Shown: positions 1-64,000 of the stretch, one piece after another
Numbering within the stretch: position 1 is the first letter of the stretch
Layout: every line of letters begins with the position of its first letter
Assembly (NCBI RefSeq): GCF_000227725.2
Contig: NZ_MU255056.1
Location: 2,045,193-2,109,192 of the forward strand
DNA length: 64,000 bases
Origin: Thiorhodospira sibirica ATCC 700588
GTDB taxonomy: Bacteria > Pseudomonadota > Gammaproteobacteria > Ectothiorhodospirales > Ectothiorhodospiraceae
Reading direction: 5' to 3'
The notes under the pieces: model-generated
Seen by the model: the letters and a program-made list of their open reading frames with translations, nothing else
Databases searched by the model: none
What the model was told of the DNA's origin: nothing
Made by a program: the position numbers and the translations under genes

Positions 1-46
1 CCAGCCCGCGCCGGAGTGCGAGTACGACCAGCGGGTGTCCTGGTAA
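1..46 (+). pseudogene. C-terminal end of an IS91-family transposase (cut by window edge)
   Basis: Only the last 14 codons and the TAA stop are visible. The encoded residues end in ECEYDQRVSW and are identical to the C-terminus of the second IS91-family copy that stops at 3979, so the family call rests on that copy. Whether the gene upstream of the window is complete cannot be seen. Confidence 0.8.
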
Positions 47-265
47 AGCAGCTCCCTTGGGCTGCTAGCCCCGCCGTTGCCCGCTTTCCACAACCCAACC
101 CATCGCCCACCGGAAAAACCGTCTCGCCACCCCTTGGCGGGCCGATTTCGGCTGTTTTCGGCCGGATCGGCTGCCGACGCGGCTCCGTCGGGGCTTCCGT
201 CGGGACTTGACAGGCTCACGGATCGAAGGGATATTGCGGTGAAGGCGGTTAGATTTCCTATCCTT
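1..265 (+). repeat. IS91-family 3' end, first copy of a direct repeat
   Basis: This stretch aligns with 3934-4199 in the same orientation with scattered substitutions and about one single-base indel. It covers the transposase C-terminus and roughly 220 bases downstream. Similarity stops abruptly after the shared CCTATCCTTT, which marks the probable element end. The segment around 120-200 holds several short GGCCG/CGGCC palindromes. In IS91-family elements the origin of rolling-circle transposition lies at the 3' end, so this is a candidate ori end; that role is inferred from family knowledge. Confidence 0.8.
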
Positions 266-314
266 TTCCTTATCCTTCCTTAATCATGCAAAGCCATCAC
301 AAAAGGCACTTACC

Positions 315-2264
315 ATGCTTAAAACGCTGACATTAAGAAATCGACTGATCCTGAACCTAAGCCTGACCGGCATCGTTTTTTTACTGATCAGTCTTGGGTA
401 TGTTGCCTATTTGCGCGAAGGACTGGTCACTCAGGCGATTGCTGAGCGCTCTGAAGCTCTGAACAGCGTATTTCAAGAGCGGCTCCAGGCAAAACAAGAG
501 TTTGGGCTTGGGCTTGCAATGACCCTTGCGGGCAGCCCTCTCTACCAAAGCGCACTGCTGGATGGGGATCGCGAGTTGGCCTTCCGGCGTGCGAATGAAT
601 TGGGTGAGCGCTTTTATTCCGACCTGCAGGCTGGCACCGTGAACATGCACATTCATACCGCCGATGGCCGCACCTGGTTACGCAGCTGGTCTCGTGACTT
701 CTTTGATGATGACATTACTTTCAGGCCCACAGTCACTCGCATGATGAGCGAGCGCAGACCCTTTTCTGATGCAACTGAGGTCGGTCGCTCTGGTTTAACC
801 ATTCGCGCGCTGGCACCCATGTTCAGGGATCGCCAGTACATTGGAGCTCTAGAGGTCGCCATGGGGTTTGATGGAATTCGACAAGGGTTTGAAGCAGACG
901 GCCGCCGCTATGTGTTTCTTTTACCTGCCGATATCATTGATGTGGCACCCGGCGTAGCAAATAACACAAAAATCGGAGACTTTTTGGTTGCCAATGATCG
1001 CTGGTTTGGACAGGCAGAACTGGCCTTTGCTCGCAGCCTTGATCAAACCCGCATGATGGCTGACGGGTTCATCCTCAATGACCAGTGGTTTGCTTCAATT
1101 CAAGAAGTCAGAGATGACGCCGGTCGCCTGATTGGCGTTCATGTCTTCGGCGAACCGCCTGAGACCGTGCTGGCCAGTGTCCGTCAGATGACCCAGTTTA
1201 TTGGCTTGCTGATCGGCTTACTGGTATTACTGGTTGTCGGTATGGGCATTGTTTTGGCGCTGATGGTACAGAAAAATATTGTGAGCCTGATTAGTCGCAA
1301 TGTTGAGCAGCTGAATAAAAACAAAAATGATCTGACCCTGCTGCTTGATACAGGCAAAAACCAGGATGAATTATTTGCGCTTTTTTCTGCTTTCAATGAT
1401 TACACCAACACGCTTAAACAGATTTTAGGTGAGGTGTCCCTGACTGCATCGGATTTGAAGGCAGCAACCACAGACCTGGTTCGCCAGGGCGAAGCCAGTC
1501 AGCGCATGGCCGTACAGCAAACAGAAGAGGTGAGTCAGGTCGCCTCTGCCAGTGCAGAAATGTCGGCTTCAGCCACTCAGGTGGCCGCACAAGCCGACTC
1601 GACTCAAGAAGCCGCCAATCAGGCTACGGCCCAAACGCATGAAGGTGTGCAGGTAGTGGGTGACACAGTCAGCGCCATTGATCAGCTGGCTAGCGAAATG
1701 GGCGAACTCCTGACAATCCTATCCCGCTTAGAGCAAGGCAGTGAAAAAATCGGTGATGTGATCAACACCATCGACACCATTGCAGAACAAACCAACCTGC
1801 TCGCATTGAATGCAGCGATCGAAGCAGCCAGAGCTGGTGAGCATGGCCGTGGCTTTGCCGTAGTCGCCGATGAAGTACGCCAACTGGCGAGTAGAACGCA
1901 AGGTGCCACTGGTGAAATACAAACCATCATTCACAGTGTTCAGGATGCAGCAGCGGACGTTTCAAAAGCAATTGAACGTGGTGCAGAAAAGGCAAACCAC
2001 TGCGCCACTCAAGCTCAGCAAGCGGGTGCCGCTCTCAATGGAATTGATGCCAGTGTCAGTCAGGTCAACGAATGGGGGGCACAAATCGCGACAGCTGCCA
2101 GCGAACAAAGCCAGGTCGCAGAAGGGATCAGCTCCAGCCTTGCGCGTATCAATGATTTAGTTGCTGAGTCTTTGGATGAAATGCAAAAGAGCCAAGAGGT
2201 CACTAACAGGCTTGCTGAACGAGCCGACTCACTTAGCCAACTGATCAGCCGTTTTAAGATCTGA
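315..2264 (+). CDS. Methyl-accepting chemotaxis protein with a periplasmic double-Cache-like sensor
   Basis: This 649-residue chemoreceptor would sense a ligand in the periplasm and control CheA in the cytoplasm. An N-terminal membrane helix lies near residues 11-33 and a second near 294-318. Between them is a domain with [14 protein letters not shown], resembling the double Cache 3 type; the exact Cache class is a guess. The cytoplasmic part is a long coiled coil with the highly conserved MCP hairpin [20 protein letters not shown] and [15 protein letters not shown] at about residues 490-520. No che genes are nearby. The gene starts only about 50 bases after an IS91 end, so its native promoter may have been lost, and a group II intron end begins 6 bases after its stop codon. 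Confidence 0.93.
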
Positions 2265-2269
2265 AAACG

Positions 2270-2344
2270 ATCGAGTAGGAGGGGGAGTTACCTCCCCCGT
2301 CCTCTCACACCACCGGGCGTACGGTTCCGTACCACGGCGGTTCA
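2270..2344 (-). ncRNA. Group II intron domains V and VI
   Basis: On the minus strand, GAACCGCCGTGGTACGG pairs with a following CCGTACGCCCGGTGGT arm to form the domain V hairpin. It is followed by GTGAGAGG and a GGGGGAGGTAACTCCCCC hairpin matching domain VI, then CTACTCGAT as the 3' terminus. This layout is characteristic of bacterial group II introns. The sequence was recognised by eye; no covariance model was run. Confidence 0.8.
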
Positions 2345-3018
2345 TAAAGTTCCTTTGAGCTGATGGTAACTATCCATCAACGATATCAATCCCAGTTTAT
2401 CAAACAACTTCTTCGGCAACGCCTGATTTAAGTGTGACGCGCCTGCATTCCACCAAGCACCTCGGCCGTTGGTTGCGCTCAACCATGCTCTCTTTTCGTC
2501 CAGCCCCAGACGCATCAGCATTTTCATCCTTGTATTAGGACGTTTCCACTGTCTCCACAGTATTTTGCGAAGGTGTCGTCTGATCCAGCCGTCCAGTTCT
2601 TCAAAGACCTTCTTTACATCAGCATGGCGAAAATAATTCAGCCAGCCCCTGATTTTAGGTGCTAGTACTTGAACGGTTCGCTGGATGCTCCAGCCTTTGG
2701 CTGGACGCATCACTGCCTTGATGTTGCCTTTGAATCTTTGTACGGATTTCGTGGCCGGTTTCAGGCGAGGGTTGATTTTACGAGGGCAAACTGTATAACC
2801 CAGAAACGTTCGTTTCCACGGCCTGTCAACAGCGCTTTTCTCACGGTTAACCTTCAGCTTTAAGCGTTGCTCAAGGAAGATTGTGATTGAGGTTAGCACT
2901 CTTTCCCCTGCCTTTTGGCTTTTGACGTAGATGTTGCAGTCATCGGCATAGCGACAGAAGCTGTGCCCCCTTCGCGTTAACTCCTGATCCAGTTCGTCCA
3001 GCAGGATGTTGGACAGCA
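2342..3018 (-). pseudogene. ltrA: Group II intron reverse transcriptase/maturase, C-terminal fragment
   Basis: The remaining part starts at LLSNILLDELDQEL, within the RT palm, and keeps the catalytic FCRYADD motif, the thumb and the maturase domain X with the RGWLNYFRHAD stretch. The C-terminus WWNAGASHLNQALPKK is of the type seen in proteobacterial intron maturases. The first RT motifs are gone. Computationally the frame stays open into the neighbouring IS91 DNA, giving a spurious 396-codon frame; the upstream residues have no RT similarity. The TGA stop overlaps the start of RNA domain V. Non-functional remnant, family call firm. Confidence 0.85.
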
Positions 3019-3019
3019 G

Positions 3020-3979
3020 CCCCAGGCACGCACCGGGGCCGTGGCCTACATCCACCGGTTCGGTTCCGCGCTGAATGAGCACACGCACTTCCATGTCGTC
3101 GTGATCGACGGCGTGTTCGAGCCCGACCCGGAGCGGGGTGTCCGGTTCATCGCGGCAGAGGCCATCGACGCCGACGCCGTGCGGGTCGTGCAAACGCAGG
3201 TGCGCCGCCGCATCCTGCGGGCATTCGTGCGCCGTGGGCGGATCGATACCCAGACCCGCAAAGAGATGGAAGCGTGGGACCACGGCGGCGGGTTCTCGCT
3301 GGATGCGAGCGTGCGCATCGAGGCCGACGACCGAAAGGGCCTGGAGCGTCTGCTGCGCTACTGCGCTCGTCCTCCCTTCGCCGCCGACCCGCTGGAGGAA
3401 CTCGACCCGCAGCGGCTGATCTATCGCTTGCCCAAACCGGGTCCGGACGGGCGCACCCAGACCATCCTCTCGCCGCTGGAGCTGATCGGCCGCATCGCCG
3501 CACTGGTTCCGCCGCCCCGGCAGCATCGCCATCGGTACTATGGCGTACTCGCCCCAAACTCACCGCTGCGCCCCGCCGTCACCGCTCTGGCACCCGAGGC
3601 TGTAGTCCCGGCGCCGACATCCCACCGGGCGGTGAAAACTGCAGCGGAGGATCTGCCCGCGACCCTCTGGCGGTCTCCCGCCCGCTACCTCTGGGTGATG
3701 CTGCTGGCGCGTATCTACGAGGCGTTTCCGTTGACCTGCCCGCAGTGCGGCGCCCAGATGCGCATCATCGCCTTCATCACCGAGGCGGTGGACGTTCGGG
3801 CCATCCTGGAGCACATCGGCGAACCCGCCACTCCGCCCCGTATCGCCCAGGCGCGGGGTCCGCCGGAGTGGCACGAGGATGCCACGGAGCATGCCATCGC
3901 TGCTGAGGCAGGTTCCGCAGGTGATCCCTACGCCCAGCCCGCGCCGGAGTGCGAGTACGACCAGCGGGTGTCCTGGTAA
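3020..3979 (+). pseudogene. IS91-family (HUH, Y2-type) transposase lacking its N-terminus
   Basis: The frame opens with TGAVAYIHRFGSALNEH, the usual lead-in to the HUH motif, followed by HTHFHVVVIDGVF, whose histidines bind the metal in this nuclease family. RLLRYCARPPFA and the C-terminal domain with LTCPQCGAQMRIIAFITE are also typical. Family members carry an N-terminal zinc-ribbon region of well over 100 residues that is absent here. The GTG at 3041 is just an internal codon, so I treat the gene as broken rather than starting there. Confidence 0.88.
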
Positions 3980-4199
3980 AGCAGCCCAGCTGGGCTGCCA
4001 GCCCTGCCGTTGCCCGATTTCCGGAAACACACCTATCGCCCACCGGGAAATCTGTCTCGCCACCCCTCGGCAGACCGATTTCGGCTGTTTTCGGCCGGAT
4101 CGGCTGCCGACGCGGCTCAGACGGGGCTTTCGTCGGGACTTGACAGGCTCCCGGATCGAAGGGTACATTGCGGTGAAGGCGGTTGGATCTCCTATCCTT
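3934..4199 (+). repeat. IS91-family 3' end, second copy of the direct repeat
   Basis: Counterpart of 1-265. The two copies diverge most just after the transposase stop codon and in a short patch near 4120, and agree in the terminal GAAGGCGGTT and CCTATCCTTT blocks. The divergence shows that they are not a very recent duplication. Confidence 0.8.
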
Positions 4200-4284
4200 T
4201 GGCAACTTCGGCAACAGACAGGTTCGAGGGAGGAAGTAACTTACTCAGAATCTGCTGTTTACGCTCTTCGCTGTAACGCGCCAT
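4200..4284 (-). pseudogene. Transposase N-terminal fragment cut by the IS91 end
   Basis: From an ATG at 4284 the minus strand encodes MARYSEERKQQILSKLLPP and continues to about 4200, where the IS91 end begins. The start matches a common N-terminus of IS3-type helix-turn-helix transposase subunits. Only about 28 codons remain, so the family is probable rather than certain. It records the insertion point of the IS91 element. Confidence 0.6.
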
Positions 4285-4328
4285 GATCAAACCTTTGGCC
4301 CCAACTGGTTAAATTTTGATGATGACAA

Positions 4329-4421
4329 CTATCCTGCCAGAGGGGGCTCGGCTAGTTTCAGGGCTTCCGCTTTAAATTCAGCGGTGTGAGTCTTGCGGGT
4401 CTTTTTGGTTGTAATATTCAC
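4329..4421 (-). pseudogene. IS3-family OrfA N-terminal fragment
   Basis: A GTG start at 4421 on the minus strand opens NITTKKTRKTHTAEFKAEAL followed by KLAEPPLAG and a stop. This is the N-terminal helix-turn-helix start of IS3-family OrfA proteins. The remainder of OrfA and all of OrfB are missing, so this is a relic. Confidence 0.65.
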
Positions 4422-4469
4422 CTCGTTAAGTCATTTTACTCACTTAGCTTGGTGTCCAAAAGTATTGGA

Positions 4470-4649
4470 TCAGATCACTTTCAATCTGGCCATCATGGAC
4501 GCATCCATGCCACAGAATTTGGCTCGCCACTTGTAGAAGGTAGCCGAACTCATGCCATGCTCACGACACAGCTCTGGAACGGGTGCACCGGCTTCGGCTT
4601 GCTTTAAGATTGCCAAGATTTGGCTGTCGCAAAATTTTGATGTTTTCAT
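4470..4649 (-). pseudogene. IS3-family OrfA fragment, 59 residues
   Basis: The minus strand from ATG 4649 encodes MKTSKFCDSQILAILKQAEA and then VPELCREHGMSSATFYKWRA, the classic IS3-family OrfA helix-turn-helix. A TGA after MARLKVI ends it before the leucine zipper, and no OrfB follows. A likely ribosome-binding site, AGGAGA, lies 8-10 bases before the start. It is the most complete of three adjacent transposase remnants, all on the minus strand. Confidence 0.78.
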
Positions 4650-4926
4650 GCAGAATCTCCTGCGTTTATGTTACGAGAAAATTCTACTTTTGACGTCAGT
4701 TATTTTTAGGGTGTAATACCAAGATGGTGGCCAGTGGCAACAAGACCGTGCGTTTTTGTTTTTAGTTGGCAAAAGCTGGAAAGGTCGGAGGTAGAAAAGG
4801 TATGATTATGCACGTCGAGGGTCTTAGATTTTGTTTGTGTAGTGACTTAAATTTTCTAGGAACCCTCACACCTTTTCTAGACGCTCATTATTTTTTCTAC
4901 ACCCTCGAATGCGAAGAGCCAAAAAA
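4650..4926. other. AT-rich spacer with no recognised gene
   Basis: Composition shifts here from the GC-rich background to clearly AT-rich sequence. The two strings TTTTCTAGGAACCCTC and TTTTCTAGACGCTCAT near 4852 and 4876, and nearby CACGTCGAGGGT and CACCCTCGAATG, suggest partly repetitive non-coding DNA. I see no open frame or RNA with family signature. Confidence 0.5.
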
Positions 4927-5764
4927 ATGCACAATGTAGATTCATATTATAATTTAAAAAAAAAGAATAGATGCCAAGATACTTGCGAAAAAACTTTGTG
5001 ATTATGATGTAATTTCTTTCGATGTATTTGACACTTTAATTTTACGTCCTTTTTTTAGCCCAAGAGTCTTGTTTTCCATTATGGAACAAAGGCTAGGGAT
5101 ATATAAATTTGCCAAAATTAGAGTTGACTCTGAAAATGAAATTAGAAAATTAAAACAAGGAAATGAGAATCACGACAACATTACACTATCTGAAATTTAT
5201 AACTTAGTACAAAATAAAACTAATTTAAATGCAAAAGAAACTGAAACTTTAGAATACCAACTAGAGCTAAATTATTGTTTTGCAAACCCATACTTCCAAG
5301 AAGTAATATCTATTTTGAAAAATAACAATAAAAAAATGATAGTTATTTCAGATATGTATTTATCTAAAGAGCAAATTAGTGGCATCCTAAAAACAGCAGG
5401 CTATGAATTTTTCGAAGATATATTTGTTTCTTCTGAACATAATAAGTCAAAGAAAAATGGAAATATATACGAATCAGTCAACGAAAAGTTTCAAAATAAA
5501 AAAATTATTCATATTGGAGACAACTTTTTATCTGATATTGAAAATGCAAGAAAATTCGGCCTAGATGCATATTACTACCCAAATATTAATGAAATTTCTA
5601 GCAAGACACGAATTTCAGGCATGTCATACATTACTGGTAGAGTTTATTCAGCAGTCATTAATAATCATTTATATAATGGCCCTGAAAATTATAGCGACCC
5701 ATACAAACTTGGTTTTATTTATGGTGGAATTTACATACTAAAGTTTCCTAATTCCAGTATATAA
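4927..5764 (+). pseudogene. HAD-superfamily hydrolase, reading frame broken at an A9 tract
   Basis: The main frame carries all HAD motifs: I (SFDVFDTLILR, from about 5015), II (VISDMYLS), a lysine-rich stretch, and IV (IIHIGDNFLSDIENA). This subtype is common in surface-polysaccharide regions. In that frame there is no usual start codon before motif I; the TTG at 5069 would lose the catalytic aspartate. An ATG at 4927 opens MHNVDSYYNLKK in the frame one base off, and the two join smoothly if one A is removed from the A9 at 4956-4964. This could be a mutation, a sequencing error or transcriptional slippage. The C-terminus ends soon after the HAD fold, shorter than relatives with an added domain. 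The gene is strongly AT-rich, unlike its surroundings, indicating transfer. Confidence 0.7.
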
Positions 5765-5952
5765 ATATACAATCAATTGCTTATACGCGCCCGCAAATAT
5801 TAGCTTATCATTAAGCTATAATATACTAATTTAATGTCTTGATGCAAAAATAATTCATAATAAACAACAAAATAGAGTGAATGCGGATAACTTTTGAGCT
5901 ATAATCATAAGCACTAACCCAATGATTAATAGCATAAAAGGATCCGCATCCA

Positions 5953-7203
5953 ATGACTATCCTACAGCGACTTGGTCATCAAATCCAGCACCTTTTTCCA
6001 GCAAACGAACACGGCCAGGAAAGAGCCCACTGGTTCCTTCTGACACTGCAGTCTATCCTGATCCCCATCACTGCATCTAGGACATCTAACCTGCTCCGTA
6101 CCATCGCCACTGTATTCGGGTGCGTGATCCCTCAAAGCCGGTTTTACACGTTTATGGCTTCGAGCAAACTTCCATGGGACCGGATCTGGACTCTGCTATG
6201 GAAAGCCATTCCTGATCCCCTGACTGATGGGCGCTTACTCCTGGCACTGGATGATTCCCTCAACCCAAAGACGGGCAAAAAGATCTTTGCTTGCGAACGC
6301 ACCTTCGATCATGCGGCAAAAACTAACCAAGCCCAATACCCCTGGGCTCAAACCTTGGTCACCATCGGTCTACTCCGGATCATCCACGACCGCTGGGCCT
6401 GTCTGCCCCTCGCTTTCGCATTCTATATGCGAGCCATCACGGTCAAACAGGAGAAACGCACGGTACAAGGCAAATCGCCGACCTTTGCCACCAAATTCGA
6501 ACAAGCCGTTGACCATATTAAGCGCATAGCCACTGTGTTTGTCGAATGCCCCGTGCTTGTCATCGCCGATAGCTGGTTTGGCAACAATGGTTTATGGCAA
6601 CCTTTGCGCTCAGCTTTAGGGTCACGAGCGCAAATCCTGAGTCGTTTGCGGGTCAACAATATTCTTCATGATCTGCCGCCACCTCATTCCCCCGGCTCTC
6701 CGGGACGCCCTCGCAAGTACGGCGAGCGCATCGGCAGTGTGACCATTCAGGCAATCTACCGCAAGAAGGACGCTAAAACCTATACCGTGCATCTCTACGG
6801 CAAACACCGTGAGGTTCAAGCAGCCAGCCAGGTTGTGGTGCTACGCTCGTTACACACTCGAGTGCGTGTCGTTTGGATCTATCGAAAAACTCAATGGCTC
6901 GCCTTGTTCACCACGGATCTTGATCTGACCATTCCCCAGATCATTGAATACTATGGCGCTCGCTGGAAGATCGAAGCCGGCTTTCGCGAAATCAAGCAAG
7001 AGATCGGTAGCGCTCAGACCCAGACTCGCAACCCCGATGCTGTCAATAATCACTTGCATTTTTGCATGATTGCCACCACCATCACCTGGATTTATGGTGC
7101 CTCTCGCCTCAAGGCACCGCCGCGACGTTATGCGACCAACCAGCGCACTGAATATGCATTCGCTGACGTACGTCGGGCCCTCGCCCATGAATTTTCAGAC
7201 TAG
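5953..7203 (+). CDS. IS4-type DDE transposase
   Basis: This 416-residue protein carries out cut-and-paste transposition of its own element. The first catalytic Asp is in LLALDDSLNPKTGKK, the second in CPVLVIADSWFG. The third motif YGARWKIEAGFREIKQEIG fits the Y-(2)-R-(3)-E-(6)-K signature of the IS4 superfamily. The frame appears intact. Terminal inverted repeats could not be resolved. A short inverted pair, ATGCGGAT at 5881 and ATCCGCAT at 5942, lies just upstream of the start. The element separates the AT-rich HAD island from the GC-rich core region starting at 7317. Confidence 0.88.
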   Translation: MTILQRLGHQIQHLFPANEHGQERAHWFLLTLQSILIPITASRTSNLLRTIATVFGCVIPQSRFYTFMASSKLPWDRIWTLLWKAIPDPLTDGRLLLALDDSLNPKTGKKIFACERTFDHAAKTNQAQYPWAQTLVTIGLLRIIHDRWACLPLAFAFYMRAITVKQEKRTVQGKSPTFATKFEQAVDHIKRIATVFVECPVLVIADSWFGNNGLWQPLRSALGSRAQILSRLRVNNILHDLPPPHSPGSPGRPRKYGERIGSVTIQAIYRKKDAKTYTVHLYGKHREVQAASQVVVLRSLHTRVRVVWIYRKTQWLALFTTDLDLTIPQIIEYYGARWKIEAGFREIKQEIGSAQTQTRNPDAVNNHLHFCMIATTITWIYGASRLKAPPRRYATNQRTEYAFADVRRALAHEFSD

Positions 7204-7316
7204 GGTTTTGGGGCAGTTTGCCCAGAATCCAACAAATCCAGGGAAAATCCTCTGATCGCAACTCTCCTGGACTTGGTTGCATGAGAAAAATAGGAAACTT
7301 CAGTTAAAAAAGAATA

Positions 7317-8483
7317 ATGAAACCGCATACTGCAACGCTTGAACAAAATGCCTTGGAGCCGCGCTATCGTGAGATGCGGCGCGTGACGCTGGTGGGGGTG
7401 GCCACGAATCTGAGCCTGTCGGCCACGCAGATTGTCGGCGGGGTATTGAGCCAGTCTCAGGCCTTGATGGCTGATGGGCTGCATACCCTCTCGGATCTGT
7501 TTAGCGATATGGTGGTCTTGCTGGCGGCCCGTCATGCCAATATGGAGGCCGATGAAAATCATCCCTATGGGCACGGGCGCATTGAGACCCTGGGCACGGT
7601 GATTGTCGGGCTGGCCTTGATGGGCGCGGGGCTGGGGATTGGGCTTGATGCCGGGCTGCGTTTGTTCAATCCGGAGACCTTGCTGGCACCGGCGCCCATT
7701 GCGTTGTTTATCGCCTGCCTGGGGATTGTGGCCAAAGAGGGGCTGTATCATTACACCATGCGAGAGGCCAAACGGCTTAATTCCAATATGCTCAAGGCCA
7801 ATGCCTGGCATCATCGCTCGGATGTGATTTCCTCGCTGGTGGTGCTGGTGGGTATCGGCGGTACGCTGGCGGGTTTGCCCTATCTGGATGCGGTGGCGGC
7901 GGTGTTTGTGGCGGCATTGATTGGCGTGATGGGTGGGCGGTTGATCTGGGGCAGTGTCAGCGAGTTGATTGATACCGCGCTGCAGCCTGAAACGGTTGAG
8001 CAGATGCGCCGCCATATTCTGGCGGTTGAGGGTGTCAAGGGTCTGCACCAGTTGCGCACCCGCCGCTCGGGCGGTTCGGTATTTGCGGATGTACACCTGC
8101 AAATCCCGGCGCGCATCAGTGTCTCTGAGGGTCATTTGATTGCGGATCGGGTGCTGGTCACTTTGCGCAAGGCTTACCCGGAACTGAGCGATATCACGGT
8201 ACATATTGACCCGGAGGATGATCAACGCGACACCCCGTGCCGCTCGCTGCCCTTGCGCAGTGAGTTAATCCGCCAGCTGCGTACCCACTGGGCGCAGATT
8301 CCCCAAAGCGAAAAACTCGAAAACGTGATTTTGCACTATCTGGGCGGACGGGTGCATCTGGAGCTCTATCTGCCATTGAGCTGTATCAGCGAGATTGCCG
8401 AGGCCAAAGCCTTGGCTCAACAGCTCAGCGAGGCCAGTAAGCAGGTGCCAGAGATTGATGCGGTGACGGTGTTTTTTCGCTAA
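7317..8483 (+). CDS. Cation diffusion facilitator (CDF) metal exporter
   Basis: A 388-residue inner-membrane antiporter expected to export divalent cations such as Zn, Co or Fe from the cytoplasm. Transmembrane site A shows as ADGLHTLSD in TM2 and HHRSDVISS in TM5; HPYGHGRIE in the first cytoplasmic loop is also family-typical. About six hydrophobic segments precede a C-terminal cytoplasmic domain of roughly 170 residues, longer than the minimal CDF tail. The H-D/H-D site would favour Zn-type ions, but substrate cannot be read off. The ATG has only a poor purine tract upstream. Its start lies 113 bases after the IS4-type transposase. Confidence 0.92.
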   Translation: MKPHTATLEQNALEPRYREMRRVTLVGVATNLSLSATQIVGGVLSQSQALMADGLHTLSDLFSDMVVLLAARHANMEADENHPYGHGRIETLGTVIVGLALMGAGLGIGLDAGLRLFNPETLLAPAPIALFIACLGIVAKEGLYHYTMREAKRLNSNMLKANAWHHRSDVISSLVVLVGIGGTLAGLPYLDAVAAVFVAALIGVMGGRLIWGSVSELIDTALQPETVEQMRRHILAVEGVKGLHQLRTRRSGGSVFADVHLQIPARISVSEGHLIADRVLVTLRKAYPELSDITVHIDPEDDQRDTPCRSLPLRSELIRQLRTHWAQIPQSEKLENVILHYLGGRVHLELYLPLSCISEIAEAKALAQQLSEASKQVPEIDAVTVFFR

Positions 8484-8486
8484 GGC

Positions 8487-8505
8487 TTGCACCATGATTG
8501 TGCAA
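8487..8505. promoter_or_regulatory. NtrC-like binding site upstream of glnA
   Basis: TTGCACCATGATTGTGCAA is an imperfect palindrome close to the NtrC consensus TGCACC-N5-GGTGCA. It sits about 160 bases upstream of a sigma-54 promoter and 285 before glnA, an enhancer-like arrangement known for this gene in enterobacteria. Confidence 0.6.
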
Positions 8506-8646
8506 TAGCCGTGGATATGATCAAGGGCAGTGCAACACGCGCTATCCTTCCCCGCGATGGCTTGGGAGGCAACATCCCGCTACAGGTGGCGAAAATAGCC
8601 GTATCCGCGATATGCCGCGCCATCGCTGCAGCGGTTTAATGTAGGC

Positions 8647-8662
8647 TGGCACGCTTAGTGCT
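8647..8662 (+). promoter_or_regulatory. Sigma-54 promoter of glnA
   Basis: TGGCACGCTTAGTGCT matches the sigma-54 consensus: the -24 GG and -12 GC pairs have the required 10-base spacing. It lies about 127 bases before the glnA start. With the upstream NtrC-like palindrome it predicts nitrogen-limited induction. The rest of 8506-8788 shows no gene. Confidence 0.72.
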
Positions 8663-8788
8663 AATTCTGTCCCAGAACGTTGATGCTGCTCTGGCCTTGC
8701 GGCCTGATCATTGACCCACAAGGCTTGAGCAGATATTGATTTGGTATAACGTTTGTGTCTAACCATCCCTTGAAGGAGCCTCTCCATC

Positions 8789-10201
8789 ATGTCGTCCCCA
8801 GCAGATATTTTGAAACAGATTGAAGAACATGGCGTTAAGTTTGTGGATTATCGCTTTACCGATAGCCGTGGCAAGGAGCAGCATGTCACCGTGCCGGCCA
8901 GCACCCTGGATGATGAAGTCTTTGAAAACGGCAAGATGTTTGATGGTTCAAGTATCGCAGGCTGGAAGGGCATCAACGAGTCCGATATGATCCTGATGCC
9001 GGATGCCAAGAGTGCGGTGATGGACCCCTTCTATGAAGAATTGACGATGGTGTTGCGCTGCAACGTGGTTGAGCCTAGCACCATGCAAGGCTACGACCGT
9101 TGTCCGCGCTCCCTGGCGGAACGCGCCGAGGCCTACATGAAATCCACCGGGATTGCGGATTCCTGCCTGTTTGGCCCGGAAAACGAATTCTTTGTCTTTG
9201 ATGATGTGAAATGGGGCAGCTCCATCGGCAGCGCCTTTTACAAGGTTGATTCCGATGAGGCCTCCTGGAACTCAGAAAAGGTCTTTGAAACCGGCAACAT
9301 CGGCCATCGCCCCACCGTCAAGGGCGGCTACTTCCCCGTGCCGCCGGTCGATTCCCTGCAGGATCTGCGCTCGGCCATGTGTCTGGTGTTAAACGAGATG
9401 GGATTGGTGACCGAGGTGCATCACCATGAAGTCGCCACCGCCGGTCAATGCGAAATCGGCGTGGGTGCAGCCTCGCTGACCCGCAAGGCCGACGAGGTAC
9501 AAATCCTTAAATATGTGATCCAGAACGTCGCCCACAGCTACGGCAAGACCGCGACCTTCATGCCCAAGCCGCTGGTTGGTGATAACGGCAACGGTATGCA
9601 TGTGCATCAATCGCTGGCCAAAAATGGCCAGAATCTGTTCAGCGGTGACAAATACGGCGGGCTTTCCGACGCCGCGCTGTATTACATCGGCGGCATCATC
9701 AAACATGCCCGCGCCCTGAATGCCTTCACCAACCCCTCCACCAACAGCTACAAGCGCCTGGTGCCGGGGTTTGAAGCCCCGGTGATGCTGGCTTATTCCG
9801 CCCGCAACCGCTCGGCCTCGATCCGCATTCCTTTTGTCTTCAGCCCCAAGGCACGCCGCATTGAGGTGCGTTTCCCGGATTCCACCGCCAACCCTTACCT
9901 GGCCTTTGCTGCCATGCTGATGGCTGGCCTTGACGGGATTCAAAACAAGATCCACCCCGGTGAGGCGATGGACAAAAACCTCTATGACCTGCCGCCGGAA
10001 GAAGAGAAAAACATCCCGCAGGTCTGCCACGGTCTGGATCAGGCATTAAATGCCCTGAATCAGGATCGCGCCTTCTTGACCGCCGGTGGCGTGTTCTCTG
10101 ACGAAATGATCGACGCCTACATTGACCTGAAAATGGAAGATGTACAGCGCCTGCGCATGACCACCCATCCGGTGGAATTTGATATGTACTACAGCCTCTA
10201 A
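8789..10201 (+). CDS. glnA: Glutamine synthetase, type I
   Basis: Makes glutamine from glutamate, ammonia and ATP in the cytoplasm, as a dodecamer. The protein is 470 residues, the usual length for the proteobacterial GSI-beta class. The beta-grasp motif with [11 protein letters not shown], the ATP region MHVHQSL and the glutamate-binding NRSASIRIP are present. NLYDLPPEE contains Tyr399, the residue adenylylated by GlnE in this class. The start is supported by AAGGAG about 10 bases upstream. Expression probably depends on the sigma-54 promoter at 8647, and a strong hairpin terminator follows the gene. No ntrB or ntrC is adjacent. Confidence 0.98.
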
Positions 10202-10213
10202 GGCGTCTCCTTG

Positions 10214-10250
10214 CAGGGTGGCGGCGCGGATTTACCGCCACCCTGTTTTC
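10214..10250 (+). terminator. Intrinsic terminator after glnA
   Basis: CAGGGTGGCGG pairs perfectly with CCGCCACCCTG across a 10-base loop, an 11-bp GC-rich stem followed by TTTTC. It begins 13 bases after the glnA stop. Confidence 0.9.
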
Positions 10251-10512
10251 TACCTCCGCCTGCTCCTCAGACCTGTCCCAGCCCCGCTGCAACACCGCTT
10301 AAACATCGCGCCAGAGCACAGCTATCCCGGTGCCGTGTCATCTTATGCACCCCACGCTAAAGCCGGGGGTTTATCACATCAATTTGGTGCTTTTCAGGCA
10401 TTTGCTATAGTATTGGCGAAAATGGCTAAAAGCCGACTGTGCGCCGTGCGTGGCTTATCTGCATGGGCCACGGTCAATCATCCTGACTCTCCACACACCT
10501 CTGGGATAACTG

Positions 10513-10932
10513 ATGATTTATCAGCTTGTTTATGTCAGTGAATACACAGGCGACTCGCCTGAGAGCGATTTGCACGACATTCTGGCGGCATCTCGGCGTT
10601 TTAATCCACAACACGGCATCACTGGATTGTTGCTATTTGTGGGCGGCAGCTTCATCCAGGTCTTGGAGGGTGACGACGAGGCCAAGGTGCGGGCGCTGTA
10701 TGAACGTATTGCGCTGGATCCGCGTCATGCCCGCCTGGATGTTTTGCTCGATTACACGCTCCCCAAGCGGCTTTTTCCTGACTGGAGCATGGCGTGGATG
10801 CCAATTTCTGAGACGGAGTTTTGCGCCCTGGCACATATTCAGCGCTGTGATTTTGCAACGCTGTCACAGCTGGATAACAATATTGTCAGTAATATATTGC
10901 TCAATTTTGCAGAGGCAAAGCTGGATGGCTGA
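10513..10932 (+). CDS. BLUF-domain blue-light sensor
   Basis: A 139-residue short BLUF protein that would bind FAD and respond to blue light. Key residues are present: Tyr7 in QLVYVS, Asn31 in RRFNPQHGITG, Gln49 in GSFIQVLEG, and Trp91/Met93 in FPDWSMAW. There is no fused effector domain, so signalling would run through a partner. The stop codon overlaps the start of the downstream agmatine deiminase gene by 8 bases, pointing to translational coupling. The 260 bases upstream contain no other gene. Family call firm; output unknown. Confidence 0.92.
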   Translation: MIYQLVYVSEYTGDSPESDLHDILAASRRFNPQHGITGLLLFVGGSFIQVLEGDDEAKVRALYERIALDPRHARLDVLLDYTLPKRLFPDWSMAWMPISETEFCALAHIQRCDFATLSQLDNNIVSNILLNFAEAKLDG

Positions 10933-11992
10933 GCGTGTCTTACCCGCCGAATGGGCCCCGCAAACAGCGGTGCTGTTGACCTGGCCTCATGAGGATTCTG
11001 ACTGGGCCTTTATTTTGCCGCAGGCCGAGACCACCTTTACCGCCATTGTGCAGGCTATTACCACCCAGCAAACGGCGCTGGTGGTCTGTCAACACGCGGC
11101 GCATCGTGCCCGCCTGGCCGAGCAGCTCGCTCAGGCGGGTGTGCCTGCCGAGCGCCTGCAGCTGGTGATGGCCCCGGCAGAAGATACCTGGGCGCGGGAT
11201 CATGGTCCACTCACCGTGCTGGATCAAGGCCAGCCGCTGCTTTTGGATTTTATTTTCAATGGCTGGGGCAATAAATATCCCGCGCTTAAGGATAATCTGA
11301 TCACCCAGCGCCTGCATGCCCAAGGGGTGTTTGCCGATACCCGGCTGGAATCCATCCCGCTGGTTTTGGAAGGTGGCTCGCTGGAATCCGATGGCCTGGG
11401 TACGCTATTAACCACGGAATCATGCCTGTTATCGCCGGAGCGCAATCCGGCATACGGACGCGAGCAGATTGAGGCGGCCCTGCAGCAGCATCTGGGCGCA
11501 CAGCGGGTGTTATGGTTACGTCACGGGCATCTGCACGGGGATGATACCGACGGGCATATTGATACCCTGGCGCGCTTTTGTACGCCTGACACCATTGCCT
11601 ATGTCTGCTGTGAAGACCCCGAGGATCCCCATTATGATGACCTGCAGGCCATGCAGGCCGAGCTTGGTGCCTTGCGTCAGGCCAATGGGCAGGCGTATCG
11701 GCTGATTGCATTGCCGCTGCCGCGTGCGCAGTACAACGCCGAGGGTAAACGCCTGCCGGCCACCCATGCCAATTTTTTGATCATCAACGGGGCTGTCCTG
11801 GTGCCGACCTACAATGACCCCACGGATGCCATCGCCTGCCAACGCCTGGCTGAGGTTTTTCCCGGACGCCAGATCATCGGCATTGACTGCCGTGCCTTGA
11901 TTGAACAATACGGTAGTTTGCATTGTGTCACCATGCAGCTGCCCGCCCCGTTGCCGCTGTCTCAGGCGGACCGGCCTTCCTCCATGACTTAA
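10925..11992 (+). CDS. aguA: Agmatine deiminase
   Basis: Hydrolyses agmatine to N-carbamoylputrescine and ammonia, a step from arginine to putrescine. The 355-residue length suits the family. Recognisable elements are LPAEWAPQTAVLLTWPH at the start, DTWARDHGP, LEGGSLESDG, GHLHGDDTDGHIDT and the C-terminal GSLHCVTMQ with the nucleophilic cysteine; family members usually read GGIHC there. The open frame extends far upstream inside the BLUF gene, but homology begins at ATG 10925, which overlaps the BLUF stop. The N-carbamoylputrescine amidohydrolase gene aguB is not adjacent. Confidence 0.93.
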   Translation: MAERVLPAEWAPQTAVLLTWPHEDSDWAFILPQAETTFTAIVQAITTQQTALVVCQHAAHRARLAEQLAQAGVPAERLQLVMAPAEDTWARDHGPLTVLDQGQPLLLDFIFNGWGNKYPALKDNLITQRLHAQGVFADTRLESIPLVLEGGSLESDGLGTLLTTESCLLSPERNPAYGREQIEAALQQHLGAQRVLWLRHGHLHGDDTDGHIDTLARFCTPDTIAYVCCEDPEDPHYDDLQAMQAELGALRQANGQAYRLIALPLPRAQYNAEGKRLPATHANFLIINGAVLVPTYNDPTDAIACQRLAEVFPGRQIIGIDCRALIEQYGSLHCVTMQLPAPLPLSQADRPSSMT

Positions 11993-12008
11993 ATAACAGA
12001 ATATTCCC

Positions 12009-13235
12009 GTGATGACTTCTTTGCTTGTTTCTCGCCGTGCCTGCGTGAGTGTGCAGGTCGGTTCCGTGCATATCGGCGGCCAGGCCCCGGTCGCCGTACA
12101 GTCCATGACCAACACCGACACCGCCGATATTGCGGGCACCGTACAACAGGTGGTTGAGCTGGCGCAGGCCGGTTCTGAACTGGTGCGCCTGACCGTCAAT
12201 AACGAAGAATCCGCCGCCGCCATTCCGCATATCCGCGAACGGCTGGATGCGCTGAATATTGCCGTGCCGCTGGTCGGGGATTTTCATTTCAACGGCCATA
12301 AACTGCTCACCCAAAGCCCGGCCTGTGCCGAGGCGCTGGCCAAGCTGCGCATCAATCCGGGCAATGTCGGCAAGGGTGCCAAGCGCGATACCCAGTTTGC
12401 GCAGATGATTGAACTGGCCTGCACTTACCAAAAACCGGTGCGCATCGGCGTTAACTGGGGCAGCCTGGATCAGGAATTACTCAGCCAGATGATGGATGAC
12501 AACGCCTCCGCTGCCCAGCCGTTGAGCACCGAGGCGCTGATGCAAGAGGCCATGATTCAGTCTGCGCTTAGCAGTGCCACGCGGGCCGAGGCGCTTGGTC
12601 TGCGCCATGACCAGATCATTTTGTCCTGCAAGGTCAGCGGAGTACAGCCGCTCATTGCGGTCTATCGCGAACTGGCCCGGCGCTGCGACTACCCCTTGCA
12701 TCTGGGGCTGACCGAGGCGGGCATGGGCATCAAAGGCACGGTGGCCTCTGCGGCTGCCCTGGCGATTTTATTGCAGGAAGGCATCGGCGATACCATCCGC
12801 GTTTCCCTCACCCCGGAACCGGGCGCCAGCCGTACCCAAGAGGTCATGGTGGCCCAGGAAATCCTGCAAAGCCTCGGCCTGCGCTCCTTTGCCCCTTCCG
12901 TCATTGCCTGCCCCGGCTGCGGGCGCACCTCCAGCGACATCTTCCAGCACCTGGCCCGCGATATCCAGGACTATATCCGCCAGCGGATGCCCGAATGGCG
13001 GGCGCGCTATCCGGGGGTTGAAAATATGTCGGTCGCCGTCATGGGCTGTGTGGTCAACGGCCCCGGTGAAAGCAAACACGCCGACATTGGCATCTCCCTG
13101 CCCGGCAATGGCGAAAGCCCCGCCGCCCCGGTCTATGAAGACGGCGAACGCAAAACCACACTCAAAGGTGAGCAGATCTCCCAGGAATTTCAGGCCCTCG
13201 TGGAAGATTACGTCAGCCGCCGCTATGGCCAGTAA
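12009..13235 (+). CDS. ispG: 4-Hydroxy-3-methylbut-2-enyl diphosphate synthase
   Basis: Catalyses the reductive ring opening of MEcPP to HMBPP in the MEP isoprenoid pathway. The 408-residue protein begins with [19 protein letters not shown], the conserved N-terminus. The 4Fe-4S ligands are seen in [13 protein letters not shown] (about residues 301-304) and [10 protein letters not shown] (about 346). Either GTG 12009 or ATG 12012 could be the start; neither has a strong ribosome-binding site. It follows agmatine deiminase by 16 bases on the same strand and may share its transcript. Single-gene essential function in most gammaproteobacteria. Confidence 0.97.
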
Positions 13236-13298
13236 ATCCTGACTTATCAATAGGCGTTACGCAGTTAGCGTCTAGCGGATTGATGTTGCCAGTATATT

Positions 13299-13390
13299 CT
13301 TCGCGGCTTCGCGTGAGATCAGCCCTTTAGGGGCGGCTGCGCCAAAGTTTTCAGTGTTGAGTCTTTAATGCGTCACGCGAAGCCGCGAAG
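13299..13390. repeat. Perfect 18-bp inverted repeat between convergent genes
   Basis: CTTCGCGGCTTCGCGTGA at 13299-13316 is the exact reverse complement of 13373-13390, with 56 bases between. It lies between ispG and the convergent ATP-grasp gene. It may act as a bidirectional transcription barrier or be a REP/MITE-like unit; no T-run follows, so a classical terminator is not supported. Confidence 0.75.
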
Positions 13391-13417
13391 GGCGCAAAGA
13401 AGGCGCCGCTACGAGGT

Positions 13418-14890
13418 TTAACGGCGTTTCAGGTGGTCAAGGCGGCGGACAAAATCACTCAGGATGCGTCGGTACAATTCTTCCTTGAGAATGCTGTCTT
13501 CCACCCCGGCATCGAGGTTGGGATTGTCGTTGACCTCAATCACGACAATCCCCTTGGGGGTTTGTTTAAGATCCACGCCATACAGGCCATCGCCGATGAG
13601 GTTCGCGGCGCGCAAGGCGGTTTTCACCACCACCGGGGGCACATCTTCAATCGCGAAGGTTTTGAATCCCCCCTGACGATCATCCCCTTTGGCCTGATGG
13701 TTGACGATTTGCCAGTGCTGCTTGGACATCAGGTATTGGCAGGCGTACAAGGGCTGTTTATTGAGAATCCCCACCCGCCAGTCAAATTCGGTATAGACAA
13801 ATTCCTGGGCCAGAATCAGATCAGATTCCTTAAACAGGCGTTTGGCGATATCCAGCAGTTCCTGGCGGTTTTCTGCCTTGAAAACCCCGCGTGAGAATGA
13901 GCCGTCCGGAATCTTGAGCACCACCGGATAGCCGATCCATTCCTCGGCATTGAGCAGATTGTCTTTGCTCAGGACCAGGGTCTTGGGCGTGGGGATCTTG
14001 TGTGAGGCCAGCAATTCCGCCAGATACACCTTGTTGGTGCATTTGAGGATGGAATCCGGATCATCAATGACCACCATCCCCTCGCTGACAGCCTTGCGGG
14101 CAAAACGATAGGTGTAATGATCAATGCGGGTGGTCTCGCGGATCAGCAGCGCATCGTATTCTGCCAGGCGTCCAAAATCGCGCCGGTCGATCAGATCCAC
14201 CTCAATACCCAGCGCTCGCCCGGCCTTGACAAACTGATTGAGCGCGCCTTTATTGGACGGGGGCAAGTCCTCTTGCGGATTATGCAAAATCGCCAGATCG
14301 TAGCGGTAATTGCGGGCGCCACGCGGCTTGCGCCAAGGGCGTTTGAGATAAACCTCAAGGGCCTGGAAAAAATCGTTTTCCTGTTCCGGGGTCAGGGCAT
14401 TAAGCGACAGCGGCTTGAGGGCGTTAATGCGCCATTGGTCGCCGCGCTTGAACTCCACCTTAAACAGGGGTGCCCGAAAGGACGCAAATAACTGCTGGGC
14501 GATTTCCTGCATTTCTTTGGGCGCACATTGCCCAAAAAACACCGTCATTTCCAGCATGGTCGGTTGCAGACCCGCCTTCTTGCGCCCCAGGATTTTGGCA
14601 ACCTTGCGGTCAATGTCCTCGGTATCCAGGCTATAAATAGACTTGCGCGACAAATCCTGCAGGGTGCGCACACTGGGGATGACTTTATGGCTGCGCGCCT
14701 CGGCCAGCAGCGAGCAATAATACCCCTCGCTGAGGTAGCGCATACTGCGACACAGGTTAATCACGCGTAGCATGGTGTGGCTGGAGTATTCAGGCTGCGT
14801 CAGATAATCGCGGGCCACCACCACCGGATAACGTGGGAAATGTGGTTTCCAGTCTTCAGCTTGCTCAATGAGCAGAATATGATCAGACAA
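13418..14890 (-). CDS. RimK-like ATP-grasp ligase with RLAN-type N-terminal domain
   Basis: A 490-residue protein. The N-terminal 180 residues resemble the RimK-like ATP-grasp N-terminal (RLAN) domain. The C-terminal half is an ATP-grasp fold: KCTNKVYLAELLASHKIPTPK (start of the fold), YPVVLKIPDGSFSRGVFK (ATP-binding lysine and glycine loop) and the Mg-binding GIVVIEVNDNPNLDAG. ATP-grasp ligases join a carboxylate to an amine or thiol; the substrate is unknown. Relatives include RimK, which adds glutamate to ribosomal protein S6. The gene stands alone, convergent to ispG. Some relatives sit beside peptidase or amidoligase genes, but none is present here. Confidence 0.82.
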   Translation of the reverse strand: MSDHILLIEQAEDWKPHFPRYPVVVARDYLTQPEYSSHTMLRVINLCRSMRYLSEGYYCSLLAEARSHKVIPSVRTLQDLSRKSIYSLDTEDIDRKVAKILGRKKAGLQPTMLEMTVFFGQCAPKEMQEIAQQLFASFRAPLFKVEFKRGDQWRINALKPLSLNALTPEQENDFFQALEVYLKRPWRKPRGARNYRYDLAILHNPQEDLPPSNKGALNQFVKAGRALGIEVDLIDRRDFGRLAEYDALLIRETTRIDHYTYRFARKAVSEGMVVIDDPDSILKCTNKVYLAELLASHKIPTPKTLVLSKDNLLNAEEWIGYPVVLKIPDGSFSRGVFKAENRQELLDIAKRLFKESDLILAQEFVYTEFDWRVGILNKQPLYACQYLMSKQHWQIVNHQAKGDDRQGGFKTFAIEDVPPVVVKTALRAANLIGDGLYGVDLKQTPKGIVVIEVNDNPNLDAGVEDSILKEELYRRILSDFVRRLDHLKRR

Positions 14891-15305
14891 TGCGGCTGTT
14901 CCTAAATTTTTTGCGCGTACATAAAAGTTAATGAATATGTGCGCTGCACGGCGACACGGTGTGACCGTGACTCCTGCGGCTATGGTGTCTTTTGTTTGTC
15001 GTGCTTATTGAGGTCAGGCGCGCAACGCCGTCGTTACAGCGTGCGCTCCCCTTTATGCTTGCTCATGATCGATGCGAATGTTTCATAAGTATAGCCCAAG
15101 CGCTGCGTGATCGCGGATCAGTGTGCATTGTTCAGCAGCACGCCCAAATGCAAACCCAAACAACCCGTTTTTAAAGTCGCGCAGGCATTGCGGTGAGCCT
15201 GTTTGAATGTCTTTCGGCACTGCCCTTTCATGGCGCGATGGCCCTGTTCGCAGCGGGCCTTCGCTTGCACCTGTCTGATGAATCCTCTACCATTGCGCGG
15301 CCTTT
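14891..15305. other. Intergenic region between divergent genes
   Basis: This 415-base region separates the minus-strand ATP-grasp gene from the cobalamin riboswitch. It must hold promoters for both directions. No convincing -35/-10 pair, coding frame or RNA family was identified by eye; short open frames here lack start signals and coding bias. Confidence 0.5.
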
Positions 15306-15490
15306 TGGTGCCTTGGGGTGCATTTTTTGCCTCCGAGGTAAACGGGAAGCCGGTATGCATAGCATGCTCAAGCCGGCGCTGCCCCCGCAACGGTAGGCGA
15401 GTTAACGCAAGGCAATAGACCACTGTGCATCCGCATGGGAAGGTGTCTTGACGGGGAATGATTCCGCTCGCAAGCCCGGAGACCGGCCAA
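15306..15490 (+). promoter_or_regulatory. Cobalamin (adenosylcobalamin) riboswitch
   Basis: The leader contains the conserved blocks of the class in order: GGTGCC (15308), GGGAAGCCGGT (15344), the B12 box GCCGGCGCTGCCCCCGCAAC near 15372-15391, then CCACTG, TGGGAAGG and AAGCCCGGAGACCGGCC near 15472-15488. It precedes btuB by about 135 bases. In this family B12 binding represses translation or transcription of uptake genes, so the downstream btuB-cobS-btuCD set should be repressed by B12. The 5' limit is approximate. Confidence 0.93.
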
Positions 15491-15623
15491 AGGTCACAAC
15501 CCGATATTGCGGCGGGCGATGCGGCGGTATGGTCATGTTTTTCCACGCCTATCCCTCCTTTCCCCCCTGCAAGCCATTCTTAAATTTTAGATCCGTGCGG
15601 GCGGCACGGAGGATAGCTTAATC

Positions 15624-17450
15624 ATGCCTGGCGTATTTTTACTTCTCCCCTTGGTGGTGTTTCTCCCTGCGGCGCTGTATGCGCAAACCCCGGCACTGGA
15701 TACTGTTGTGGTAACGGCCAGCCGGGTGGCGCAAACCACCGATGAAACCCTGGCCTCGGTAACTGTCATTACCCGTGAAGACATTGAACGCTGGCAGGCG
15801 CCATCCGTTCCCGATATTTTGCGCCGTCAACCCGGTTTGCAGGTTCACAGCGCTGGCGGACGTGGCAAAAGCACCTCGGTGTTCATGCGCGGCACCAATT
15901 CCGACCATGTGCTGGTGCTGATTGATGGTATCAAGGTGGGCTCGGCGACGCTGGGCACCACAGCCTTGCAGGATCTCCCGGTTGAAGCTATTGAGCGCAT
16001 TGAGATTGTGCGCGGGCCGCGTTCCAGTCTGTATGGCTCGGAGGCCCTGGGCGGGGTGATTCAGATTTTTACCCGTAAAGGCGGCGGCGCCTTGCGCCCG
16101 TATGTCAGTCTGGGTGGGGGCAGTTATCGCACCGTGGAAGGGGCTGCGGGCTTAAGCGGCGGCGGGGATCAGGGCTGGTTTAATCTGGGTGTCAACGGCG
16201 TTGATACGCAAGGCTTTGATGCCTGTCGCGGCGAGGCCGCCACGGCCTTTGCCGGATGCTTTGCCGATGAGCCGGATCGGGATGGTTATACCCAGCTTTC
16301 CGGTTCGCTGCGCGCAGGCTACCACGTCTCGGATGCACTCTCGCTGGAGGCTTTCAGTCTGGTGACCCGCTCGGAGAATGAATTTGATGGCAGTTTTCAG
16401 AATGAGTCTGCAGACCGCCAGCAGATTTATGGCACGGTGGTGCGCTATGCGCCATTGAGTCTGTGGCAGATGACCCTGAGCCTCGGACACAGCCTGGATG
16501 CCTCAAAAAATTTCAAGGACGGGGTGTTTTCCAGCCGCTTTGAAACCCGCCGCGACACCCTTTCCTGGCAAAACGATCTGGAAGTAGGCAGTGCCACGCT
16601 GCTGACGCTGGGCGCCGATTATCTCAATGACCGGATTAGCGGCTCCACCGAGTATGCCCACACTTCCCGCGATAATCTCGGCCTGTTTGCCCAATATCTG
16701 GGCTACTGGGAGCGCGTGGATCTGCAAGTAGCGCTGCGCCATGATGATAACCAGCAATTTGGACATGAAAATACCGGTAGCCTGGCGCTGGGCTATGCAC
16801 TCACTGACACGCTGCGAGCGATCGGCTCCTATGGCACGGCCTTCAAGGCCCCCAGTTTTAATGCCCTGTATTTTCCCGGCTATGGTAATCCCGATCTTAA
16901 ACCGGAAAGCTCGCGTACCCTGGAGGCCGGGCTTCGTGGCCCCTTGGCCGGAGGGCAGTGGTCGGTGAGTCTGTATGAGAGCCGCATTGATGATCTGATT
17001 GCCCATGATGCCGCACGCAGTTTGCCCGCCAATATTCACGAAGCGGTGATTCGCGGTGCCGAGCTGGATTGGCAGGGGACGCTGGAGGCCTGGCAGGTCT
17101 ACGCCGGGGTGAGTCTGCTTGATCCACAAAATCGCGCCCAGCCGCATCGTGGCAATTTACTGCCGCGCCGTGCCGAGCACAGCCTGAACATGGACGTGGA
17201 GCGCGCCTATGGGCCGTATCTTCTGGGTGCGAGTGTGCTGGCCCAAGGGCGGCGCTTTGATGATGTCGCCAACAGTCGCCGCCTGGATGCCTTTGTCACG
17301 ATGGATCTGCGCGCTGAATACCGGATCAGCCCCGATCTGCGCCTGCAACTGCGGCTGGAAAACCTCTTTGATGAAGACTACGAAACCGCCAGCTTTTATA
17401 ACCAGCCCGGACGCAGCGCCTACCTGAGTCTGCGTTATCAGCCGCAGTAG
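15624..17450 (+). CDS. btuB: TonB-dependent vitamin B12 receptor
   Basis: Outer-membrane transporter importing cobalamins with energy from TonB. The 608-residue protein starts with a signal peptide ending near AALYAQ, then the TonB box DTVVVTASR. The plug domain has [31 protein letters not shown] and [19 protein letters not shown]. The C-terminal beta-barrel ends in YLSLRYQPQ, lacking the terminal aromatic often found. The call as BtuB rather than another siderophore receptor rests on the riboswitch upstream and cobS/btuCD downstream, as well as BtuB-like size. The start is preceded by GGAGGATAGCTTAATC, a good ribosome-binding site. Confidence 0.93.
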
Positions 17451-17451
17451 G

Positions 17452-18243
17452 GTGCCTGCGGTGAGGTGGTTACGCCATCAGCTGGAGCTGTTTTTCACAG
17501 CGCTGGGCTTTTTTACCCGCATTCCGGTGCCGCGCTGGGTTCCCTGGTCAATGGCGCGGCTCAATCAGTCCACCCGCTATTTTGCCCTGATCGGCTGGGT
17601 GGTGGGGGCGGTGGGGGCTCTGAGCTATCTTGTGGCGGCGTGGCTGTTGCCGGTCAGTGTGGCGGTGGTGCTGTCGATGCTGCTGACCATCTATCTGACC
17701 GGTGCCTTTCATGAAGACGGGCTGGCCGATAGCTGCGACGGGCTGGGCGGTGGTCAGGATCGGGCGCACGCGCTGCAGATCATGAAGGATTCGCGCATCG
17801 GCACTTATGGCACGGTGGCGCTGGTGCTGGCGCTGTTACTCAAGGCGCTGATGCTGATAGCCCTGGCTGAATATGATCACTGGCTGCCCGCGCTGGCGCT
17901 GTTAGTCGCCCATCCGCTGTCGCGGCTGGCTGCCAGCACGCTGATTTACCGGCTGGATTATGTACGCGAAGACACGCAGGCCAAAGCCAAACCGGTTGCC
18001 GAACAGCTCAGCACACGCGGGCTGCTGATCGCTGTGGTGTCGGGCCTGTTACCGTTGGCCCTGCTGCCGCTACCCAGTGCGCTGGCGGTGTTGCTGATGA
18101 CCCTGCTGCTCACCATCTATGCGGGCTATTATCTCCACCGCCGTCTGGGGGGTTATACCGGGGATTGCCTTGGGGCAACCCAGCAAGTCACCGAACTGGG
18201 CTGCTATCTGGCCTTATTGGTGGCGGTGAAGCTCAGCATATGA
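17452..18243 (+). CDS. cobS: Adenosylcobinamide-GDP ribazoletransferase
   Basis: Joins adenosylcobinamide-GDP and alpha-ribazole in the last stage of cobalamin assembly. It is an integral membrane enzyme of 263 residues. The hallmark [16 protein letters not shown], with acidic residues thought to bind metal, is intact, as is [11 protein letters not shown] at the N-terminus. It begins with GTG one base after the btuB stop; a GTG at 17461 is an alternative. The companion genes cobU, cobT and cobC are not adjacent, so this operon covers uptake and only one salvage step. Placed under the same riboswitch as btuB. Confidence 0.95.
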
Positions 18244-18259
18244 ATGCCGCCTGCCAGCC

Positions 18260-19249
18260 GTGGATAGCCCCGTGAGTGCCTCCTTAGCGCGCATGTTGCT
18301 GATCTTGCTGCCCGTTTCCGTGCTGGCCATGCTTCTGGCCCTGACTCAGGGCAGTATCCAGATTCCGTTGAAAGACATCTGGGCCGTGATGCGCGGTCAG
18401 GGCGAGCCGCTGTATGCCCTGCTTTTGCTGGATCTGCGTCTGCCCCGAGTGCTCAACGCCTTTGCCACCGGCGGCCTGCTGGCGGTGGCCGGGGCCTTGA
18501 TGCAAGTCCTGCTGCGTAATCCCTTGGCTGATCCTTATGTGCTGGGGCTTTCCGGGGGTGCGGCGGTTGGCGCTTTACTGGCCATGCTGGCCGGGCTGGG
18601 GGCGGCGCTGATCTCCGGGGCCGCCTTTGCCGGAGCCTTGATCTCGACCCTGCTGGTATTTGGCCTGGCCCACGGCACCGGCAGCTGGGTACCTACCCGG
18701 CTGTTATTGACCGGCGTGGTGGTGGCGGCGGGCTGGGGCGCCTTGATCAGTTTTTTGCTGGCGGTCAGCCCCTCGCATGAACTGCCGGGGATGCTGTATT
18801 GGCTGATGGGGGATTTATCCTATGCCGGGCATCCGCTGTTGCCGTGGTCTGCGCTGGTGGTAGCGATGCTGCTGACCTTTCCTCTGGGGCGTACCCTCAA
18901 TGTGCTGGCGCGTGGCCCATTACAGGCCGCCGCCCTGGGGGTCTCCGTGCGGCGCATGGAAATGCTGGTCTATGTGCTGGCGGCGTTTATCACCGCCATT
19001 GCCGTGCTCACTGCTGGCAGTATCGGCTTTGTCGGGCTGATTGTCCCGCATATTCTGCGCCTGATCTTTGGCTTTGATCAGCGCATCCTGTTACCCGCCA
19101 GCGCGCTGGCCGGCGGGATTCTTCTGGTCTTGGCCGATACCCTGGCGCGCACCCTGATTGCCCCGGAGCAGTTACCCGTCGGGGTGATTACCGCCCTGCT
19201 CGGGGTGCCGACCTTTCTTTATCTACTCTATCGGAGTCGGCAGCGATGA
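18260..19249 (+). CDS. btuC: FecCD-type ABC transporter permease, probably for B12
   Basis: Inner-membrane permease of 329 residues with about ten hydrophobic segments. Motifs of the FecCD/BtuC family are clear: LRLPRVLNAFATGGLLAVAG, LRNPLADPYVLGLSGGAAVG and GFVGLIVPHILRL. The substrate call comes from the riboswitch-led operon; sequence alone would allow iron-siderophore or heme. The GTG start at 18260 has weak upstream purines. It overlaps the ATPase gene by 4 bases (ATGA). Confidence 0.88.
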   Translation: MDSPVSASLARMLLILLPVSVLAMLLALTQGSIQIPLKDIWAVMRGQGEPLYALLLLDLRLPRVLNAFATGGLLAVAGALMQVLLRNPLADPYVLGLSGGAAVGALLAMLAGLGAALISGAAFAGALISTLLVFGLAHGTGSWVPTRLLLTGVVVAAGWGALISFLLAVSPSHELPGMLYWLMGDLSYAGHPLLPWSALVVAMLLTFPLGRTLNVLARGPLQAAALGVSVRRMEMLVYVLAAFITAIAVLTAGSIGFVGLIVPHILRLIFGFDQRILLPASALAGGILLVLADTLARTLIAPEQLPVGVITALLGVPTFLYLLYRSRQR

Positions 19250-20085
19250 GCCTGCTCTATATGGACCAGCTGGTGCTGGATATTCCTGGGCGTGAGTTCC
19301 TGCAGCCCTTGCACTGTCAGATTGAGCCCGGTCAGTGCTGGGGCATTCTCGGCCCCAATGGCTGTGGCAAAACCACCCTGCTGCATACCCTTGCCGGTCT
19401 GCGTCCGCCGCGTAGCGGACAGATTCTGCTGGAACAGATCCCGATAGACCAGATCCCCAGACGCCGACTGGCGCAGCAAATGGGCATGGTCTTTCAACAG
19501 CAGCACGATGAATTCCCCGCCACCGTCCTGGAGACCGCCTTGATTGGCCGCCATCCCTACCTGCGCTTTTGGGAGATGGAATCGGGCGAGGATCATCAAA
19601 AGGCCTGGCAGGCACTGGGACGCATGCAACTTGCCGAATTAGCGCAACGTCCGGTGCAAACCCTCTCCGGGGGCGAACGCCAGCGCCTTGCCCTGTGTAC
19701 TGTGCTGGCACAAGCGCCTCGCCTGCTGTTGCTGGATGAGCCGACCAATCATCTCGATCTGCATCATCAAATCGACGTACTCAGCCTGATCCGCCATGAC
19801 ATCGGAAGCCAGCGTGCCGCCCTCATGAGCCTGCATGATATCAACCTCGCCGCCCGCTTCTGCACCCACCTGCTGCTGTTATTCAAAGACGGCCACGCCG
19901 TCTGGGGGGGGCGTGAACACATGCTGCAAACACAACTCTTGGAACGACTCTACCAGCAACGCCTGATCAGCACCCATCTGCAAGGCCAGACCATCTTCAT
20001 CCCCGACCCTGACAGCAACGCCAGCGTGCATCGCTATTTGCCTGAAAGCATTGAGCGATCTTCGTCGTTCAAGCAAACCGCCTAA
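19246..20085 (+). CDS. btuD: ABC transporter ATPase, probably for B12
   Basis: Drives import through the adjacent permease. The 279-residue protein has Walker A GPNGCGKTT, Q-loop MVFQQQHDEF, signature LSGGERQRL, Walker B LLLLDEPTNHLDL and the switch His in SLHDINLAARF. It closely resembles FepC/BtuD-type ATPases. The start overlaps the permease stop, indicating coupled translation. It is the last gene of the operon; no periplasmic binding protein (BtuF) gene follows, so that component must lie elsewhere. It converges with the hybrid kinase gene 44 bases away. Confidence 0.9.
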   Translation: MSLLYMDQLVLDIPGREFLQPLHCQIEPGQCWGILGPNGCGKTTLLHTLAGLRPPRSGQILLEQIPIDQIPRRRLAQQMGMVFQQQHDEFPATVLETALIGRHPYLRFWEMESGEDHQKAWQALGRMQLAELAQRPVQTLSGGERQRLALCTVLAQAPRLLLLDEPTNHLDLHHQIDVLSLIRHDIGSQRAALMSLHDINLAARFCTHLLLLFKDGHAVWGGREHMLQTQLLERLYQQRLISTHLQGQTIFIPDPDSNASVHRYLPESIERSSSFKQTA

Positions 20086-20129
20086 ACGTCCGTGACTACC
20101 CGGCGTTCCTGGCGCGGGTCGTCGCCTTC

Positions 20130-22919
20130 TCAGACAGGCTCCCCCGCAGGGACAGGGCGTAGATCGTCCAGCCATCGCGTTAATACCGTCGTCAACTGCG
20201 CCAAAGACAGCGGTTTACTGACATAATCATTCATTCCGGCGGCAAGGCAGGCCTCTTTATCGCTTGGCATGGCGTGGGCGGTCATTGCAATGATCGGGAT
20301 GCGCGGATCAAAGGCATCGCCTGACGCGGCACGGATGCGCTGCGTGGCGGTGATGCCATCCATGACCGGCATCTGCACATCCATCAGGATCAGATCATAG
20401 TCCGCCTGGCTCAGGTGATCCAAGGCCGCCTGCCCATGATTGACTGCCGTGGCCTGCAGACCGAGTTTGCGCAACATCCCCAAGGCGACTTGCTGATTAA
20501 CCACATTATCCTCAACCAAAAGAATGCGCACCTGGGCGTGTGCAAAATTCACCGCGTGCGATGACTGGACGGGTTGCACTGTATGCGGGGTGATCATGCG
20601 GTGTTGATCGAAGGAAGGCGCAAACAGTTGTTGCAATACGTGCAAAAGCGCCGTTTGACGGATGGGCTTGGGCAGGCAGGCATGAAAACCGGCCTGTTGA
20701 TAGCGCTGCGGGTCTTCGGCACGCACGACGCTGGGCAAAATAACCCGCAACAGCCCCTGCATCTGCGGATCGGCAGATAAGGTGCGCCCCAGGGTTTCAC
20801 CATCCATCACCGGCATCTGCAGATTAATCAACACCGCCTGATACGGCTCATGTTCCTCCTTGTGAGCCTGATACAGCAGACGCAGGGCCTCAACCCCATC
20901 AGCGGCACCCGCTGCCCGCATCCCCCATTGACCCAGGCGCTGCGTCAACAGCGTGCGCTGCGTGGCGTTATCATCCACGACCAGGATGCGCCGCTGTTGC
21001 AAATTCTCGGTGGCATGCGCCGCGTGCGGACGTGGTACGTCGATATTAAGCGTCAAGGGAACGCTAAACCAGAATACCGATCCCTGGCCTTCCTGACTTT
21101 GCACCCCAATGGTGCCGCCCATCAGCTCAACCAATTGCTTGCAAATCGCCAGCCCCAGACCGGTACCGCCATAACGGCGGGTGGTCGAGGCATCCACCTG
21201 GGAGAATTTTTCAAAAAGCAGCGGCACCTTGTCAGCGGCAATGCCAATGCCGGTATCACAGACCTCAAAGCGTAGGCGGGCCGTTGCGGCACGTTTTTCG
21301 AGTAATTGCACACGCACTACCACCTCGCCGCGTTCGGAAAACTTGATCGCATTGCCGACCAGATTGTTGAGAATTTGCCGCAGACGCCCCGGATCACCGC
21401 TAAGCGCCAGCGACAACACATCATCATCCAGCACGCACAACAGTTCGAGGTTTTTTTCGTAGGCACGCACGGCCTGAGCACTGATCACCTCATCGACCAG
21501 CGTTGCTATATCCAGCTCAAGGTGTTCCAGATCGAGTTTGCCGGCCTCAACCTTGGAAAAGTCCAGAATATCGTTTAACAGGCCCAGCAGCGACTCGGCA
21601 CTTTTTTTCACCGTATCGGCGTAGTGGCGCTGCGTGGCATCCAGGGCGGTATCCAGCAACAAGGTGGTCATGCCGATGACGCCGTTCATCGGGGTACGGA
21701 TTTCATGGCTCATATTGGCCAAAAATTCACTCTTGGCGGCATTGGCGCGCTCGGCTTGCAAGGTCAGATCTTCTGCCTGCTTGATCGCCGCCTGCAGGCG
21801 CCGGTTGGCATCGCGCAGGGCCAGTTCTGCGTGTTTGCGGCGGGTGATGTCGGTGGTATGGGCATCCATGCGCAGGATGTGCCCCTGCCGGTCGCGGATC
21901 AAGCGGTATTCATCCAAAAGCCAGGCGGTGCTGCCATCGGCGCGCACAATCCGGTATTCTCCCTCGACCGCATCGTTTGCCGCCAAGGTGTCCAGCATCC
22001 GCGCAATCAAGGCACGATCCTCGGGGTGGATCAGGCGTTGGCGCAATTGCGGGTCCTGCTCAAACTGGGCCTGTGGATAGCCATAGATGCGCTGTGCTGA
22101 GGGGGTAATGAACATCGTATCTTGCTGCGGCCAGGTCGCCGACCAGACCACACCGCTCATATTGTCCAAAATGCTGGCCAGCTTGTTTTCGCTATCATGC
22201 AGGCGCCGATAGCCCCGCGTAAGCACCTCATACATCACGAGAATAAAGATCACCCCCAACAAAGCAATCGCGGCATGAGAAAAGGCCAGCGGACGCCAGG
22301 GAATGGGGAGCACCTCGGGCAAGATGACACTAATGCCGCCGCGAATATCACCCTCCTCATAGCCCTGCTTGGCATGACAGGTCAGGCAGGGTTTTTCCGT
22401 GACTAATGGCGCCATGTAGCGAAAGCCCTGCTGCTGCCCGACGGTGGTAAACTCACCGTGCTCCTTGACACCCTGCTCAAAAGCCTGCAAAGCCTCAGCC
22501 TCCCACGGTTGCGGGGTGTTTTGCGGGCGAATGGGGTTTAGGCTAGTAATGCGAAAACGCACGCTGTTGGTATGCTCGGCCAGTTCCGAGAGCTGGCGGG
22601 TCATGTAGGCAGGATTGACCTTGGTCAGGGTCAAATGCTCATGGATGAACAAATCCCGGTCATCAATTTCCGTCAGATAGGGATTAGGCTGGGTATGCTC
22701 AGAAACTGGCGCATAAATCCCGGCATGCATCGCATTCCATCGGCGCATCAACACCACCTGCTCAAAAAACGCCTTGGCCGTTGCAAAAGCCACCTCCGTG
22801 CGCGCCAGATTCGCCTGATGAAGATTCCAGCCCAGAGACAGGCCCACCATCAACAGCCAAAACAACACCGCAAGCACGGTGCCCATCTTAAAAAGATACA
22901 AAGGGGGATCTTGTTGCAT
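20130..22919 (-). CDS. Hybrid sensor histidine kinase with Tll0287-like CxxCH sensor domain
   Basis: A 929-residue membrane kinase. Order: TM helix near 12-32; periplasmic region with [12 protein letters not shown] (about 178-184), a c-type heme-binding CxxCH of the kind found in Tll0287-like (DUF3365) sensors; second TM near 212-230; PAS domain about 245-370; HisKA with phospho-acceptor His in [12 protein letters not shown] (about 405); HATPase with [15 protein letters not shown] and GGTGLGLAI; two receiver domains. The second receiver is complete ([10 protein letters not shown], about residue 845), but the first reads [10 protein letters not shown], with Asn in place of the phospho-accepting Asp (about 697). 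Probably senses redox state, oxygen or NO through heme; that is inferred. No cognate regulator adjoins. Confidence 0.9.
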
Positions 22920-23222
22920 ACCAAAAAATACACGGTCCTTGGGCCACTAGGCAGCCGCATCTCATCAAAACCCAGACCATAGCAACACCTTGCGGCGTCC
23001 GTGGCACGCAATGCCAAGCTTGCCAAGCTGGCTATCTTGCCGGTATTGATCCAGGACACCAATCAGGGAGGGAATACAAGCGCGCAGACACGCATCTTGC
23101 GCTGATCGGATCAAGGCTAACACTGCCCGCTGCACGGGGCAAGCGAAGCAAAGAAAATGGCTTTACATTGAATACGATATGGGCTTTGCGATAGTCCTTA
23201 ATGGGCGGCGTCGCGGCAAAGA
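22920..23222. other. Intergenic region between hybrid kinase and RND gene
   Basis: About 300 bases with no coding frame of note. It must contain the promoter of the minus-strand kinase gene. CAAGCTTGCCAAGCTGG near 23020 is a short repeat; nothing else was recognised. Confidence 0.4.
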
Positions 23223-26200
23223 TTAGGGCGCCTCCGTCTGCAGCCTGGCATTTCCGGTGGCCTGCCAGCGGCGGATGGCGCGTTCATAGATGGCCAGCAG
23301 GGCAGGGATGACGACGAGGACCAGGACCGTGGCCACGCCCAGGCCAAAGACGATGGAGATGGCCATGGGAATGAGGAATTGGGCCTGTACGGAGCGCTCA
23401 AACAGCAAGGGAATCAGGCCGGCAATGGTGGTAAAAGAGGTCAGTAACACGGCGCGCAGGCGCTGGCAGGCGGCTTCGACAATGGCCAGTTCCATGGCCT
23501 TGCCTTCCTCCAGCAGGGATTGATAAAAACTCACCAGGATGATGGCGTTGTTGACCACAATGCCGGTGAGGCCAAACAGCCCAAACAAAGACAGCAAGGT
23601 CAGATTAACGCCCAGCAGCCAGTGTCCCACCAAGGCCCCGAGAATCCCGAAGGGGATAATCGCCATGACAATCAGCGGCCAGCCGTATGAGCCAAACACC
23701 CAGGCCAGCACGATGTAAATCATGGCCAGCGCAAACAGCAAGCCCATGCGCATATCGGCCAGGGTTTCGGCCTGATCCGCCGCCCGCCCCTCAAATGACC
23801 AGCGAATCCCATAGCGCTCGACCAGTTCCGGCAAGATGGTAGTGCGCAGTTGTTCGCGCACCTGTCCGGCATTGTTGAGGTGTCGATCGACCTCTGCCGA
23901 GATCTGCACCGCAAGATGGCCGTTGGCGCGGCGCAAGGTTTCAAAGCCCTGGCGAGGACTGAGGGTGGCTACGCTATCCAGCGGGACATGGCGCCCATCC
24001 GGGAGAATAATGGCCAGACGCTCCAGAGTTGCGGCGCGGTGGCGTTCCTCTGCAGGCAGACGAACCCGCACCTCCAACTCATCCAGACCTTCCTGATAAA
24101 TCTGCACCAGATAGCCATCAAAGGCGGCGCGCAGTTGCCGTCCCAGTGATTCGGTGGTCAGGCCCAAGGCCAGCCCTTCGGGCTTGAGTCTATAGATCAA
24201 CTGTTCGCGCCCAAAGGGCATGTTGTCTTCGATGCCATAGACGCCGGGGTAATCGCTCATGCTTTCGGCCAGTTCCAGAGCGGCGTTTTTCAGGGCGACG
24301 GGATCATCGCCCACCAGGCGAATATCCAGATCGCGCCCTGGTGGCCCCGCCATACGCTCGGCAATGGTGAAGGTTTCAATCCCCGGCGGCAGGTTGATGC
24401 GCTGCTGCCAATGCTGAATCACCTCGCGGTTGCGCACGCTGCGCTGATCTGGTGAAACCAGCTCCACCGCAATGGCACCGAATTGATCCCCGTTGGCGAC
24501 CACCGCCCCGCCGCCTTGCGCCATGCCGCGCCCCAGATAAACCACGACATTACGGATGACGGCTTCTCCCAGTTCAGCCTCAGTGGCATAGAGCTGAGTT
24601 TCAACTTCGCGCAGGAATTGCTCAACCCGCTGCGGCGGGGTTCCGGCCACAAAGCTGGCCCCGGCATTGATCACCGTGCCTTCCGGGGCGGGAAAGAAGC
24701 TAAAGCCGATGCGCCCACCAAATAACAGACCCAGGGCGATGATAAAGGCCGCCAGTGCTACGCTGAGGGTCAATCCGGCGTGTTGGGTGGCCGCCGAGAC
24801 CAGACGGCGAAAATGCTGATCACGCACCTGCTCAAAGCGGGCATCAAAGCGGGCGCGCCAGGAGCCGGGCGGTGCGGGCGTGATCCGGCTCATGCTGTTT
24901 TTCAGATGCGTGGGCAGGATCAGGAAGGTGATGATCACCGTGGCCATGATCACACAGACCACCACCAGCGGAATATCAAACAGGATATTGCCCATGATGC
25001 CACCGATCAGCATCAGGGGCAAAAAGGCGGCGACGGTGGTGAGCGAGGCGGCAATCACCGGCCCCAGCATCCGGCGCGCCCCGTATTCCGCCGCTTGTGA
25101 TGGGGTCATGCCCTGCTGATACTTGGTGTAGGCATGTTCACTGACCACAATGGCGTTATCCACGATGATCCCCAGCGACATGATAAAGCCAAACAGCGAG
25201 ATCATATTGATGCTGCCGCCGAAGATATACAGCGCCAGAAAGGCACTGGTAAAGGCCACGGGAATACCGATAGCTACGCGCAGCGCCAGATGTCCATTTA
25301 AAAATAAAAACAATATCCCCAAGACTAGCACCAGTCCGCCTACACCGTTTTTGAGCAACAGCAAAATGCGCTCCAATAACGGCTCAGAGGTCCGATCATA
25401 AAAATGCAGCTGCACCCCTTCGGGCAGTTGCGGCGTGATGTCCTCAATCCACTGCTCCAGAATCCTGGCCGATTGCAGGGCATCGGTTTTCTCGGCACGT
25501 TGCAGGCGCATCTCCACGGCAGGCATTCCCTGATAACGCACCCGGATCTGATTATCGCGGGGCTGGCGGTTGATCTGCGCCACATCCATCAGACGAATCA
25601 GACCCTGGGTGTCACTGCGCAAGGGAAAGGCCGCAAAATCATCCAGCGCGCGCCCCTGTTCCAGGCTGCGCAGTTGGCGGGCGGTGTCATCGCGTCCCAC
25701 CATCCCGGCGGGCAGATCCTGACTCAAGGCGCGCAGTCGCTGGCCAACGGCATCAATGCTCATGCCCAGATCCAGAAGCTGCGCCAGCGGAATCTCGATG
25801 GCAATTTCCTCATCCGGCAGGCCGTTAAAATCAATACGGGCAATCCCGCGATCCAGAAGCTGGCGCTCAAAATCACGCACCACTGCGCGCAGTTCACGCA
25901 GATCCGTAGGCCCGGTCACCAACATGCTGGAAATCGGCTCATAACGAATGATGCGCGTAATCACCGGGGTTTGTGCCGAGTCGGGCAGATTGCGCTGCTG
26001 GCTGACCCGATCCTTGACCTGATCCAGGGCCAGGGTCATATCCGTACCCGCACGAAATTCCAGCGTGAGCGAGGCGATCCCCAACGCCGAGGTCGCCGTC
26101 AGATTGCGCAGATTGTCCACCGTGCGCAATTCCTGCTCCAGCGGGATGATGATGCCGCTTTCCACATCCTCCGCACTGGCCCCCGTCCACACCACCTGCA

Positions 26201-26351
26201 CCGAGACAAAATCCAGGGCAAAATGCGGAAAAAACTGGGTATTGAGTTTTAACAAGGCCCAACTGCCGGATAACAGCATCAACGCCATCAGCAGATTAGC
26301 CGCCAGCCGATGACGTAAAAACAAACGGATCAAACCACGCGAATGCGCCAT
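23223..26351 (-). CDS. RND-family efflux transporter permease
   Basis: Inner-membrane pump of about 1042 residues in the AcrB/HAE fold: TM1 (LAANLLMALMLLSGSWALL), first porter domain, TM2-6 with GIIVDNAIVVSEHA, TM7, second porter domain, TM8-12 with GIVVNNAIILVSF. AcrB has Asp-Asp in TM4 and Lys in TM10 for proton relay; here these are Asp-Asn and Asn. No membrane-fusion or outer-membrane partner gene is adjacent. I choose ATG 26351 because the duplicated target site of the adjacent insertion sequence contains the same ATG behind a good ribosome-binding site on the far side. The insertion thus separated the gene from AGGAAG and its promoter. A TTG at 26363 in the IS could serve as a substitute start. 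Confidence 0.9.
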   Translation of the reverse strand: MAHSRGLIRLFLRHRLAANLLMALMLLSGSWALLKLNTQFFPHFALDFVSVQVVWTGASAEDVESGIIIPLEQELRTVDNLRNLTATSALGIASLTLEFRAGTDMTLALDQVKDRVSQQRNLPDSAQTPVITRIIRYEPISSMLVTGPTDLRELRAVVRDFERQLLDRGIARIDFNGLPDEEIAIEIPLAQLLDLGMSIDAVGQRLRALSQDLPAGMVGRDDTARQLRSLEQGRALDDFAAFPLRSDTQGLIRLMDVAQINRQPRDNQIRVRYQGMPAVEMRLQRAEKTDALQSARILEQWIEDITPQLPEGVQLHFYDRTSEPLLERILLLLKNGVGGLVLVLGILFLFLNGHLALRVAIGIPVAFTSAFLALYIFGGSINMISLFGFIMSLGIIVDNAIVVSEHAYTKYQQGMTPSQAAEYGARRMLGPVIAASLTTVAAFLPLMLIGGIMGNILFDIPLVVVCVIMATVIITFLILPTHLKNSMSRITPAPPGSWRARFDARFEQVRDQHFRRLVSAATQHAGLTLSVALAAFIIALGLLFGGRIGFSFFPAPEGTVINAGASFVAGTPPQRVEQFLREVETQLYATEAELGEAVIRNVVVYLGRGMAQGGGAVVANGDQFGAIAVELVSPDQRSVRNREVIQHWQQRINLPPGIETFTIAERMAGPPGRDLDIRLVGDDPVALKNAALELAESMSDYPGVYGIEDNMPFGREQLIYRLKPEGLALGLTTESLGRQLRAAFDGYLVQIYQEGLDELEVRVRLPAEERHRAATLERLAIILPDGRHVPLDSVATLSPRQGFETLRRANGHLAVQISAEVDRHLNNAGQVREQLRTTILPELVERYGIRWSFEGRAADQAETLADMRMGLLFALAMIYIVLAWVFGSYGWPLIVMAIIPFGILGALVGHWLLGVNLTLLSLFGLFGLTGIVVNNAIILVSFYQSLLEEGKAMELAIVEAACQRLRAVLLTSFTTIAGLIPLLFERSVQAQFLIPMAISIVFGLGVATVLVLVVIPALLAIYERAIRRWQATGNARLQTEAP

Positions 26352-26357
26352 AAATTT
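26342..26357. repeat. 16-bp target site duplication, left copy
   Basis: AATGCGCCATAAATTT is repeated exactly at 27801-27816 and brackets the insertion sequence. Read on the minus strand it includes the start codon region of the RND gene (AAATTTATGGCGCATT). Confidence 0.88.
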
Positions 26358-27800
26358 TGTCAACCCAATTCAGAAAAGTCCCCTTTTGTGCAAAGCAGAA
26401 GTGTCCCCCGTAGAATGCGTGGTTATGGTGTTTGGGCTGGTGCCGGAGTGATGTTGCCCCGACCTCTCCAAGGGTGGTCCGGCGCCGGTTTGTAGGTTGG
26501 CTTGGCGGTCTGTTTTGCCTTGGCCTGGTCGACGCTGTGGTGGACACTTTTTTCATCATCCAGCGGTGTGGGCGGTTCGCCCTCAGCCAACAGACGGTAA
26601 GGCATGATGTGCCCCTGGTGCAGGAGGGTGATGGTGCCGTCGAAGGCCTCGCAGACGGTGAGGGTGGCACCCCGCAGGCGGTAGCCCTTGCCCTGTCCCT
26701 GAAGCTGATATTCCCGGTTCTTGAACTGGAAGCAAAGGTTCTTGGAGAGCTTACGGGTATGGTGCAGGCAAAGGATGAGGGCCTGCTCCTCGGGGCTGTG
26801 CAGCACCGGTCGGTGGGCATCCTGGGGGCTTTGTGGCTCGACGGCGAAGCGGGCGTTGAAGTCGGCCATGAAGGTGGGGAGGAAGGCGTTGGCGGCGTCG
26901 ATGTCCGAGATCTCACGCAGGCGCAGCTCCTTGACCAAACGGTCTTGCAGGGTCTGGTTGGCCCGCTCCACCCGCCCCTTGGCCTGAGGCGTGTTGGCAT
27001 GAATGGCGGCGATGTCGAGGGTCTTGAGGGCGCGGGAAAACTGGGTCAGCTCCCCGTCGTGCTCAGGATGATTGACACGGAAGATGCTGTGTTTGTCTGA
27101 GTAGAGGGCCACCGGACGTCCGTGCTGATCCAGGTATTGCTGTAGGGTCTCCATGTAGGCCTGGGTGGTCTCGGCGGGCACGAAGCGCAGGGCCATCAGG
27201 CGCCCTGTGGCGTCGTCGATGAACACAATCAGGGTACAGCGCGGGCCGCGCACCTCAAACCAGTCATGGGGCGAGCCGTCGATTTGAATGAGCTCCCCCA
27301 GGCAGGGGCGGCGTGGACGGCGCTGATGAATGCGGGCTTGCTTGCGTTGCTTGGGCTGCCATAGCCCATCGGCCACCATCCACTGGCGCAGGGTCTCGAC
27401 CGAGAGATGATGACCATGGCGCTCGGCCAGCTTTTCGCAGGCCAGGGTGGGGCCAAAGTCGGTGTAGTGCGTCTTGACCAAGGCGAGCACCTCCTGGCGT
27501 ACTGTCTCGGCAATGGCGTTATTGGGACGTCGGCCACGGTGGCCACTGCGTAGCCCTGTCGCCCCATGCTCACGATAGCGGCGAACCAGGCGCTTGACCT
27601 GGCGCACGCTCAACCCCAGGCGCTGGGCCGCCTCGGCCTGCCGCAGATGCTTGTTCGCCACCGCCTGAATCATCTCTAGTCGGTCAATTTCTTTGTGACT
27701 CATCGTAATGTGCTCCTTCGTCATGCGTGCCCCTCCCGCTTAAATATAAAGGGGACATTTTAGAATTGGACGAAGGGGACATTACTGCTTTGGGCTAACA
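26358..27800 (-). mobile_element. Insertion sequence of IS1202/ISNCY type, 1443 bp
   Basis: Ends form an imperfect inverted repeat starting TGTCAACCCAA on the left and TGTTAGCCCAA (reverse complement of the right end), sharing a downstream GTCCCCTT block; about 22 of 28 terminal positions match. A 16-bp direct repeat flanks it. Long target duplications (around 15-30 bp) are known for IS1202-related elements. A single transposase gene fills the element and appears intact. Confidence 0.87.
26423..27703 (-). CDS. IS1202-like (ISNCY) DDE transposase
   Basis: About 426 residues. N-terminal helix-turn-helix region with EAAQRLGLSVRQVKRLVRRY and GLRSGHRGRRPNN, then an integrase-type core: Asp in LIQIDGSPHDWF, Asp in ALYSDKHSIF and Glu in AKGRVERANQTL. 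A C-terminal segment contains LCFQFKNREYQLQGQGKGYR, typical of the group. ATG 27703 is chosen because AAGGAG lies 9 bases upstream; the ATG at 27724 is further out and lacks such a site. No frameshift or stop is seen, so the element may be active. Confidence 0.88.
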   Translation of the reverse strand: MSHKEIDRLEMIQAVANKHLRQAEAAQRLGLSVRQVKRLVRRYREHGATGLRSGHRGRRPNNAIAETVRQEVLALVKTHYTDFGPTLACEKLAERHGHHLSVETLRQWMVADGLWQPKQRKQARIHQRRPRRPCLGELIQIDGSPHDWFEVRGPRCTLIVFIDDATGRLMALRFVPAETTQAYMETLQQYLDQHGRPVALYSDKHSIFRVNHPEHDGELTQFSRALKTLDIAAIHANTPQAKGRVERANQTLQDRLVKELRLREISDIDAANAFLPTFMADFNARFAVEPQSPQDAHRPVLHSPEEQALILCLHHTRKLSKNLCFQFKNREYQLQGQGKGYRLRGATLTVCEAFDGTITLLHQGHIMPYRLLAEGEPPTPLDDEKSVHHSVDQAKAKQTAKPTYKPAPDHPWRGRGNITPAPAQTP

Positions 27801-27816
27801 AATGCGCCATAAATTT
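27801..27816. repeat. 16-bp target site duplication, right copy
   Basis: Identical to 26342-26357. On the minus strand it follows CAGGAAGCATA, the likely original ribosome-binding site of the RND gene, and then runs into the insertion sequence. Confidence 0.88.
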
Positions 27817-27916
27817 TATGCTTCCTGATGGGTATTCTTATAGAGCCGCACCACGGTGCTTGAAGGCGTCGAGCCTGGGAACGCAGAGCTAAAGCTCCGC
27901 ACTTGTGAGAAGGAGT

Positions 27917-28537
27917 TTAGGGACGCTGCGCCCGCAGTTCGCGAAAACGTTGCAGGTCGGCGTCAAATTGTGCCTGGATATTATCGCGTTCGCGGGCACG
28001 GCTGTTGCGATACTGCTCATGTTCAGCAATTTGACGCTGCAAGGATGTCCCTTCCTCGCGCCAGTCATCGGGCACCTGTTGACCGCTGTTTTCATAGGCT
28101 TCAATGCGGCGTTTGTGCTGTGCCCATTGCGCATGCAGTGAGCTGAGTTTTTCATCGGTGATCTGGATGTTGGTTTCGACAATACTTAAGCGGTCGGCGC
28201 GGGCTATTTCGATATCGCGCTCGGTGTCAAACATTTTGAGCAAGATGGCATCCTGGCGGCGTTGTTCGACACGTTCCTGTTCACGACGGCGTTGCTCTTC
28301 GGTGATGCGCCGTTCGTGGCGAATTTCCTCCGGCGTCTTGGCGCGTTCAATGCTTTGTCTGATTATGCCCTGTTGATCCAATAAATGGCGCTCATAGCCC
28401 ACAGCATCCGGCGGGGGGGTATCTGCATAATGGGTGCGTCCCTGGGCATCCACCCAGCGGTGCATCTGCGCGGATACGCTGGTGTGCAAATCAGACACTA
28501 ACAACAGTGCCAAGCCGATATATATTGAGCATTTCAT
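27917..28537 (-). CDS. DUF4124-domain periplasmic protein with coiled coil
   Basis: A 206-residue exported protein. A signal peptide covers about residues 1-23 (LLLVSDLHTSVSAQ). The DUF4124 core follows as MHRWVDAQGRTHYADTPPP. The rest is charged, Gln/Arg/Glu-rich helix likely to form a coiled coil, including EEQRRREQERVEQRRQD. The domain is widespread in proteobacterial envelope proteins but has no assigned biochemical role. It would precede the RND gene in an operon-like order if the insertion sequence were absent, with about 115 bases between. Confidence 0.82.
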   Translation of the reverse strand: MKCSIYIGLALLLVSDLHTSVSAQMHRWVDAQGRTHYADTPPPDAVGYERHLLDQQGIIRQSIERAKTPEEIRHERRITEEQRRREQERVEQRRQDAILLKMFDTERDIEIARADRLSIVETNIQITDEKLSSLHAQWAQHKRRIEAYENSGQQVPDDWREEGTSLQRQIAEHEQYRNSRARERDNIQAQFDADLQRFRELRAQRP

Positions 28538-28597
28538 TTTATATCCGCTCCTCAGGCAGATGTATCACCGTGTACAGCCAGGCCATTTGAGGTGACT

Positions 28598-29824
28598 TTA
28601 TGGCTCACCCATCACGCGAGCGGGGACAAAATCACGCGATGGGGTGGCCTGCGTGATCTCAAACAGATGGGCAAAGCCCCGGCGTAATTCGGCAAAGCTT
28701 GCGCGTAGTGCATCATCATATTGCATTTGCAAGCGCGCATGTAACTGGGCAAGCTCGGTCGTCAAGGCTGCGCTGATATCGGCCTCCAGGGCCTCGCGCC
28801 CAAAAAATTCCTGGGCCTCCAGGACGGCGGCATCCACTGCAACCCAGGTGCCAAGCCCGACGACCACACCCCCGACGGCGGCACAGGCCGGCGCCAGTGG
28901 CGCGGCAATGATGGTGCTACCACAGAGTAAAGCACCGCCGGTAGCCCCGGTTCCGGCACCCGCCATAGCGCTGCCAGCGGCTTTGACCCCGGCCTTGCCC
29001 GCCGCCCCGGCCAGCAAGCTGACCATGCCTTTACCGGCAACTCCGGCAGCCACCGCAGCGACACTCTGGCGGGCAATATCGTCGGTATTGAGATTCACAT
29101 ACGAGGCAATCTGCTGAGCCAGGCGATCCCCATCGCTTAAGACCGCCTGCATCGCCTGATCTGGTTCGCCCTCCTTATTGAGGCTGATCTGCTGGCTTTG
29201 CACTAAACGGGTGATCAAACGATCGGCGGCACGAAAGGTGTCTTGCACTTCTTCCAGCAACAGAGCCTCAGTTTCATGCCCCAACTGCGCCACTTGCTGC
29301 TGTAGCGCTGCCGGTTCGAGGACATGGCGGATCATCTGTTGGGCGATCAAGTCCGGCAAATCGCCAAAGGCCGCATGAAAAAAGCGCAGATACTCCCCGC
29401 GCAGCGAATAGTACCAATCCGCAAACTGCGGCACATAAGCGAGACTGTGCGCTAACAACTGCGCATGACGCGCCTCCAGCGTGGCCTCTAAACGCGCTTG
29501 AGCTTGTTGTTCACGCACGTCGATCAAGGCCAAAGTGCGCTCATACAGCGCGGGCATGGCCAACTCACGCGACATGGTGCGCTCGCCTTTGAGCGTGATC
29601 TGCAACATCTCCGACCACATCGTCGGCTGCTCCAGCGACTGCTCCAACTTCACGGAAGCCCACTGACTCGCCCCGCGAATCGCCGCAAATACAACCAGTA
29701 ATACCGCCGAGATCAACACCACAAAAAAGCTGATCCAGAAGATGCGCCGGACAAGGGATATTGACGGCCGGGCGGGTGAATGAAGGTGAGGTGTCGGCGT
29801 GTCCACAAAAAGAGCAAAAAACAA
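28598..29824 (-). CDS. Membrane protein of unknown function with Gly/Ala-rich hydrophobic core
   Basis: No family recognised. The 408-residue protein has one N-terminal membrane helix (about 28-50, FWISFFVVLISAVLLVVF), a long helical region rich in Gln, Glu and Leu, then a Gly/Ala-rich hydrophobic stretch at about 255-335 (VAAVAAGVAGKGMVSLLAGA and further glycine-zipper-like repeats), and a helical C-terminus. The layout is reminiscent of proteins that insert a glycine-zipper hairpin in membranes, but I infer no function. The start may lie further in, since the first 25 residues look unlike a protein N-terminus. It sits between the DUF4124 and DegS-like genes. Confidence 0.72.
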   Translation of the reverse strand: MFFALFVDTPTPHLHSPARPSISLVRRIFWISFFVVLISAVLLVVFAAIRGASQWASVKLEQSLEQPTMWSEMLQITLKGERTMSRELAMPALYERTLALIDVREQQAQARLEATLEARHAQLLAHSLAYVPQFADWYYSLRGEYLRFFHAAFGDLPDLIAQQMIRHVLEPAALQQQVAQLGHETEALLLEEVQDTFRAADRLITRLVQSQQISLNKEGEPDQAMQAVLSDGDRLAQQIASYVNLNTDDIARQSVAAVAAGVAGKGMVSLLAGAAGKAGVKAAGSAMAGAGTGATGGALLCGSTIIAAPLAPACAAVGGVVVGLGTWVAVDAAVLEAQEFFGREALEADISAALTTELAQLHARLQMQYDDALRASFAELRRGFAHLFEITQATPSRDFVPARVMGEP

Positions 29825-29851
29825 ATTGGTGTTGTTGTGTGAGTGCTGCTG

Positions 29852-31012
29852 TCAACGCCCCGGCGTGGGGCGTTGACCAACCTTGGCATGGGCCAGAAAC
29901 GGTTTACCGGCGCGTACCCCTTTGACAAACAAGGTTTCACCGGGTTGCCGGCGCGCAATAAAATTCAAGGCATCCTGGGCATCGTTGACCGGATCGCCGT
30001 CCATTTCGGTGATCACATCCCCCGGTTGAATGCCCGCCTTGGCCGCTGGGCTGCCGCGCAAGACACTGCCAATGAGTACCCCGCGTGGGCTGTTTAAGCC
30101 CAGCGATTCGGCACGCTGCGGGCTGATGTCTTGCACCTCAATCCCCAACCAGCCACGAATGACCTCGCCCTGTTCAAGAATCTGCGTCATCACATCACGC
30201 GCCAGATCTACCGGAATGGCAAAGCCTATGCCCTGCGAGCCGCCGGACCGGGTGAAAATGGCGGTATTGATGCCCACCAGTTCGCCGTAGGCATTGACCA
30301 GGGCGCCCCCGGAATTGCCCGGATTGATCGCTGCATCGGTTTGAATGAAATCCTCATAGGTATTGATGCCCAGCCGCGAGCGGCCGGTGGCACTGACAAT
30401 GCCCAGGGTGACGGTTTGACCCACGCCGTAGGGATTGCCGATGGCCAGCACCACATCCCCCACGCGCAGATTCGCTGAACCGCCGATAACAATGCTTTGC
30501 AGGGCCGGGATGGTGTCGCGAATCTGCAAAACGGCCAGATCGGTATCCGGATCGGTGCCAACCACGCGCAGATTGACGCTGCGGCCATCATTTAGGCGGG
30601 CCTCGATTTCATCGGCATCTTGTACGACATGATTATTGGTGAGCACATAGCCCTGCGGGCTGATGATCACGCCCGAGCCCAGATTGGTGCGCGGCGGTGG
30701 CTCTTGCGGGTTTTCAAGGGAAGGCACGCCGAAAAAGTGGCGGAAAAAGGGCTCATCCAGAAAAGGATGTACGCGCGCGGTTGCATTTTTGCGCGTGTGA
30801 ATATTCACCACCGCTGGCGCAGCTTTGGAGACCGCATCGGCATAAGACACCGGGCCTTGACTGCGCTCGGTCAAACCCACCCGGTCGCTTTGCCAGACCT
30901 CGACCACCTGGCGCGGGGTATACAGCAATTCAGGGAAAAACAGGGTAACCAGCATCGCAGCCGCGATGCCTACCGCTATGACTTGAATAAAGAAACGAGA
31001 CGCAGTGACCAT
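29852..31012 (-). CDS. degS: DegS/AlgW-like periplasmic serine protease with one PDZ domain
   Basis: A 386-residue HtrA-family protease anchored by an N-terminal helix (about 7-26). The triad is His128 in LTNNHVV, Asp158 in DTDLAVL and Ser234 in NPGNSGGAL. A single PDZ domain at about 275-370 (GWLGIEVQDISPQRAE) distinguishes DegS-type from DegP with two. DegS cleaves the anti-sigma factor RseA when misfolded outer-membrane proteins bind its PDZ domain, releasing sigma E. The rpoE-rseA genes are not in this window, so the role is by homology. Confidence 0.9.
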   Translation of the reverse strand: MVTASRFFIQVIAVGIAAAMLVTLFFPELLYTPRQVVEVWQSDRVGLTERSQGPVSYADAVSKAAPAVVNIHTRKNATARVHPFLDEPFFRHFFGVPSLENPQEPPPRTNLGSGVIISPQGYVLTNNHVVQDADEIEARLNDGRSVNLRVVGTDPDTDLAVLQIRDTIPALQSIVIGGSANLRVGDVVLAIGNPYGVGQTVTLGIVSATGRSRLGINTYEDFIQTDAAINPGNSGGALVNAYGELVGINTAIFTRSGGSQGIGFAIPVDLARDVMTQILEQGEVIRGWLGIEVQDISPQRAESLGLNSPRGVLIGSVLRGSPAAKAGIQPGDVITEMDGDPVNDAQDALNFIARRQPGETLFVKGVRAGKPFLAHAKVGQRPTPGR

Positions 31013-31134
31013 AAGATAAAGATACCATGATCAAGGTCGAGTTGCTGCTGTTTGTCGGCGAAAACCAGGCCCGCTGCCGGGATGCGCGGGCTGCCGTTCA
31101 ACTGCCACGACAGCCCGCCATATGGCCTGAGCGC

Positions 31135-32861
<1,727 letters not shown>

Positions 32862-33381
32862 ATGAACCCTATTCGCTTGTGTATCGGTCGTGTGTGGTTT
32901 GCGATACTGCTGGTCTTTTCGCTGCCGTTGCCACTTTTCGCCGCCCCTACCACGCCACCCCACCCCGCAACCCCCACTGCCGACACACCCGCGTTTAGCA
33001 CCCCTTCTGCCCACATCGAACACATCACCCAGGCGCTGCATGGCGCGGAGCCTTTAAGCCAAATCCGTTTATTATTACAGCGTGGCGAGGCCTGGCGGAC
33101 ATTGTGGATGCACCACAATGCCCATGCCGATTTCAGCCAGGCACGCGCCTTAGCCCACACGCTCAGTCCCGCTGAGCTGCTGCTGGAAATCACCGCCCTG
33201 CATGGCATGGCCGCCATTGAGCTGCTGATGCAACAGTCTGAACAGGCTCAGACACATCTACAGATGGCCTTGGCCCTGCTTCAGGCACCCTTGCCGCAAG
33301 ACCATCCTGCAGCCAGCGCCCTGGCGGTGAAGCTCATGACCCATCTGGGCAATGCCCTCGCCGCCCAGGCGCGCCATACTG
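32862..33381 (+). pseudogene. Exported helical-repeat protein truncated by an IS5-family element
   Basis: The remaining 173 or so residues show a signal peptide (VWFAILLVFSLPLPLFAAP), a Pro/Thr-rich linker and TPR-like helices such as AWRTLWMHHNAHADFSQARA and MAAIELLMQQSEQAQTHLQM. At 33382 the frame runs into the inverted repeat of the insertion sequence and stops after 6 foreign codons. No continuation is visible beyond the IS at 34273, so the 3' part was probably deleted. A kinase or cyclase sensor often carries such N-terminal repeats, but what followed here is unknown. Confidence 0.75.
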
Positions 33382-34272
33382 AGAGGCTGTTTGGAAATTA
33401 ATCGCGTAATGGCTTAACCTACGATTTTTTCTAGGAAGTGGCCCACATGCCCCAGAAATGCAGCAAGAAGATTCGCAAAAAAACGCTACCCGAGTCACCT
33501 CAGCGACGGCGCCTGGAAGGCGATCAAGCCGCTGTTGCCGGGCGCCCCGGTCGGGCGCCCTCGTAAGCTCAGCATGCGCCAAGTCATCAATGCGATCATC
33601 TATGTCCTGCAGACGGGCTGCCAGTGGCGTCAGCTGCCGCGCGACTTTCCTGCCTGGTCGGCAGTGTACTATGACTTCAATCGCTGGCGGCGCGATGGAA
33701 CCTGGCAGCGTCTTCATGACAGGCTACGCGCTCGGCTACGGCAACGCCACGGGCGTCACAAGCATCCAAGCGCCGGGTGTCTGGACAGCCAAAGCGTCAA
33801 GACCACGGCGATCCCTGGTGAGCGCGGCTATGACGCCGGCAAGAAGATCAAGGGCCGCAAACGCCATCTTCTGGTCGATACCCTGGGGCTGGTGCTGGCC
33901 GTCGTTGTCACCGCCGCCAGCGTGCAAGACCGTGATGGGGCGCGCCAACTCCTGTGCCATCTCCCCGGTCATTGCAAAAAGCTGCGCAAAATCTGGGTTG
34001 ACGGCGGCTACCGTGGACGCCTGGTTGACTGGGTTGCCCAGCGCTTTCGTTTCGTCTTGACGGGGGTCTTGCGTCCCAAGGAGCGCCGAGGGTTTGTTTT
34101 GTTGCCGCGACGCTGGGTTGTTGAGCGGACCTTTGGCTGGCTGAACCACTCACGCCGTCTGAGCAAGGACTACGAGCGCTTGATGTCGAGCAGCGAAGCC
34201 TGGATTTATCTCGCAATGAGTCGACTGATGGCTAACCGCTTGGCTTGAGGCGGTAGTTTCCAAACAGCTTCT
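33382..34272 (+). mobile_element. IS5-family insertion sequence, 891 bp
   Basis: Terminal inverted repeats are AGAGGCTGTTTGGAAA on the left (33382-33397) and AGAAGCTGTTTGGAAA (reverse complement of the right end, 34257-34272), matching at 15 of 16 positions. No exact target duplication flanks them (TGA before, TAA after, if the ends are trimmed by one base), which suggests an adjacent deletion after insertion. Confidence 0.88.
33447..34248 (+). CDS. IS5-family DDE transposase, with a frameshift at an A7 tract
   Basis: The core frame encodes catalytic Asp in GCLDSQSVKTT, Asp in IWVDGGYRG and Glu in VVERTFGWLNHSRRL, with the DUF4096-like N-terminal part KRYPSHLSDGAWKAIKPLLP. The start ATG at 33447 opens MPQKCSKKIRKK in another frame. 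The two join if one base is skipped in the A7 at 33477-33483. In the core frame alone no usual start exists before about 33535 (CTG/TTG/ATG candidates lie inside conserved sequence). Programmed slippage at A-runs is known in IS transposases, but a mutation or sequencing error would look the same. Confidence 0.82.
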
Positions 34273-34450
34273 AAGACCCCGGAGAGCCGCAATCCTTAAT
34301 TCAGACCTCAGCAATTCCCGCTTACCACTTAACCCAATGAATACAAAATATATTTTCTCGATTTTTTCGTAATTTTTAGAATTTGATGTCTTTAAAATCA
34401 GTAATTTAATTCAGCCAAGACCGAGAATCGCTGTCCAGATCTGACGTTAT

Positions 34451-36472
34451 TTAAGCTGCTTTGTCGGTGTCCTTGGCTGGCGGGGTGGCTGGGGGAAAGA
34501 TCAGGCCCGTAGGGTGTTGTTTGAGCTGTTGTCCGTAGGCCCATAGCAGGCGGCTGAGTTTGCCCACGCGCACTCCGCGTGCTTTAAGGGCGACATAAAA
34601 GGCCAGGGCGAAGCTGACCCAGAGGTTGACCGCGCCAATTAGCAGCACAAAGACAAAATATTGCAAAAACTCAACAGCACCGGGGGTGTAGACCGATACC
34701 ACATAGCCTAGATTGGCCGATGAAAAGGCAATGTGACGAATATCCAGCGGCAGGCCGAGCCACAGCCCCAGCAGGCCAGTGGTGCCCAGCAAGACACCGA
34801 ACAAAAAATTACCCGCCAAGGCGCCGTAATTATCCTTAAGATAGTCGGCCATGCCGTGACGCAGGCGCTTGGGGAGGATTTTTTTAAGGTGCGGATTTGC
34901 GCGCAGCCGTTCAGCGAGATTGAGATACGCACAGCGATTATCAAAAAAGCCGGCAATCAGTCCCGCCACAAACAGCCAGACCCCGGCAATCGCAGCATGA
35001 AACAGCGCAAGCCCTGCCAAGGGCGTGAGTTCATGCAGGTGATAACTGACCGCATCCGCGCTCAGGATGCCTTCCCCAAACACAGACAGATAGGCCCAGC
35101 CAACCAGAAAGGCCACCGGCAGGGCCAGCAATACATTTCCCAACACAGCGGCAAACTGCGAACGCCCGACCTGAATCAGCAACTGCGCCAGCTTGGCCTC
35201 ATTGGCCGTGCCTTTTTCACTGGCTTCAATCGCGGCAGCAAAGTGGGCGGCTGTCATGGCGGGTTGTTTGGTGGCCACGGTGCAATGCAGGATATGTATG
35301 AGCACAAAGCCCAGGCCATAGTTAAGACTGACCCACAGGGTTTCCATGCCGATGCTCAAGCCAAGCCCCATGATGTAGATTTTGATGAGGGCCATGAAGG
35401 CGATGATGAAACCGGCCCCGGCGGCCGCGCCAAACATCTGCGCATATTCGCGCCGGGTGCTGGTGATGTAATGTTCCCCGGTCTGGCTGGCTTGTTCGGT
35501 AACGCTGCGCGACAGCAAGGTGAGGTTGTCCTGCCATAAGGCCGACAGGCTGTGGCGTTGCGTATTTTGTTTTAATAACGCCTTAAACAGGGCAACGGCG
35601 CGACTGCGCTGGCGATGGATGTCGCCGGGTTCCAGAATGTCCAGCAGCTGATAAATGCGCTGCAGGGTTTGATCCAGACGGTGTAAAAGATGTGTCAAGG
35701 AAAGGCTGCTGCCCTTATCCACCGCCACGGCCCGCCGCCGAAAGCGGGCAATCTGTTCACGGCATTGATCAAGCAAAACCCGGGCGTGTTTATCGTCATA
35801 AAATTCCTCCTGCGGGTTTCGCATCCAGGCCGCATACTGCCGGGCAAAGGCCGATAATTCACGCTGCTGCGCCACAAAGGGAGAGTCGCGCTCGGCAATG
35901 CTGGGGTCAAGCCGCAATAGTTCCGGCTCAAGCTCTTCAGCGGCGACCCACAGCGAGAGCATCTCGGTGGCATATAACAACTCATCTAACGCCTTGTAGC
36001 GCAGTGGCTGCTCTGCGCCTGCAAACAGCCCCAGGGCTGTCAATAAGCGCAACCAGGCATCGTCAGGCAAGGCATTGACCCAGAGCGGGTCGTGCGGATG
36101 ACGAAAGATGATCGACAGCGCATCCTTGAGCTGCTGACGGTCCCACGGTCTGGGATTGATACGCTCATACAGCCGGTGCGCAAATTCTCTAAAAAATCCA
36201 TGCCGCGAAAACAATCCCGTGTCAGTGTACACGGTCAAATGACGTGCCTTGAGCAGCCCCTCGCGCAAGCGCTGCGCCAAAGCCTCACGCAGCTCGGGGC
36301 GTTCATCCAGGGCCACCATCAAGGCTTCAATCTTTTGAATCACCGGAGCAATCTGGGTGGGCTTGTGCGGCCTGAGCCAGTCGATGAACTGGCGCAGAAT
36401 CTCTACCGCATCCAGGGTGTCATCGTGTGCAAAGGTCGCTAAAACAGCGGGTAAATCAGCAGAATGATTCAT
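34451..36472 (-). CDS. gcr: Gcr-family membrane protein annotated as site-specific recombinase
   Basis: A 673-residue protein matching the family (Pfam SpecificRecomb type) known from Neisseria Gcr. The N-terminal 330 residues are soluble and helical, including HLTVYTDTGLFSRHGFF. The C-terminal half has multiple hydrophobic segments, such as AGAGFIIAFMALIKIYIMGL and NFLFGVLLGTTGLLGLWLGL. Despite the family name there is no recombinase catalytic motif, and the membrane topology makes direct DNA recombination doubtful. The gene stands alone between an IS5 element and a diguanylate cyclase. Confidence 0.8.
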   Translation of the reverse strand: MNHSADLPAVLATFAHDDTLDAVEILRQFIDWLRPHKPTQIAPVIQKIEALMVALDERPELREALAQRLREGLLKARHLTVYTDTGLFSRHGFFREFAHRLYERINPRPWDRQQLKDALSIIFRHPHDPLWVNALPDDAWLRLLTALGLFAGAEQPLRYKALDELLYATEMLSLWVAAEELEPELLRLDPSIAERDSPFVAQQRELSAFARQYAAWMRNPQEEFYDDKHARVLLDQCREQIARFRRRAVAVDKGSSLSLTHLLHRLDQTLQRIYQLLDILEPGDIHRQRSRAVALFKALLKQNTQRHSLSALWQDNLTLLSRSVTEQASQTGEHYITSTRREYAQMFGAAAGAGFIIAFMALIKIYIMGLGLSIGMETLWVSLNYGLGFVLIHILHCTVATKQPAMTAAHFAAAIEASEKGTANEAKLAQLLIQVGRSQFAAVLGNVLLALPVAFLVGWAYLSVFGEGILSADAVSYHLHELTPLAGLALFHAAIAGVWLFVAGLIAGFFDNRCAYLNLAERLRANPHLKKILPKRLRHGMADYLKDNYGALAGNFLFGVLLGTTGLLGLWLGLPLDIRHIAFSSANLGYVVSVYTPGAVEFLQYFVFVLLIGAVNLWVSFALAFYVALKARGVRVGKLSRLLWAYGQQLKQHPTGLIFPPATPPAKDTDKAA

Positions 36473-36616
36473 TGATCGATCGGTTCTCTCTGGATTTTTG
36501 CTTGAGCCATAAACGTCAGCGCCTTGCTGTTCGTCCTAATGCGCGAAGAGCGCCCCAAACACGCCAGCATGAAGCAGTATGTTTATGGTACTTGGAAATC
36601 ATCAAGCAAACACACC

Positions 36617-37618
36617 TCAGAGCAGCGTCACGCGATTGCGTCCGCTTTGTTTGGATTGGTACAGCGCGCGATCAGCGCGGGCGATGATGGCGTCTGCGGT
36701 GTCATCTGGGATATAGAGGGTGACACCAAAGCTGGCGGTGGCGTGCTTGATCTCACCGAAGCGGTGATTGGCGATTTTCTGCCGCAAGTCCTCAGCTAAC
36801 CGGCGGGCGTTATCGGCATCGGTGTCCTGACACAACAAGATGAATTCTTCGCCACCCCAGCGACCGAAGATATCCGATTGACGTATCCGTTGGGCAACGA
36901 GATTGGTAAATTCTTGCAGCACGCGATCACCCGTCAGATGACCAAAACCATCATTGACACGCTTAAAGTGATCAATATCAAACAAAATCAGCGCGAAGCG
37001 GGATTGATACCGTGCAGCGCGATGCAATTCATGCTCAAGCACCTCATCGATTTTTGAACGGTTGGCGATGCCGGTCAATTTGTCGGTAGTAGCCAGATAG
37101 GTAATCTTTTGCATCGCCGTCTGCAGTTCCTGGGTGCGTTGTTCGACCAGTCGTTGCAATACCTGATTGCGCGCTTCAAGTTCCTTGATGGGGTAGGATT
37201 CGTCGGCGCCATGGGCGGTCGATGGAAAGGACAGGTGCACATATTCAATCAGCCAGCGTGTGCCGTGTTTGGCAAAAACCAGTGAAATACGCAGATGATT
37301 GAGCGTAAGCGCCTGGTCTGCGATGGTTGTGCGCAAGCTCAGCGCGCAGGTAACGATACCGACAGATGCGGAGATAACCGCAATATGAGATGCGCGGATT
37401 TGGTACTCGATCGGGTTGGGTGCCTGCTCGAAATCCCGGGCATAGATGCGGCGAAAATCATCTTCTTTACATGCAAACTCATCTAATCCCGTCCCCACCC
37501 CCTGCACGGATGGGCTGAGAAAAGAACACGCCCGCACGTGGTCGCGTTGCAAGAAATGGGTATCGAAATACTCAGCGGTCGTCTCCCATAATTGCTGTTC
37601 AATGGTTTTGTCGGTCAT
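36617..37618 (-). CDS. GGDEF diguanylate cyclase with SnoaL/NTF2-like N-terminal domain
   Basis: A 333-residue soluble protein. The first 145 residues look like an NTF2/SnoaL-like fold (WETTAEYFDTHFLQ, then beta-rich sequence), sometimes used for small-molecule sensing. A coiled coil at about 148-175 links to the GGDEF domain. The active site is WGGEEFILL and an inhibitory I-site RQSD lies five residues before it, so the enzyme should make c-di-GMP and be product-inhibited. No EAL domain. Stands alone between gcr and nuoN. Confidence 0.9.
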   Translation of the reverse strand: MTDKTIEQQLWETTAEYFDTHFLQRDHVRACSFLSPSVQGVGTGLDEFACKEDDFRRIYARDFEQAPNPIEYQIRASHIAVISASVGIVTCALSLRTTIADQALTLNHLRISLVFAKHGTRWLIEYVHLSFPSTAHGADESYPIKELEARNQVLQRLVEQRTQELQTAMQKITYLATTDKLTGIANRSKIDEVLEHELHRAARYQSRFALILFDIDHFKRVNDGFGHLTGDRVLQEFTNLVAQRIRQSDIFGRWGGEEFILLCQDTDADNARRLAEDLRQKIANHRFGEIKHATASFGVTLYIPDDTADAIIARADRALYQSKQSGRNRVTLL

Positions 37619-37704
37619 CAGAGTGGCACGTTCCTTAGTTCCAGTTCATCCGCCTTGAGTAACTGATACATGAGCGCTGCCAAGTGCCTCCCTGATGTAT
37701 CGAG

Positions 37705-39105
37705 TTAAATATTTAGCCAGCTCATGACAAAACCTGGGAGGAGCATGACGCAGATCAGGGCCGTCAGGCTGAGTGCGGCGGCGAGCTGCTGTGTGGGGTA
37801 GGCACGGCGCAAGGGGGGGGCTTGCGGGTCGTGCGGGTGCATAAACAGGTATTGAATGACGCGCAGGTAAAAATACAGCCCCAGGTAGCTTAGGCCCAGG
37901 CCAAGGACGGCGTACAACACCCAGCCTTGGGCGATGAGTTGCTGGAAGATGTAAAACTTGGCCACAAAGCCGGGCAGTGGCGGTAATCCGGCGAGCGAGA
38001 GCATGGCTACGCCGATGAGTACCGCCGCCCAGGGGCGTTGATAAAACAGCCCCTGCAGGGCGTCCAGGCGGTCAAGCAGCGGGCCGTCTTTACGTTGCGG
38101 CAGGCAGGCAAAGGCGAGCACGGTGGCAATGCCATAGACCAGCAGGTAAAAGGCGATGACCCCGTACCACTGTTCTCCGACGGCCAGTAAGACCAGTAGC
38201 AGATAGCCGGCATGGGCGATGGAGGAATAGGCAATGATGCGCTTGAAACTGGTCTGACGCATGGCGGTGAGGTTGCCCCAGGCCATGGATAACAGCGCCA
38301 GCAGCACGATCAGCGACACCCACTGGCCAGGCAGGGCGTATTGGTCAAACAGGCGCACGATGAAGAAAAACAGCGCGGCCTTGATCACGGTGGCCATGTA
38401 AGCCGTGAGCGGGGCGCTGGCCGCTTCATAGGCATCCGGTGCCCAGGTGTGAAAAGGAACCAGGGCGGCCTTGAGCAACAGGCCGAGCAAGACCAGCAGT
38501 GCCGCCGTCTGGGCGGGCAGGCTGTCCATGTTTAGCGCCTGTGTAAAGGCGCTTAATGAGAGGCTGCCGGTGGTGCCCAACAGCCAGGCAATGCCCAGCA
38601 GCAGGCTGGCGGTGCCGACACTGCCCAAAATCAGATATTTCAGCGCGGCTTGGGCACGATGCACATGGGTTGAGCCGTAGACAATCAGGGCATACAGCGG
38701 CAATGACATCAGTTCCAGGCTGATAAACAGCATGATCAGGCTGTCTGCCGATAGCAGCAGGCTGGCACCGTATAAAGACGACAGTAATAAAGCGGCCAGG
38801 CGATAATCCAGCCCCTGCCCGCGCAGACTGAGAATCACGGGCAGGCTGAGCCCCAGCAGGATCGCTTTGGCGATGAGGGCCGCTGGATCAACGCTAAATT
38901 CCCCGGCAAAGGGGGTGGCGCTATAGCCTTGCAGCGCCAGCCACAGGCTCACCCCCAAAGCCAGACCGACCGTGCCCAGGGTCAACAGCAGCGGCTCACG
39001 GCGCTGCCGGGTGAGCATTTCCAGAATCAATAACAGCAACAGACCGGCCAGCAGGATATGTTCTACCAACATGCCGGTGAGCATGGGATGGAGCTGCGTC
39101 ATCAC
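37705..39105 (-). CDS. nuoN: NADH-quinone oxidoreductase subunit N
   Basis: Proton-pumping antiporter-like subunit of respiratory complex I. The 466-residue protein has about 14 membrane segments. The conserved Lys/His-bearing helices are seen in LLKAALVPFHTWAPDAYEAA and SFKRIIAYSSIAHAGY. Its start overlaps the nuoM stop by 4 bases (ATGA). It ends the gene pair; nothing of complex I follows. Confidence 0.96.
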   Translation of the reverse strand: MMTQLHPMLTGMLVEHILLAGLLLLLILEMLTRQRREPLLLTLGTVGLALGVSLWLALQGYSATPFAGEFSVDPAALIAKAILLGLSLPVILSLRGQGLDYRLAALLLSSLYGASLLLSADSLIMLFISLELMSLPLYALIVYGSTHVHRAQAALKYLILGSVGTASLLLGIAWLLGTTGSLSLSAFTQALNMDSLPAQTAALLVLLGLLLKAALVPFHTWAPDAYEAASAPLTAYMATVIKAALFFFIVRLFDQYALPGQWVSLIVLLALLSMAWGNLTAMRQTSFKRIIAYSSIAHAGYLLLVLLAVGEQWYGVIAFYLLVYGIATVLAFACLPQRKDGPLLDRLDALQGLFYQRPWAAVLIGVAMLSLAGLPPLPGFVAKFYIFQQLIAQGWVLYAVLGLGLSYLGLYFYLRVIQYLFMHPHDPQAPPLRRAYPTQQLAAALSLTALICVMLLPGFVMSWLNI

Positions 39106-40643
39106 AGGCCCTCCTGTGCAGGGGTCGGTTCAAGCAGCAGACGTTGATAGTCCAGCGCCGCCTGTTCGGTTTTGTGTAAAAAGGGTTTGGGGTAAATGCC
39201 TAAGGTGAAAATGGCGAGCACCAGCGTGGCGAGAATCATGCGCTCGCGGCGGCTGAGATCGGCCGGTTGTCCGCCGGGGGCCTGGGCGGGCCCAAAGAGT
39301 AAACGACGCACCAGACGCAGCATATATAAGGCGCCCAGAATCACCCCCAGCACCGCAAGGCTTGCCAGAATCAGCGCATAGTGGCTTTCACCCTGGACAA
39401 AGGCAGGCCAGGCGCCATAAAAAGCCCCCAGTAACACCAGAAACTCTCCGGTAAAGCCGCTGGTGGTGGGCAGGCCGACCGAGGCCAAAGCCAGCAGCAT
39501 GAAAAACAGGGCATAGACGGGCATCCACTTGGCCAGACCGCCGAAAACCGCCAGCTCGCGGTGATGCGTGCGCTCATAAAGCATCCCTACCATGAAAAAT
39601 AGCCCCGCTGAAATCAGGCCGTGGCTAACCATCTGCATGATCGCCCCCTGAATCCCCAGCAGTTCGTAGCTGAGCAGACCGAGCATCACATAACCCATGT
39701 GGCTGATGGAGGAATAGGCGACGATTTTTTTGATGTCATCTTGCACCCAGGCCAGCAAGGCACCGTAAATAATGCTGGCCACTGCCAGGCTCATCAATAC
39801 CGGCGTAAAAAGCTTTGCCGCCTCCGGCAGCATGGGCAGGCCGAGTTTCAAAAAGCCATAGGCGCCCATTTTCAGCAACACCCCGGCCAGCATCACCGAG
39901 CCCGGCGAGGGGGCCTCAACGTGCGCATCGGGTAACCAGGTATGCAGGGGAATGGAGGGAATCTTGATCAAAAAGGCCAGGGTAAAGGCCAGTAACAGCA
40001 GCGTTTGCACCGGCAAGGCCAATTCCAGGGCATACAGATCGCTAAAGGCAAAAGAAGGCGCGCCCTGGGCCGCGTGGGCCGCCAACCCCAGATAGATCAC
40101 AGCGACCAGCATAAAGATACTGCCAAAGGCGGTATAAAGGACAAATTTCACCGTCGCATAAATCCGCCGCTCACCGCCCCAGATGCCGATGATTAAAAAC
40201 ATCGGAATCAGCATCGCCTCCCAGAACAGATAAAACAAAAACAGATTCTGCGCCAGAAAGGTGCCCAGCATCGCAAATTGCAACACCAGCAGCATGGCAT
40301 AAAACAGCTTCACGCTGTGCGTAATGGTACGCACCGCCCCGGCAACCACCAAAGGGCCAAGCAGCGCGGTCAACAGCACCAGCAACAGATTCAGCCCATC
40401 CAGGCCAATGTGATACGCCACGCCCCACGCTGCAATCCAGGGAATCTGCGTGGCAAACTGCAGGCCGCTGACCCCGCTTTCAAAGCGTACAAACAGCCAG
40501 ATCACCAGCAAAAGCTGCACCAGCATGACCGCAAAGGCCAGGGTATACACCGGCGCATCACGCTCACGCGGTAACAAAGGGATCAACAGTGCCCCAACAA
40601 CGGGCAGCCATAACACAAGATTCAAGACAACAGCTTCAGACAC
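39102..40643 (-). CDS. nuoM: NADH-quinone oxidoreductase subunit M
   Basis: A second antiporter-like complex I subunit of 513 residues. Motifs: FWEAMLIPMFLIIGIWGG with the key Glu, KIPSIPLHTWLPDAHVEAP, KKIVAYSSISHMGYVMLG. In nearly all proteobacteria nuoL lies directly upstream in the nuoA-N operon. Here there is no nuoL: an IS5-type transposase relic and plus-strand genes begin within 200-600 bases. Thus nuoMN are separated from the rest of complex I, or belong to a second, partial cluster. Confidence 0.96.
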   Translation of the reverse strand: MSEAVVLNLVLWLPVVGALLIPLLPRERDAPVYTLAFAVMLVQLLLVIWLFVRFESGVSGLQFATQIPWIAAWGVAYHIGLDGLNLLLVLLTALLGPLVVAGAVRTITHSVKLFYAMLLVLQFAMLGTFLAQNLFLFYLFWEAMLIPMFLIIGIWGGERRIYATVKFVLYTAFGSIFMLVAVIYLGLAAHAAQGAPSFAFSDLYALELALPVQTLLLLAFTLAFLIKIPSIPLHTWLPDAHVEAPSPGSVMLAGVLLKMGAYGFLKLGLPMLPEAAKLFTPVLMSLAVASIIYGALLAWVQDDIKKIVAYSSISHMGYVMLGLLSYELLGIQGAIMQMVSHGLISAGLFFMVGMLYERTHHRELAVFGGLAKWMPVYALFFMLLALASVGLPTTSGFTGEFLVLLGAFYGAWPAFVQGESHYALILASLAVLGVILGALYMLRLVRRLLFGPAQAPGGQPADLSRRERMILATLVLAIFTLGIYPKPFLHKTEQAALDYQRLLLEPTPAQEGL

Positions 40644-40691
40644 GGTGCGTGACCTTTCTTAAATATTGGAAAATCCTGTCGGCGGGTTCTT

Positions 40692-40726
40692 ACCTGCCTG
40701 CAGCGACGCACGCGGCGCAGGCAGGT
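40692..40726. repeat. Hairpin-forming inverted repeat upstream of nuoM
   Basis: ACCTGCCTGC pairs exactly with GCAGGCAGGT across 15 bases. It lies about 50 bases upstream of nuoM, near the transposase relic, and may be a leftover element end or a structured leader. Confidence 0.55.
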
Positions 40727-40829
40727 CAGCGGTGGTGCGCACAACATAACACAGACGCACAGGCAAGACGATACTGCCCGCACAGGTGCCGGAACGCCGG
40801 GCAACAGCCCGGCCCTGGGAGTGCGGAGC

Positions 40830-41098
40830 ACGCTGCACTTATTCTGCTTACGGCGGACTGCACACAGGCCGCAACCTTGATCGAAGGCGTGAATGCTGAA
40901 CACCTGCTGGCCGAGCGTGGCGATGACAGCGATGCCATTCAGCGCATCATTCTCCCGCGCAAGCACCGCCCGTTGTCTCGAGCCTATGATGCCCAGCTTT
41001 ACCGTCACCAGCATTGGGTTGAGAATGCCTTCTTGCATCTTAAAAAAGCAGGCGGGGGTTGCCACCCGCTTTGCTTTGATGTTGCGGGGATTTGTTGA
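40830..41098 (+). pseudogene. IS5-family transposase C-terminal relic
   Basis: The plus strand encodes CTQAATLIEGVNAEHLLAER, then a shortened segment, then RPLSRAYDAQLYRHQHWVEN and AFLHLKK. These match the second half of IS5-family transposases, where LLADKGYD and a RHLVENAF block carry the second Asp and the Glu. After LHLKK the normal continuation G-V-A-T-R-F-A is in a different frame, showing an indel in the G5 tract near 41056. An internal deletion and missing N-terminus make it a relic. Confidence 0.72.
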
Positions 41099-41239
41099 TT
41101 GTGGGCCATGCTCAGGGCATTTTGTCGGGTGCGTCCAGCGTGTCAGGGGTGTATGCTGGTGTAATATTGCGGTTATTTAACCCCCAGCCGGGCGTGAGCC
41201 GGGCTGCCGATGCCCGCAAAAACTCAATGTGAGGTTCGT

Positions 41240-41479
41240 ATGCGTATCTTGTTACTGGTTGTGGCCATTGTTCTGGTTTTTTTGATTGTGCGCACCCTGC
41301 TGCTCACGCCGCCGCGCTCCCGTCCGCCGCTGCCCAAAGATGAACAGCCCCACAGGGCTGTGGCGCAAGACATGGTGCGCTGTCACCGCTGTGGTTTGCA
41401 TATCCCGGTACAGGAGGCGATGGTGCGGGCGGATCGCTATTATTGCTCCGCAGAGCATTGCGAGCGGGATCAGCCTTGA
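41240..41479 (+). CDS. PP0621-type small membrane protein with cysteine motif
   Basis: A 79-residue protein with one N-terminal membrane helix (LLLVVAIVLVFLIVRTLLL), a Pro/Arg linker and a CHRCGLHIPVQEA segment followed by YYCSAEHCERDQP, likely a small zinc-binding fold. Homologues are annotated as PP0621 family; no function is known. ATG 41240 is used because the membrane helix begins there. The 3' end overlaps the convergent dtd gene by 10 bases. Confidence 0.82.
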   Translation: MRILLLVVAIVLVFLIVRTLLLTPPRSRPPLPKDEQPHRAVAQDMVRCHRCGLHIPVQEAMVRADRYYCSAEHCERDQP

Positions 41480-41928
41480 GTGTCGCGGGCCTGGACCTGA
41501 AGCCAGAAGGTGACCGGGCCGTCGTTGATCAGATGAACCTGCATATCTGCACCAAATACCCCGCTGACAACCGGCTGATGCTGTGCCTGGGCGGTGTGCA
41601 GGAGGTGGGTAAACAGGGCCTGGCCCTGTTCGGACGGGGCTGCCGGGGTAAAGCTTGGGCGATGGCCTTTGCGGGTATCGGCGGCAAGGGTAAATTGCGG
41701 CACCAGCATCAGCCCGGCGTTAAGATCATGCAGGCTCAGATTCATGCGCTCCTGGGCATCGGCAAACAGTCTATAGGCCAGGATGCGCTGCGCCAGACGT
41801 TCAGCCTGCTGAGCCGTGTCGGTACGCTCAACCCCGATCAGGGCCACCACCCCGCGTTCAATCGCGCAATGGGTCTGTCCGGCAATGCACAGCTGCGCCT
41901 GGCTTACACGTTGCAGCAAGGCAATCAT
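41470..41928 (-). CDS. dtd: D-aminoacyl-tRNA deacylase
   Basis: Removes D-amino acids and glycine mis-charged onto tRNAs. The 152-residue length is standard. The active-site segments are MLVPQFTLAAD and the cross-subunit NDGPVTFWL with the Gly-Pro motif. The usual Ser-Gln of the SQxxT motif reads Pro-Gln, a variant I believe occurs in other proteobacteria. Its start overlaps the ttcA stop by 4 bases, indicating one transcript. Confidence 0.95.
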   Translation of the reverse strand: MIALLQRVSQAQLCIAGQTHCAIERGVVALIGVERTDTAQQAERLAQRILAYRLFADAQERMNLSLHDLNAGLMLVPQFTLAADTRKGHRPSFTPAAPSEQGQALFTHLLHTAQAQHQPVVSGVFGADMQVHLINDGPVTFWLQVQARDTQG

Positions 41929-42695
41929 TCAGGCTGTTCCGCCACTGCGGTGACGTCCGCTAAACCGGCAGACATCAGCGGGCGCAAGGTAGTCAGCAGG
42001 GTGCGAAACAGCCGGGGGTTTTGCTGCTCTTCCTGGGCCAACAGGGTTTTCATGTGCTGGCGCTGGGTGGGTTTGGCAAAACAGGCCGGGCAGTTTTCAT
42101 AAATCACCGGCAAGCCGACCGCCTGCGCAAAGGCCGCTGTCTGGCGTTCGCGCACATAAACGAGTGGGCGGATCACGCGCAGATCCCCGGCATCAATCTG
42201 ATAATGGGCCTTCATGGTTTGCAGGCGTCCGCCGTGAAAGGCGCTCATCATAAAGCTTTCGGCCAGATCATCCAGATGTTGACCCAGGGCTAAGACCTGA
42301 TAGCCGTGCTCGCGGGCGGTGCGATACATCAGACCACGACGCATGCGCGAGCAAAAGGCACAAAAGGAGTCATTGTCCATGTGTTTATGCGCCAATTCGA
42401 CAATCGGCTCGCGCACATAGTGATAGCGAATCCCCAAGGATTCCACATAGGGAACCAATACTGAGGGATCAAAGCCCTCGGCCTGCGGATCAATGGTGAC
42501 CACGCCCAGTTCAAAATGAATCGGGGCACGCTGACGCAAATCGCGCAGAATGTGCAGCAGGCTCAGCGAGTCCTTACCGCCGGACAGTCCCAGCAGGATA
42601 CGATCACCGGCACGGATCATGGCAAAATCGCCAATCGCCTGACCCGCCAGGCGGCGCAAGGAGCGCGGAGAAAGGGGCTGTGTTTTGGGGCTCAA
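41925..42695 (-). CDS. ttcA: tRNA 2-thiocytidine(32) synthetase
   Basis: Thiolates C32 of certain tRNAs using an Fe-S cluster. The PP-loop is LLGLSGGKDSLSLLHIL. The two CxxC pairs are CAFC in DSFCAFCSRMRRG and CPAC in YENCPACFAKP. The frame is open back to 42926, but that part holds an intrinsic terminator and no homology. I place the start at TTG 42695, giving about 256 residues, beginning just before the conserved LRRLAGQAIGDFAMI. A different nearby start is possible. Confidence 0.93.
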   Translation of the reverse strand: MSPKTQPLSPRSLRRLAGQAIGDFAMIRAGDRILLGLSGGKDSLSLLHILRDLRQRAPIHFELGVVTIDPQAEGFDPSVLVPYVESLGIRYHYVREPIVELAHKHMDNDSFCAFCSRMRRGLMYRTAREHGYQVLALGQHLDDLAESFMMSAFHGGRLQTMKAHYQIDAGDLRVIRPLVYVRERQTAAFAQAVGLPVIYENCPACFAKPTQRQHMKTLLAQEEQQNPRLFRTLLTTLRPLMSAGLADVTAVAEQPE

Positions 42696-42756
42696 GGTCG
42701 TTAACGCACAATCTTTGATAAAGTCGCTGATTCTACGCCAAACGGGCCCAAAGATA

Positions 42757-42783
42757 AAAAGACCCCGGCCAGGGCGGCCGGGG
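42757..42783 (-). terminator. Intrinsic terminator upstream of ttcA, minus strand
   Basis: On the minus strand, CCCCGGCC and GGCCGGGG form an 8-bp stem around 5 bases, followed by TCTTTTTATC. It lies about 60 bases before the ttcA start and must end a short upstream transcript or act as an attenuator. The region 42784-43120 upstream of it has no gene that I recognise; it also contains TGAATCGCATTCA, a short palindrome near 42969. Confidence 0.82.
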
Positions 42784-43120
42784 TAGAGCCTTCCTGGCGA
42801 CCTTAGGTGATAGACCATGTTGCTGCACAGGCGACTGCAGCATGGCAAATCCACGCTATATGATTCCACAAAACTTATGCGGTTACACCCCGCTTTGGAG
42901 TCATAAACCAGGGTATTTGCACGCAAATTGTGTAGGAAAATTCTTACATGGACTGATCCGGTTAAAGTGAATGCGATTCATTCTCAAAAATCCATCTCAT
43001 GGCCTCTGGAGGCGAGCTTTTAAGCCTTGGGCTTGGTGCGACTGCGCGCCAAACTTACGCAGGCCGGGCAAAAAGATGTAAAATTTCAGCGATCCCTCAA
43101 GAAATTAGGTTTTAGGAACC
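42784..43120. other. Intergenic region, possible small RNA source
   Basis: Separates the minus-strand terminator near ttcA from the plus-strand HDOD gene. A minus-strand transcript starting here and ending at the terminator would be roughly 100-200 nt. No RNA family was recognised and no convincing promoter was found by eye. Confidence 0.4.
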
Positions 43121-44350
43121 ATGCCTGTTGAACATATTGATGCGCTGATTCATGCCAATCTCTCACCGTTAGTGGAAATCAGTGAGCCGAAGCGGCGCAG
43201 ACTGCTTGAGGTGGCCGCGCATGTAGACGCCTTGGTCCCCGGTGATAAGCTTGATGCCAGTGATTGGAAGGAGTGGTTTTTATATCTGATCGAAGGACGG
43301 GTGGCCTTGGTGTCTCGCGGTGTGGCTGAAAATATCAAAAGCGCCGAGCCGCGTGCCTTGACGCCGCTGTTTGGCGAACGTCTGGCGGGCGAGTTTGTGG
43401 TGGCGGAAAGCCCGTGCAAGGTGCTTAAAGTGGATCGCCGGGCCTGCAATGCCTTGTTAAATCAGGAGCGCACCGCAGGCTTTAAGGTGCAGGATGTGGA
43501 GGCAAATATTGAGGAAACCAGTGTCTTTGAAGAGGTGCTTAAGGCGGCCCGTGCCAAGCGCCTGGATCTGCCTTCCATGCCGGAGGTGGCGGTGCGTATC
43601 CAGCAGATGACCCAGGATGACGAGGTGGGTATCCGCGAGCTGGTGCAGGTGATTCAGATGGATCCGGCGATTGCCGGGGCCTTGATTCATGCCACTAACA
43701 GCCCGCTGTATCGCGGCACCAAGAAGATTGACAATATTCGCGATGCGGTTTTGCGCATCGGTTTGAACACCACCCGCAAGCTGGCCAGTAATATCGCCCT
43801 GCGCCACTGCTTTAAGACCAGTTCTGCGACCGTGCGTGAACGGATGCATACGCTCTGGACGCAAAGCATCAATGTCTCGTCGATTTGTTTTGTGTTGGCC
43901 CGCCGCATCCCCGGTTTTGAACCGGAGCGCGCCCTGCTGGCCGGGCTGATTCATCAGATTGGGGTGATTCCGATTCTTAACTACATTGCCAAACATCAGG
44001 CGAATCTGGAAGCCGCCGTGCTGGAAAAAACCATCAACAAGTTGCACCTCATGACCGGGGTGATGGTGGCCAATTATTGGGGGCTGGATGCTGAATTGGT
44101 CGCGGTGGTGGAACAAAGCCACGATTGGCAGCGCGATAAAGACACCCCGCCGGATTACTGTGATCTGGTCATCATAGCGCGCCTGCTCAACCTGCAGGAG
44201 AGTGAACACGCCACCCCATTGCCACGTCCTGATGAAATACCTGCCTTCCAGAAATTTAACTTGGGTATGATGGACGAAAACTGTAACTTGCGGCTGCTCA
44301 AAGAAGCCGAGCATGAACTTAATGCCATTAAACAGGTGCTTAATGTCTGA
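43121..44350 (+). CDS. HDOD-domain signalling protein, first of two paralogues
   Basis: A 409-residue soluble protein. The first 125 residues resemble a cyclic-nucleotide-binding-like fold (LYLIEGRVALVSRG, then AESPCKVLKVDRRACNALL), without an obvious complete nucleotide pocket. The HDOD domain spans about 145-350: LDLPSMPEVAVRIQQMTQDD, VIQMDPAIAGALIHATNSPL, DAVLRIGLNTTRKLASNIAL. HDOD proteins lack the metal-binding HD pair and act as protein-interaction regulators, often in motility or c-di-GMP pathways. The stop overlaps the start of the next gene by 8 bases. Confidence 0.9.
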   Translation: MPVEHIDALIHANLSPLVEISEPKRRRLLEVAAHVDALVPGDKLDASDWKEWFLYLIEGRVALVSRGVAENIKSAEPRALTPLFGERLAGEFVVAESPCKVLKVDRRACNALLNQERTAGFKVQDVEANIEETSVFEEVLKAARAKRLDLPSMPEVAVRIQQMTQDDEVGIRELVQVIQMDPAIAGALIHATNSPLYRGTKKIDNIRDAVLRIGLNTTRKLASNIALRHCFKTSSATVRERMHTLWTQSINVSSICFVLARRIPGFEPERALLAGLIHQIGVIPILNYIAKHQANLEAAVLEKTINKLHLMTGVMVANYWGLDAELVAVVEQSHDWQRDKDTPPDYCDLVIIARLLNLQESEHATPLPRPDEIPAFQKFNLGMMDENCNLRLLKEAEHELNAIKQVLNV

Positions 44351-45584
44351 TCAACGTCTCCAAGGATTGCTTGAAACACTGTCGCCGGTGGAAGAACTGA
44401 CTCCGGAAAACCGCGAACGCCTTGCACAAAAAGCCCAGTATCTTCCGCTAAAAGCCGGGGAAAAACTTAATGCGGCACAGGAACATCGCTGGCTGTTGTA
44501 TCTGATTGAGGGGACGCTGGGGGTCTTGTCCAATGGCAAAACCGAGACTTTCCAGGCCGGCTCAGCCCGCGCCCGCCAGCCGATTTTTTCAGATACCCAG
44601 CTTAAAGATCAGGCCGTTGCCGGGTCCAGCGGGCGCTTGTTGCGTCTGGATCGTAATCTCTACGACACCTTAAAACAGCATCAGAACAAGGCCGGCTATG
44701 AACTTGAAGATGTCGAGCTCAGTGACACGGAAAATGAGATTTTTTTGCAGATTTATCAGGCCTGCCTGAGCAAAACGCTTACACTTCCCGTGCTGCCTGA
44801 AGTGGCGGTGAAGGTGCAGGGGACCGTCAATGACCCGAATGTAGATGTCACCCAGCTGGCGCGTATCGTGCAAATGGATCTGGGCATTACTGCCGGTCTT
44901 TTGCAGGCGGCCAACAGCGCTTTGTACGCCGGGAGCCAATCGGTGGCGCATGTGCGCGATGCGATTGTGCGCCTGGGCCTCGATGCCACGCGCAAGCTGG
45001 TATTAAGCATTGCCCTTAAGCAGGTCTTTCAGAGCCAATCGCCGGTGTTGCGCGACTATATGCATGAACTCTGGGAGCGCAGCGTACATGTCTCGGCACT
45101 GAGTTATGCCATTGCTAGCTACAGCAAACGCCCCGGCATAGACCCGGAACATGCCATGCTGGCCGGGCTTTTGTGTGATATCGGCGAGGTCCCGGTGCTC
45201 AATTACCTGCAACAGCAGGGTCTCAACCCAAGTCATAGCGAGATCGTCAAGATCACCACTAAATTGCATGATATGGTGGGCGAGATGGTGGTCAACTCCT
45301 GGGGCATGGGGCCGGATATCAGTCAGGTGGCGCGCGAATCACGCGACTGGCAACGTAAGACCACGCAGAACAAACCGGATTATTGCGATGTTGTGATTGT
45401 TGCCAGGCTCTACCGTGAGTTGCAAAAATTCGGTGAAACCGGCCTGCCGCGCTACGATCAGGTACCCGCCTTCACCCGGCTGGGCCTGCCCCCGCCCTTG
45501 CCCGAGACACCGCTGGAGTGCAAGGCAGTGACTGACTCACTCGCTGAAATCAACGCCATTCTGACGCTTTTCCAGGCCAAGTAA
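44343..45584 (+). CDS. HDOD-domain signalling protein, second of two paralogues
   Basis: A 413-residue homologue of the upstream gene with the same architecture: N-terminal cNMP-like part (LLYLIEGTLGVLSNGKTETF) and HDOD domain (LTLPVLPEVAVKVQGTVNDP, IVQMDLGITAGLLQAANSAL, DAIVRLGLDATRKLVLSIAL). ATG 44343 is chosen because it opens at MSDQRLQGLLETLSP and overlaps the previous stop as ATGTCTGA, implying translational coupling and perhaps a heteromeric complex. The pair looks like an old tandem duplication. Confidence 0.9.
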   Translation: MSDQRLQGLLETLSPVEELTPENRERLAQKAQYLPLKAGEKLNAAQEHRWLLYLIEGTLGVLSNGKTETFQAGSARARQPIFSDTQLKDQAVAGSSGRLLRLDRNLYDTLKQHQNKAGYELEDVELSDTENEIFLQIYQACLSKTLTLPVLPEVAVKVQGTVNDPNVDVTQLARIVQMDLGITAGLLQAANSALYAGSQSVAHVRDAIVRLGLDATRKLVLSIALKQVFQSQSPVLRDYMHELWERSVHVSALSYAIASYSKRPGIDPEHAMLAGLLCDIGEVPVLNYLQQQGLNPSHSEIVKITTKLHDMVGEMVVNSWGMGPDISQVARESRDWQRKTTQNKPDYCDVVIVARLYRELQKFGETGLPRYDQVPAFTRLGLPPPLPETPLECKAVTDSLAEINAILTLFQAK

Positions 45585-45654
45585 CGCGATTCCCGCCGCT
45601 TTGATCAGACTCTGGCCACTGTTGTGTCTGCGACACTGACCCGGAACGACGCTG

Positions 45655-48240
45655 ATGCACGGTGAGATTGACGCGCAGACGGCGCCGCTTCATGCCTACT
45701 CGGTGTCTGCGCAACGCTACGATGCCTTGTATGCGTCCACCGCTCAGCTACGCCCGCCGTGGCAACATCTGCTGGCCGCCCTGCATGAACTGGGGCCAGA
45801 GCAGCTGTGTGAACGCCAGCGCACCACCCGCCGCCTGCTGCGCGAAAGCGGGGTCACTTATCATGTCTATTCCGACCCGCAAGGTAATGAACGCCCCTGG
45901 CCGCTGGATCTGATTCCACTGCTGATTGACAGCAGCGAGTGGGCCGAGATTGAGGCCGGACTGATTCAGCGCGCCGAGCTGTTTAATCTGATTTTGCAGG
46001 ATCTGTATGGCCCGCGCAGTCTCCTGCGTCTGGGGTTGTTACCGCCGGAGGTCGTACTGGGGCATCCGGGATTTTTGCGCCCCTGTGATGGGACCTTTAA
46101 CAGCCCGCATGCGCTGACGCTGTATGCCGCCGATCTGGTGCGCACCGCCGATGGCCAGATCTGGATCAATGCCGATCATACCCAGGCGCCCTCTGGGGCC
46201 GGTTATGCCCTGGAAAATCGCGTGATTTTATCGCGGGTATTGCCCAGCTTGTATCGTGATTCCCAGGTCCATCGCCTGGCCTTTTTCTTTCAAAGCCTGC
46301 GCACGACATTAAGCCGCCTGGCCCGCCCTATGCAGCGTGAGCCACGGGTGGTGTTACTCTCTCCCGGTCCCTGGAATGAGGCCTGGTTTGAACACGGCTA
46401 TCTCGCCAATTATCTGGGCTATACCTTGGTGCAAGGGGAGGATTTGCTGGTCTCTGATGCACGGGTATGGCTGAAAACCCTGCAGGGGCTGGAACCGGTG
46501 GATGTGATCTTGCGACGCGTGGATGACAGCTACTGCGATCCTCTCGAACTGCGCCCGGATTCCCGTCTGGGCGTGGCCGGTCTGGTGCAGGCGGTGCGTG
46601 AAGGGAATGTGGCCATTGCCAATCCGCTGGGCAGTGGCATTCTGGAATCCCCGGCACTGCTGGCCTTCCTGCCCCGCCTGGCGCGCCACTTTCTTGGTCA
46701 TGAGCTGCGTCTGCCCAGTGTGGCTACTTGGTGGTGCGGGGAGAAAACCGCCTGTCACTATGTCCTGAGTCATTTGCGCGAGCTGGTGGTGTATGCCCTG
46801 GAACGCTACGACGCCGCCCTGCACGCGATTTATCCGGCCAAGCTGAATCAGGCAAATTACCGGCAGCTCATCGCCCGGATTAAACACAACCCCGCAGGCT
46901 TTGCCGCCCAAGAAATCCTCCCTCTGGCGGCCCTGCCTACCCTGAATGAGGCCGGACACCTGGAGCCGCGTCAGGGCCTGTTGCGGGCCTTTTTATGTGC
47001 GCGGGAGGACGACTATGTGGTGATGCCCGGCGGTCTGACCCGTGTGGCCGGACAGCCCGACAGCGCGCAGGTCTCCAATCAGCAGGGCGGCATCAGCAAA
47101 GACACCTGGGTCCTGGCCTCTGAGCCGGAAAAACAGCACAGCCCGCAAAGCCCCCGGCATAGCCCCGCAAGCGCAGGACACTACACCCCGCTGCCGGGCC
47201 GGGTGGCAGAAAATCTCTTCTGGCTGGGACGTTATGCCGAGCGCGGCGAAGCCACGCCGAGGTTGTTGCGGGTGATTTTCAAGCGTCGCCGCCTGGCCCT
47301 GGAAAGCGCCACCACCTACGATCAGGGAGCCTTGGAATGTCTGCTGCAGGCGCTGACCCATGTGACCACCACCTATCCCGGCTTCATTCCCCCGGATAAT
47401 GCCAGTTTTAGCGCCCCGGAGGCGGAGCTGGCCGACCTGGTATTCAATGTCCAGCGCCCCGGCACGGTCAGTTTTACCCTGAACGCCTTGATTCGCTCGG
47501 CTTACGCGCTGCGTGATCGCATCTCCAGCGATAGCTGGCGGGTGCTGGCAGACCTGCGCGAGCAGCTAAAAAGCCTGGAGCAGACCCACACCCAAGACTT
47601 AGAACAGCTGCGCGCCAGCCTTGATCAACTATTAACCCGACTGCTGGCCCTAGCCGGCCTGGCACAGGAAAATACCCCGCACACCCTGGAATGGGCCTTT
47701 CTCGATGCTGGGCGGCGACTGGAGCGCGGCTGGCTGTTGTGCGCCCTGCTGCGCGCCACCTTGATCAATCTGCGCAGCACCGAAACCATCACAGAAGCAA
47801 CCAGCTTGGCCGATTCAGACCCCACCGAAATGCTTTTGCTGGAGGCGATTCTGGAATATACCGACAGCCTGTCGGCCTATCGCACCACCCATCAGAAAAC
47901 CACCCCCGAGGTGTGCCGCGTGCTGGATCTGATCCTGCTGGATGAACGCAACCCGCGTTCCTTGCTGTTTCAGCTGGAACGCCTGGAGCAGCACGCCAAA
48001 ACCATGCCGCATCATCACCCCGGCCCACGCCTTACCGCTGTGGAACACCCGCTAATTGAGGCCCGCACCGCACTGCGCCTGGCCGACATTGCCAAACTGG
48101 CCTGTGCCGATCGCGAATTGGCACAACGCCACGCACTTGATCAACTCCTCGCCTATCAGCAAGATCGCCTGACGCAAGCGGCCTTAGCCCTCTTTGAAAC
48201 CTACTTCGCGTTTGGCCACAGCCAGCATCGTCTGGCCTGA
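45655..48240 (+). CDS. Fusion of circularly permuted ATP-grasp and alpha-E domains
   Basis: An 861-residue protein. Residues about 1-480 match the circularly permuted type 2 ATP-grasp family: YHVYSDPQGNERPWPLDLIP, ALENRVILSRVLPSLYRDSQ and VDVILRRVDDSYCDPLELRP. Residues about 515-850 match the helical alpha-E domain: LPGRVAENLFWLGRYAERGE begins it. The two are separate neighbouring genes in many bacteria, usually with a transglutaminase-like and a proteasome-like peptidase gene; here they are fused and the partners are missing. A role in making or modifying a peptide is suspected for these families, without firm biochemistry. Confidence 0.9.
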   Translation: MHGEIDAQTAPLHAYSVSAQRYDALYASTAQLRPPWQHLLAALHELGPEQLCERQRTTRRLLRESGVTYHVYSDPQGNERPWPLDLIPLLIDSSEWAEIEAGLIQRAELFNLILQDLYGPRSLLRLGLLPPEVVLGHPGFLRPCDGTFNSPHALTLYAADLVRTADGQIWINADHTQAPSGAGYALENRVILSRVLPSLYRDSQVHRLAFFFQSLRTTLSRLARPMQREPRVVLLSPGPWNEAWFEHGYLANYLGYTLVQGEDLLVSDARVWLKTLQGLEPVDVILRRVDDSYCDPLELRPDSRLGVAGLVQAVREGNVAIANPLGSGILESPALLAFLPRLARHFLGHELRLPSVATWWCGEKTACHYVLSHLRELVVYALERYDAALHAIYPAKLNQANYRQLIARIKHNPAGFAAQEILPLAALPTLNEAGHLEPRQGLLRAFLCAREDDYVVMPGGLTRVAGQPDSAQVSNQQGGISKDTWVLASEPEKQHSPQSPRHSPASAGHYTPLPGRVAENLFWLGRYAERGEATPRLLRVIFKRRRLALESATTYDQGALECLLQALTHVTTTYPGFIPPDNASFSAPEAELADLVFNVQRPGTVSFTLNALIRSAYALRDRISSDSWRVLADLREQLKSLEQTHTQDLEQLRASLDQLLTRLLALAGLAQENTPHTLEWAFLDAGRRLERGWLLCALLRATLINLRSTETITEATSLADSDPTEMLLLEAILEYTDSLSAYRTTHQKTTPEVCRVLDLILLDERNPRSLLFQLERLEQHAKTMPHHHPGPRLTAVEHPLIEARTALRLADIAKLACADRELAQRHALDQLLAYQQDRLTQAALALFETYFAFGHSQHRLA

Positions 48241-48243
48241 ACC

Positions 48244-48275
48244 GCAATGGCCATATTGCCAAATATCGCCATTGC
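48244..48275. terminator. Possible bidirectional hairpin between convergent genes
   Basis: GCAATGGC and GCCATTGC form an 8-bp inverted repeat with a 16-base loop, just after the ATP-grasp fusion stop and at the end of the convergent response-regulator gene. No T-run is seen, so termination is tentative. Confidence 0.45.
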
Positions 48276-48997
48276 TATTCAGCCTGATGCGGGCTGTGCG
48301 TGGCGGGATCGGTCGCACACTGGGTCAGGCCGGTTTGCACCGCCAGGCGAAACAGATCCATCTCCGTGCGACAGTCCAGCTTCTCCAGCAGACGCTGCTT
48401 ATAGGTGCTGATGGTCTTCTGGCTCAGATTGAGCCGCCGGGAGATGACGCTGGCCTTATGCCCTTCTACCAGCATCACCAGCACCTGACGCTCCCGCGCC
48501 GAAAGCTCGCACAGCACCGCGCTGCTTTGCATGGGGAGGGCACGGCGTAGCGCCAGCCGGGCGGCAATCGGCGGGCTGAGATAGCGCTCCCCCTGCATGG
48601 CCATGTGAATCGCCTGGACAAGCTCTTCGAGATCACAGCCCTTGGACAAATAGCCGCTGGCACCGCTGTCAAGCAACCAGTTTGGATACGGGCCATCCTC
48701 AAGCACCGTCAACATAATCACCTTAACCCCCGGCAGGACCTTAAGGGCCCGGCGCGTGGCCTCCATCCCCCCCATACCCGGCATATTGATATCCATAATC
48801 ACCACATCAGGGCGCAGCTGCGGAAGCTTTTTCAAGGCTTCTTCGCCAGTAGCGGCGCTCCCCACCACGCGAATGCCGGTATCCTTAGCATGTTCCTCCA
48901 GTAAACGCTGCAACATAAGCCGAATCATACTGTGATCATCGACCAGTAAAACATCAATCCGTTGCCATTCGTTTTCCCAAAGAGGTGTGATTGTCAT
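48275..48997 (-). CDS. LuxR-family response regulator
   Basis: A 240-residue two-component regulator. The receiver has acidic residues in LLVDDHSMIR, phospho-acceptor Asp in VVIMDINMPGMGG, and Lys in GYLSKGCDL. The C-terminal LuxR-type helix-turn-helix is LSARERQVLVMLVEGHKASV followed by LNLSQKTISTYKQRLLEKL. The layout resembles UvrY/GacA-type regulators. ATG 48997 is used because the receiver begins soon after; the 37 upstream codons show no homology. No histidine kinase gene is adjacent. Confidence 0.92.
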   Translation of the reverse strand: MTITPLWENEWQRIDVLLVDDHSMIRLMLQRLLEEHAKDTGIRVVGSAATGEEALKKLPQLRPDVVIMDINMPGMGGMEATRRALKVLPGVKVIMLTVLEDGPYPNWLLDSGASGYLSKGCDLEELVQAIHMAMQGERYLSPPIAARLALRRALPMQSSAVLCELSARERQVLVMLVEGHKASVISRRLNLSQKTISTYKQRLLEKLDCRTEMDLFRLAVQTGLTQCATDPATHSPHQAE

Positions 48998-49092
48998 GCC
49001 AAAATACTCGTGTCTTTGAGGTGCGCATAGGAAAAGCATCCTAACCCTACCAAGCGCGAGATTAAGAAAGCAGGCCGATCTTTCCTGCTTCG

Positions 49093-49620
49093 CTATGGGC
49101 GAACCCAATCTTTATAGGGATACTTGACCAGGCTGACATTATAATAACGCGGGTCATGCGAAACTTCCTCACCCACCCACGGCGGCAGCGCAATGGTCTC
49201 ATCGACGCACGCCAGCTCAATCTCAGCCACAATCAGGCCCGCATTGTCCCCGGCAAATACATCAATCTCCCAACGCTTTTCTTGATAATCAACATAATAG
49301 CGCGTTTTTTCAATCAAGGGCTGCTCGCACAGGCAATCAAGCAGGGTATGCGCATCCTCAAGCGGCAGCGGATAATCATATTCCTGGCGCTCAATCCCCA
49401 GGGTTGCACTTTTGATATTCAGACGCGCCTCCTGATCCGACACACGGATGCGCACAGAACTGCGCTGATTGCCACACAGATAGCCCTGGCGATACACCAC
49501 ATGCGCCACCACGGCATCCCGCCACTGCTCGGATACCACCAAAAATTTACGCTCTATTTCCTGTCCCACAGCCACAACCACCCTTGCTTTTTCAAAAATG
49601 AAGGGCAGCGATTGTAGCAC
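49093..49620 (-). CDS. CYTH-domain (triphosphate tunnel) protein
   Basis: The signature EIERKFLV near residue 21 starts a tunnel fold of about 155 residues. Alternating charged strands follow, including SSVRIRVSDQEARLNIKSA and GLIVAEIELACVDE. The family includes inorganic triphosphatases and adenylate cyclases; bacterial members of this size usually hydrolyse tripolyphosphate. The first 15 codons look non-native, and a GTG at about 49575 just before AVGQEIERKF is a plausible real start. Confidence 0.88.
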   Translation of the reverse strand: MLQSLPFIFEKARVVVAVGQEIERKFLVVSEQWRDAVVAHVVYRQGYLCGNQRSSVRIRVSDQEARLNIKSATLGIERQEYDYPLPLEDAHTLLDCLCEQPLIEKTRYYVDYQEKRWEIDVFAGDNAGLIVAEIELACVDETIALPPWVGEEVSHDPRYYNVSLVKYPYKDWVRP

Positions 49621-49842
49621 AGGCCCTGTTACAGACGGCCTGCAGGCTGCTGTTTGTAGATCAGGCGACCAGGAGCAAGGAGCAGGTCAAAAATTTGACG
49701 CCTCAGCGGGCAGCTTGCTGGCCTAGTTCAGCCCATATTTTCGGTATAATCCTTGCAAGTTTTGTGATAATCCGCTGCCTTTACAACCATTATTGCCAAT
49801 AACCAAACTGCGCTCCTCGGCGAGCGCCGGGTTCTGATTACC

Positions 49843-50526
49843 ATGGATACCTCGGAGCATACGCAACACCGACAATCCCCGCTGATTGTGCGTGATCAGC
49901 AGCTGATCACCGCATGTGCGCTGGACATCATTCGTACCGTGGAACAACAACGCGGCCAGCCGCTACAGCCGCGTGATCGCATGGCACTCAAACTGCTGAC
50001 GCCTAAAAATTCCGCCCTGCTGGTCAAAAATCAACACCGCCATCTGGGCTGCAAACAGGTCAGCTTTGAGATTCTCACCGATGATATCGGCCTGGGCGCG
50101 TATCGCTTAACCCCTAAAGGGGTGCATGTGCTCAATCAGGAGAGCGGCTGGTGGAGTGACCAGTACGGCATCGGTCGCTTTTTGTGGAATCTGTATCTCA
50201 AGGAAGACCCCGATCAAGGGATGCAGCGGGTGCTAGAGCAGCTGTTCAAGATGGAAACGGCGGGCTTTCTGGGCAATATGAAAACCCAAATTCACGTCAA
50301 ACCCAAAGAACACACCATACGCGGCGATCTGCGCCCGGATCTGAATCTGTATATCCGCCGCCATGAAGGCACAGTGGAAACCACCCTGCGCCGTTTGCAC
50401 AAAGCCAAAGCTTTGTTCAAAGCCAAAGAACTGGGACTGGAAAGCCATGGCCCCGGCGGGCGTTTGGTGCTGCTCTTTGGCAAAAACAAACGCTACGCCA
50501 TCAGTTTTGCCGTAGAGCGGCTTTGA
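49843..50526 (+). CDS. Conserved-looking protein of unknown function
   Basis: A 227-residue soluble protein not recognised. It has no signal peptide or membrane helix. It is rich in Lys and His with a mix of helix and strand; HRHLGCKQVSFEILTDDIGL and WWSDQYGIGRFLWNLYLKED are its most distinctive segments. A TATAAT box lies near 49745, about 100 bases upstream, without a clear -35. Codon use matches the surrounding genes, so it looks native. It stands alone between a CYTH gene and the NlpC/P60 gene, both on the opposite strand. Confidence 0.75.
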   Translation: MDTSEHTQHRQSPLIVRDQQLITACALDIIRTVEQQRGQPLQPRDRMALKLLTPKNSALLVKNQHRHLGCKQVSFEILTDDIGLGAYRLTPKGVHVLNQESGWWSDQYGIGRFLWNLYLKEDPDQGMQRVLEQLFKMETAGFLGNMKTQIHVKPKEHTIRGDLRPDLNLYIRRHEGTVETTLRRLHKAKALFKAKELGLESHGPGGRLVLLFGKNKRYAISFAVERL

Positions 50527-50676
50527 ACCAGGTTTTGTCTGGATTTTTAAGTCCGGCACAGCGCCGACGGCGGGAGTTGTGAGAAAGTGCCTGAGAGAAA
50601 GGCCATTGGCTAAGATTATCTCAGGCACGGATACGCGATGTTTCCGGCATAGCGCCGCTGCGTAGGGATGTGACGG

Positions 50677-51189
50677 TTAATGCACCCGACGTACATCAAT
50701 CAGGCGCTGGTGCCAATAGGGATTGAGGAGCATGTCCTCGCGCACGGTGCTGCCGGGGCGGGGGCTGTGGATGAAGCTGCCATCCCCGGTGGCAATGCCC
50801 ACATGCAAGCTGGGGCGGTTACGCTGGATGATATTGAAAAATACCAGATCGCCCGCCTGAGGTTGTTTATCTGCAACAGCCTGTCCTTCATTGATCAGAT
50901 CCTGGGTGGTTCGCGGGAGTGCCAGCCCATATTGCCCGTATACCCAGTTCACCAGCCCCGAACAATCAAAGCCCTCGGCGGGGTGTTGTCCACCCCAGGC
51001 GTAGGGCGTGCCAAGTTGTGCCCGGGCGGCTTCAACCAGTGCCTCACTGACGCTGGGGATAGTGAATGCTGGCGGCGGCATCGCGGTTTTTTCCGGACGC
51101 GGCGGCGTTGAAGTACAGGCGCTTATCAATAAAAGCGGCACCAAAAGCCAAGCAAGTCGTTTCAGCGGTAATCGTTCCGTTGTATGCAT
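50677..51189 (-). CDS. NlpC/P60-family lipoprotein endopeptidase
   Basis: A 170-residue cell-wall hydrolase likely cutting peptidoglycan stem peptides. The lipobox LISAC places the lipidated Cys at 25. The catalytic Cys76 is in GFDCSGLVNWVYG, His129 in SLHVGIA and a third polar residue, His141, in SFIHSP. The gene begins 6 bases after the NicO permease stop on the same strand, so it is probably co-transcribed with it. It is of the size of Spr/MepS or NlpC. Confidence 0.92.
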   Translation of the reverse strand: MHTTERLPLKRLAWLLVPLLLISACTSTPPRPEKTAMPPPAFTIPSVSEALVEAARAQLGTPYAWGGQHPAEGFDCSGLVNWVYGQYGLALPRTTQDLINEGQAVADKQPQAGDLVFFNIIQRNRPSLHVGIATGDGSFIHSPRPGSTVREDMLLNPYWHQRLIDVRRVH

Positions 51190-51195
51190 GATAGT

Positions 51196-52263
51196 TTATA
51201 ACTTGAATGGGTGAGTGGGAGGAGGCGGCATGACGGTACTGCCATAAAGCAGGGCCAGGCCGATGAATAAAATCAACAGGCCACCCGCCAACGCGGCGAA
51301 ATGACCCAGCAGTGGCCAGCGTGAATGCTCGCCACCGACCAAACGGCTCGCCAGATGGCGCGCCTTGACCGCAATCACGGCCAGCAGCGAGACCGTGATT
51401 GCGGTACCCAGGGACATGGCCAGTACGGCCATGACCCCGGCAAGCCATAAATTCAATAGATGCGCAACCGCCAGCACCACCAGCGCTCCGGTACACGGAC
51501 GCATACCAACCGCCAGCACCACCAGTAGCATGGTTTTGCGATCGGCTTTATCCAGGGTGCGCGGATCAATATGATGTGCATTGCCACAGCCGCAGTGTGC
51601 GCTATGCGTAGGTGTGGGAGTGGCTTGCTGGGGGGCTGCCTGGATGGGGATAACCCGCGCAGATGCGGGTGCAGGTGGGGGCGTGCTGGGTGTCGGTTTT
51701 GGTCGGCGCAGATGGGCCCACAGAGGCTTGCCGCCGCGCCACACCAGCCAAAGCCCCAGCAGGCTGACCAGGATAAAACTAAAGCGCTCAACTGTATCGG
51801 CTTGCGCCAAGGCATCACGGGTCAGCCAACCAAACAGTTTGACCAGGACGAAGACCAGCACAATCGCGCTGACTCCCTGGACGATGGCCGACAGAAAAGA
51901 CAGCCAGACCCCGCGCCGGAGCTGCTGATGGTGGGTGAGCAGGTAGGTGGTGATTACCGCCTTGCCATGCCCAGGGCCTGCGGCGTGAAAAATGCCGTAA
52001 AAAAAGCTGATTAAAATCAGCGTAGTGATGGTGGCAAGCTCGGGCGCCTCGCGCACCGCCTGCATGGCGGTGGAGAGTTCGCGGTGTAACTCGCGCTGCT
52101 TGGCCAATACCCATTGGGTGGCCTGTTCCCACACGCTCAGATCATCAGCCTGTGGTGCATATCCGGTAGGGCTATCGTTGGCCCCCGTCATCAAGGGAAT
52201 AAAGAGGAGTGCAATCGCCACGAGCACGCACAGCCGCTTTATCCATGTACGCATTATTCGCAT
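51196..52263 (-). CDS. NicO-family nickel/cobalt permease
   Basis: A 355-residue inner-membrane transporter with an N-terminal signal-like helix and about seven membrane segments. The HAAGPGHGKAVITTYLL helix and GMRPCTGALVVLAVAHLLNL are family-typical. A cytoplasmic or periplasmic loop at about 185-240 is Pro/Thr-rich and ends in HCGCGNAHHIDP, a possible metal-binding site. Direction (uptake or RcnA-like efflux) cannot be told. Its first ATG overlaps the DUF1007 gene by 10 bases; ATG 52254 would give a TAATG junction. Confidence 0.88.
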   Translation of the reverse strand: MRIMRTWIKRLCVLVAIALLFIPLMTGANDSPTGYAPQADDLSVWEQATQWVLAKQRELHRELSTAMQAVREAPELATITTLILISFFYGIFHAAGPGHGKAVITTYLLTHHQQLRRGVWLSFLSAIVQGVSAIVLVFVLVKLFGWLTRDALAQADTVERFSFILVSLLGLWLVWRGGKPLWAHLRRPKPTPSTPPPAPASARVIPIQAAPQQATPTPTHSAHCGCGNAHHIDPRTLDKADRKTMLLVVLAVGMRPCTGALVVLAVAHLLNLWLAGVMAVLAMSLGTAITVSLLAVIAVKARHLASRLVGGEHSRWPLLGHFAALAGGLLILFIGLALLYGSTVMPPPPTHPFKL

Positions 52264-52961
52264 CGCAGCTCCACGAATTCGGCAAAATGCTTGCCCAGAT
52301 CGGGGTCGCTGATTTCGTTGATATCAAGTGCCGCAGCCCGCGCCACCAAAGCAGGGGAGGGGTTGGGCGGCTTGATCTGTAGCTGACAATGCAAGCGTGC
52401 ACTGTCCCAGGAGACGGCATCGGTATCCGCTTCATGCAGGATTTCGATGTAATAGGTGGGGTCATAGATTTGATAATGCAGCGGTGCCTGCGCTGTAGGG
52501 GTCACAGGTTGTGCCAGCAACAGATCAAAGCCCAGCTGCAAGCGCGAACGCTCAATGTTCAAACGATGATTGTCAATACCACGAACGGCCAGCGGTTTGC
52601 CATTGAGCGCCATCTCGGTGAAATAGGCGTAGTCCTTGAGATTGCGGATCATCCGCCCGCCGATGTCATTGAGTTTTTCCTGCAAGGTATCGCCGTGCGC
52701 ATCCTCGCGCATTTCTTCGAGCAAAATCATGCTATACAGCGGATCGAGCAGCCAATACTGACGCAAACCGGTGACCTGTCCCTGGGCATCACTGAGCACC
52801 CGCACCTGCAGATCAATCCAGGCATGAGGATGGGCCCTGGCAGGATGGAGCATAAGCAGCCAGCACAGCAGACCCAGTAACATCCACAGGCGCCCGGCTT
52901 TGGCCTTCGCAAAGCGCCGCTGCGCTGCGTGCCCCTTATCTAGCCTGCCTGCACGCCTCAT
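52254..52961 (-). CDS. DUF1007-family periplasmic protein
   Basis: A 235-residue exported protein with a hydrophobic segment near residues 25-40 ending at ARAHPHAWIDLQVRV, the His-containing N-terminus characteristic of DUF1007. The remainder is a beta-rich domain. Members are found next to NicO permeases and are thought to help deliver metal; this is an association, not a shown activity. Translation overlaps the upstream gamma carbonic anhydrase (ATGA) and the downstream permease. Confidence 0.88.
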   Translation of the reverse strand: MRRAGRLDKGHAAQRRFAKAKAGRLWMLLGLLCWLLMLHPARAHPHAWIDLQVRVLSDAQGQVTGLRQYWLLDPLYSMILLEEMREDAHGDTLQEKLNDIGGRMIRNLKDYAYFTEMALNGKPLAVRGIDNHRLNIERSRLQLGFDLLLAQPVTPTAQAPLHYQIYDPTYYIEILHEADTDAVSWDSARLHCQLQIKPPNPSPALVARAAALDINEISDPDLGKHFAEFVELRCE

Positions 52962-53518
52962 AGTTCGTTTTGGATACGCTTATAGCGGCGCGCCAGATCA
53001 ATATTGGTCTGGGCGACATCTTCAGAGAAATTGGCGGCATCGGGAGTAATGCGATCAATCAGTTCAAGATCTGCATTGGATTGAATATGGGTTGCCGAGG
53101 GCACATAAAAATGTGCCGGGATGGTGCATCCCTCGACCACAGAATTATGGCGAATCATCGCCCCTTCGCCCACCGTGCAATTAAACAGCACGGTATTAAA
53201 GCCAATAAACACGCGGTTTCCCACCTGACACGGGCCATGCACAATGGAACGATGCGCAATCGAACTCTGACAGCCGATCTCTACCCGCGCCCCGGATTTG
53301 GAATGAATCACCACGCCATCCTGGATATTGGAATTATCCCCGATAATAATCGGCTCCATCCCGCCTTCCGGATTTAACTCATCGGCGCGGATCACCGCAT
53401 ACGGGCCGATAAACACATTCTCGCCGACAATCACTTTGCCGCACAAAATTGCGGTCGGATCGACAAAGGCCGACTCCGCGACGACCGGCAAATCGCCGCT
53501 TGGATTTTTACGGATCAT
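52958..53518 (-). CDS. Gamma-class carbonic anhydrase-like hexapeptide protein
   Basis: A 186-residue left-handed beta-helix protein built from hexapeptide repeats (AFVDPTAILCGKVIVGENVF). Three histidines in the positions used to bind metal are visible: VVIHSKSG and SIAHRSIVHGP. Such enzymes interconvert CO2 and bicarbonate with Zn, Fe or Co, though many homologues are inactive. It begins an apparent operon with DUF1007, NicO and NlpC/P60; gene overlap with DUF1007 supports co-expression, and a link between metal supply and this metalloprotein is plausible. Confidence 0.85.
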   Translation of the reverse strand: MIRKNPSGDLPVVAESAFVDPTAILCGKVIVGENVFIGPYAVIRADELNPEGGMEPIIIGDNSNIQDGVVIHSKSGARVEIGCQSSIAHRSIVHGPCQVGNRVFIGFNTVLFNCTVGEGAMIRHNSVVEGCTIPAHFYVPSATHIQSNADLELIDRITPDAANFSEDVAQTNIDLARRYKRIQNEL

Positions 53519-53633
53519 GAATTCCCCTTACGCTTGAGTGGCAACCGTTGGCTATCGCGTGTCTGCGCGCCACTCGAAAAATTAAATGATGTTATTTCTA
53601 GCTTTTACATTAAAGTTATTGTATTTGCAAGTT

Positions 53634-54596
53634 TTAAGTGCTTAAGCCTAGCGGCGCACTGGCACCATTCCGGTCGGCAAAAAAGCGGCGTGCCGCCAGG
53701 CAATCGTGCCCGATTTGCTGTTGCAGGACGCTTTGGTTCTCAAAATGGCGCTCCGGGCGAAGCCGCGCCAGCAGCTCCACATGCACCTGCCGCCCATACA
53801 GATCTCCTGAAAAATCCAGCAGGTGAACCTCCAGGCGACTTTGCAGACCATCCACCGTCGGACGATTACCGAGATTGGCAACCCCCGGCAGCGGGTACGC
53901 CGCGACACCGTGTACCTCAACCGCATAAACCCCTTGCGCCGCAAGCTTTTGTGGCCCCAGACGCAGATTCAGCGTCGGAAAACCGAGCAAACGCCCACGC
54001 TTGTCACCATGAATCACCCGCCCACTGAGGCGATAAGGACGCCCCAACAAACGCTGCGCCATGTGCATATCGCCTTGCAACAAAGCCTCGCGCAGGCGGG
54101 TACTGCTGGCGCGGCTACCCGCCACATCAAAATGGGGCATCGCCTGGGTCCCAAAACCATAGCGTTGCCCCGCCTCGCTTAAGGTCTGCAGATTGCCCTG
54201 GCGATGCCGTCCAAAATGAAAATCATCGCCCACCACCAGATAGCGCACCCCCAGCGCCTCGACCAACAGCGTCTCGATGAAATCCAGCGCCTGCATCTGG
54301 GCCAGCCTTTGGTTGAAAGGCAGGCACAGTAAACGATCCACCGCCCACTGCTGCAGCGTTAGCACCTTGTCACGAAAACGGCTTAAGCGTACCGGCGCCT
54401 GCGCACCCAGAAAAAACTCCCGAGGCAGCGGCTCAAAAGAAATCACCAGCACCGGCAGATCCAGCGCCTGCCCGTGTCGTTTGAGCAGATCCAGCACCGC
54501 CCGATGCCCTAGATGCAGGCCATCAAAATTGCCAATGCTCGCCACACAGCCACGATGGCGAGGACGTATATTATGCGCGCCGCGAATCAGTTCCAT
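53634..54596 (-). CDS. ribF: Bifunctional riboflavin kinase/FAD synthetase
   Basis: Converts riboflavin to FMN and FMN to FAD. The 320-residue protein has the nucleotidyltransferase part with SIGNFDGLHLGHRAVL, YLVVGDDFHFGRHRQGN and SSTRLREALLQGD, and the C-terminal flavokinase part with GRLLGFPTLNL and GVANLGNRPTVDG. Full length for the family. In many gammaproteobacteria it precedes ileS; here the downstream gene is the carbonic anhydrase, so the order differs. FAD supply would also serve the BLUF protein. Confidence 0.96.
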   Translation of the reverse strand: MELIRGAHNIRPRHRGCVASIGNFDGLHLGHRAVLDLLKRHGQALDLPVLVISFEPLPREFFLGAQAPVRLSRFRDKVLTLQQWAVDRLLCLPFNQRLAQMQALDFIETLLVEALGVRYLVVGDDFHFGRHRQGNLQTLSEAGQRYGFGTQAMPHFDVAGSRASSTRLREALLQGDMHMAQRLLGRPYRLSGRVIHGDKRGRLLGFPTLNLRLGPQKLAAQGVYAVEVHGVAAYPLPGVANLGNRPTVDGLQSRLEVHLLDFSGDLYGRQVHVELLARLRPERHFENQSVLQQQIGHDCLAARRFFADRNGASAPLGLST

Positions 54597-54849
54597 GGGA
54601 ATCAGCCAGCCAAAATGACGCCATTGTAACCGGATTATCCGACAGGCGTTAAGACCCGCAAATCAGGGTGCTATATTTCGCTGCATGCCACGGTGCAAAC
54701 GGACGTGGCGTATAAATTCAGGCGTGTAGTCCATGGTCCTTGGCGGAAAGTGCGGGAATGCTTGTATCCTTGTACCGCAATCAGGTATCTTGCAGCCAAA
54801 AGACTGATGCCCGCGTTCGCTGTCCACTTTAGGTGACCGTCACGCTCTT

Positions 54850-55644
54850 ATGAATAATAGTCCGAATGTTGTAGACCTGAAGGTTCTCAAGCAAGCCTGC
54901 AAGAATTGCGGTTTGTCTGATCTGTGCTTGCCGCTTGGCGTAAGCGCCGAGGAGCTTGAAGCGCTGGAGCGCATCATTGACCGTAAACGCCCCCTGCAGC
55001 GCAATGAGCACCTGTATGTGGCGGGGGATCGCATGACCTCGCTGTATGCCGTGCGTTCCGGTTCGGTGAAGACGTATACCGTCACCAATGATGGACAGGA
55101 GCAGATCACCGGCTTTCATCTGCCGGGGGAATTGCTGGGCCTGGATGCCATCAATGGGGGGCTGCATCCGTGTTCGGCCAAGGCGCTGGAAACCACGAGC
55201 ATTTGCGAGATGCCCTTTGAGGCCCTGGAAGAGGTGTCGCAGCGCATTCCCGCCTTGCAGCATCAATTGTTTCGGATCATGAGTCGCGAGATTCAAGCCG
55301 ATGAGCATTTCATGATGCTGTTGGGGAAAAAATCCTCCGATGCCCGTCTGGCCTTTTTCCTGTTGAGCCTGTCAACCCGCCTGGGGGCGCGGGGCTTTTC
55401 TCACAAGGAGTTTTATCTCACCATGTCGCGCAACGATATTGCCAACTATCTGGGGCTTGCGGTGGAAACTGTCAGCCGCTTGTTTACCCGCTTTCAGAAC
55501 GCGGGCATTGTGCATGTGCGACGCAAATTGGTCACCATTGAACGGCTTGAGCCTTTACGCCAGATTGCCGGGGTGCATCGCATCCAGGAACGCTGTCAAC
55601 CTGAGAACCAGGATCTTCCGCCGCTGCAGCCACCCTTGATCTGA
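54850..55644 (+). CDS. fnr: FNR/Anr-type oxygen-sensing transcription regulator
   Basis: Controls the aerobic-anaerobic switch through an oxygen-labile 4Fe-4S cluster. The 264-residue protein has the four expected cysteines: Cys17, Cys20 and Cys26 in CKNCGLSDLC, and Cys108 in LHPCSAK. The cNMP-binding fold (VAGDRMTSLYAVRSGSVK) is followed by the helix-turn-helix MSRNDIANYLGLAVETVSRL, whose E-x-x-S-R matches FNR DNA recognition. The ATG at 54850 follows CTTATG-less upstream sequence with a poor ribosome-binding site. No FNR box was found in the upstream 250 bases. Confidence 0.95.
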   Translation: MNNSPNVVDLKVLKQACKNCGLSDLCLPLGVSAEELEALERIIDRKRPLQRNEHLYVAGDRMTSLYAVRSGSVKTYTVTNDGQEQITGFHLPGELLGLDAINGGLHPCSAKALETTSICEMPFEALEEVSQRIPALQHQLFRIMSREIQADEHFMMLLGKKSSDARLAFFLLSLSTRLGARGFSHKEFYLTMSRNDIANYLGLAVETVSRLFTRFQNAGIVHVRRKLVTIERLEPLRQIAGVHRIQERCQPENQDLPPLQPPLI

Positions 55645-55713
55645 TACCCTGATGTGCTGTCTTGTGCCAGACAAGATGGCATGAAAAACCTTAATCATTT
55701 GCCATAGATCCGC

Positions 55714-57894
55714 ATGTTAGCCCCGATTGAACACCGTATTGCTGAGGAATTAGGCGCGGGAGCGCATCAGGTTGCCGCTGCTGTCACACTGTTAGACGAA
55801 GGCGCGACGGTGCCGTTTATTGCCCGCTATCGCAAGGAGGCTACGGGCGGTCTGGATGATGCGCAGCTGCGCGTATTGGCAGAACGCCTGAGTTATCTGC
55901 GTGAACTGGAAAAGCGCCGCGAGGCCATTTTGGCCAGTATCGAGGAGCAGGGGAAGCTGTCTGATGTCTTGCGTGAGGCACTTGAAAACGCCGCCACCAA
56001 GCAGCATCTGGAGGACCTGTATCTGCCTTACAAGCCCAAGCGGCGCACCAAGGCACAGATTGCCCGCGAGGCGGGTATTGAGCCGCTGGCGCTGGCGCTG
56101 TGTGAGGATCCTCACCAGGATCCGCAGCAATGCGCCCAGGCGTATTTAAATCCCGAGGCCGGTTTTGCTGATGTCAAGGCGGTGCTTGACGGGGCGCGGC
56201 AGATTCTCATGGAACGCTTTGCCCAGGATGCCGCCTTGCTGGCGCAGTTGCGTGAGTATTTGCAGGGGCATGGGGTGATGGTGTCTAGCGTGATCGAGGG
56301 ACAGGAAGAGGCCGGGGCTAAATTTCGCGATTGGTTCAATTTTCGCGAGGCCCTGGAAAAAATCCCCTCACACCGTGCCCTGGCGCTGTTTCGCGGGCGT
56401 AACGAGGGCTTTTTGCGGCTGAGTCTGGGTCTGGATGATGATCCGGTCGATGGTAGTGTGCGCACCACGGCGCACCCCTGTGAGCGGCGCATTGCGGCGC
56501 ATTTCAAGGTGCAGGATCAGGGGCGGGCGGCTGATGCCTGGCTCCTGGAAACGGTGCGCTGGGCCTGGAGTGTCAAGATTGCCTTGCAGCTTGAGCTGGA
56601 ATTGATGAATGCGGTGCGTGAGCGCGCCGAGGAAGAAGCGATTCGGGTTTTTGCCCGCAATCTGCACGATCTGCTCTTGGCGGCCCCCGCCGGTGCGCGT
56701 CCCACCTTGGGGCTTGATCCGGGGATTCGCACCGGAGTGAAGGTGGCGGTCATTGATCCCACGGGGCAGGTGGTGGATACCGCGACCGTGTATCCCTTTG
56801 AGCCGCGCCGGGATGTGGAAGGGACGCTGAATACCTTGCTACAACTGATTCAAAAGCATGGGGTTGAGCTGATTGCCATTGGCAACGGCACCGCCAGCCG
56901 TGAAACCGATCGCTTAGCCGATGAACTGCTCAAGCGGGCGCGTCTGCCGCGTCTGGTGAAAATCATGGTATCCGAGGCCGGGGCCTCGGTGTATTCGGCC
57001 TCAGAAATCGCCTCGGCAGAGCTTCCGCAGCTGGATGTGTCTTTGCGCGGTGCCGTTTCCATTGCCCGCCGTCTGCAAGACCCGCTGGCCGAACTGGTCA
57101 AGATTGACCCCAAATCCATCGGCGTGGGGCAGTATCAGCATGATGTCAATCAAAGCCGGCTGATGAAAAGCCTTGATGATGTGGTCGAAGATTGCGTCAA
57201 TGCCGTGGGGGTGGATGTAAACACCGCCTCCCCGGCGCTATTGGCGCGTATTTCCGGCCTGAATACGAGCTTATCGGCCAATATTGTCGCATATCGCAAT
57301 GCCAACGGGCCGTATCCTAACCGTGAGGCGCTGAAAAAAGTGCCGCGCCTGGGTCCCAAGGCCTTTGAACAATCGGCAGGCTTTTTGCGCATTCAGACCG
57401 GCGATAATCCGCTGGATGCCTCAGCGGTGCATCCCGAGGCCTATCCGGTGGTGGCGCGGATGGCGCAAGACATCGGCAAAACGGTGCGCGAGATGATCGG
57501 CAATACAGCCTTACTCAAGCGACTCAAACCCGAAAAATATACTGATGAACGCTTCGGTGTGCCGACGGTGCGTGATATTTTCAGCGAGCTGGAAAAACCC
57601 GGCCGCGACCCCCGCCCGGAATTTCGCACCGCCCGCTTTGCCGAAGGCGTTGAGGCACTCAAGGATTTACAGCCGGGGATGATGCTTGAAGGGGTGGTTA
57701 CCAATGTCACCAACTTTGGCGCCTTTGTAGACATCGGCGTGCATCAGGATGGTCTGGTGCATATCTCGGCGTTGGCAGATCGTTACGTCAAAGACCCCCG
57801 CGAGGTGGTCAAGGCCGGGGATATTGTCAAAGTGAAGGTGCAAGAGGTCGATCTGGCCCGCAAGCGTATCGCCTTGTCGATGCGTATGCGCTAA
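55714..57894 (+). CDS. tex: Tex-family RNA-binding transcription accessory protein
   Basis: A 726-residue protein, in the lower part of the usual range. Features in order: helical N-terminus with [20 protein letters not shown], a YqgF/RNase H-like domain starting at [19 protein letters not shown], helix-hairpin-helix repeats ([20 protein letters not shown]), and a C-terminal S1 domain ([20 protein letters not shown]). Tex binds nucleic acids and affects transcription and stress tolerance; mechanism remains partly open. It starts 69 bases after fnr; the two may share a transcript. Confidence 0.96.
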
Positions 57895-57912
57895 ATCACA
57901 GGAGGGGCGGCG

Positions 57913-58359
57913 ATGCCGTATGCCATAAGGTTGACCGGGCAGACCTTGCCCGGCGTAGCAACGCCAGAAGCTGCGGCGCGTCTGGCAGCCTTGTTCAAAT
58001 TGCCCACAGAAAAAGCCGCCGCGCTGTTGGGTGGACAGCCCATCACCATCAAAACCGGCCTGGATGAAGCGACGGCGGAAAAATACCTCGCCGCCCTGGC
58101 CAAGGCCGGAGTTGCGGCCACACGTCTGTCGGATGAACATCCGCCGACAACCGACACGCCATCACCTCAAGCCGCTGCACCGGACTGGACCATCGCCCCG
58201 GTCGGCGTAATTTTGAGCGAATCCAAGGCGGTTGCTCCCCCGGCGGTGGATCTGTCCGGTCTGAGTCTGGCAGAACCGGGGGCCATTCTGGCCGAGCCTA
58301 CGGAGATCCCGGAACCCAAGATTGATATCAGCGGCCTGAAGGTGTTACCCGAGCGCTGA
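57913..58359 (+). CDS. Small acidic protein of unknown function
   Basis: A 148-residue protein 18 bases after tex with GGAGG just before its ATG. The N-terminal 70 residues form a compact alpha/beta unit (VATPEAAARLAALFKLPTEK, LLGGQPITIKTGLDEATAEK) of the kind seen as an N-terminal module in several proteobacterial membrane proteins. The tail is Pro/Ala-rich with degenerate repeats (VDLSGLSLAEPGAIL, then IDISGLKVLPER). No enzyme motif. The stop is immediately adjacent to the stop of the convergent cobalamin-binding gene. Confidence 0.78.
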   Translation: MPYAIRLTGQTLPGVATPEAAARLAALFKLPTEKAAALLGGQPITIKTGLDEATAEKYLAALAKAGVAATRLSDEHPPTTDTPSPQAAAPDWTIAPVGVILSESKAVAPPAVDLSGLSLAEPGAILAEPTEIPEPKIDISGLKVLPER

Positions 58360-59424
58360 TCAGTGCCATTGATGGGCCAGCGCGACGGCATCGCTGGCAC
58401 TGGCCGCACATCCGTGCGCACCAACCACCGATACCAGCGCGGGGATGCGCGAGATAATCTGTCCGCCGACCATGATGGGAATATCCGGCTGTTTGCGGCG
58501 GATCAGCGAGATGGTGCGCTTCAGGGTGGTTAACGAGAAGGGCAAGGTCGTGGATAAGGCAATGAAATTCGGTCGGGTTTCTTCCATCATGCTCACCAGA
58601 CTGTCTGCCGGGGTGTTGGCACCGAGAAAAATCGTTGACCAGCCGTGGATTTCAAGAATATCGGCCACCATGCGCGCCCCGAGTTCGTGGTATTCGTTGG
58701 GCGAAGAGGCAACCAGGGCGGTGCCTCGCTGACCGTTTTCAAAGGCCAGTTGCAGATAAAAATTGGCCATAATGCGATTAGCCACGCTGGTCGCCAGATG
58801 TTCGCGGGCCACCGACACCTTCCCCATCTCCCATAAAGCGCCCACCCGATACATCACCGGCTGAATCACATCCAGATAAAAATGCTCCAGCTCCTGCGGG
58901 TTATGTACCAGGGATTCTGCCATCTGCATAGCCCCGTTGACCTCACCGGCCAAAATCAGCTCAAGAAACTGCTCGCCTGCCGGTGACAGTGACTCGCTGA
59001 TACAATCCAGCGGTTCACGCGCTTGGCGCATATGTTCTTCATGGCGGGATTTCATCCAGTCATACAACTGCACCAAGGGGGTCGCGGCCTGGGTGGGCAA
59101 CTGGCTACGCACCGCCGCAATCCAGGCATCAAAGGCCGCCGGGAAATAATCCGCGCTAAAGCCATTGGCAATGTCATTGCGATAGCGCCAGGGCAGGGTC
59201 TCTGACAACAGCTCAAAGGTTTCCAGCTCCAGCGCCTCGGACACCACCAGACCGTGATTACGCTGTTCCTCTTGCATCAGCGGAAAGGAATCCCCAATCC
59301 ACGCCTGAATCTGCGGGTTCGCCTTCATCTGCTGATCCACGGCATTGAGCAGACAGGGCAAGTTATTGCGGTACATGGAAGCAACTTCTTTGGGGATTGG
59401 AATCTGTAAAGCATTATCAGACAT
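58360..59424 (-). CDS. Cobalamin-binding sensor protein with CarH-like W-x9-EH motif
   Basis: A 354-residue soluble protein. Residues about 1-150 are helical and of unknown type, perhaps RsbRD-like (WIGDSFPLMQEEQRNHGLVV). Residues about 155-225 form the helical cap of B12-binding domains, with Trp198 and Glu208-His209 in LWEMGKVSVAREHLAT, the W-x9-EH signature of CarH/LitR photoreceptors. The Rossmann part has NEYHELG (His246 as the expected lower cobalt ligand, E-x-H-x-x-G) and IMVGGQIISR. There is no MerR-type DNA-binding domain, so output is by another route. It lies 86 bases after a diguanylate cyclase gene on the same strand. Light sensing is inferred from the motif. Confidence 0.88.
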   Translation of the reverse strand: MSDNALQIPIPKEVASMYRNNLPCLLNAVDQQMKANPQIQAWIGDSFPLMQEEQRNHGLVVSEALELETFELLSETLPWRYRNDIANGFSADYFPAAFDAWIAAVRSQLPTQAATPLVQLYDWMKSRHEEHMRQAREPLDCISESLSPAGEQFLELILAGEVNGAMQMAESLVHNPQELEHFYLDVIQPVMYRVGALWEMGKVSVAREHLATSVANRIMANFYLQLAFENGQRGTALVASSPNEYHELGARMVADILEIHGWSTIFLGANTPADSLVSMMEETRPNFIALSTTLPFSLTTLKRTISLIRRKQPDIPIMVGGQIISRIPALVSVVGAHGCAASASDAVALAHQWH

Positions 59425-59509
59425 GGCAGCTTCTCACGGGTCAACATGTGGCGACACCTTCCCGGTGTGGTTTTCTGGGAGCAGCATCTTCCAGATGCCA
59501 CCACGGGGC

Positions 59510-60460
59510 TTAGCCAGCGGCTTGATATAACACGGTCTGATCACGTCCGCTGCGCTTGGCTTGATACAGGGCATTATCGGCGCGCTTGAGAATGCTGGCC
59601 GGGGTATCCTGGGGCTGTTTTTGGGTGACGCCCAAACTCATGGTGATATGGTGCGCTGTACCGGGTACCTGAATCAAGCGGCTCATGGTACGGATTTTTT
59701 CGGCAAAGATAAAAGCCCCCTGCTGATCGGTGGCGGGCAACAGAATCACAAATTCTTCGCCGCCGATGCGGGCGGGCAGGTCCTTTTCACGGCTTCCCTG
59801 GCTTAAGGTACGGCCCACCGCCTTGAGCACCTCATCGCCGATGTCGTGGCCATAGGTATCATTGATGGCTTTGAAATGATCAATGTCCAGCATCACCAGG
59901 GAAAAGGGATTGGAAGAACGCCGATCTTGCAGGTATTCGTTTAAATGATGCATCAGCGAGCGCCGGTTGGCCAGCTCGGTGAGGGTATCCAGATGCAGCA
60001 GTTTGTTAATGGTGACGTTAGCCTGTTCCAGGGCTTTTTGCTTGCGCCGCATCTCGCGCACGGTATTGACTAGCTGATTGTTCAGACCGGAGATTTTAAG
60101 CATCAGTTCGGCGGTATTTTCGCCGTCACTGCTAAGCGCCATCCACAACAGGCAATGGCTGGAATCCTCCGCAGACAAGACCTGACAATCCACCGGCATA
60201 TTCAGGCCATTCGCCCCCAGCGATACACGTCCCTGCATTTGCATCCCCTGTAACAGTTGCATCAGCAACAGTCCTCCGGCACGATCCAGATAATCGGCCA
60301 GACGCTCTCCGACCGGGTTGGATTCACTGCCCAGCAAAACGCACAGCCCCGGATTACAGGCCTGGATCACCCCATCCTGATCCAGCAACACCAAGGCAAT
60401 GGCTGGAGTGCGGAGCAGATGGTTGAGCACAGCGGCAGACTGTTGTGGACTAAGGTTCAT
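59510..60460 (-). CDS. PAS-GGDEF diguanylate cyclase
   Basis: A 316-residue soluble cyclase. Residues about 10-115 form a PAS-like sensor (TPAIALVLLDQDGVIQACNP), followed by a coiled coil (about 120-155, VREMRRKQKALEQANVTINK) and the GGDEF domain with active site RIGGEEFVILLP. An I-site REKD lies five residues upstream, so feedback inhibition by c-di-GMP is expected. It is flanked on the same strand by a BamD-like lipoprotein 17 bases upstream and the cobalamin-binding sensor downstream, implying a shared transcript and possibly a shared pathway. Confidence 0.93.
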   Translation of the reverse strand: MNLSPQQSAAVLNHLLRTPAIALVLLDQDGVIQACNPGLCVLLGSESNPVGERLADYLDRAGGLLLMQLLQGMQMQGRVSLGANGLNMPVDCQVLSAEDSSHCLLWMALSSDGENTAELMLKISGLNNQLVNTVREMRRKQKALEQANVTINKLLHLDTLTELANRRSLMHHLNEYLQDRRSSNPFSLVMLDIDHFKAINDTYGHDIGDEVLKAVGRTLSQGSREKDLPARIGGEEFVILLPATDQQGAFIFAEKIRTMSRLIQVPGTAHHITMSLGVTQKQPQDTPASILKRADNALYQAKRSGRDQTVLYQAAG

Positions 60461-60476
60461 TGCAGCAGACGATATC

Positions 60477-61226
60477 CTACGGCAATGCGTTTACAAGGTT
60501 ATGATCAGGGTATTGGGCTTCAAGGGTTTGGCGCACCTGCTGTGCCTGGACGGCCTGATCAAGCTGCAGATAGCTTTTAAACATCAGGGCCAGGGCATAG
60601 GGATGTGCCTGGGTACGACTGAAATGCTCGCTGATATAGCGAGCCCGTGCCAAGGCCTCGGCATAGCGCTGTTCGGCAAAACGGGCATTTGCCAGTCCCA
60701 ACTCGGCCCGTGCCAGCGCCTCACGCAGCTCAAGCAAATAAGGCGGCAATTGTTCGCGATAGCGGGACTCGGGAAAGCGCGTGGCCAATTCACGAAATTG
60801 GCCGAACAGGCGGCGAATGGTGACAATTTCGACGGCATCTTGCTGGGGGGTAGCCAGCCTGGAATGCTGCCATTGTGTGTAATCGGCTACCGCATACAGA
60901 TACAGCGCATAATCGGCGTGGGATGCGTCAGGCAGCTTGCGCACCGCCCCCGCCTGAGCCAGGGCAATGTCAAATGCACCGGCTTGCAGGCAGACATAGG
61001 CGGTTTGCAGGCGCAGCGCCGGGCTTAGCTGAGGGCTGGTTTCCAAACGCGCCAAAGCCTGCGCGGCCTGCGCGCAATCTTCTTGCGCCAGCGCTTGACT
61101 TAGTTGATGGCTCAGCGTGGCTTCATCCGGCACAGTACGCTTTGGCGAAGTGCTGCATGCCGTGAACGCAAAGATGCAGATCAGGCTGATTAACAAGGGG
61201 TTTGCGGTCGATCGCACAACGGACAT
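60477..61226 (-). CDS. BamD-like TPR lipoprotein
   Basis: A 249-residue lipoprotein: the lipobox is FTAC with lipidated Cys24. It then has helical TPR-like repeats (LARLETSPQLSPALRLQTAY, FRELATRFPESRYREQLPPY, ARYISEHFSRTQAHPYALAL) arranged as in BamD/YfiO. It is smaller and more divergent than the essential BamD, so it may be a paralogue working with the neighbouring type II secretion genes or in outer-membrane assembly. It follows gspN by 51 bases on the same strand. Confidence 0.78.
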   Translation of the reverse strand: MSVVRSTANPLLISLICIFAFTACSTSPKRTVPDEATLSHQLSQALAQEDCAQAAQALARLETSPQLSPALRLQTAYVCLQAGAFDIALAQAGAVRKLPDASHADYALYLYAVADYTQWQHSRLATPQQDAVEIVTIRRLFGQFRELATRFPESRYREQLPPYLLELREALARAELGLANARFAEQRYAEALARARYISEHFSRTQAHPYALALMFKSYLQLDQAVQAQQVRQTLEAQYPDHNLVNALP

Positions 61227-61276
61227 GAGGGTCTTGATCCATAACAGCAGGGTTTATGGGATGGCGTAGCAGGCGC

Positions 61277-62059
61277 TCAATGATACGGCCCAAGCTGCCC
61301 GGAATAGCGCAATTGATACTGCCCATCAGGGCCTTGGGATGCCAGCAGGCGCAGAACAGCATGTAATTCGCGGCTCATTGATTGGTTGGGCTCAAGATCA
61401 ATCTGCACCTCATAGCGATCATCCGGATACCACACCATCACGCCCTGCACCCCCAGCGCCCCGTTTTGATCACGCACCACCGCGTGCAAGGTGCCATCAT
61501 CTTCGGTATGTACATCCGCGCGCACATCGCCCAGCGGCTGAGGGCGCGGAAACCCTGCGGCGGCATTCAACCAGCCCAGCACGCCTTCGGCCTCAATCAG
61601 ACGGGCGGCATAATTCCAGCGAAGCCGAGGCGCATCCAGCAGCATCTGCCCCTCCAGAATCAAGGGGATGGTCGCTACGGCGCGAGCCACCTCGGCGGCG
61701 GGCAATTCAGCGCGCACCGTGTAAACATCCACTGAGCGAAATCTAAAGGCAAGGGTACCATTGCCTTGGCCTTGCGGATGGCGGAAACTCACGGCATAAC
61801 GGGCCTGGGCGCGCCACAGCTGGCTGGGCTGGAATTGCCACTGCACCTGCTGCACCTGCAGTTGGCGTATCCTGAGGTGAGTGGCCTGACCGGACCACAG
61901 AGTTCCGGATAATCCCTGCGCCTCGATCGTTTCTGGTATCCAGCCGCGCTCAGCGGCGATTCCGTACACCGTAGTCGCCGGCAAGGTGAACAACAAAAAC
62001 AACAGATAGCTGGCCAGACCCAGTAGCAGATACAGCAGTATTTGCCGTGAATATTTCAT
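61277..62059 (-). CDS. gspN: Type II secretion system protein N
   Basis: Bitopic inner-membrane protein of 260 residues with a membrane helix at about 8-30 (LLYLLLGLASYLLFLLFTLP), then PATTVYGIAAERGW and a periplasmic beta-rich domain including GTLWSGQATHLRI, characteristic of GspN. GspN is present only in some T2SS clusters and is not essential in all. Its start overlaps gspM by 4 bases (ATGA). Confidence 0.88.
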   Translation of the reverse strand: MKYSRQILLYLLLGLASYLLFLLFTLPATTVYGIAAERGWIPETIEAQGLSGTLWSGQATHLRIRQLQVQQVQWQFQPSQLWRAQARYAVSFRHPQGQGNGTLAFRFRSVDVYTVRAELPAAEVARAVATIPLILEGQMLLDAPRLRWNYAARLIEAEGVLGWLNAAAGFPRPQPLGDVRADVHTEDDGTLHAVVRDQNGALGVQGVMVWYPDDRYEVQIDLEPNQSMSRELHAVLRLLASQGPDGQYQLRYSGQLGPYH

Positions 62060-62568
62060 CCCGCACGCTCCAATGCAATGCGGGCGCTAACCAGCCCCGC
62101 CTCATTTTGTCGATCAATCACCACGCCGGTAATCCTCACGCCATGTTGCTGTTGCAATAATGCCAGCCAATGCAGCAAGTCATCAAAGGGGACATTTTCC
62201 AGCCAGGCCCGCACCGTGTTTTGCCCCTCTGGCTGAATGCGCCGCACCGTCCCCGCCAGCGCCCCGGTGCGGGCGGTGCTGTCGATCAATCCCAGCAAGG
62301 ACTGACCGCTGGCTGCCGTAGCTGACTGATGCGTGGGGTTGCTGCCGCGCAGGGCCTTGATCTCTTGGGCGGTCTGCTGCATCCAGAGAATATCGGCTTG
62401 TTGGCGTTCCAGCCGCTCATGCACATGATGCAGCCGGGATTGCAGTGGCTGCCACATGGTGGCATAGGGCAAAAACAGCGCCAGACTCAACGCCCCAAGC
62501 AGCAGAATACGCTGCTCACGTTGACTTAAGTCTTGCCACCACACCTTAAAACGCGCTTGATAGGTCAT
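62056..62568 (-). CDS. gspM: Type II secretion system protein M
   Basis: A 170-residue inner-membrane platform protein that pairs with GspL. A short cytoplasmic start (QARFKVWWQDLSQREQRILL) leads into the membrane helix LGALSLALFLPYATMW and a periplasmic ferredoxin-like domain ending in ARIALERAG. The open frame runs back to 62739, but that part overlaps gspL; ATG 62568 gives the correct domain start and leaves 19 bases after gspL. Confidence 0.9.
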   Translation of the reverse strand: MTYQARFKVWWQDLSQREQRILLLGALSLALFLPYATMWQPLQSRLHHVHERLERQQADILWMQQTAQEIKALRGSNPTHQSATAASGQSLLGLIDSTARTGALAGTVRRIQPEGQNTVRAWLENVPFDDLLHWLALLQQQHGVRITGVVIDRQNEAGLVSARIALERAG

Positions 62569-62587
62569 TATTCTCAATATCCTGATA

Positions 62588-63865
62588 TCAGCCTTTGCGC
62601 AAGATAATGCGCGCCTCAGCCCGCCCTTCCAGGGCAGTGGCTGATTGCACCTCCAGGCGCATCGCGGTCTCAGCCTGCTCCAGATGCTGCTTGAGCGTAT
62701 CCAGTGCCCGCAGATTGGGGAGCAGCAGATCCAGATCAATCTGTCCAGGTCTATAGCGTAGCGCCTGGATGCTCAATCCCTGCGTCGCCAGCAATGCCGG
62801 TGTCACCCCCGCCAGCAAGACATCAAAATCGCCACTACCGGCAGCCTGGGTGCTGCGCAAGCCCAATAACGCGCTTTCCATCTGGCGGCGCGGATCACCC
62901 ACCGGGCCGGGGCCAAACACCTCCTGATATAGTGCCTGCATCTGTTGGTCACGGCGGTTTGATTCACGCTCCAGCTGTTGGATTTCCACCCCAAGACTGA
63001 CAAATTGCAGCACCAGCCAGGCCACCAGCACCCCAGCCGCTACCCGCCAGGGCGCCAGATAGCGCCGCCAGCTGTCCTGACGACTATAGGGGCCTGTCAA
63101 TAGATTAAAGGGCAGCGGGGGGGCGGGCTGCGCCAGGCGCTGCGCAAACAGGCCCAACAGCGAGGTCTTGAGTTCCTGCGTGTCTTGCGGGATCTCCGCA
63201 GGCAGGGCGATGGTCGCTGAGCCAGCGGCGTGAAACACCATCAATGGATCAGGAAGATCGGCAGATTCATGCTCACGCCAGCGCAATTCCAGAAAAAACG
63301 CCGCCTCCTCACGCGCACACGCCATCATCCAGTGACTAGGCGCGAGCAAAAAAGCCTGCTCAGCATCCAGCCACAGCTGCCATGAGGCTTTCGGCATTAC
63401 CGGATTAACCGCCGCAGGGAACTGTGGTGGCAGCGCGCTGGCCTGCTGCGCCAGGGCACCATCAAAAAGCAAGGCGCTCTCCGGCAACAGGGCATGAGGC
63501 TTCAGACCCGCCTCGGCCAGCTGACCTAGCCATTGCGCCATCTGCGCCTTGGCCACCACGGCCACCATCAGCTCCCCGTCAGGCGTTCTCGGCCCCGTCA
63601 CAAAATGCAGCGCCTCGACTTCCTCGGCCAATTGTTCTTCGAGCAGATAGGGAATAGCCTGTTGCGTGGCGCGCCCCAGGCGTGGCGGCACCTCCACCCC
63701 GGTCAACCAGACCGCCTGCCCAGATACCAGCACGATACAGCGCTCCGTGGCGTATGTTGTACCCAGATGCGCCAGACTATCCACACCCTGCGCACGCACA
63801 ACGCCCTCATGCACCTGTACCCAGGGGATGTGGCTTAGATCACAAACAAGGCGGAGAATCAGCAT
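62588..63865 (-). CDS. gspL: Type II secretion system protein L
   Basis: Links the cytoplasmic ATPase GspE to the platform. The 425-residue protein has an actin-like cytoplasmic domain (about 1-240, with RATQQAIPYLLEEQLAEEVE), a membrane helix near 275-293 (VAAGVLVAWLVLQFVSLGVE) and a periplasmic domain. It heads the visible gspL-M-N run; gspK would be expected upstream beyond the window but the 135 bases before the start contain no recognisable gspK end. Confidence 0.93.
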   Translation of the reverse strand: MLILRLVCDLSHIPWVQVHEGVVRAQGVDSLAHLGTTYATERCIVLVSGQAVWLTGVEVPPRLGRATQQAIPYLLEEQLAEEVEALHFVTGPRTPDGELMVAVVAKAQMAQWLGQLAEAGLKPHALLPESALLFDGALAQQASALPPQFPAAVNPVMPKASWQLWLDAEQAFLLAPSHWMMACAREEAAFFLELRWREHESADLPDPLMVFHAAGSATIALPAEIPQDTQELKTSLLGLFAQRLAQPAPPLPFNLLTGPYSRQDSWRRYLAPWRVAAGVLVAWLVLQFVSLGVEIQQLERESNRRDQQMQALYQEVFGPGPVGDPRRQMESALLGLRSTQAAGSGDFDVLLAGVTPALLATQGLSIQALRYRPGQIDLDLLLPNLRALDTLKQHLEQAETAMRLEVQSATALEGRAEARIILRKG

Positions 63866-63904
63866 AAAGGCATGGGATATGCGGCATTGAGCGTTGATGG
63901 ATGG

Positions 63905-63970
63905 CTAAGCAGCGTACACGCCGCCGAGCAGACCCGGCGCGCCGTGTAAATGCAGCAAATTGCGCAACAT
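63905..63970 (-). other. Possible 21-residue open frame upstream of gspL
   Basis: From ATG 63970 the minus strand encodes MLRNLLHLHGAPGLLGGVYA plus one Ala, then TAG; a stop codon precedes it in frame. No good ribosome-binding site is visible, and the coding potential is not testable at this length. It may be a leader peptide, the tail of an unrelated gene, or chance. Confidence 0.2.
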
Positions 63971-64000
63971 GATAAGGGATAAGGCACCCTATTTGATGTC

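Follow-up and report, generated by a model that had tools for sequence, protein, structure and literature searches.

Photocobilins such as SasPcob and AbDPcob hold a CarH-type B12 domain and a photoglobin in one polypeptide, and the photocobilin literature describes B12 domains both before and after the globin. Light releases their adenosyl group, moves the Glu/His helix of the B12 cap, and raises cyclase activity more than 10-fold (PMC10979010). AbDPcob has its own diguanylate cyclase, which is activated by light; isolated photocobilins likewise modulate a cyclase domain that is separate from them, and light activation of the cyclase has been seen both in cis and in trans (PMC10979010). CarH and LitR share an adenosylcobalamin (AdoCbl) site with W-x9-EH and x-x-x-H, and they carry a MerR DNA-binding domain.

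In the AerR/PpaA–CrtJ/PpsR and AppA–PpsR systems, a B12-type domain without a DNA-binding domain acts in trans on a partner made of PAS plus a long helix; for AerR/PpaA, this partner is the transcription factor CrtJ/PpsR (PAS-PAS-HTH). The SCHIC domain of AppA, AerR-like in structure, binds the long helix that follows the N-terminal PAS of PpsR, and AerR has been modelled on CrtJ in the same way (PMC9144470). A cyclase can also be controlled through such a helix: SiaD is activated via its helical stalk by SiaC, a separate protein from the same operon (PMC8457831), which is not a B12 protein.

We analyzed 64,000 nucleotides of the Thiorhodospira sibirica ATCC 700588 genome (the window), in which a gene for a B12 sensor protein of 354 amino acids (58360..59424, minus strand) adjoins one for a diguanylate cyclase of 316 amino acids (59510..60460, minus strand). 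Both open reading frames were confirmed. The reading order on the minus strand is the PAS-GGDEF cyclase gene, a gap of 85 nt (59425..59509), and the B12 protein gene. The gap has a terminator-like site on the opposite strand only; since none lies on the same strand between the two genes, their co-transcription is plausible. A search of 58200-61400 for a sigma-70 consensus promoter found none, and the two genes may be transcribed together, possibly from the secretion operon. The type II secretion genes placed upstream by the initial annotation were found: the L, M, and N genes precede a BamD-like lipoprotein gene, whose end is separated from the cyclase start by 16 nt (60461-60476). With these genes upstream, the pair might be linked to secretion through control by c-di-GMP.

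A B12 uptake operon and a BLUF protein had also been offered as context. Both are real, but they lie ~43 and ~48 kb from the pair, too far away to serve as evidence. A cobalamin riboswitch (15289-15505; 101 bits) stands directly 5′ of a BtuB-like TonB receptor gene (15624-17450) and B12 uptake/assembly genes, and the BLUF domain is encoded at 10519-10794. The genome has two BLUF domains, the second in a 1146-aa open frame (G000:C4:2931146-2931412). Another diguanylate cyclase in the window (36617-37618) has a SnoaL-like N-terminal domain.

The B12 sensor consists of a predicted photoglobin (residues ~12-135), a four-helix B12 cap (151-225), and a Rossmann B12 domain (235-353). Pfam recognized only the cap and the Rossmann domain above cut-off (B12-binding_2, residues 151-220, 6e-15; B12-binding, residues 235-347, 9e-21), and it detected no DNA-binding domain or HTH, as the initial annotation had stated. 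The CarH-type AdoCbl site spans residues 198-250 (58675..58833, minus strand) and includes W198, E208-H209, and N243-E244-Y245-H246-E247-L248-G249. Both motifs claimed earlier are therefore in place, the W-x9-EH of Trp198, Glu208, and His209 and the E-x-H-x-x-G of E244, His246, and G249. These six residues were invariant in an alignment of 28 family sequences, the other 27 of which share just 27-39% identity with the window protein.

The published light signature consists of GxxW, EH, GxxH, and GxxxP (PMC11796333; SignatureFinder). Three of the four elements occur in the sensor (G195-W198, E208-H209, and G268-P272); the fourth reads NxxH, with Asn243 at the Gly position in the window and likewise in nearly all of the family. 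The residue after W198 is Glu199 and not His, which rules out the bis-His light state of CarH, a state likewise absent from SasPcob, AbDPcob, and CtMerR. The sensor thus differs from CarH and LitR in lacking both the MerR domain and the His after Trp, and its NCBIfam CarH score was 67.8 bits against a cut-off of 400. The nearest PDB match was SasPcob (8j2x/8j2w; E 3e-24). An AlphaFold2 model of the whole sensor had a pLDDT of 93.4, and the nearest solved structures were SasPcob (8j2x), CtMerR, AbDPcob (the cyclase–photocobilin fusion), and CarH-type photoreceptors; this fold search covered the model as a whole, and its matches are dominated by the B12 domain. By sequence, the B12 domain belongs with those of CarH and the photocobilins and has the residues predicted to bind AdoCbl in the CarH manner.

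The ~150 N-terminal residues (1-150; 58975..59424, minus strand) had been described as a helical domain that could not be named; profile comparison identifies them as a divergent photoglobin. The domain alone had no significant match in Pfam or among PDB sequences, nor did it match the solved photoglobin significantly in a direct comparison, and the link runs through a sister family of B12 proteins of the same class. The profile of the window family matched the N-terminal domains of the sister family over 115 columns (probability 96, E 2.2e-9), whereas reversed, column-shuffled, and unrelated helical control profiles gave E values of at least 0.086. The sister-family domain in turn matched the globin domains of SasPcob and AbDPcob (E 1e-7 and 6e-7) and allophycocyanins (E 3e-6), and in one sister-family member, the Pfam Phycobilisome domain scored slightly under cut-off. 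On this two-step profile chain with clean controls, the domain is assigned to the phycobiliprotein-like globins of photocobilins, here placed N-terminal to the B12 domain. Its W79 and H57 are conserved.

The cyclase comprises a PAS fold (residues ~5-109), one long helix (114-156), and a GGDEF domain (157-311; PF00990, E 3e-46). The initial annotation had called its active and inhibitory sites intact, and we found the GGEEF active site (233-237), which fits the GG[DE]EF pattern of diguanylate cyclases, and the RxxD I-site (R224/D227), all invariant in 24 aligned neighbour cyclases. Its nearest structures were PAS-GGDEF-EAL proteins, LOV-activated cyclases, and SiaD in complex with SiaC, which activates it. 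SiaD was also its best NCBIfam match, at 173.6 bits, which misses the cut-off of 290.

The post-PAS signalling helix (residues 112-156; 59993..60127, minus strand) is the proposed docking site. Mean conservation in partner proteins was 0.53 for the helix versus 0.38 for the PAS, and the motif LNNELxxLxRELxKKNxxL is common to cyclase and kinase partners. Because the same PAS and helix are kept across different outputs, with the helix the better conserved and its motif recurring, these comparisons suggest that what the sensor would read is the helix.

The initial annotation had proposed a survey of the co-occurrence of the two genes, and the pairing proved to be conserved. Searched with the B12 protein family as the sole query, GTDB genomes yielded 32 loci. 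These belong to purple sulfur bacteria, several deltaproteobacterial lineages, Thermodesulfobacterium, Thermodesulfovibrio, Spirochaetes, Elusimicrobia, Ozemobacter, a Bacillota MAG, and Kosmotogaceae (names as in the records). With further genomes added, we obtained 41 non-redundant family loci besides the window, from about eight phyla. A PAS-helix protein is encoded immediately downstream in 35 of these 41 loci, often with a 4-base overlap, and 28 of the 35 are cyclases. The script-based count missed two PAS-helix partners, L078 (frameshifted) and L087, which were added by hand. The loci outside the 35 are L051, four spirochaete loci, and L087, which has a PAS-helix with a Cys-rich tail. 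In the spirochaete family members L106-L109, a histidine kinase lies upstream and the PAS-helix partner is absent downstream.

In the loci with long flanks, the PAS-helix profile matched 30 of 30 immediately downstream ORFs and none of the 429 others; the profile was built from 22 of those 30, leaving eight as independent matches. GGDEF domains were found in 25 of the 30 downstream ORFs versus 9 of 429 elsewhere. The distance matrices of sensor and cyclase were correlated (r 0.92, a value that includes shared species history; 0 of 2000 permutations). A functional pairing of sensor and cyclase is therefore strongly supported. Two apparent fusions of the pair, L062 (751 aa) and L074 (542 aa), were rejected as they appear to be read-through of the upstream frame. 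In Thermodesulfobacterium thermophilum (L061:5965-7573), both genes are in pieces, from decay or sequencing error.

The window pair has its gene order reversed relative to the family: in no other member seen does a PAS-GGDEF cyclase lie upstream of the sensor while a partner is missing downstream, and the pair could thus have been rewired. In both trees, the window protein falls closer to the deltaproteobacterial group than to the purple sulfur group of its family, from which we infer that the two genes probably moved together by horizontal transfer.

The output behind the PAS-helix is exchanged among loci, being a cyclase, a histidine kinase, a PP2C phosphatase, a LuxR regulator, or none. Non-cyclase partners with the same PAS-helix start carry a SpoIIE phosphatase (L060), a LuxR regulator (L075), a histidine kinase (L085), or a Cys-rich tail (L062 and L087), and the L053 partner is a PAS-helix without any output domain. 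In the sister family, a histidine kinase is the commonest partner. The PAS-helix profile matched these kinases with E values of 1e-4 to 1e-8, mostly over the helix alone; the resemblance is suggestive, coiled coils being prone to match easily.

The Cys-rich C-terminal tail (CAYCKKIRD...HGYCPDC) recurs as the sole output after a PAS-helix (L062:4602-5228, L035:2544-3524, L101:2140-2745, and L102:2142-2750). At L096, L104, L098-L102, and L117, B12 proteins with W-x9-EH and without a detected globin domain also adjoin PAS-helix proteins, which are cyclases, kinases, or Cys-rich-tail proteins.

The mechanism that we consider rather probable is that the two genes form a B12 switch: photolysis of AdoCbl would alter the docking of the sensor on the post-PAS helix of the cyclase. 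The four-helix cap and the Rossmann domain would hold AdoCbl between them, His246 being its lower ligand and Trp198, Glu208, and His209 surrounding the adenosyl group. Green light would break the Co–C bond, the adenosyl group would depart, and the cap helix with Glu208 and His209 would shift. The sensor is envisaged as sitting on the long helix of the neighbouring cyclase dimer, so that altered docking would change the pairing of the GGDEF domains and turn c-di-GMP synthesis up or down; the direction of this effect is not predictable. Adenosyl-dependent docking on the helix is proposed by analogy, combining the precedents of AppA/PpsR, SiaC/SiaD, and the photocobilins.

Several features of the host favour light as the signal. 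Its genome has photosynthetic reaction-centre L/M genes and both AdoCbl adenosyltransferases; its two other B12-binding matches are BchE-like and MetH-like by length and sequence, and no further AerR-like protein was found in it. The light- or B12-controlled c-di-GMP switch suggested initially stands as far as the cyclase pairing and the CarH/photocobilin type of the B12 domain are concerned, and light is plausible as its signal. Several points speak against the photolysis switch: of the 26 carrier genomes tested, 17 have no reaction-centre genes, the signature reads NxxH, Glu199 follows the Trp, and the pair is reversed. Purple sulfur bacteria, moreover, photosynthesize without oxygen. Oxygen has been reported as necessary for full CarH monomerisation (PMC11796333), and this need too counts against the switch.

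The same two-gene module could respond instead to AdoCbl availability or to redox state (the cobalt oxidation state, or oxygen). This is a serious rival to light, although we hold it to be doubtful. It would suit the carriers without reaction-centre genes, many of which are sulfate reducers, syntrophs, or thermophiles and many anaerobes, and the loss of the bilin motif together with the scarcity of canonical heme oxygenase, found in only 4 of 26 carrier genomes. One PpaA/AerR-like protein that lacks a cobalamin domain nonetheless works in redox control (PMC10734443). The adenosyl pocket, however, belongs to the light-responsive type, which has been validated on four other proteins (PMC11796333), and the host is itself equipped with reaction-centre genes. 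AdoCbl is also intrinsically photolabile, which would make an AdoCbl sensor light-responsive in any illuminated cell.

That the globin binds a bilin or another linear tetrapyrrole, making the protein a full dual-chromophore photocobilin acting in trans, we regard as very unlikely. The homology of the domain to photoglobins would favour it, and W79 aligns with the SasPcob Trp that contacts both chromophores. The photoglobin bilin-binding motif CXQD (PMC10151467) is nevertheless lost, the window reading MQEE and the family mostly M-x-x-N. At the position of the bilin-binding Asp270 (PMC10979010), the window keeps an acidic residue, Glu53, and most of the family has Asn; AbDPcob, in which this Asp is replaced, binds biliverdin weakly (PMC10979010). 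The host also lacks a canonical heme oxygenase (PF01126). With site and enzyme both missing, a bilin is unlikely, and the globin more probably serves structure or docking than holds a second chromophore. As for a metabolic corrinoid carrier of the methyltransferase type with the cyclase as a chance neighbour, generic matches to methionine synthase and methylamine corrinoid proteins would agree with it, but they are weaker than the photocobilin and CarH matches, and an adjacency kept across about eight phyla with an invariant W-x9-EH pocket makes it extremely unlikely.

The individual parts of the photolysis switch are of known kinds, and it is their arrangement that differs. The globin is N-terminal in the window protein and C-terminal in SasPcob and AbDPcob, the CXQD/Asp bilin site of the photocobilins is absent, and the adjacent gene encodes the cyclase as a protein of its own, with a PAS domain. 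The neighbour is a PAS-GGDEF protein and not a PAS-PAS-HTH regulator as for AerR/PpaA; AerR itself has no photoglobin, and its homologues in purple relatives lack G-x-x-W-x9-EH. An N-terminal bilin-less photoglobin with a separate PAS-cyclase and swappable outputs was not found in the literature searched, a scope outside which the founding photoglobin paper lies. That paper, Schneider et al. 2022, is said to discuss gene neighbourhoods.

We tentatively suggest that the family represents widespread plug-in B12 receptors, with a bilin-less globin, which would dock in trans on a conserved post-PAS helix while the outputs are swapped; in dark-living anaerobes, they would sense AdoCbl or redox state instead of light. 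The question then arises of what signal a CarH-type pocket would register in non-photosynthetic strict anaerobes. If the proposal is true, the natural output swaps would make the docking rule directly testable, and the pair would offer a two-part green-light tool for c-di-GMP and kinases. The locus would then be a clean natural case, from a photosynthetic bacterium, of a signalling enzyme switched by a B12 sensor on another polypeptide.
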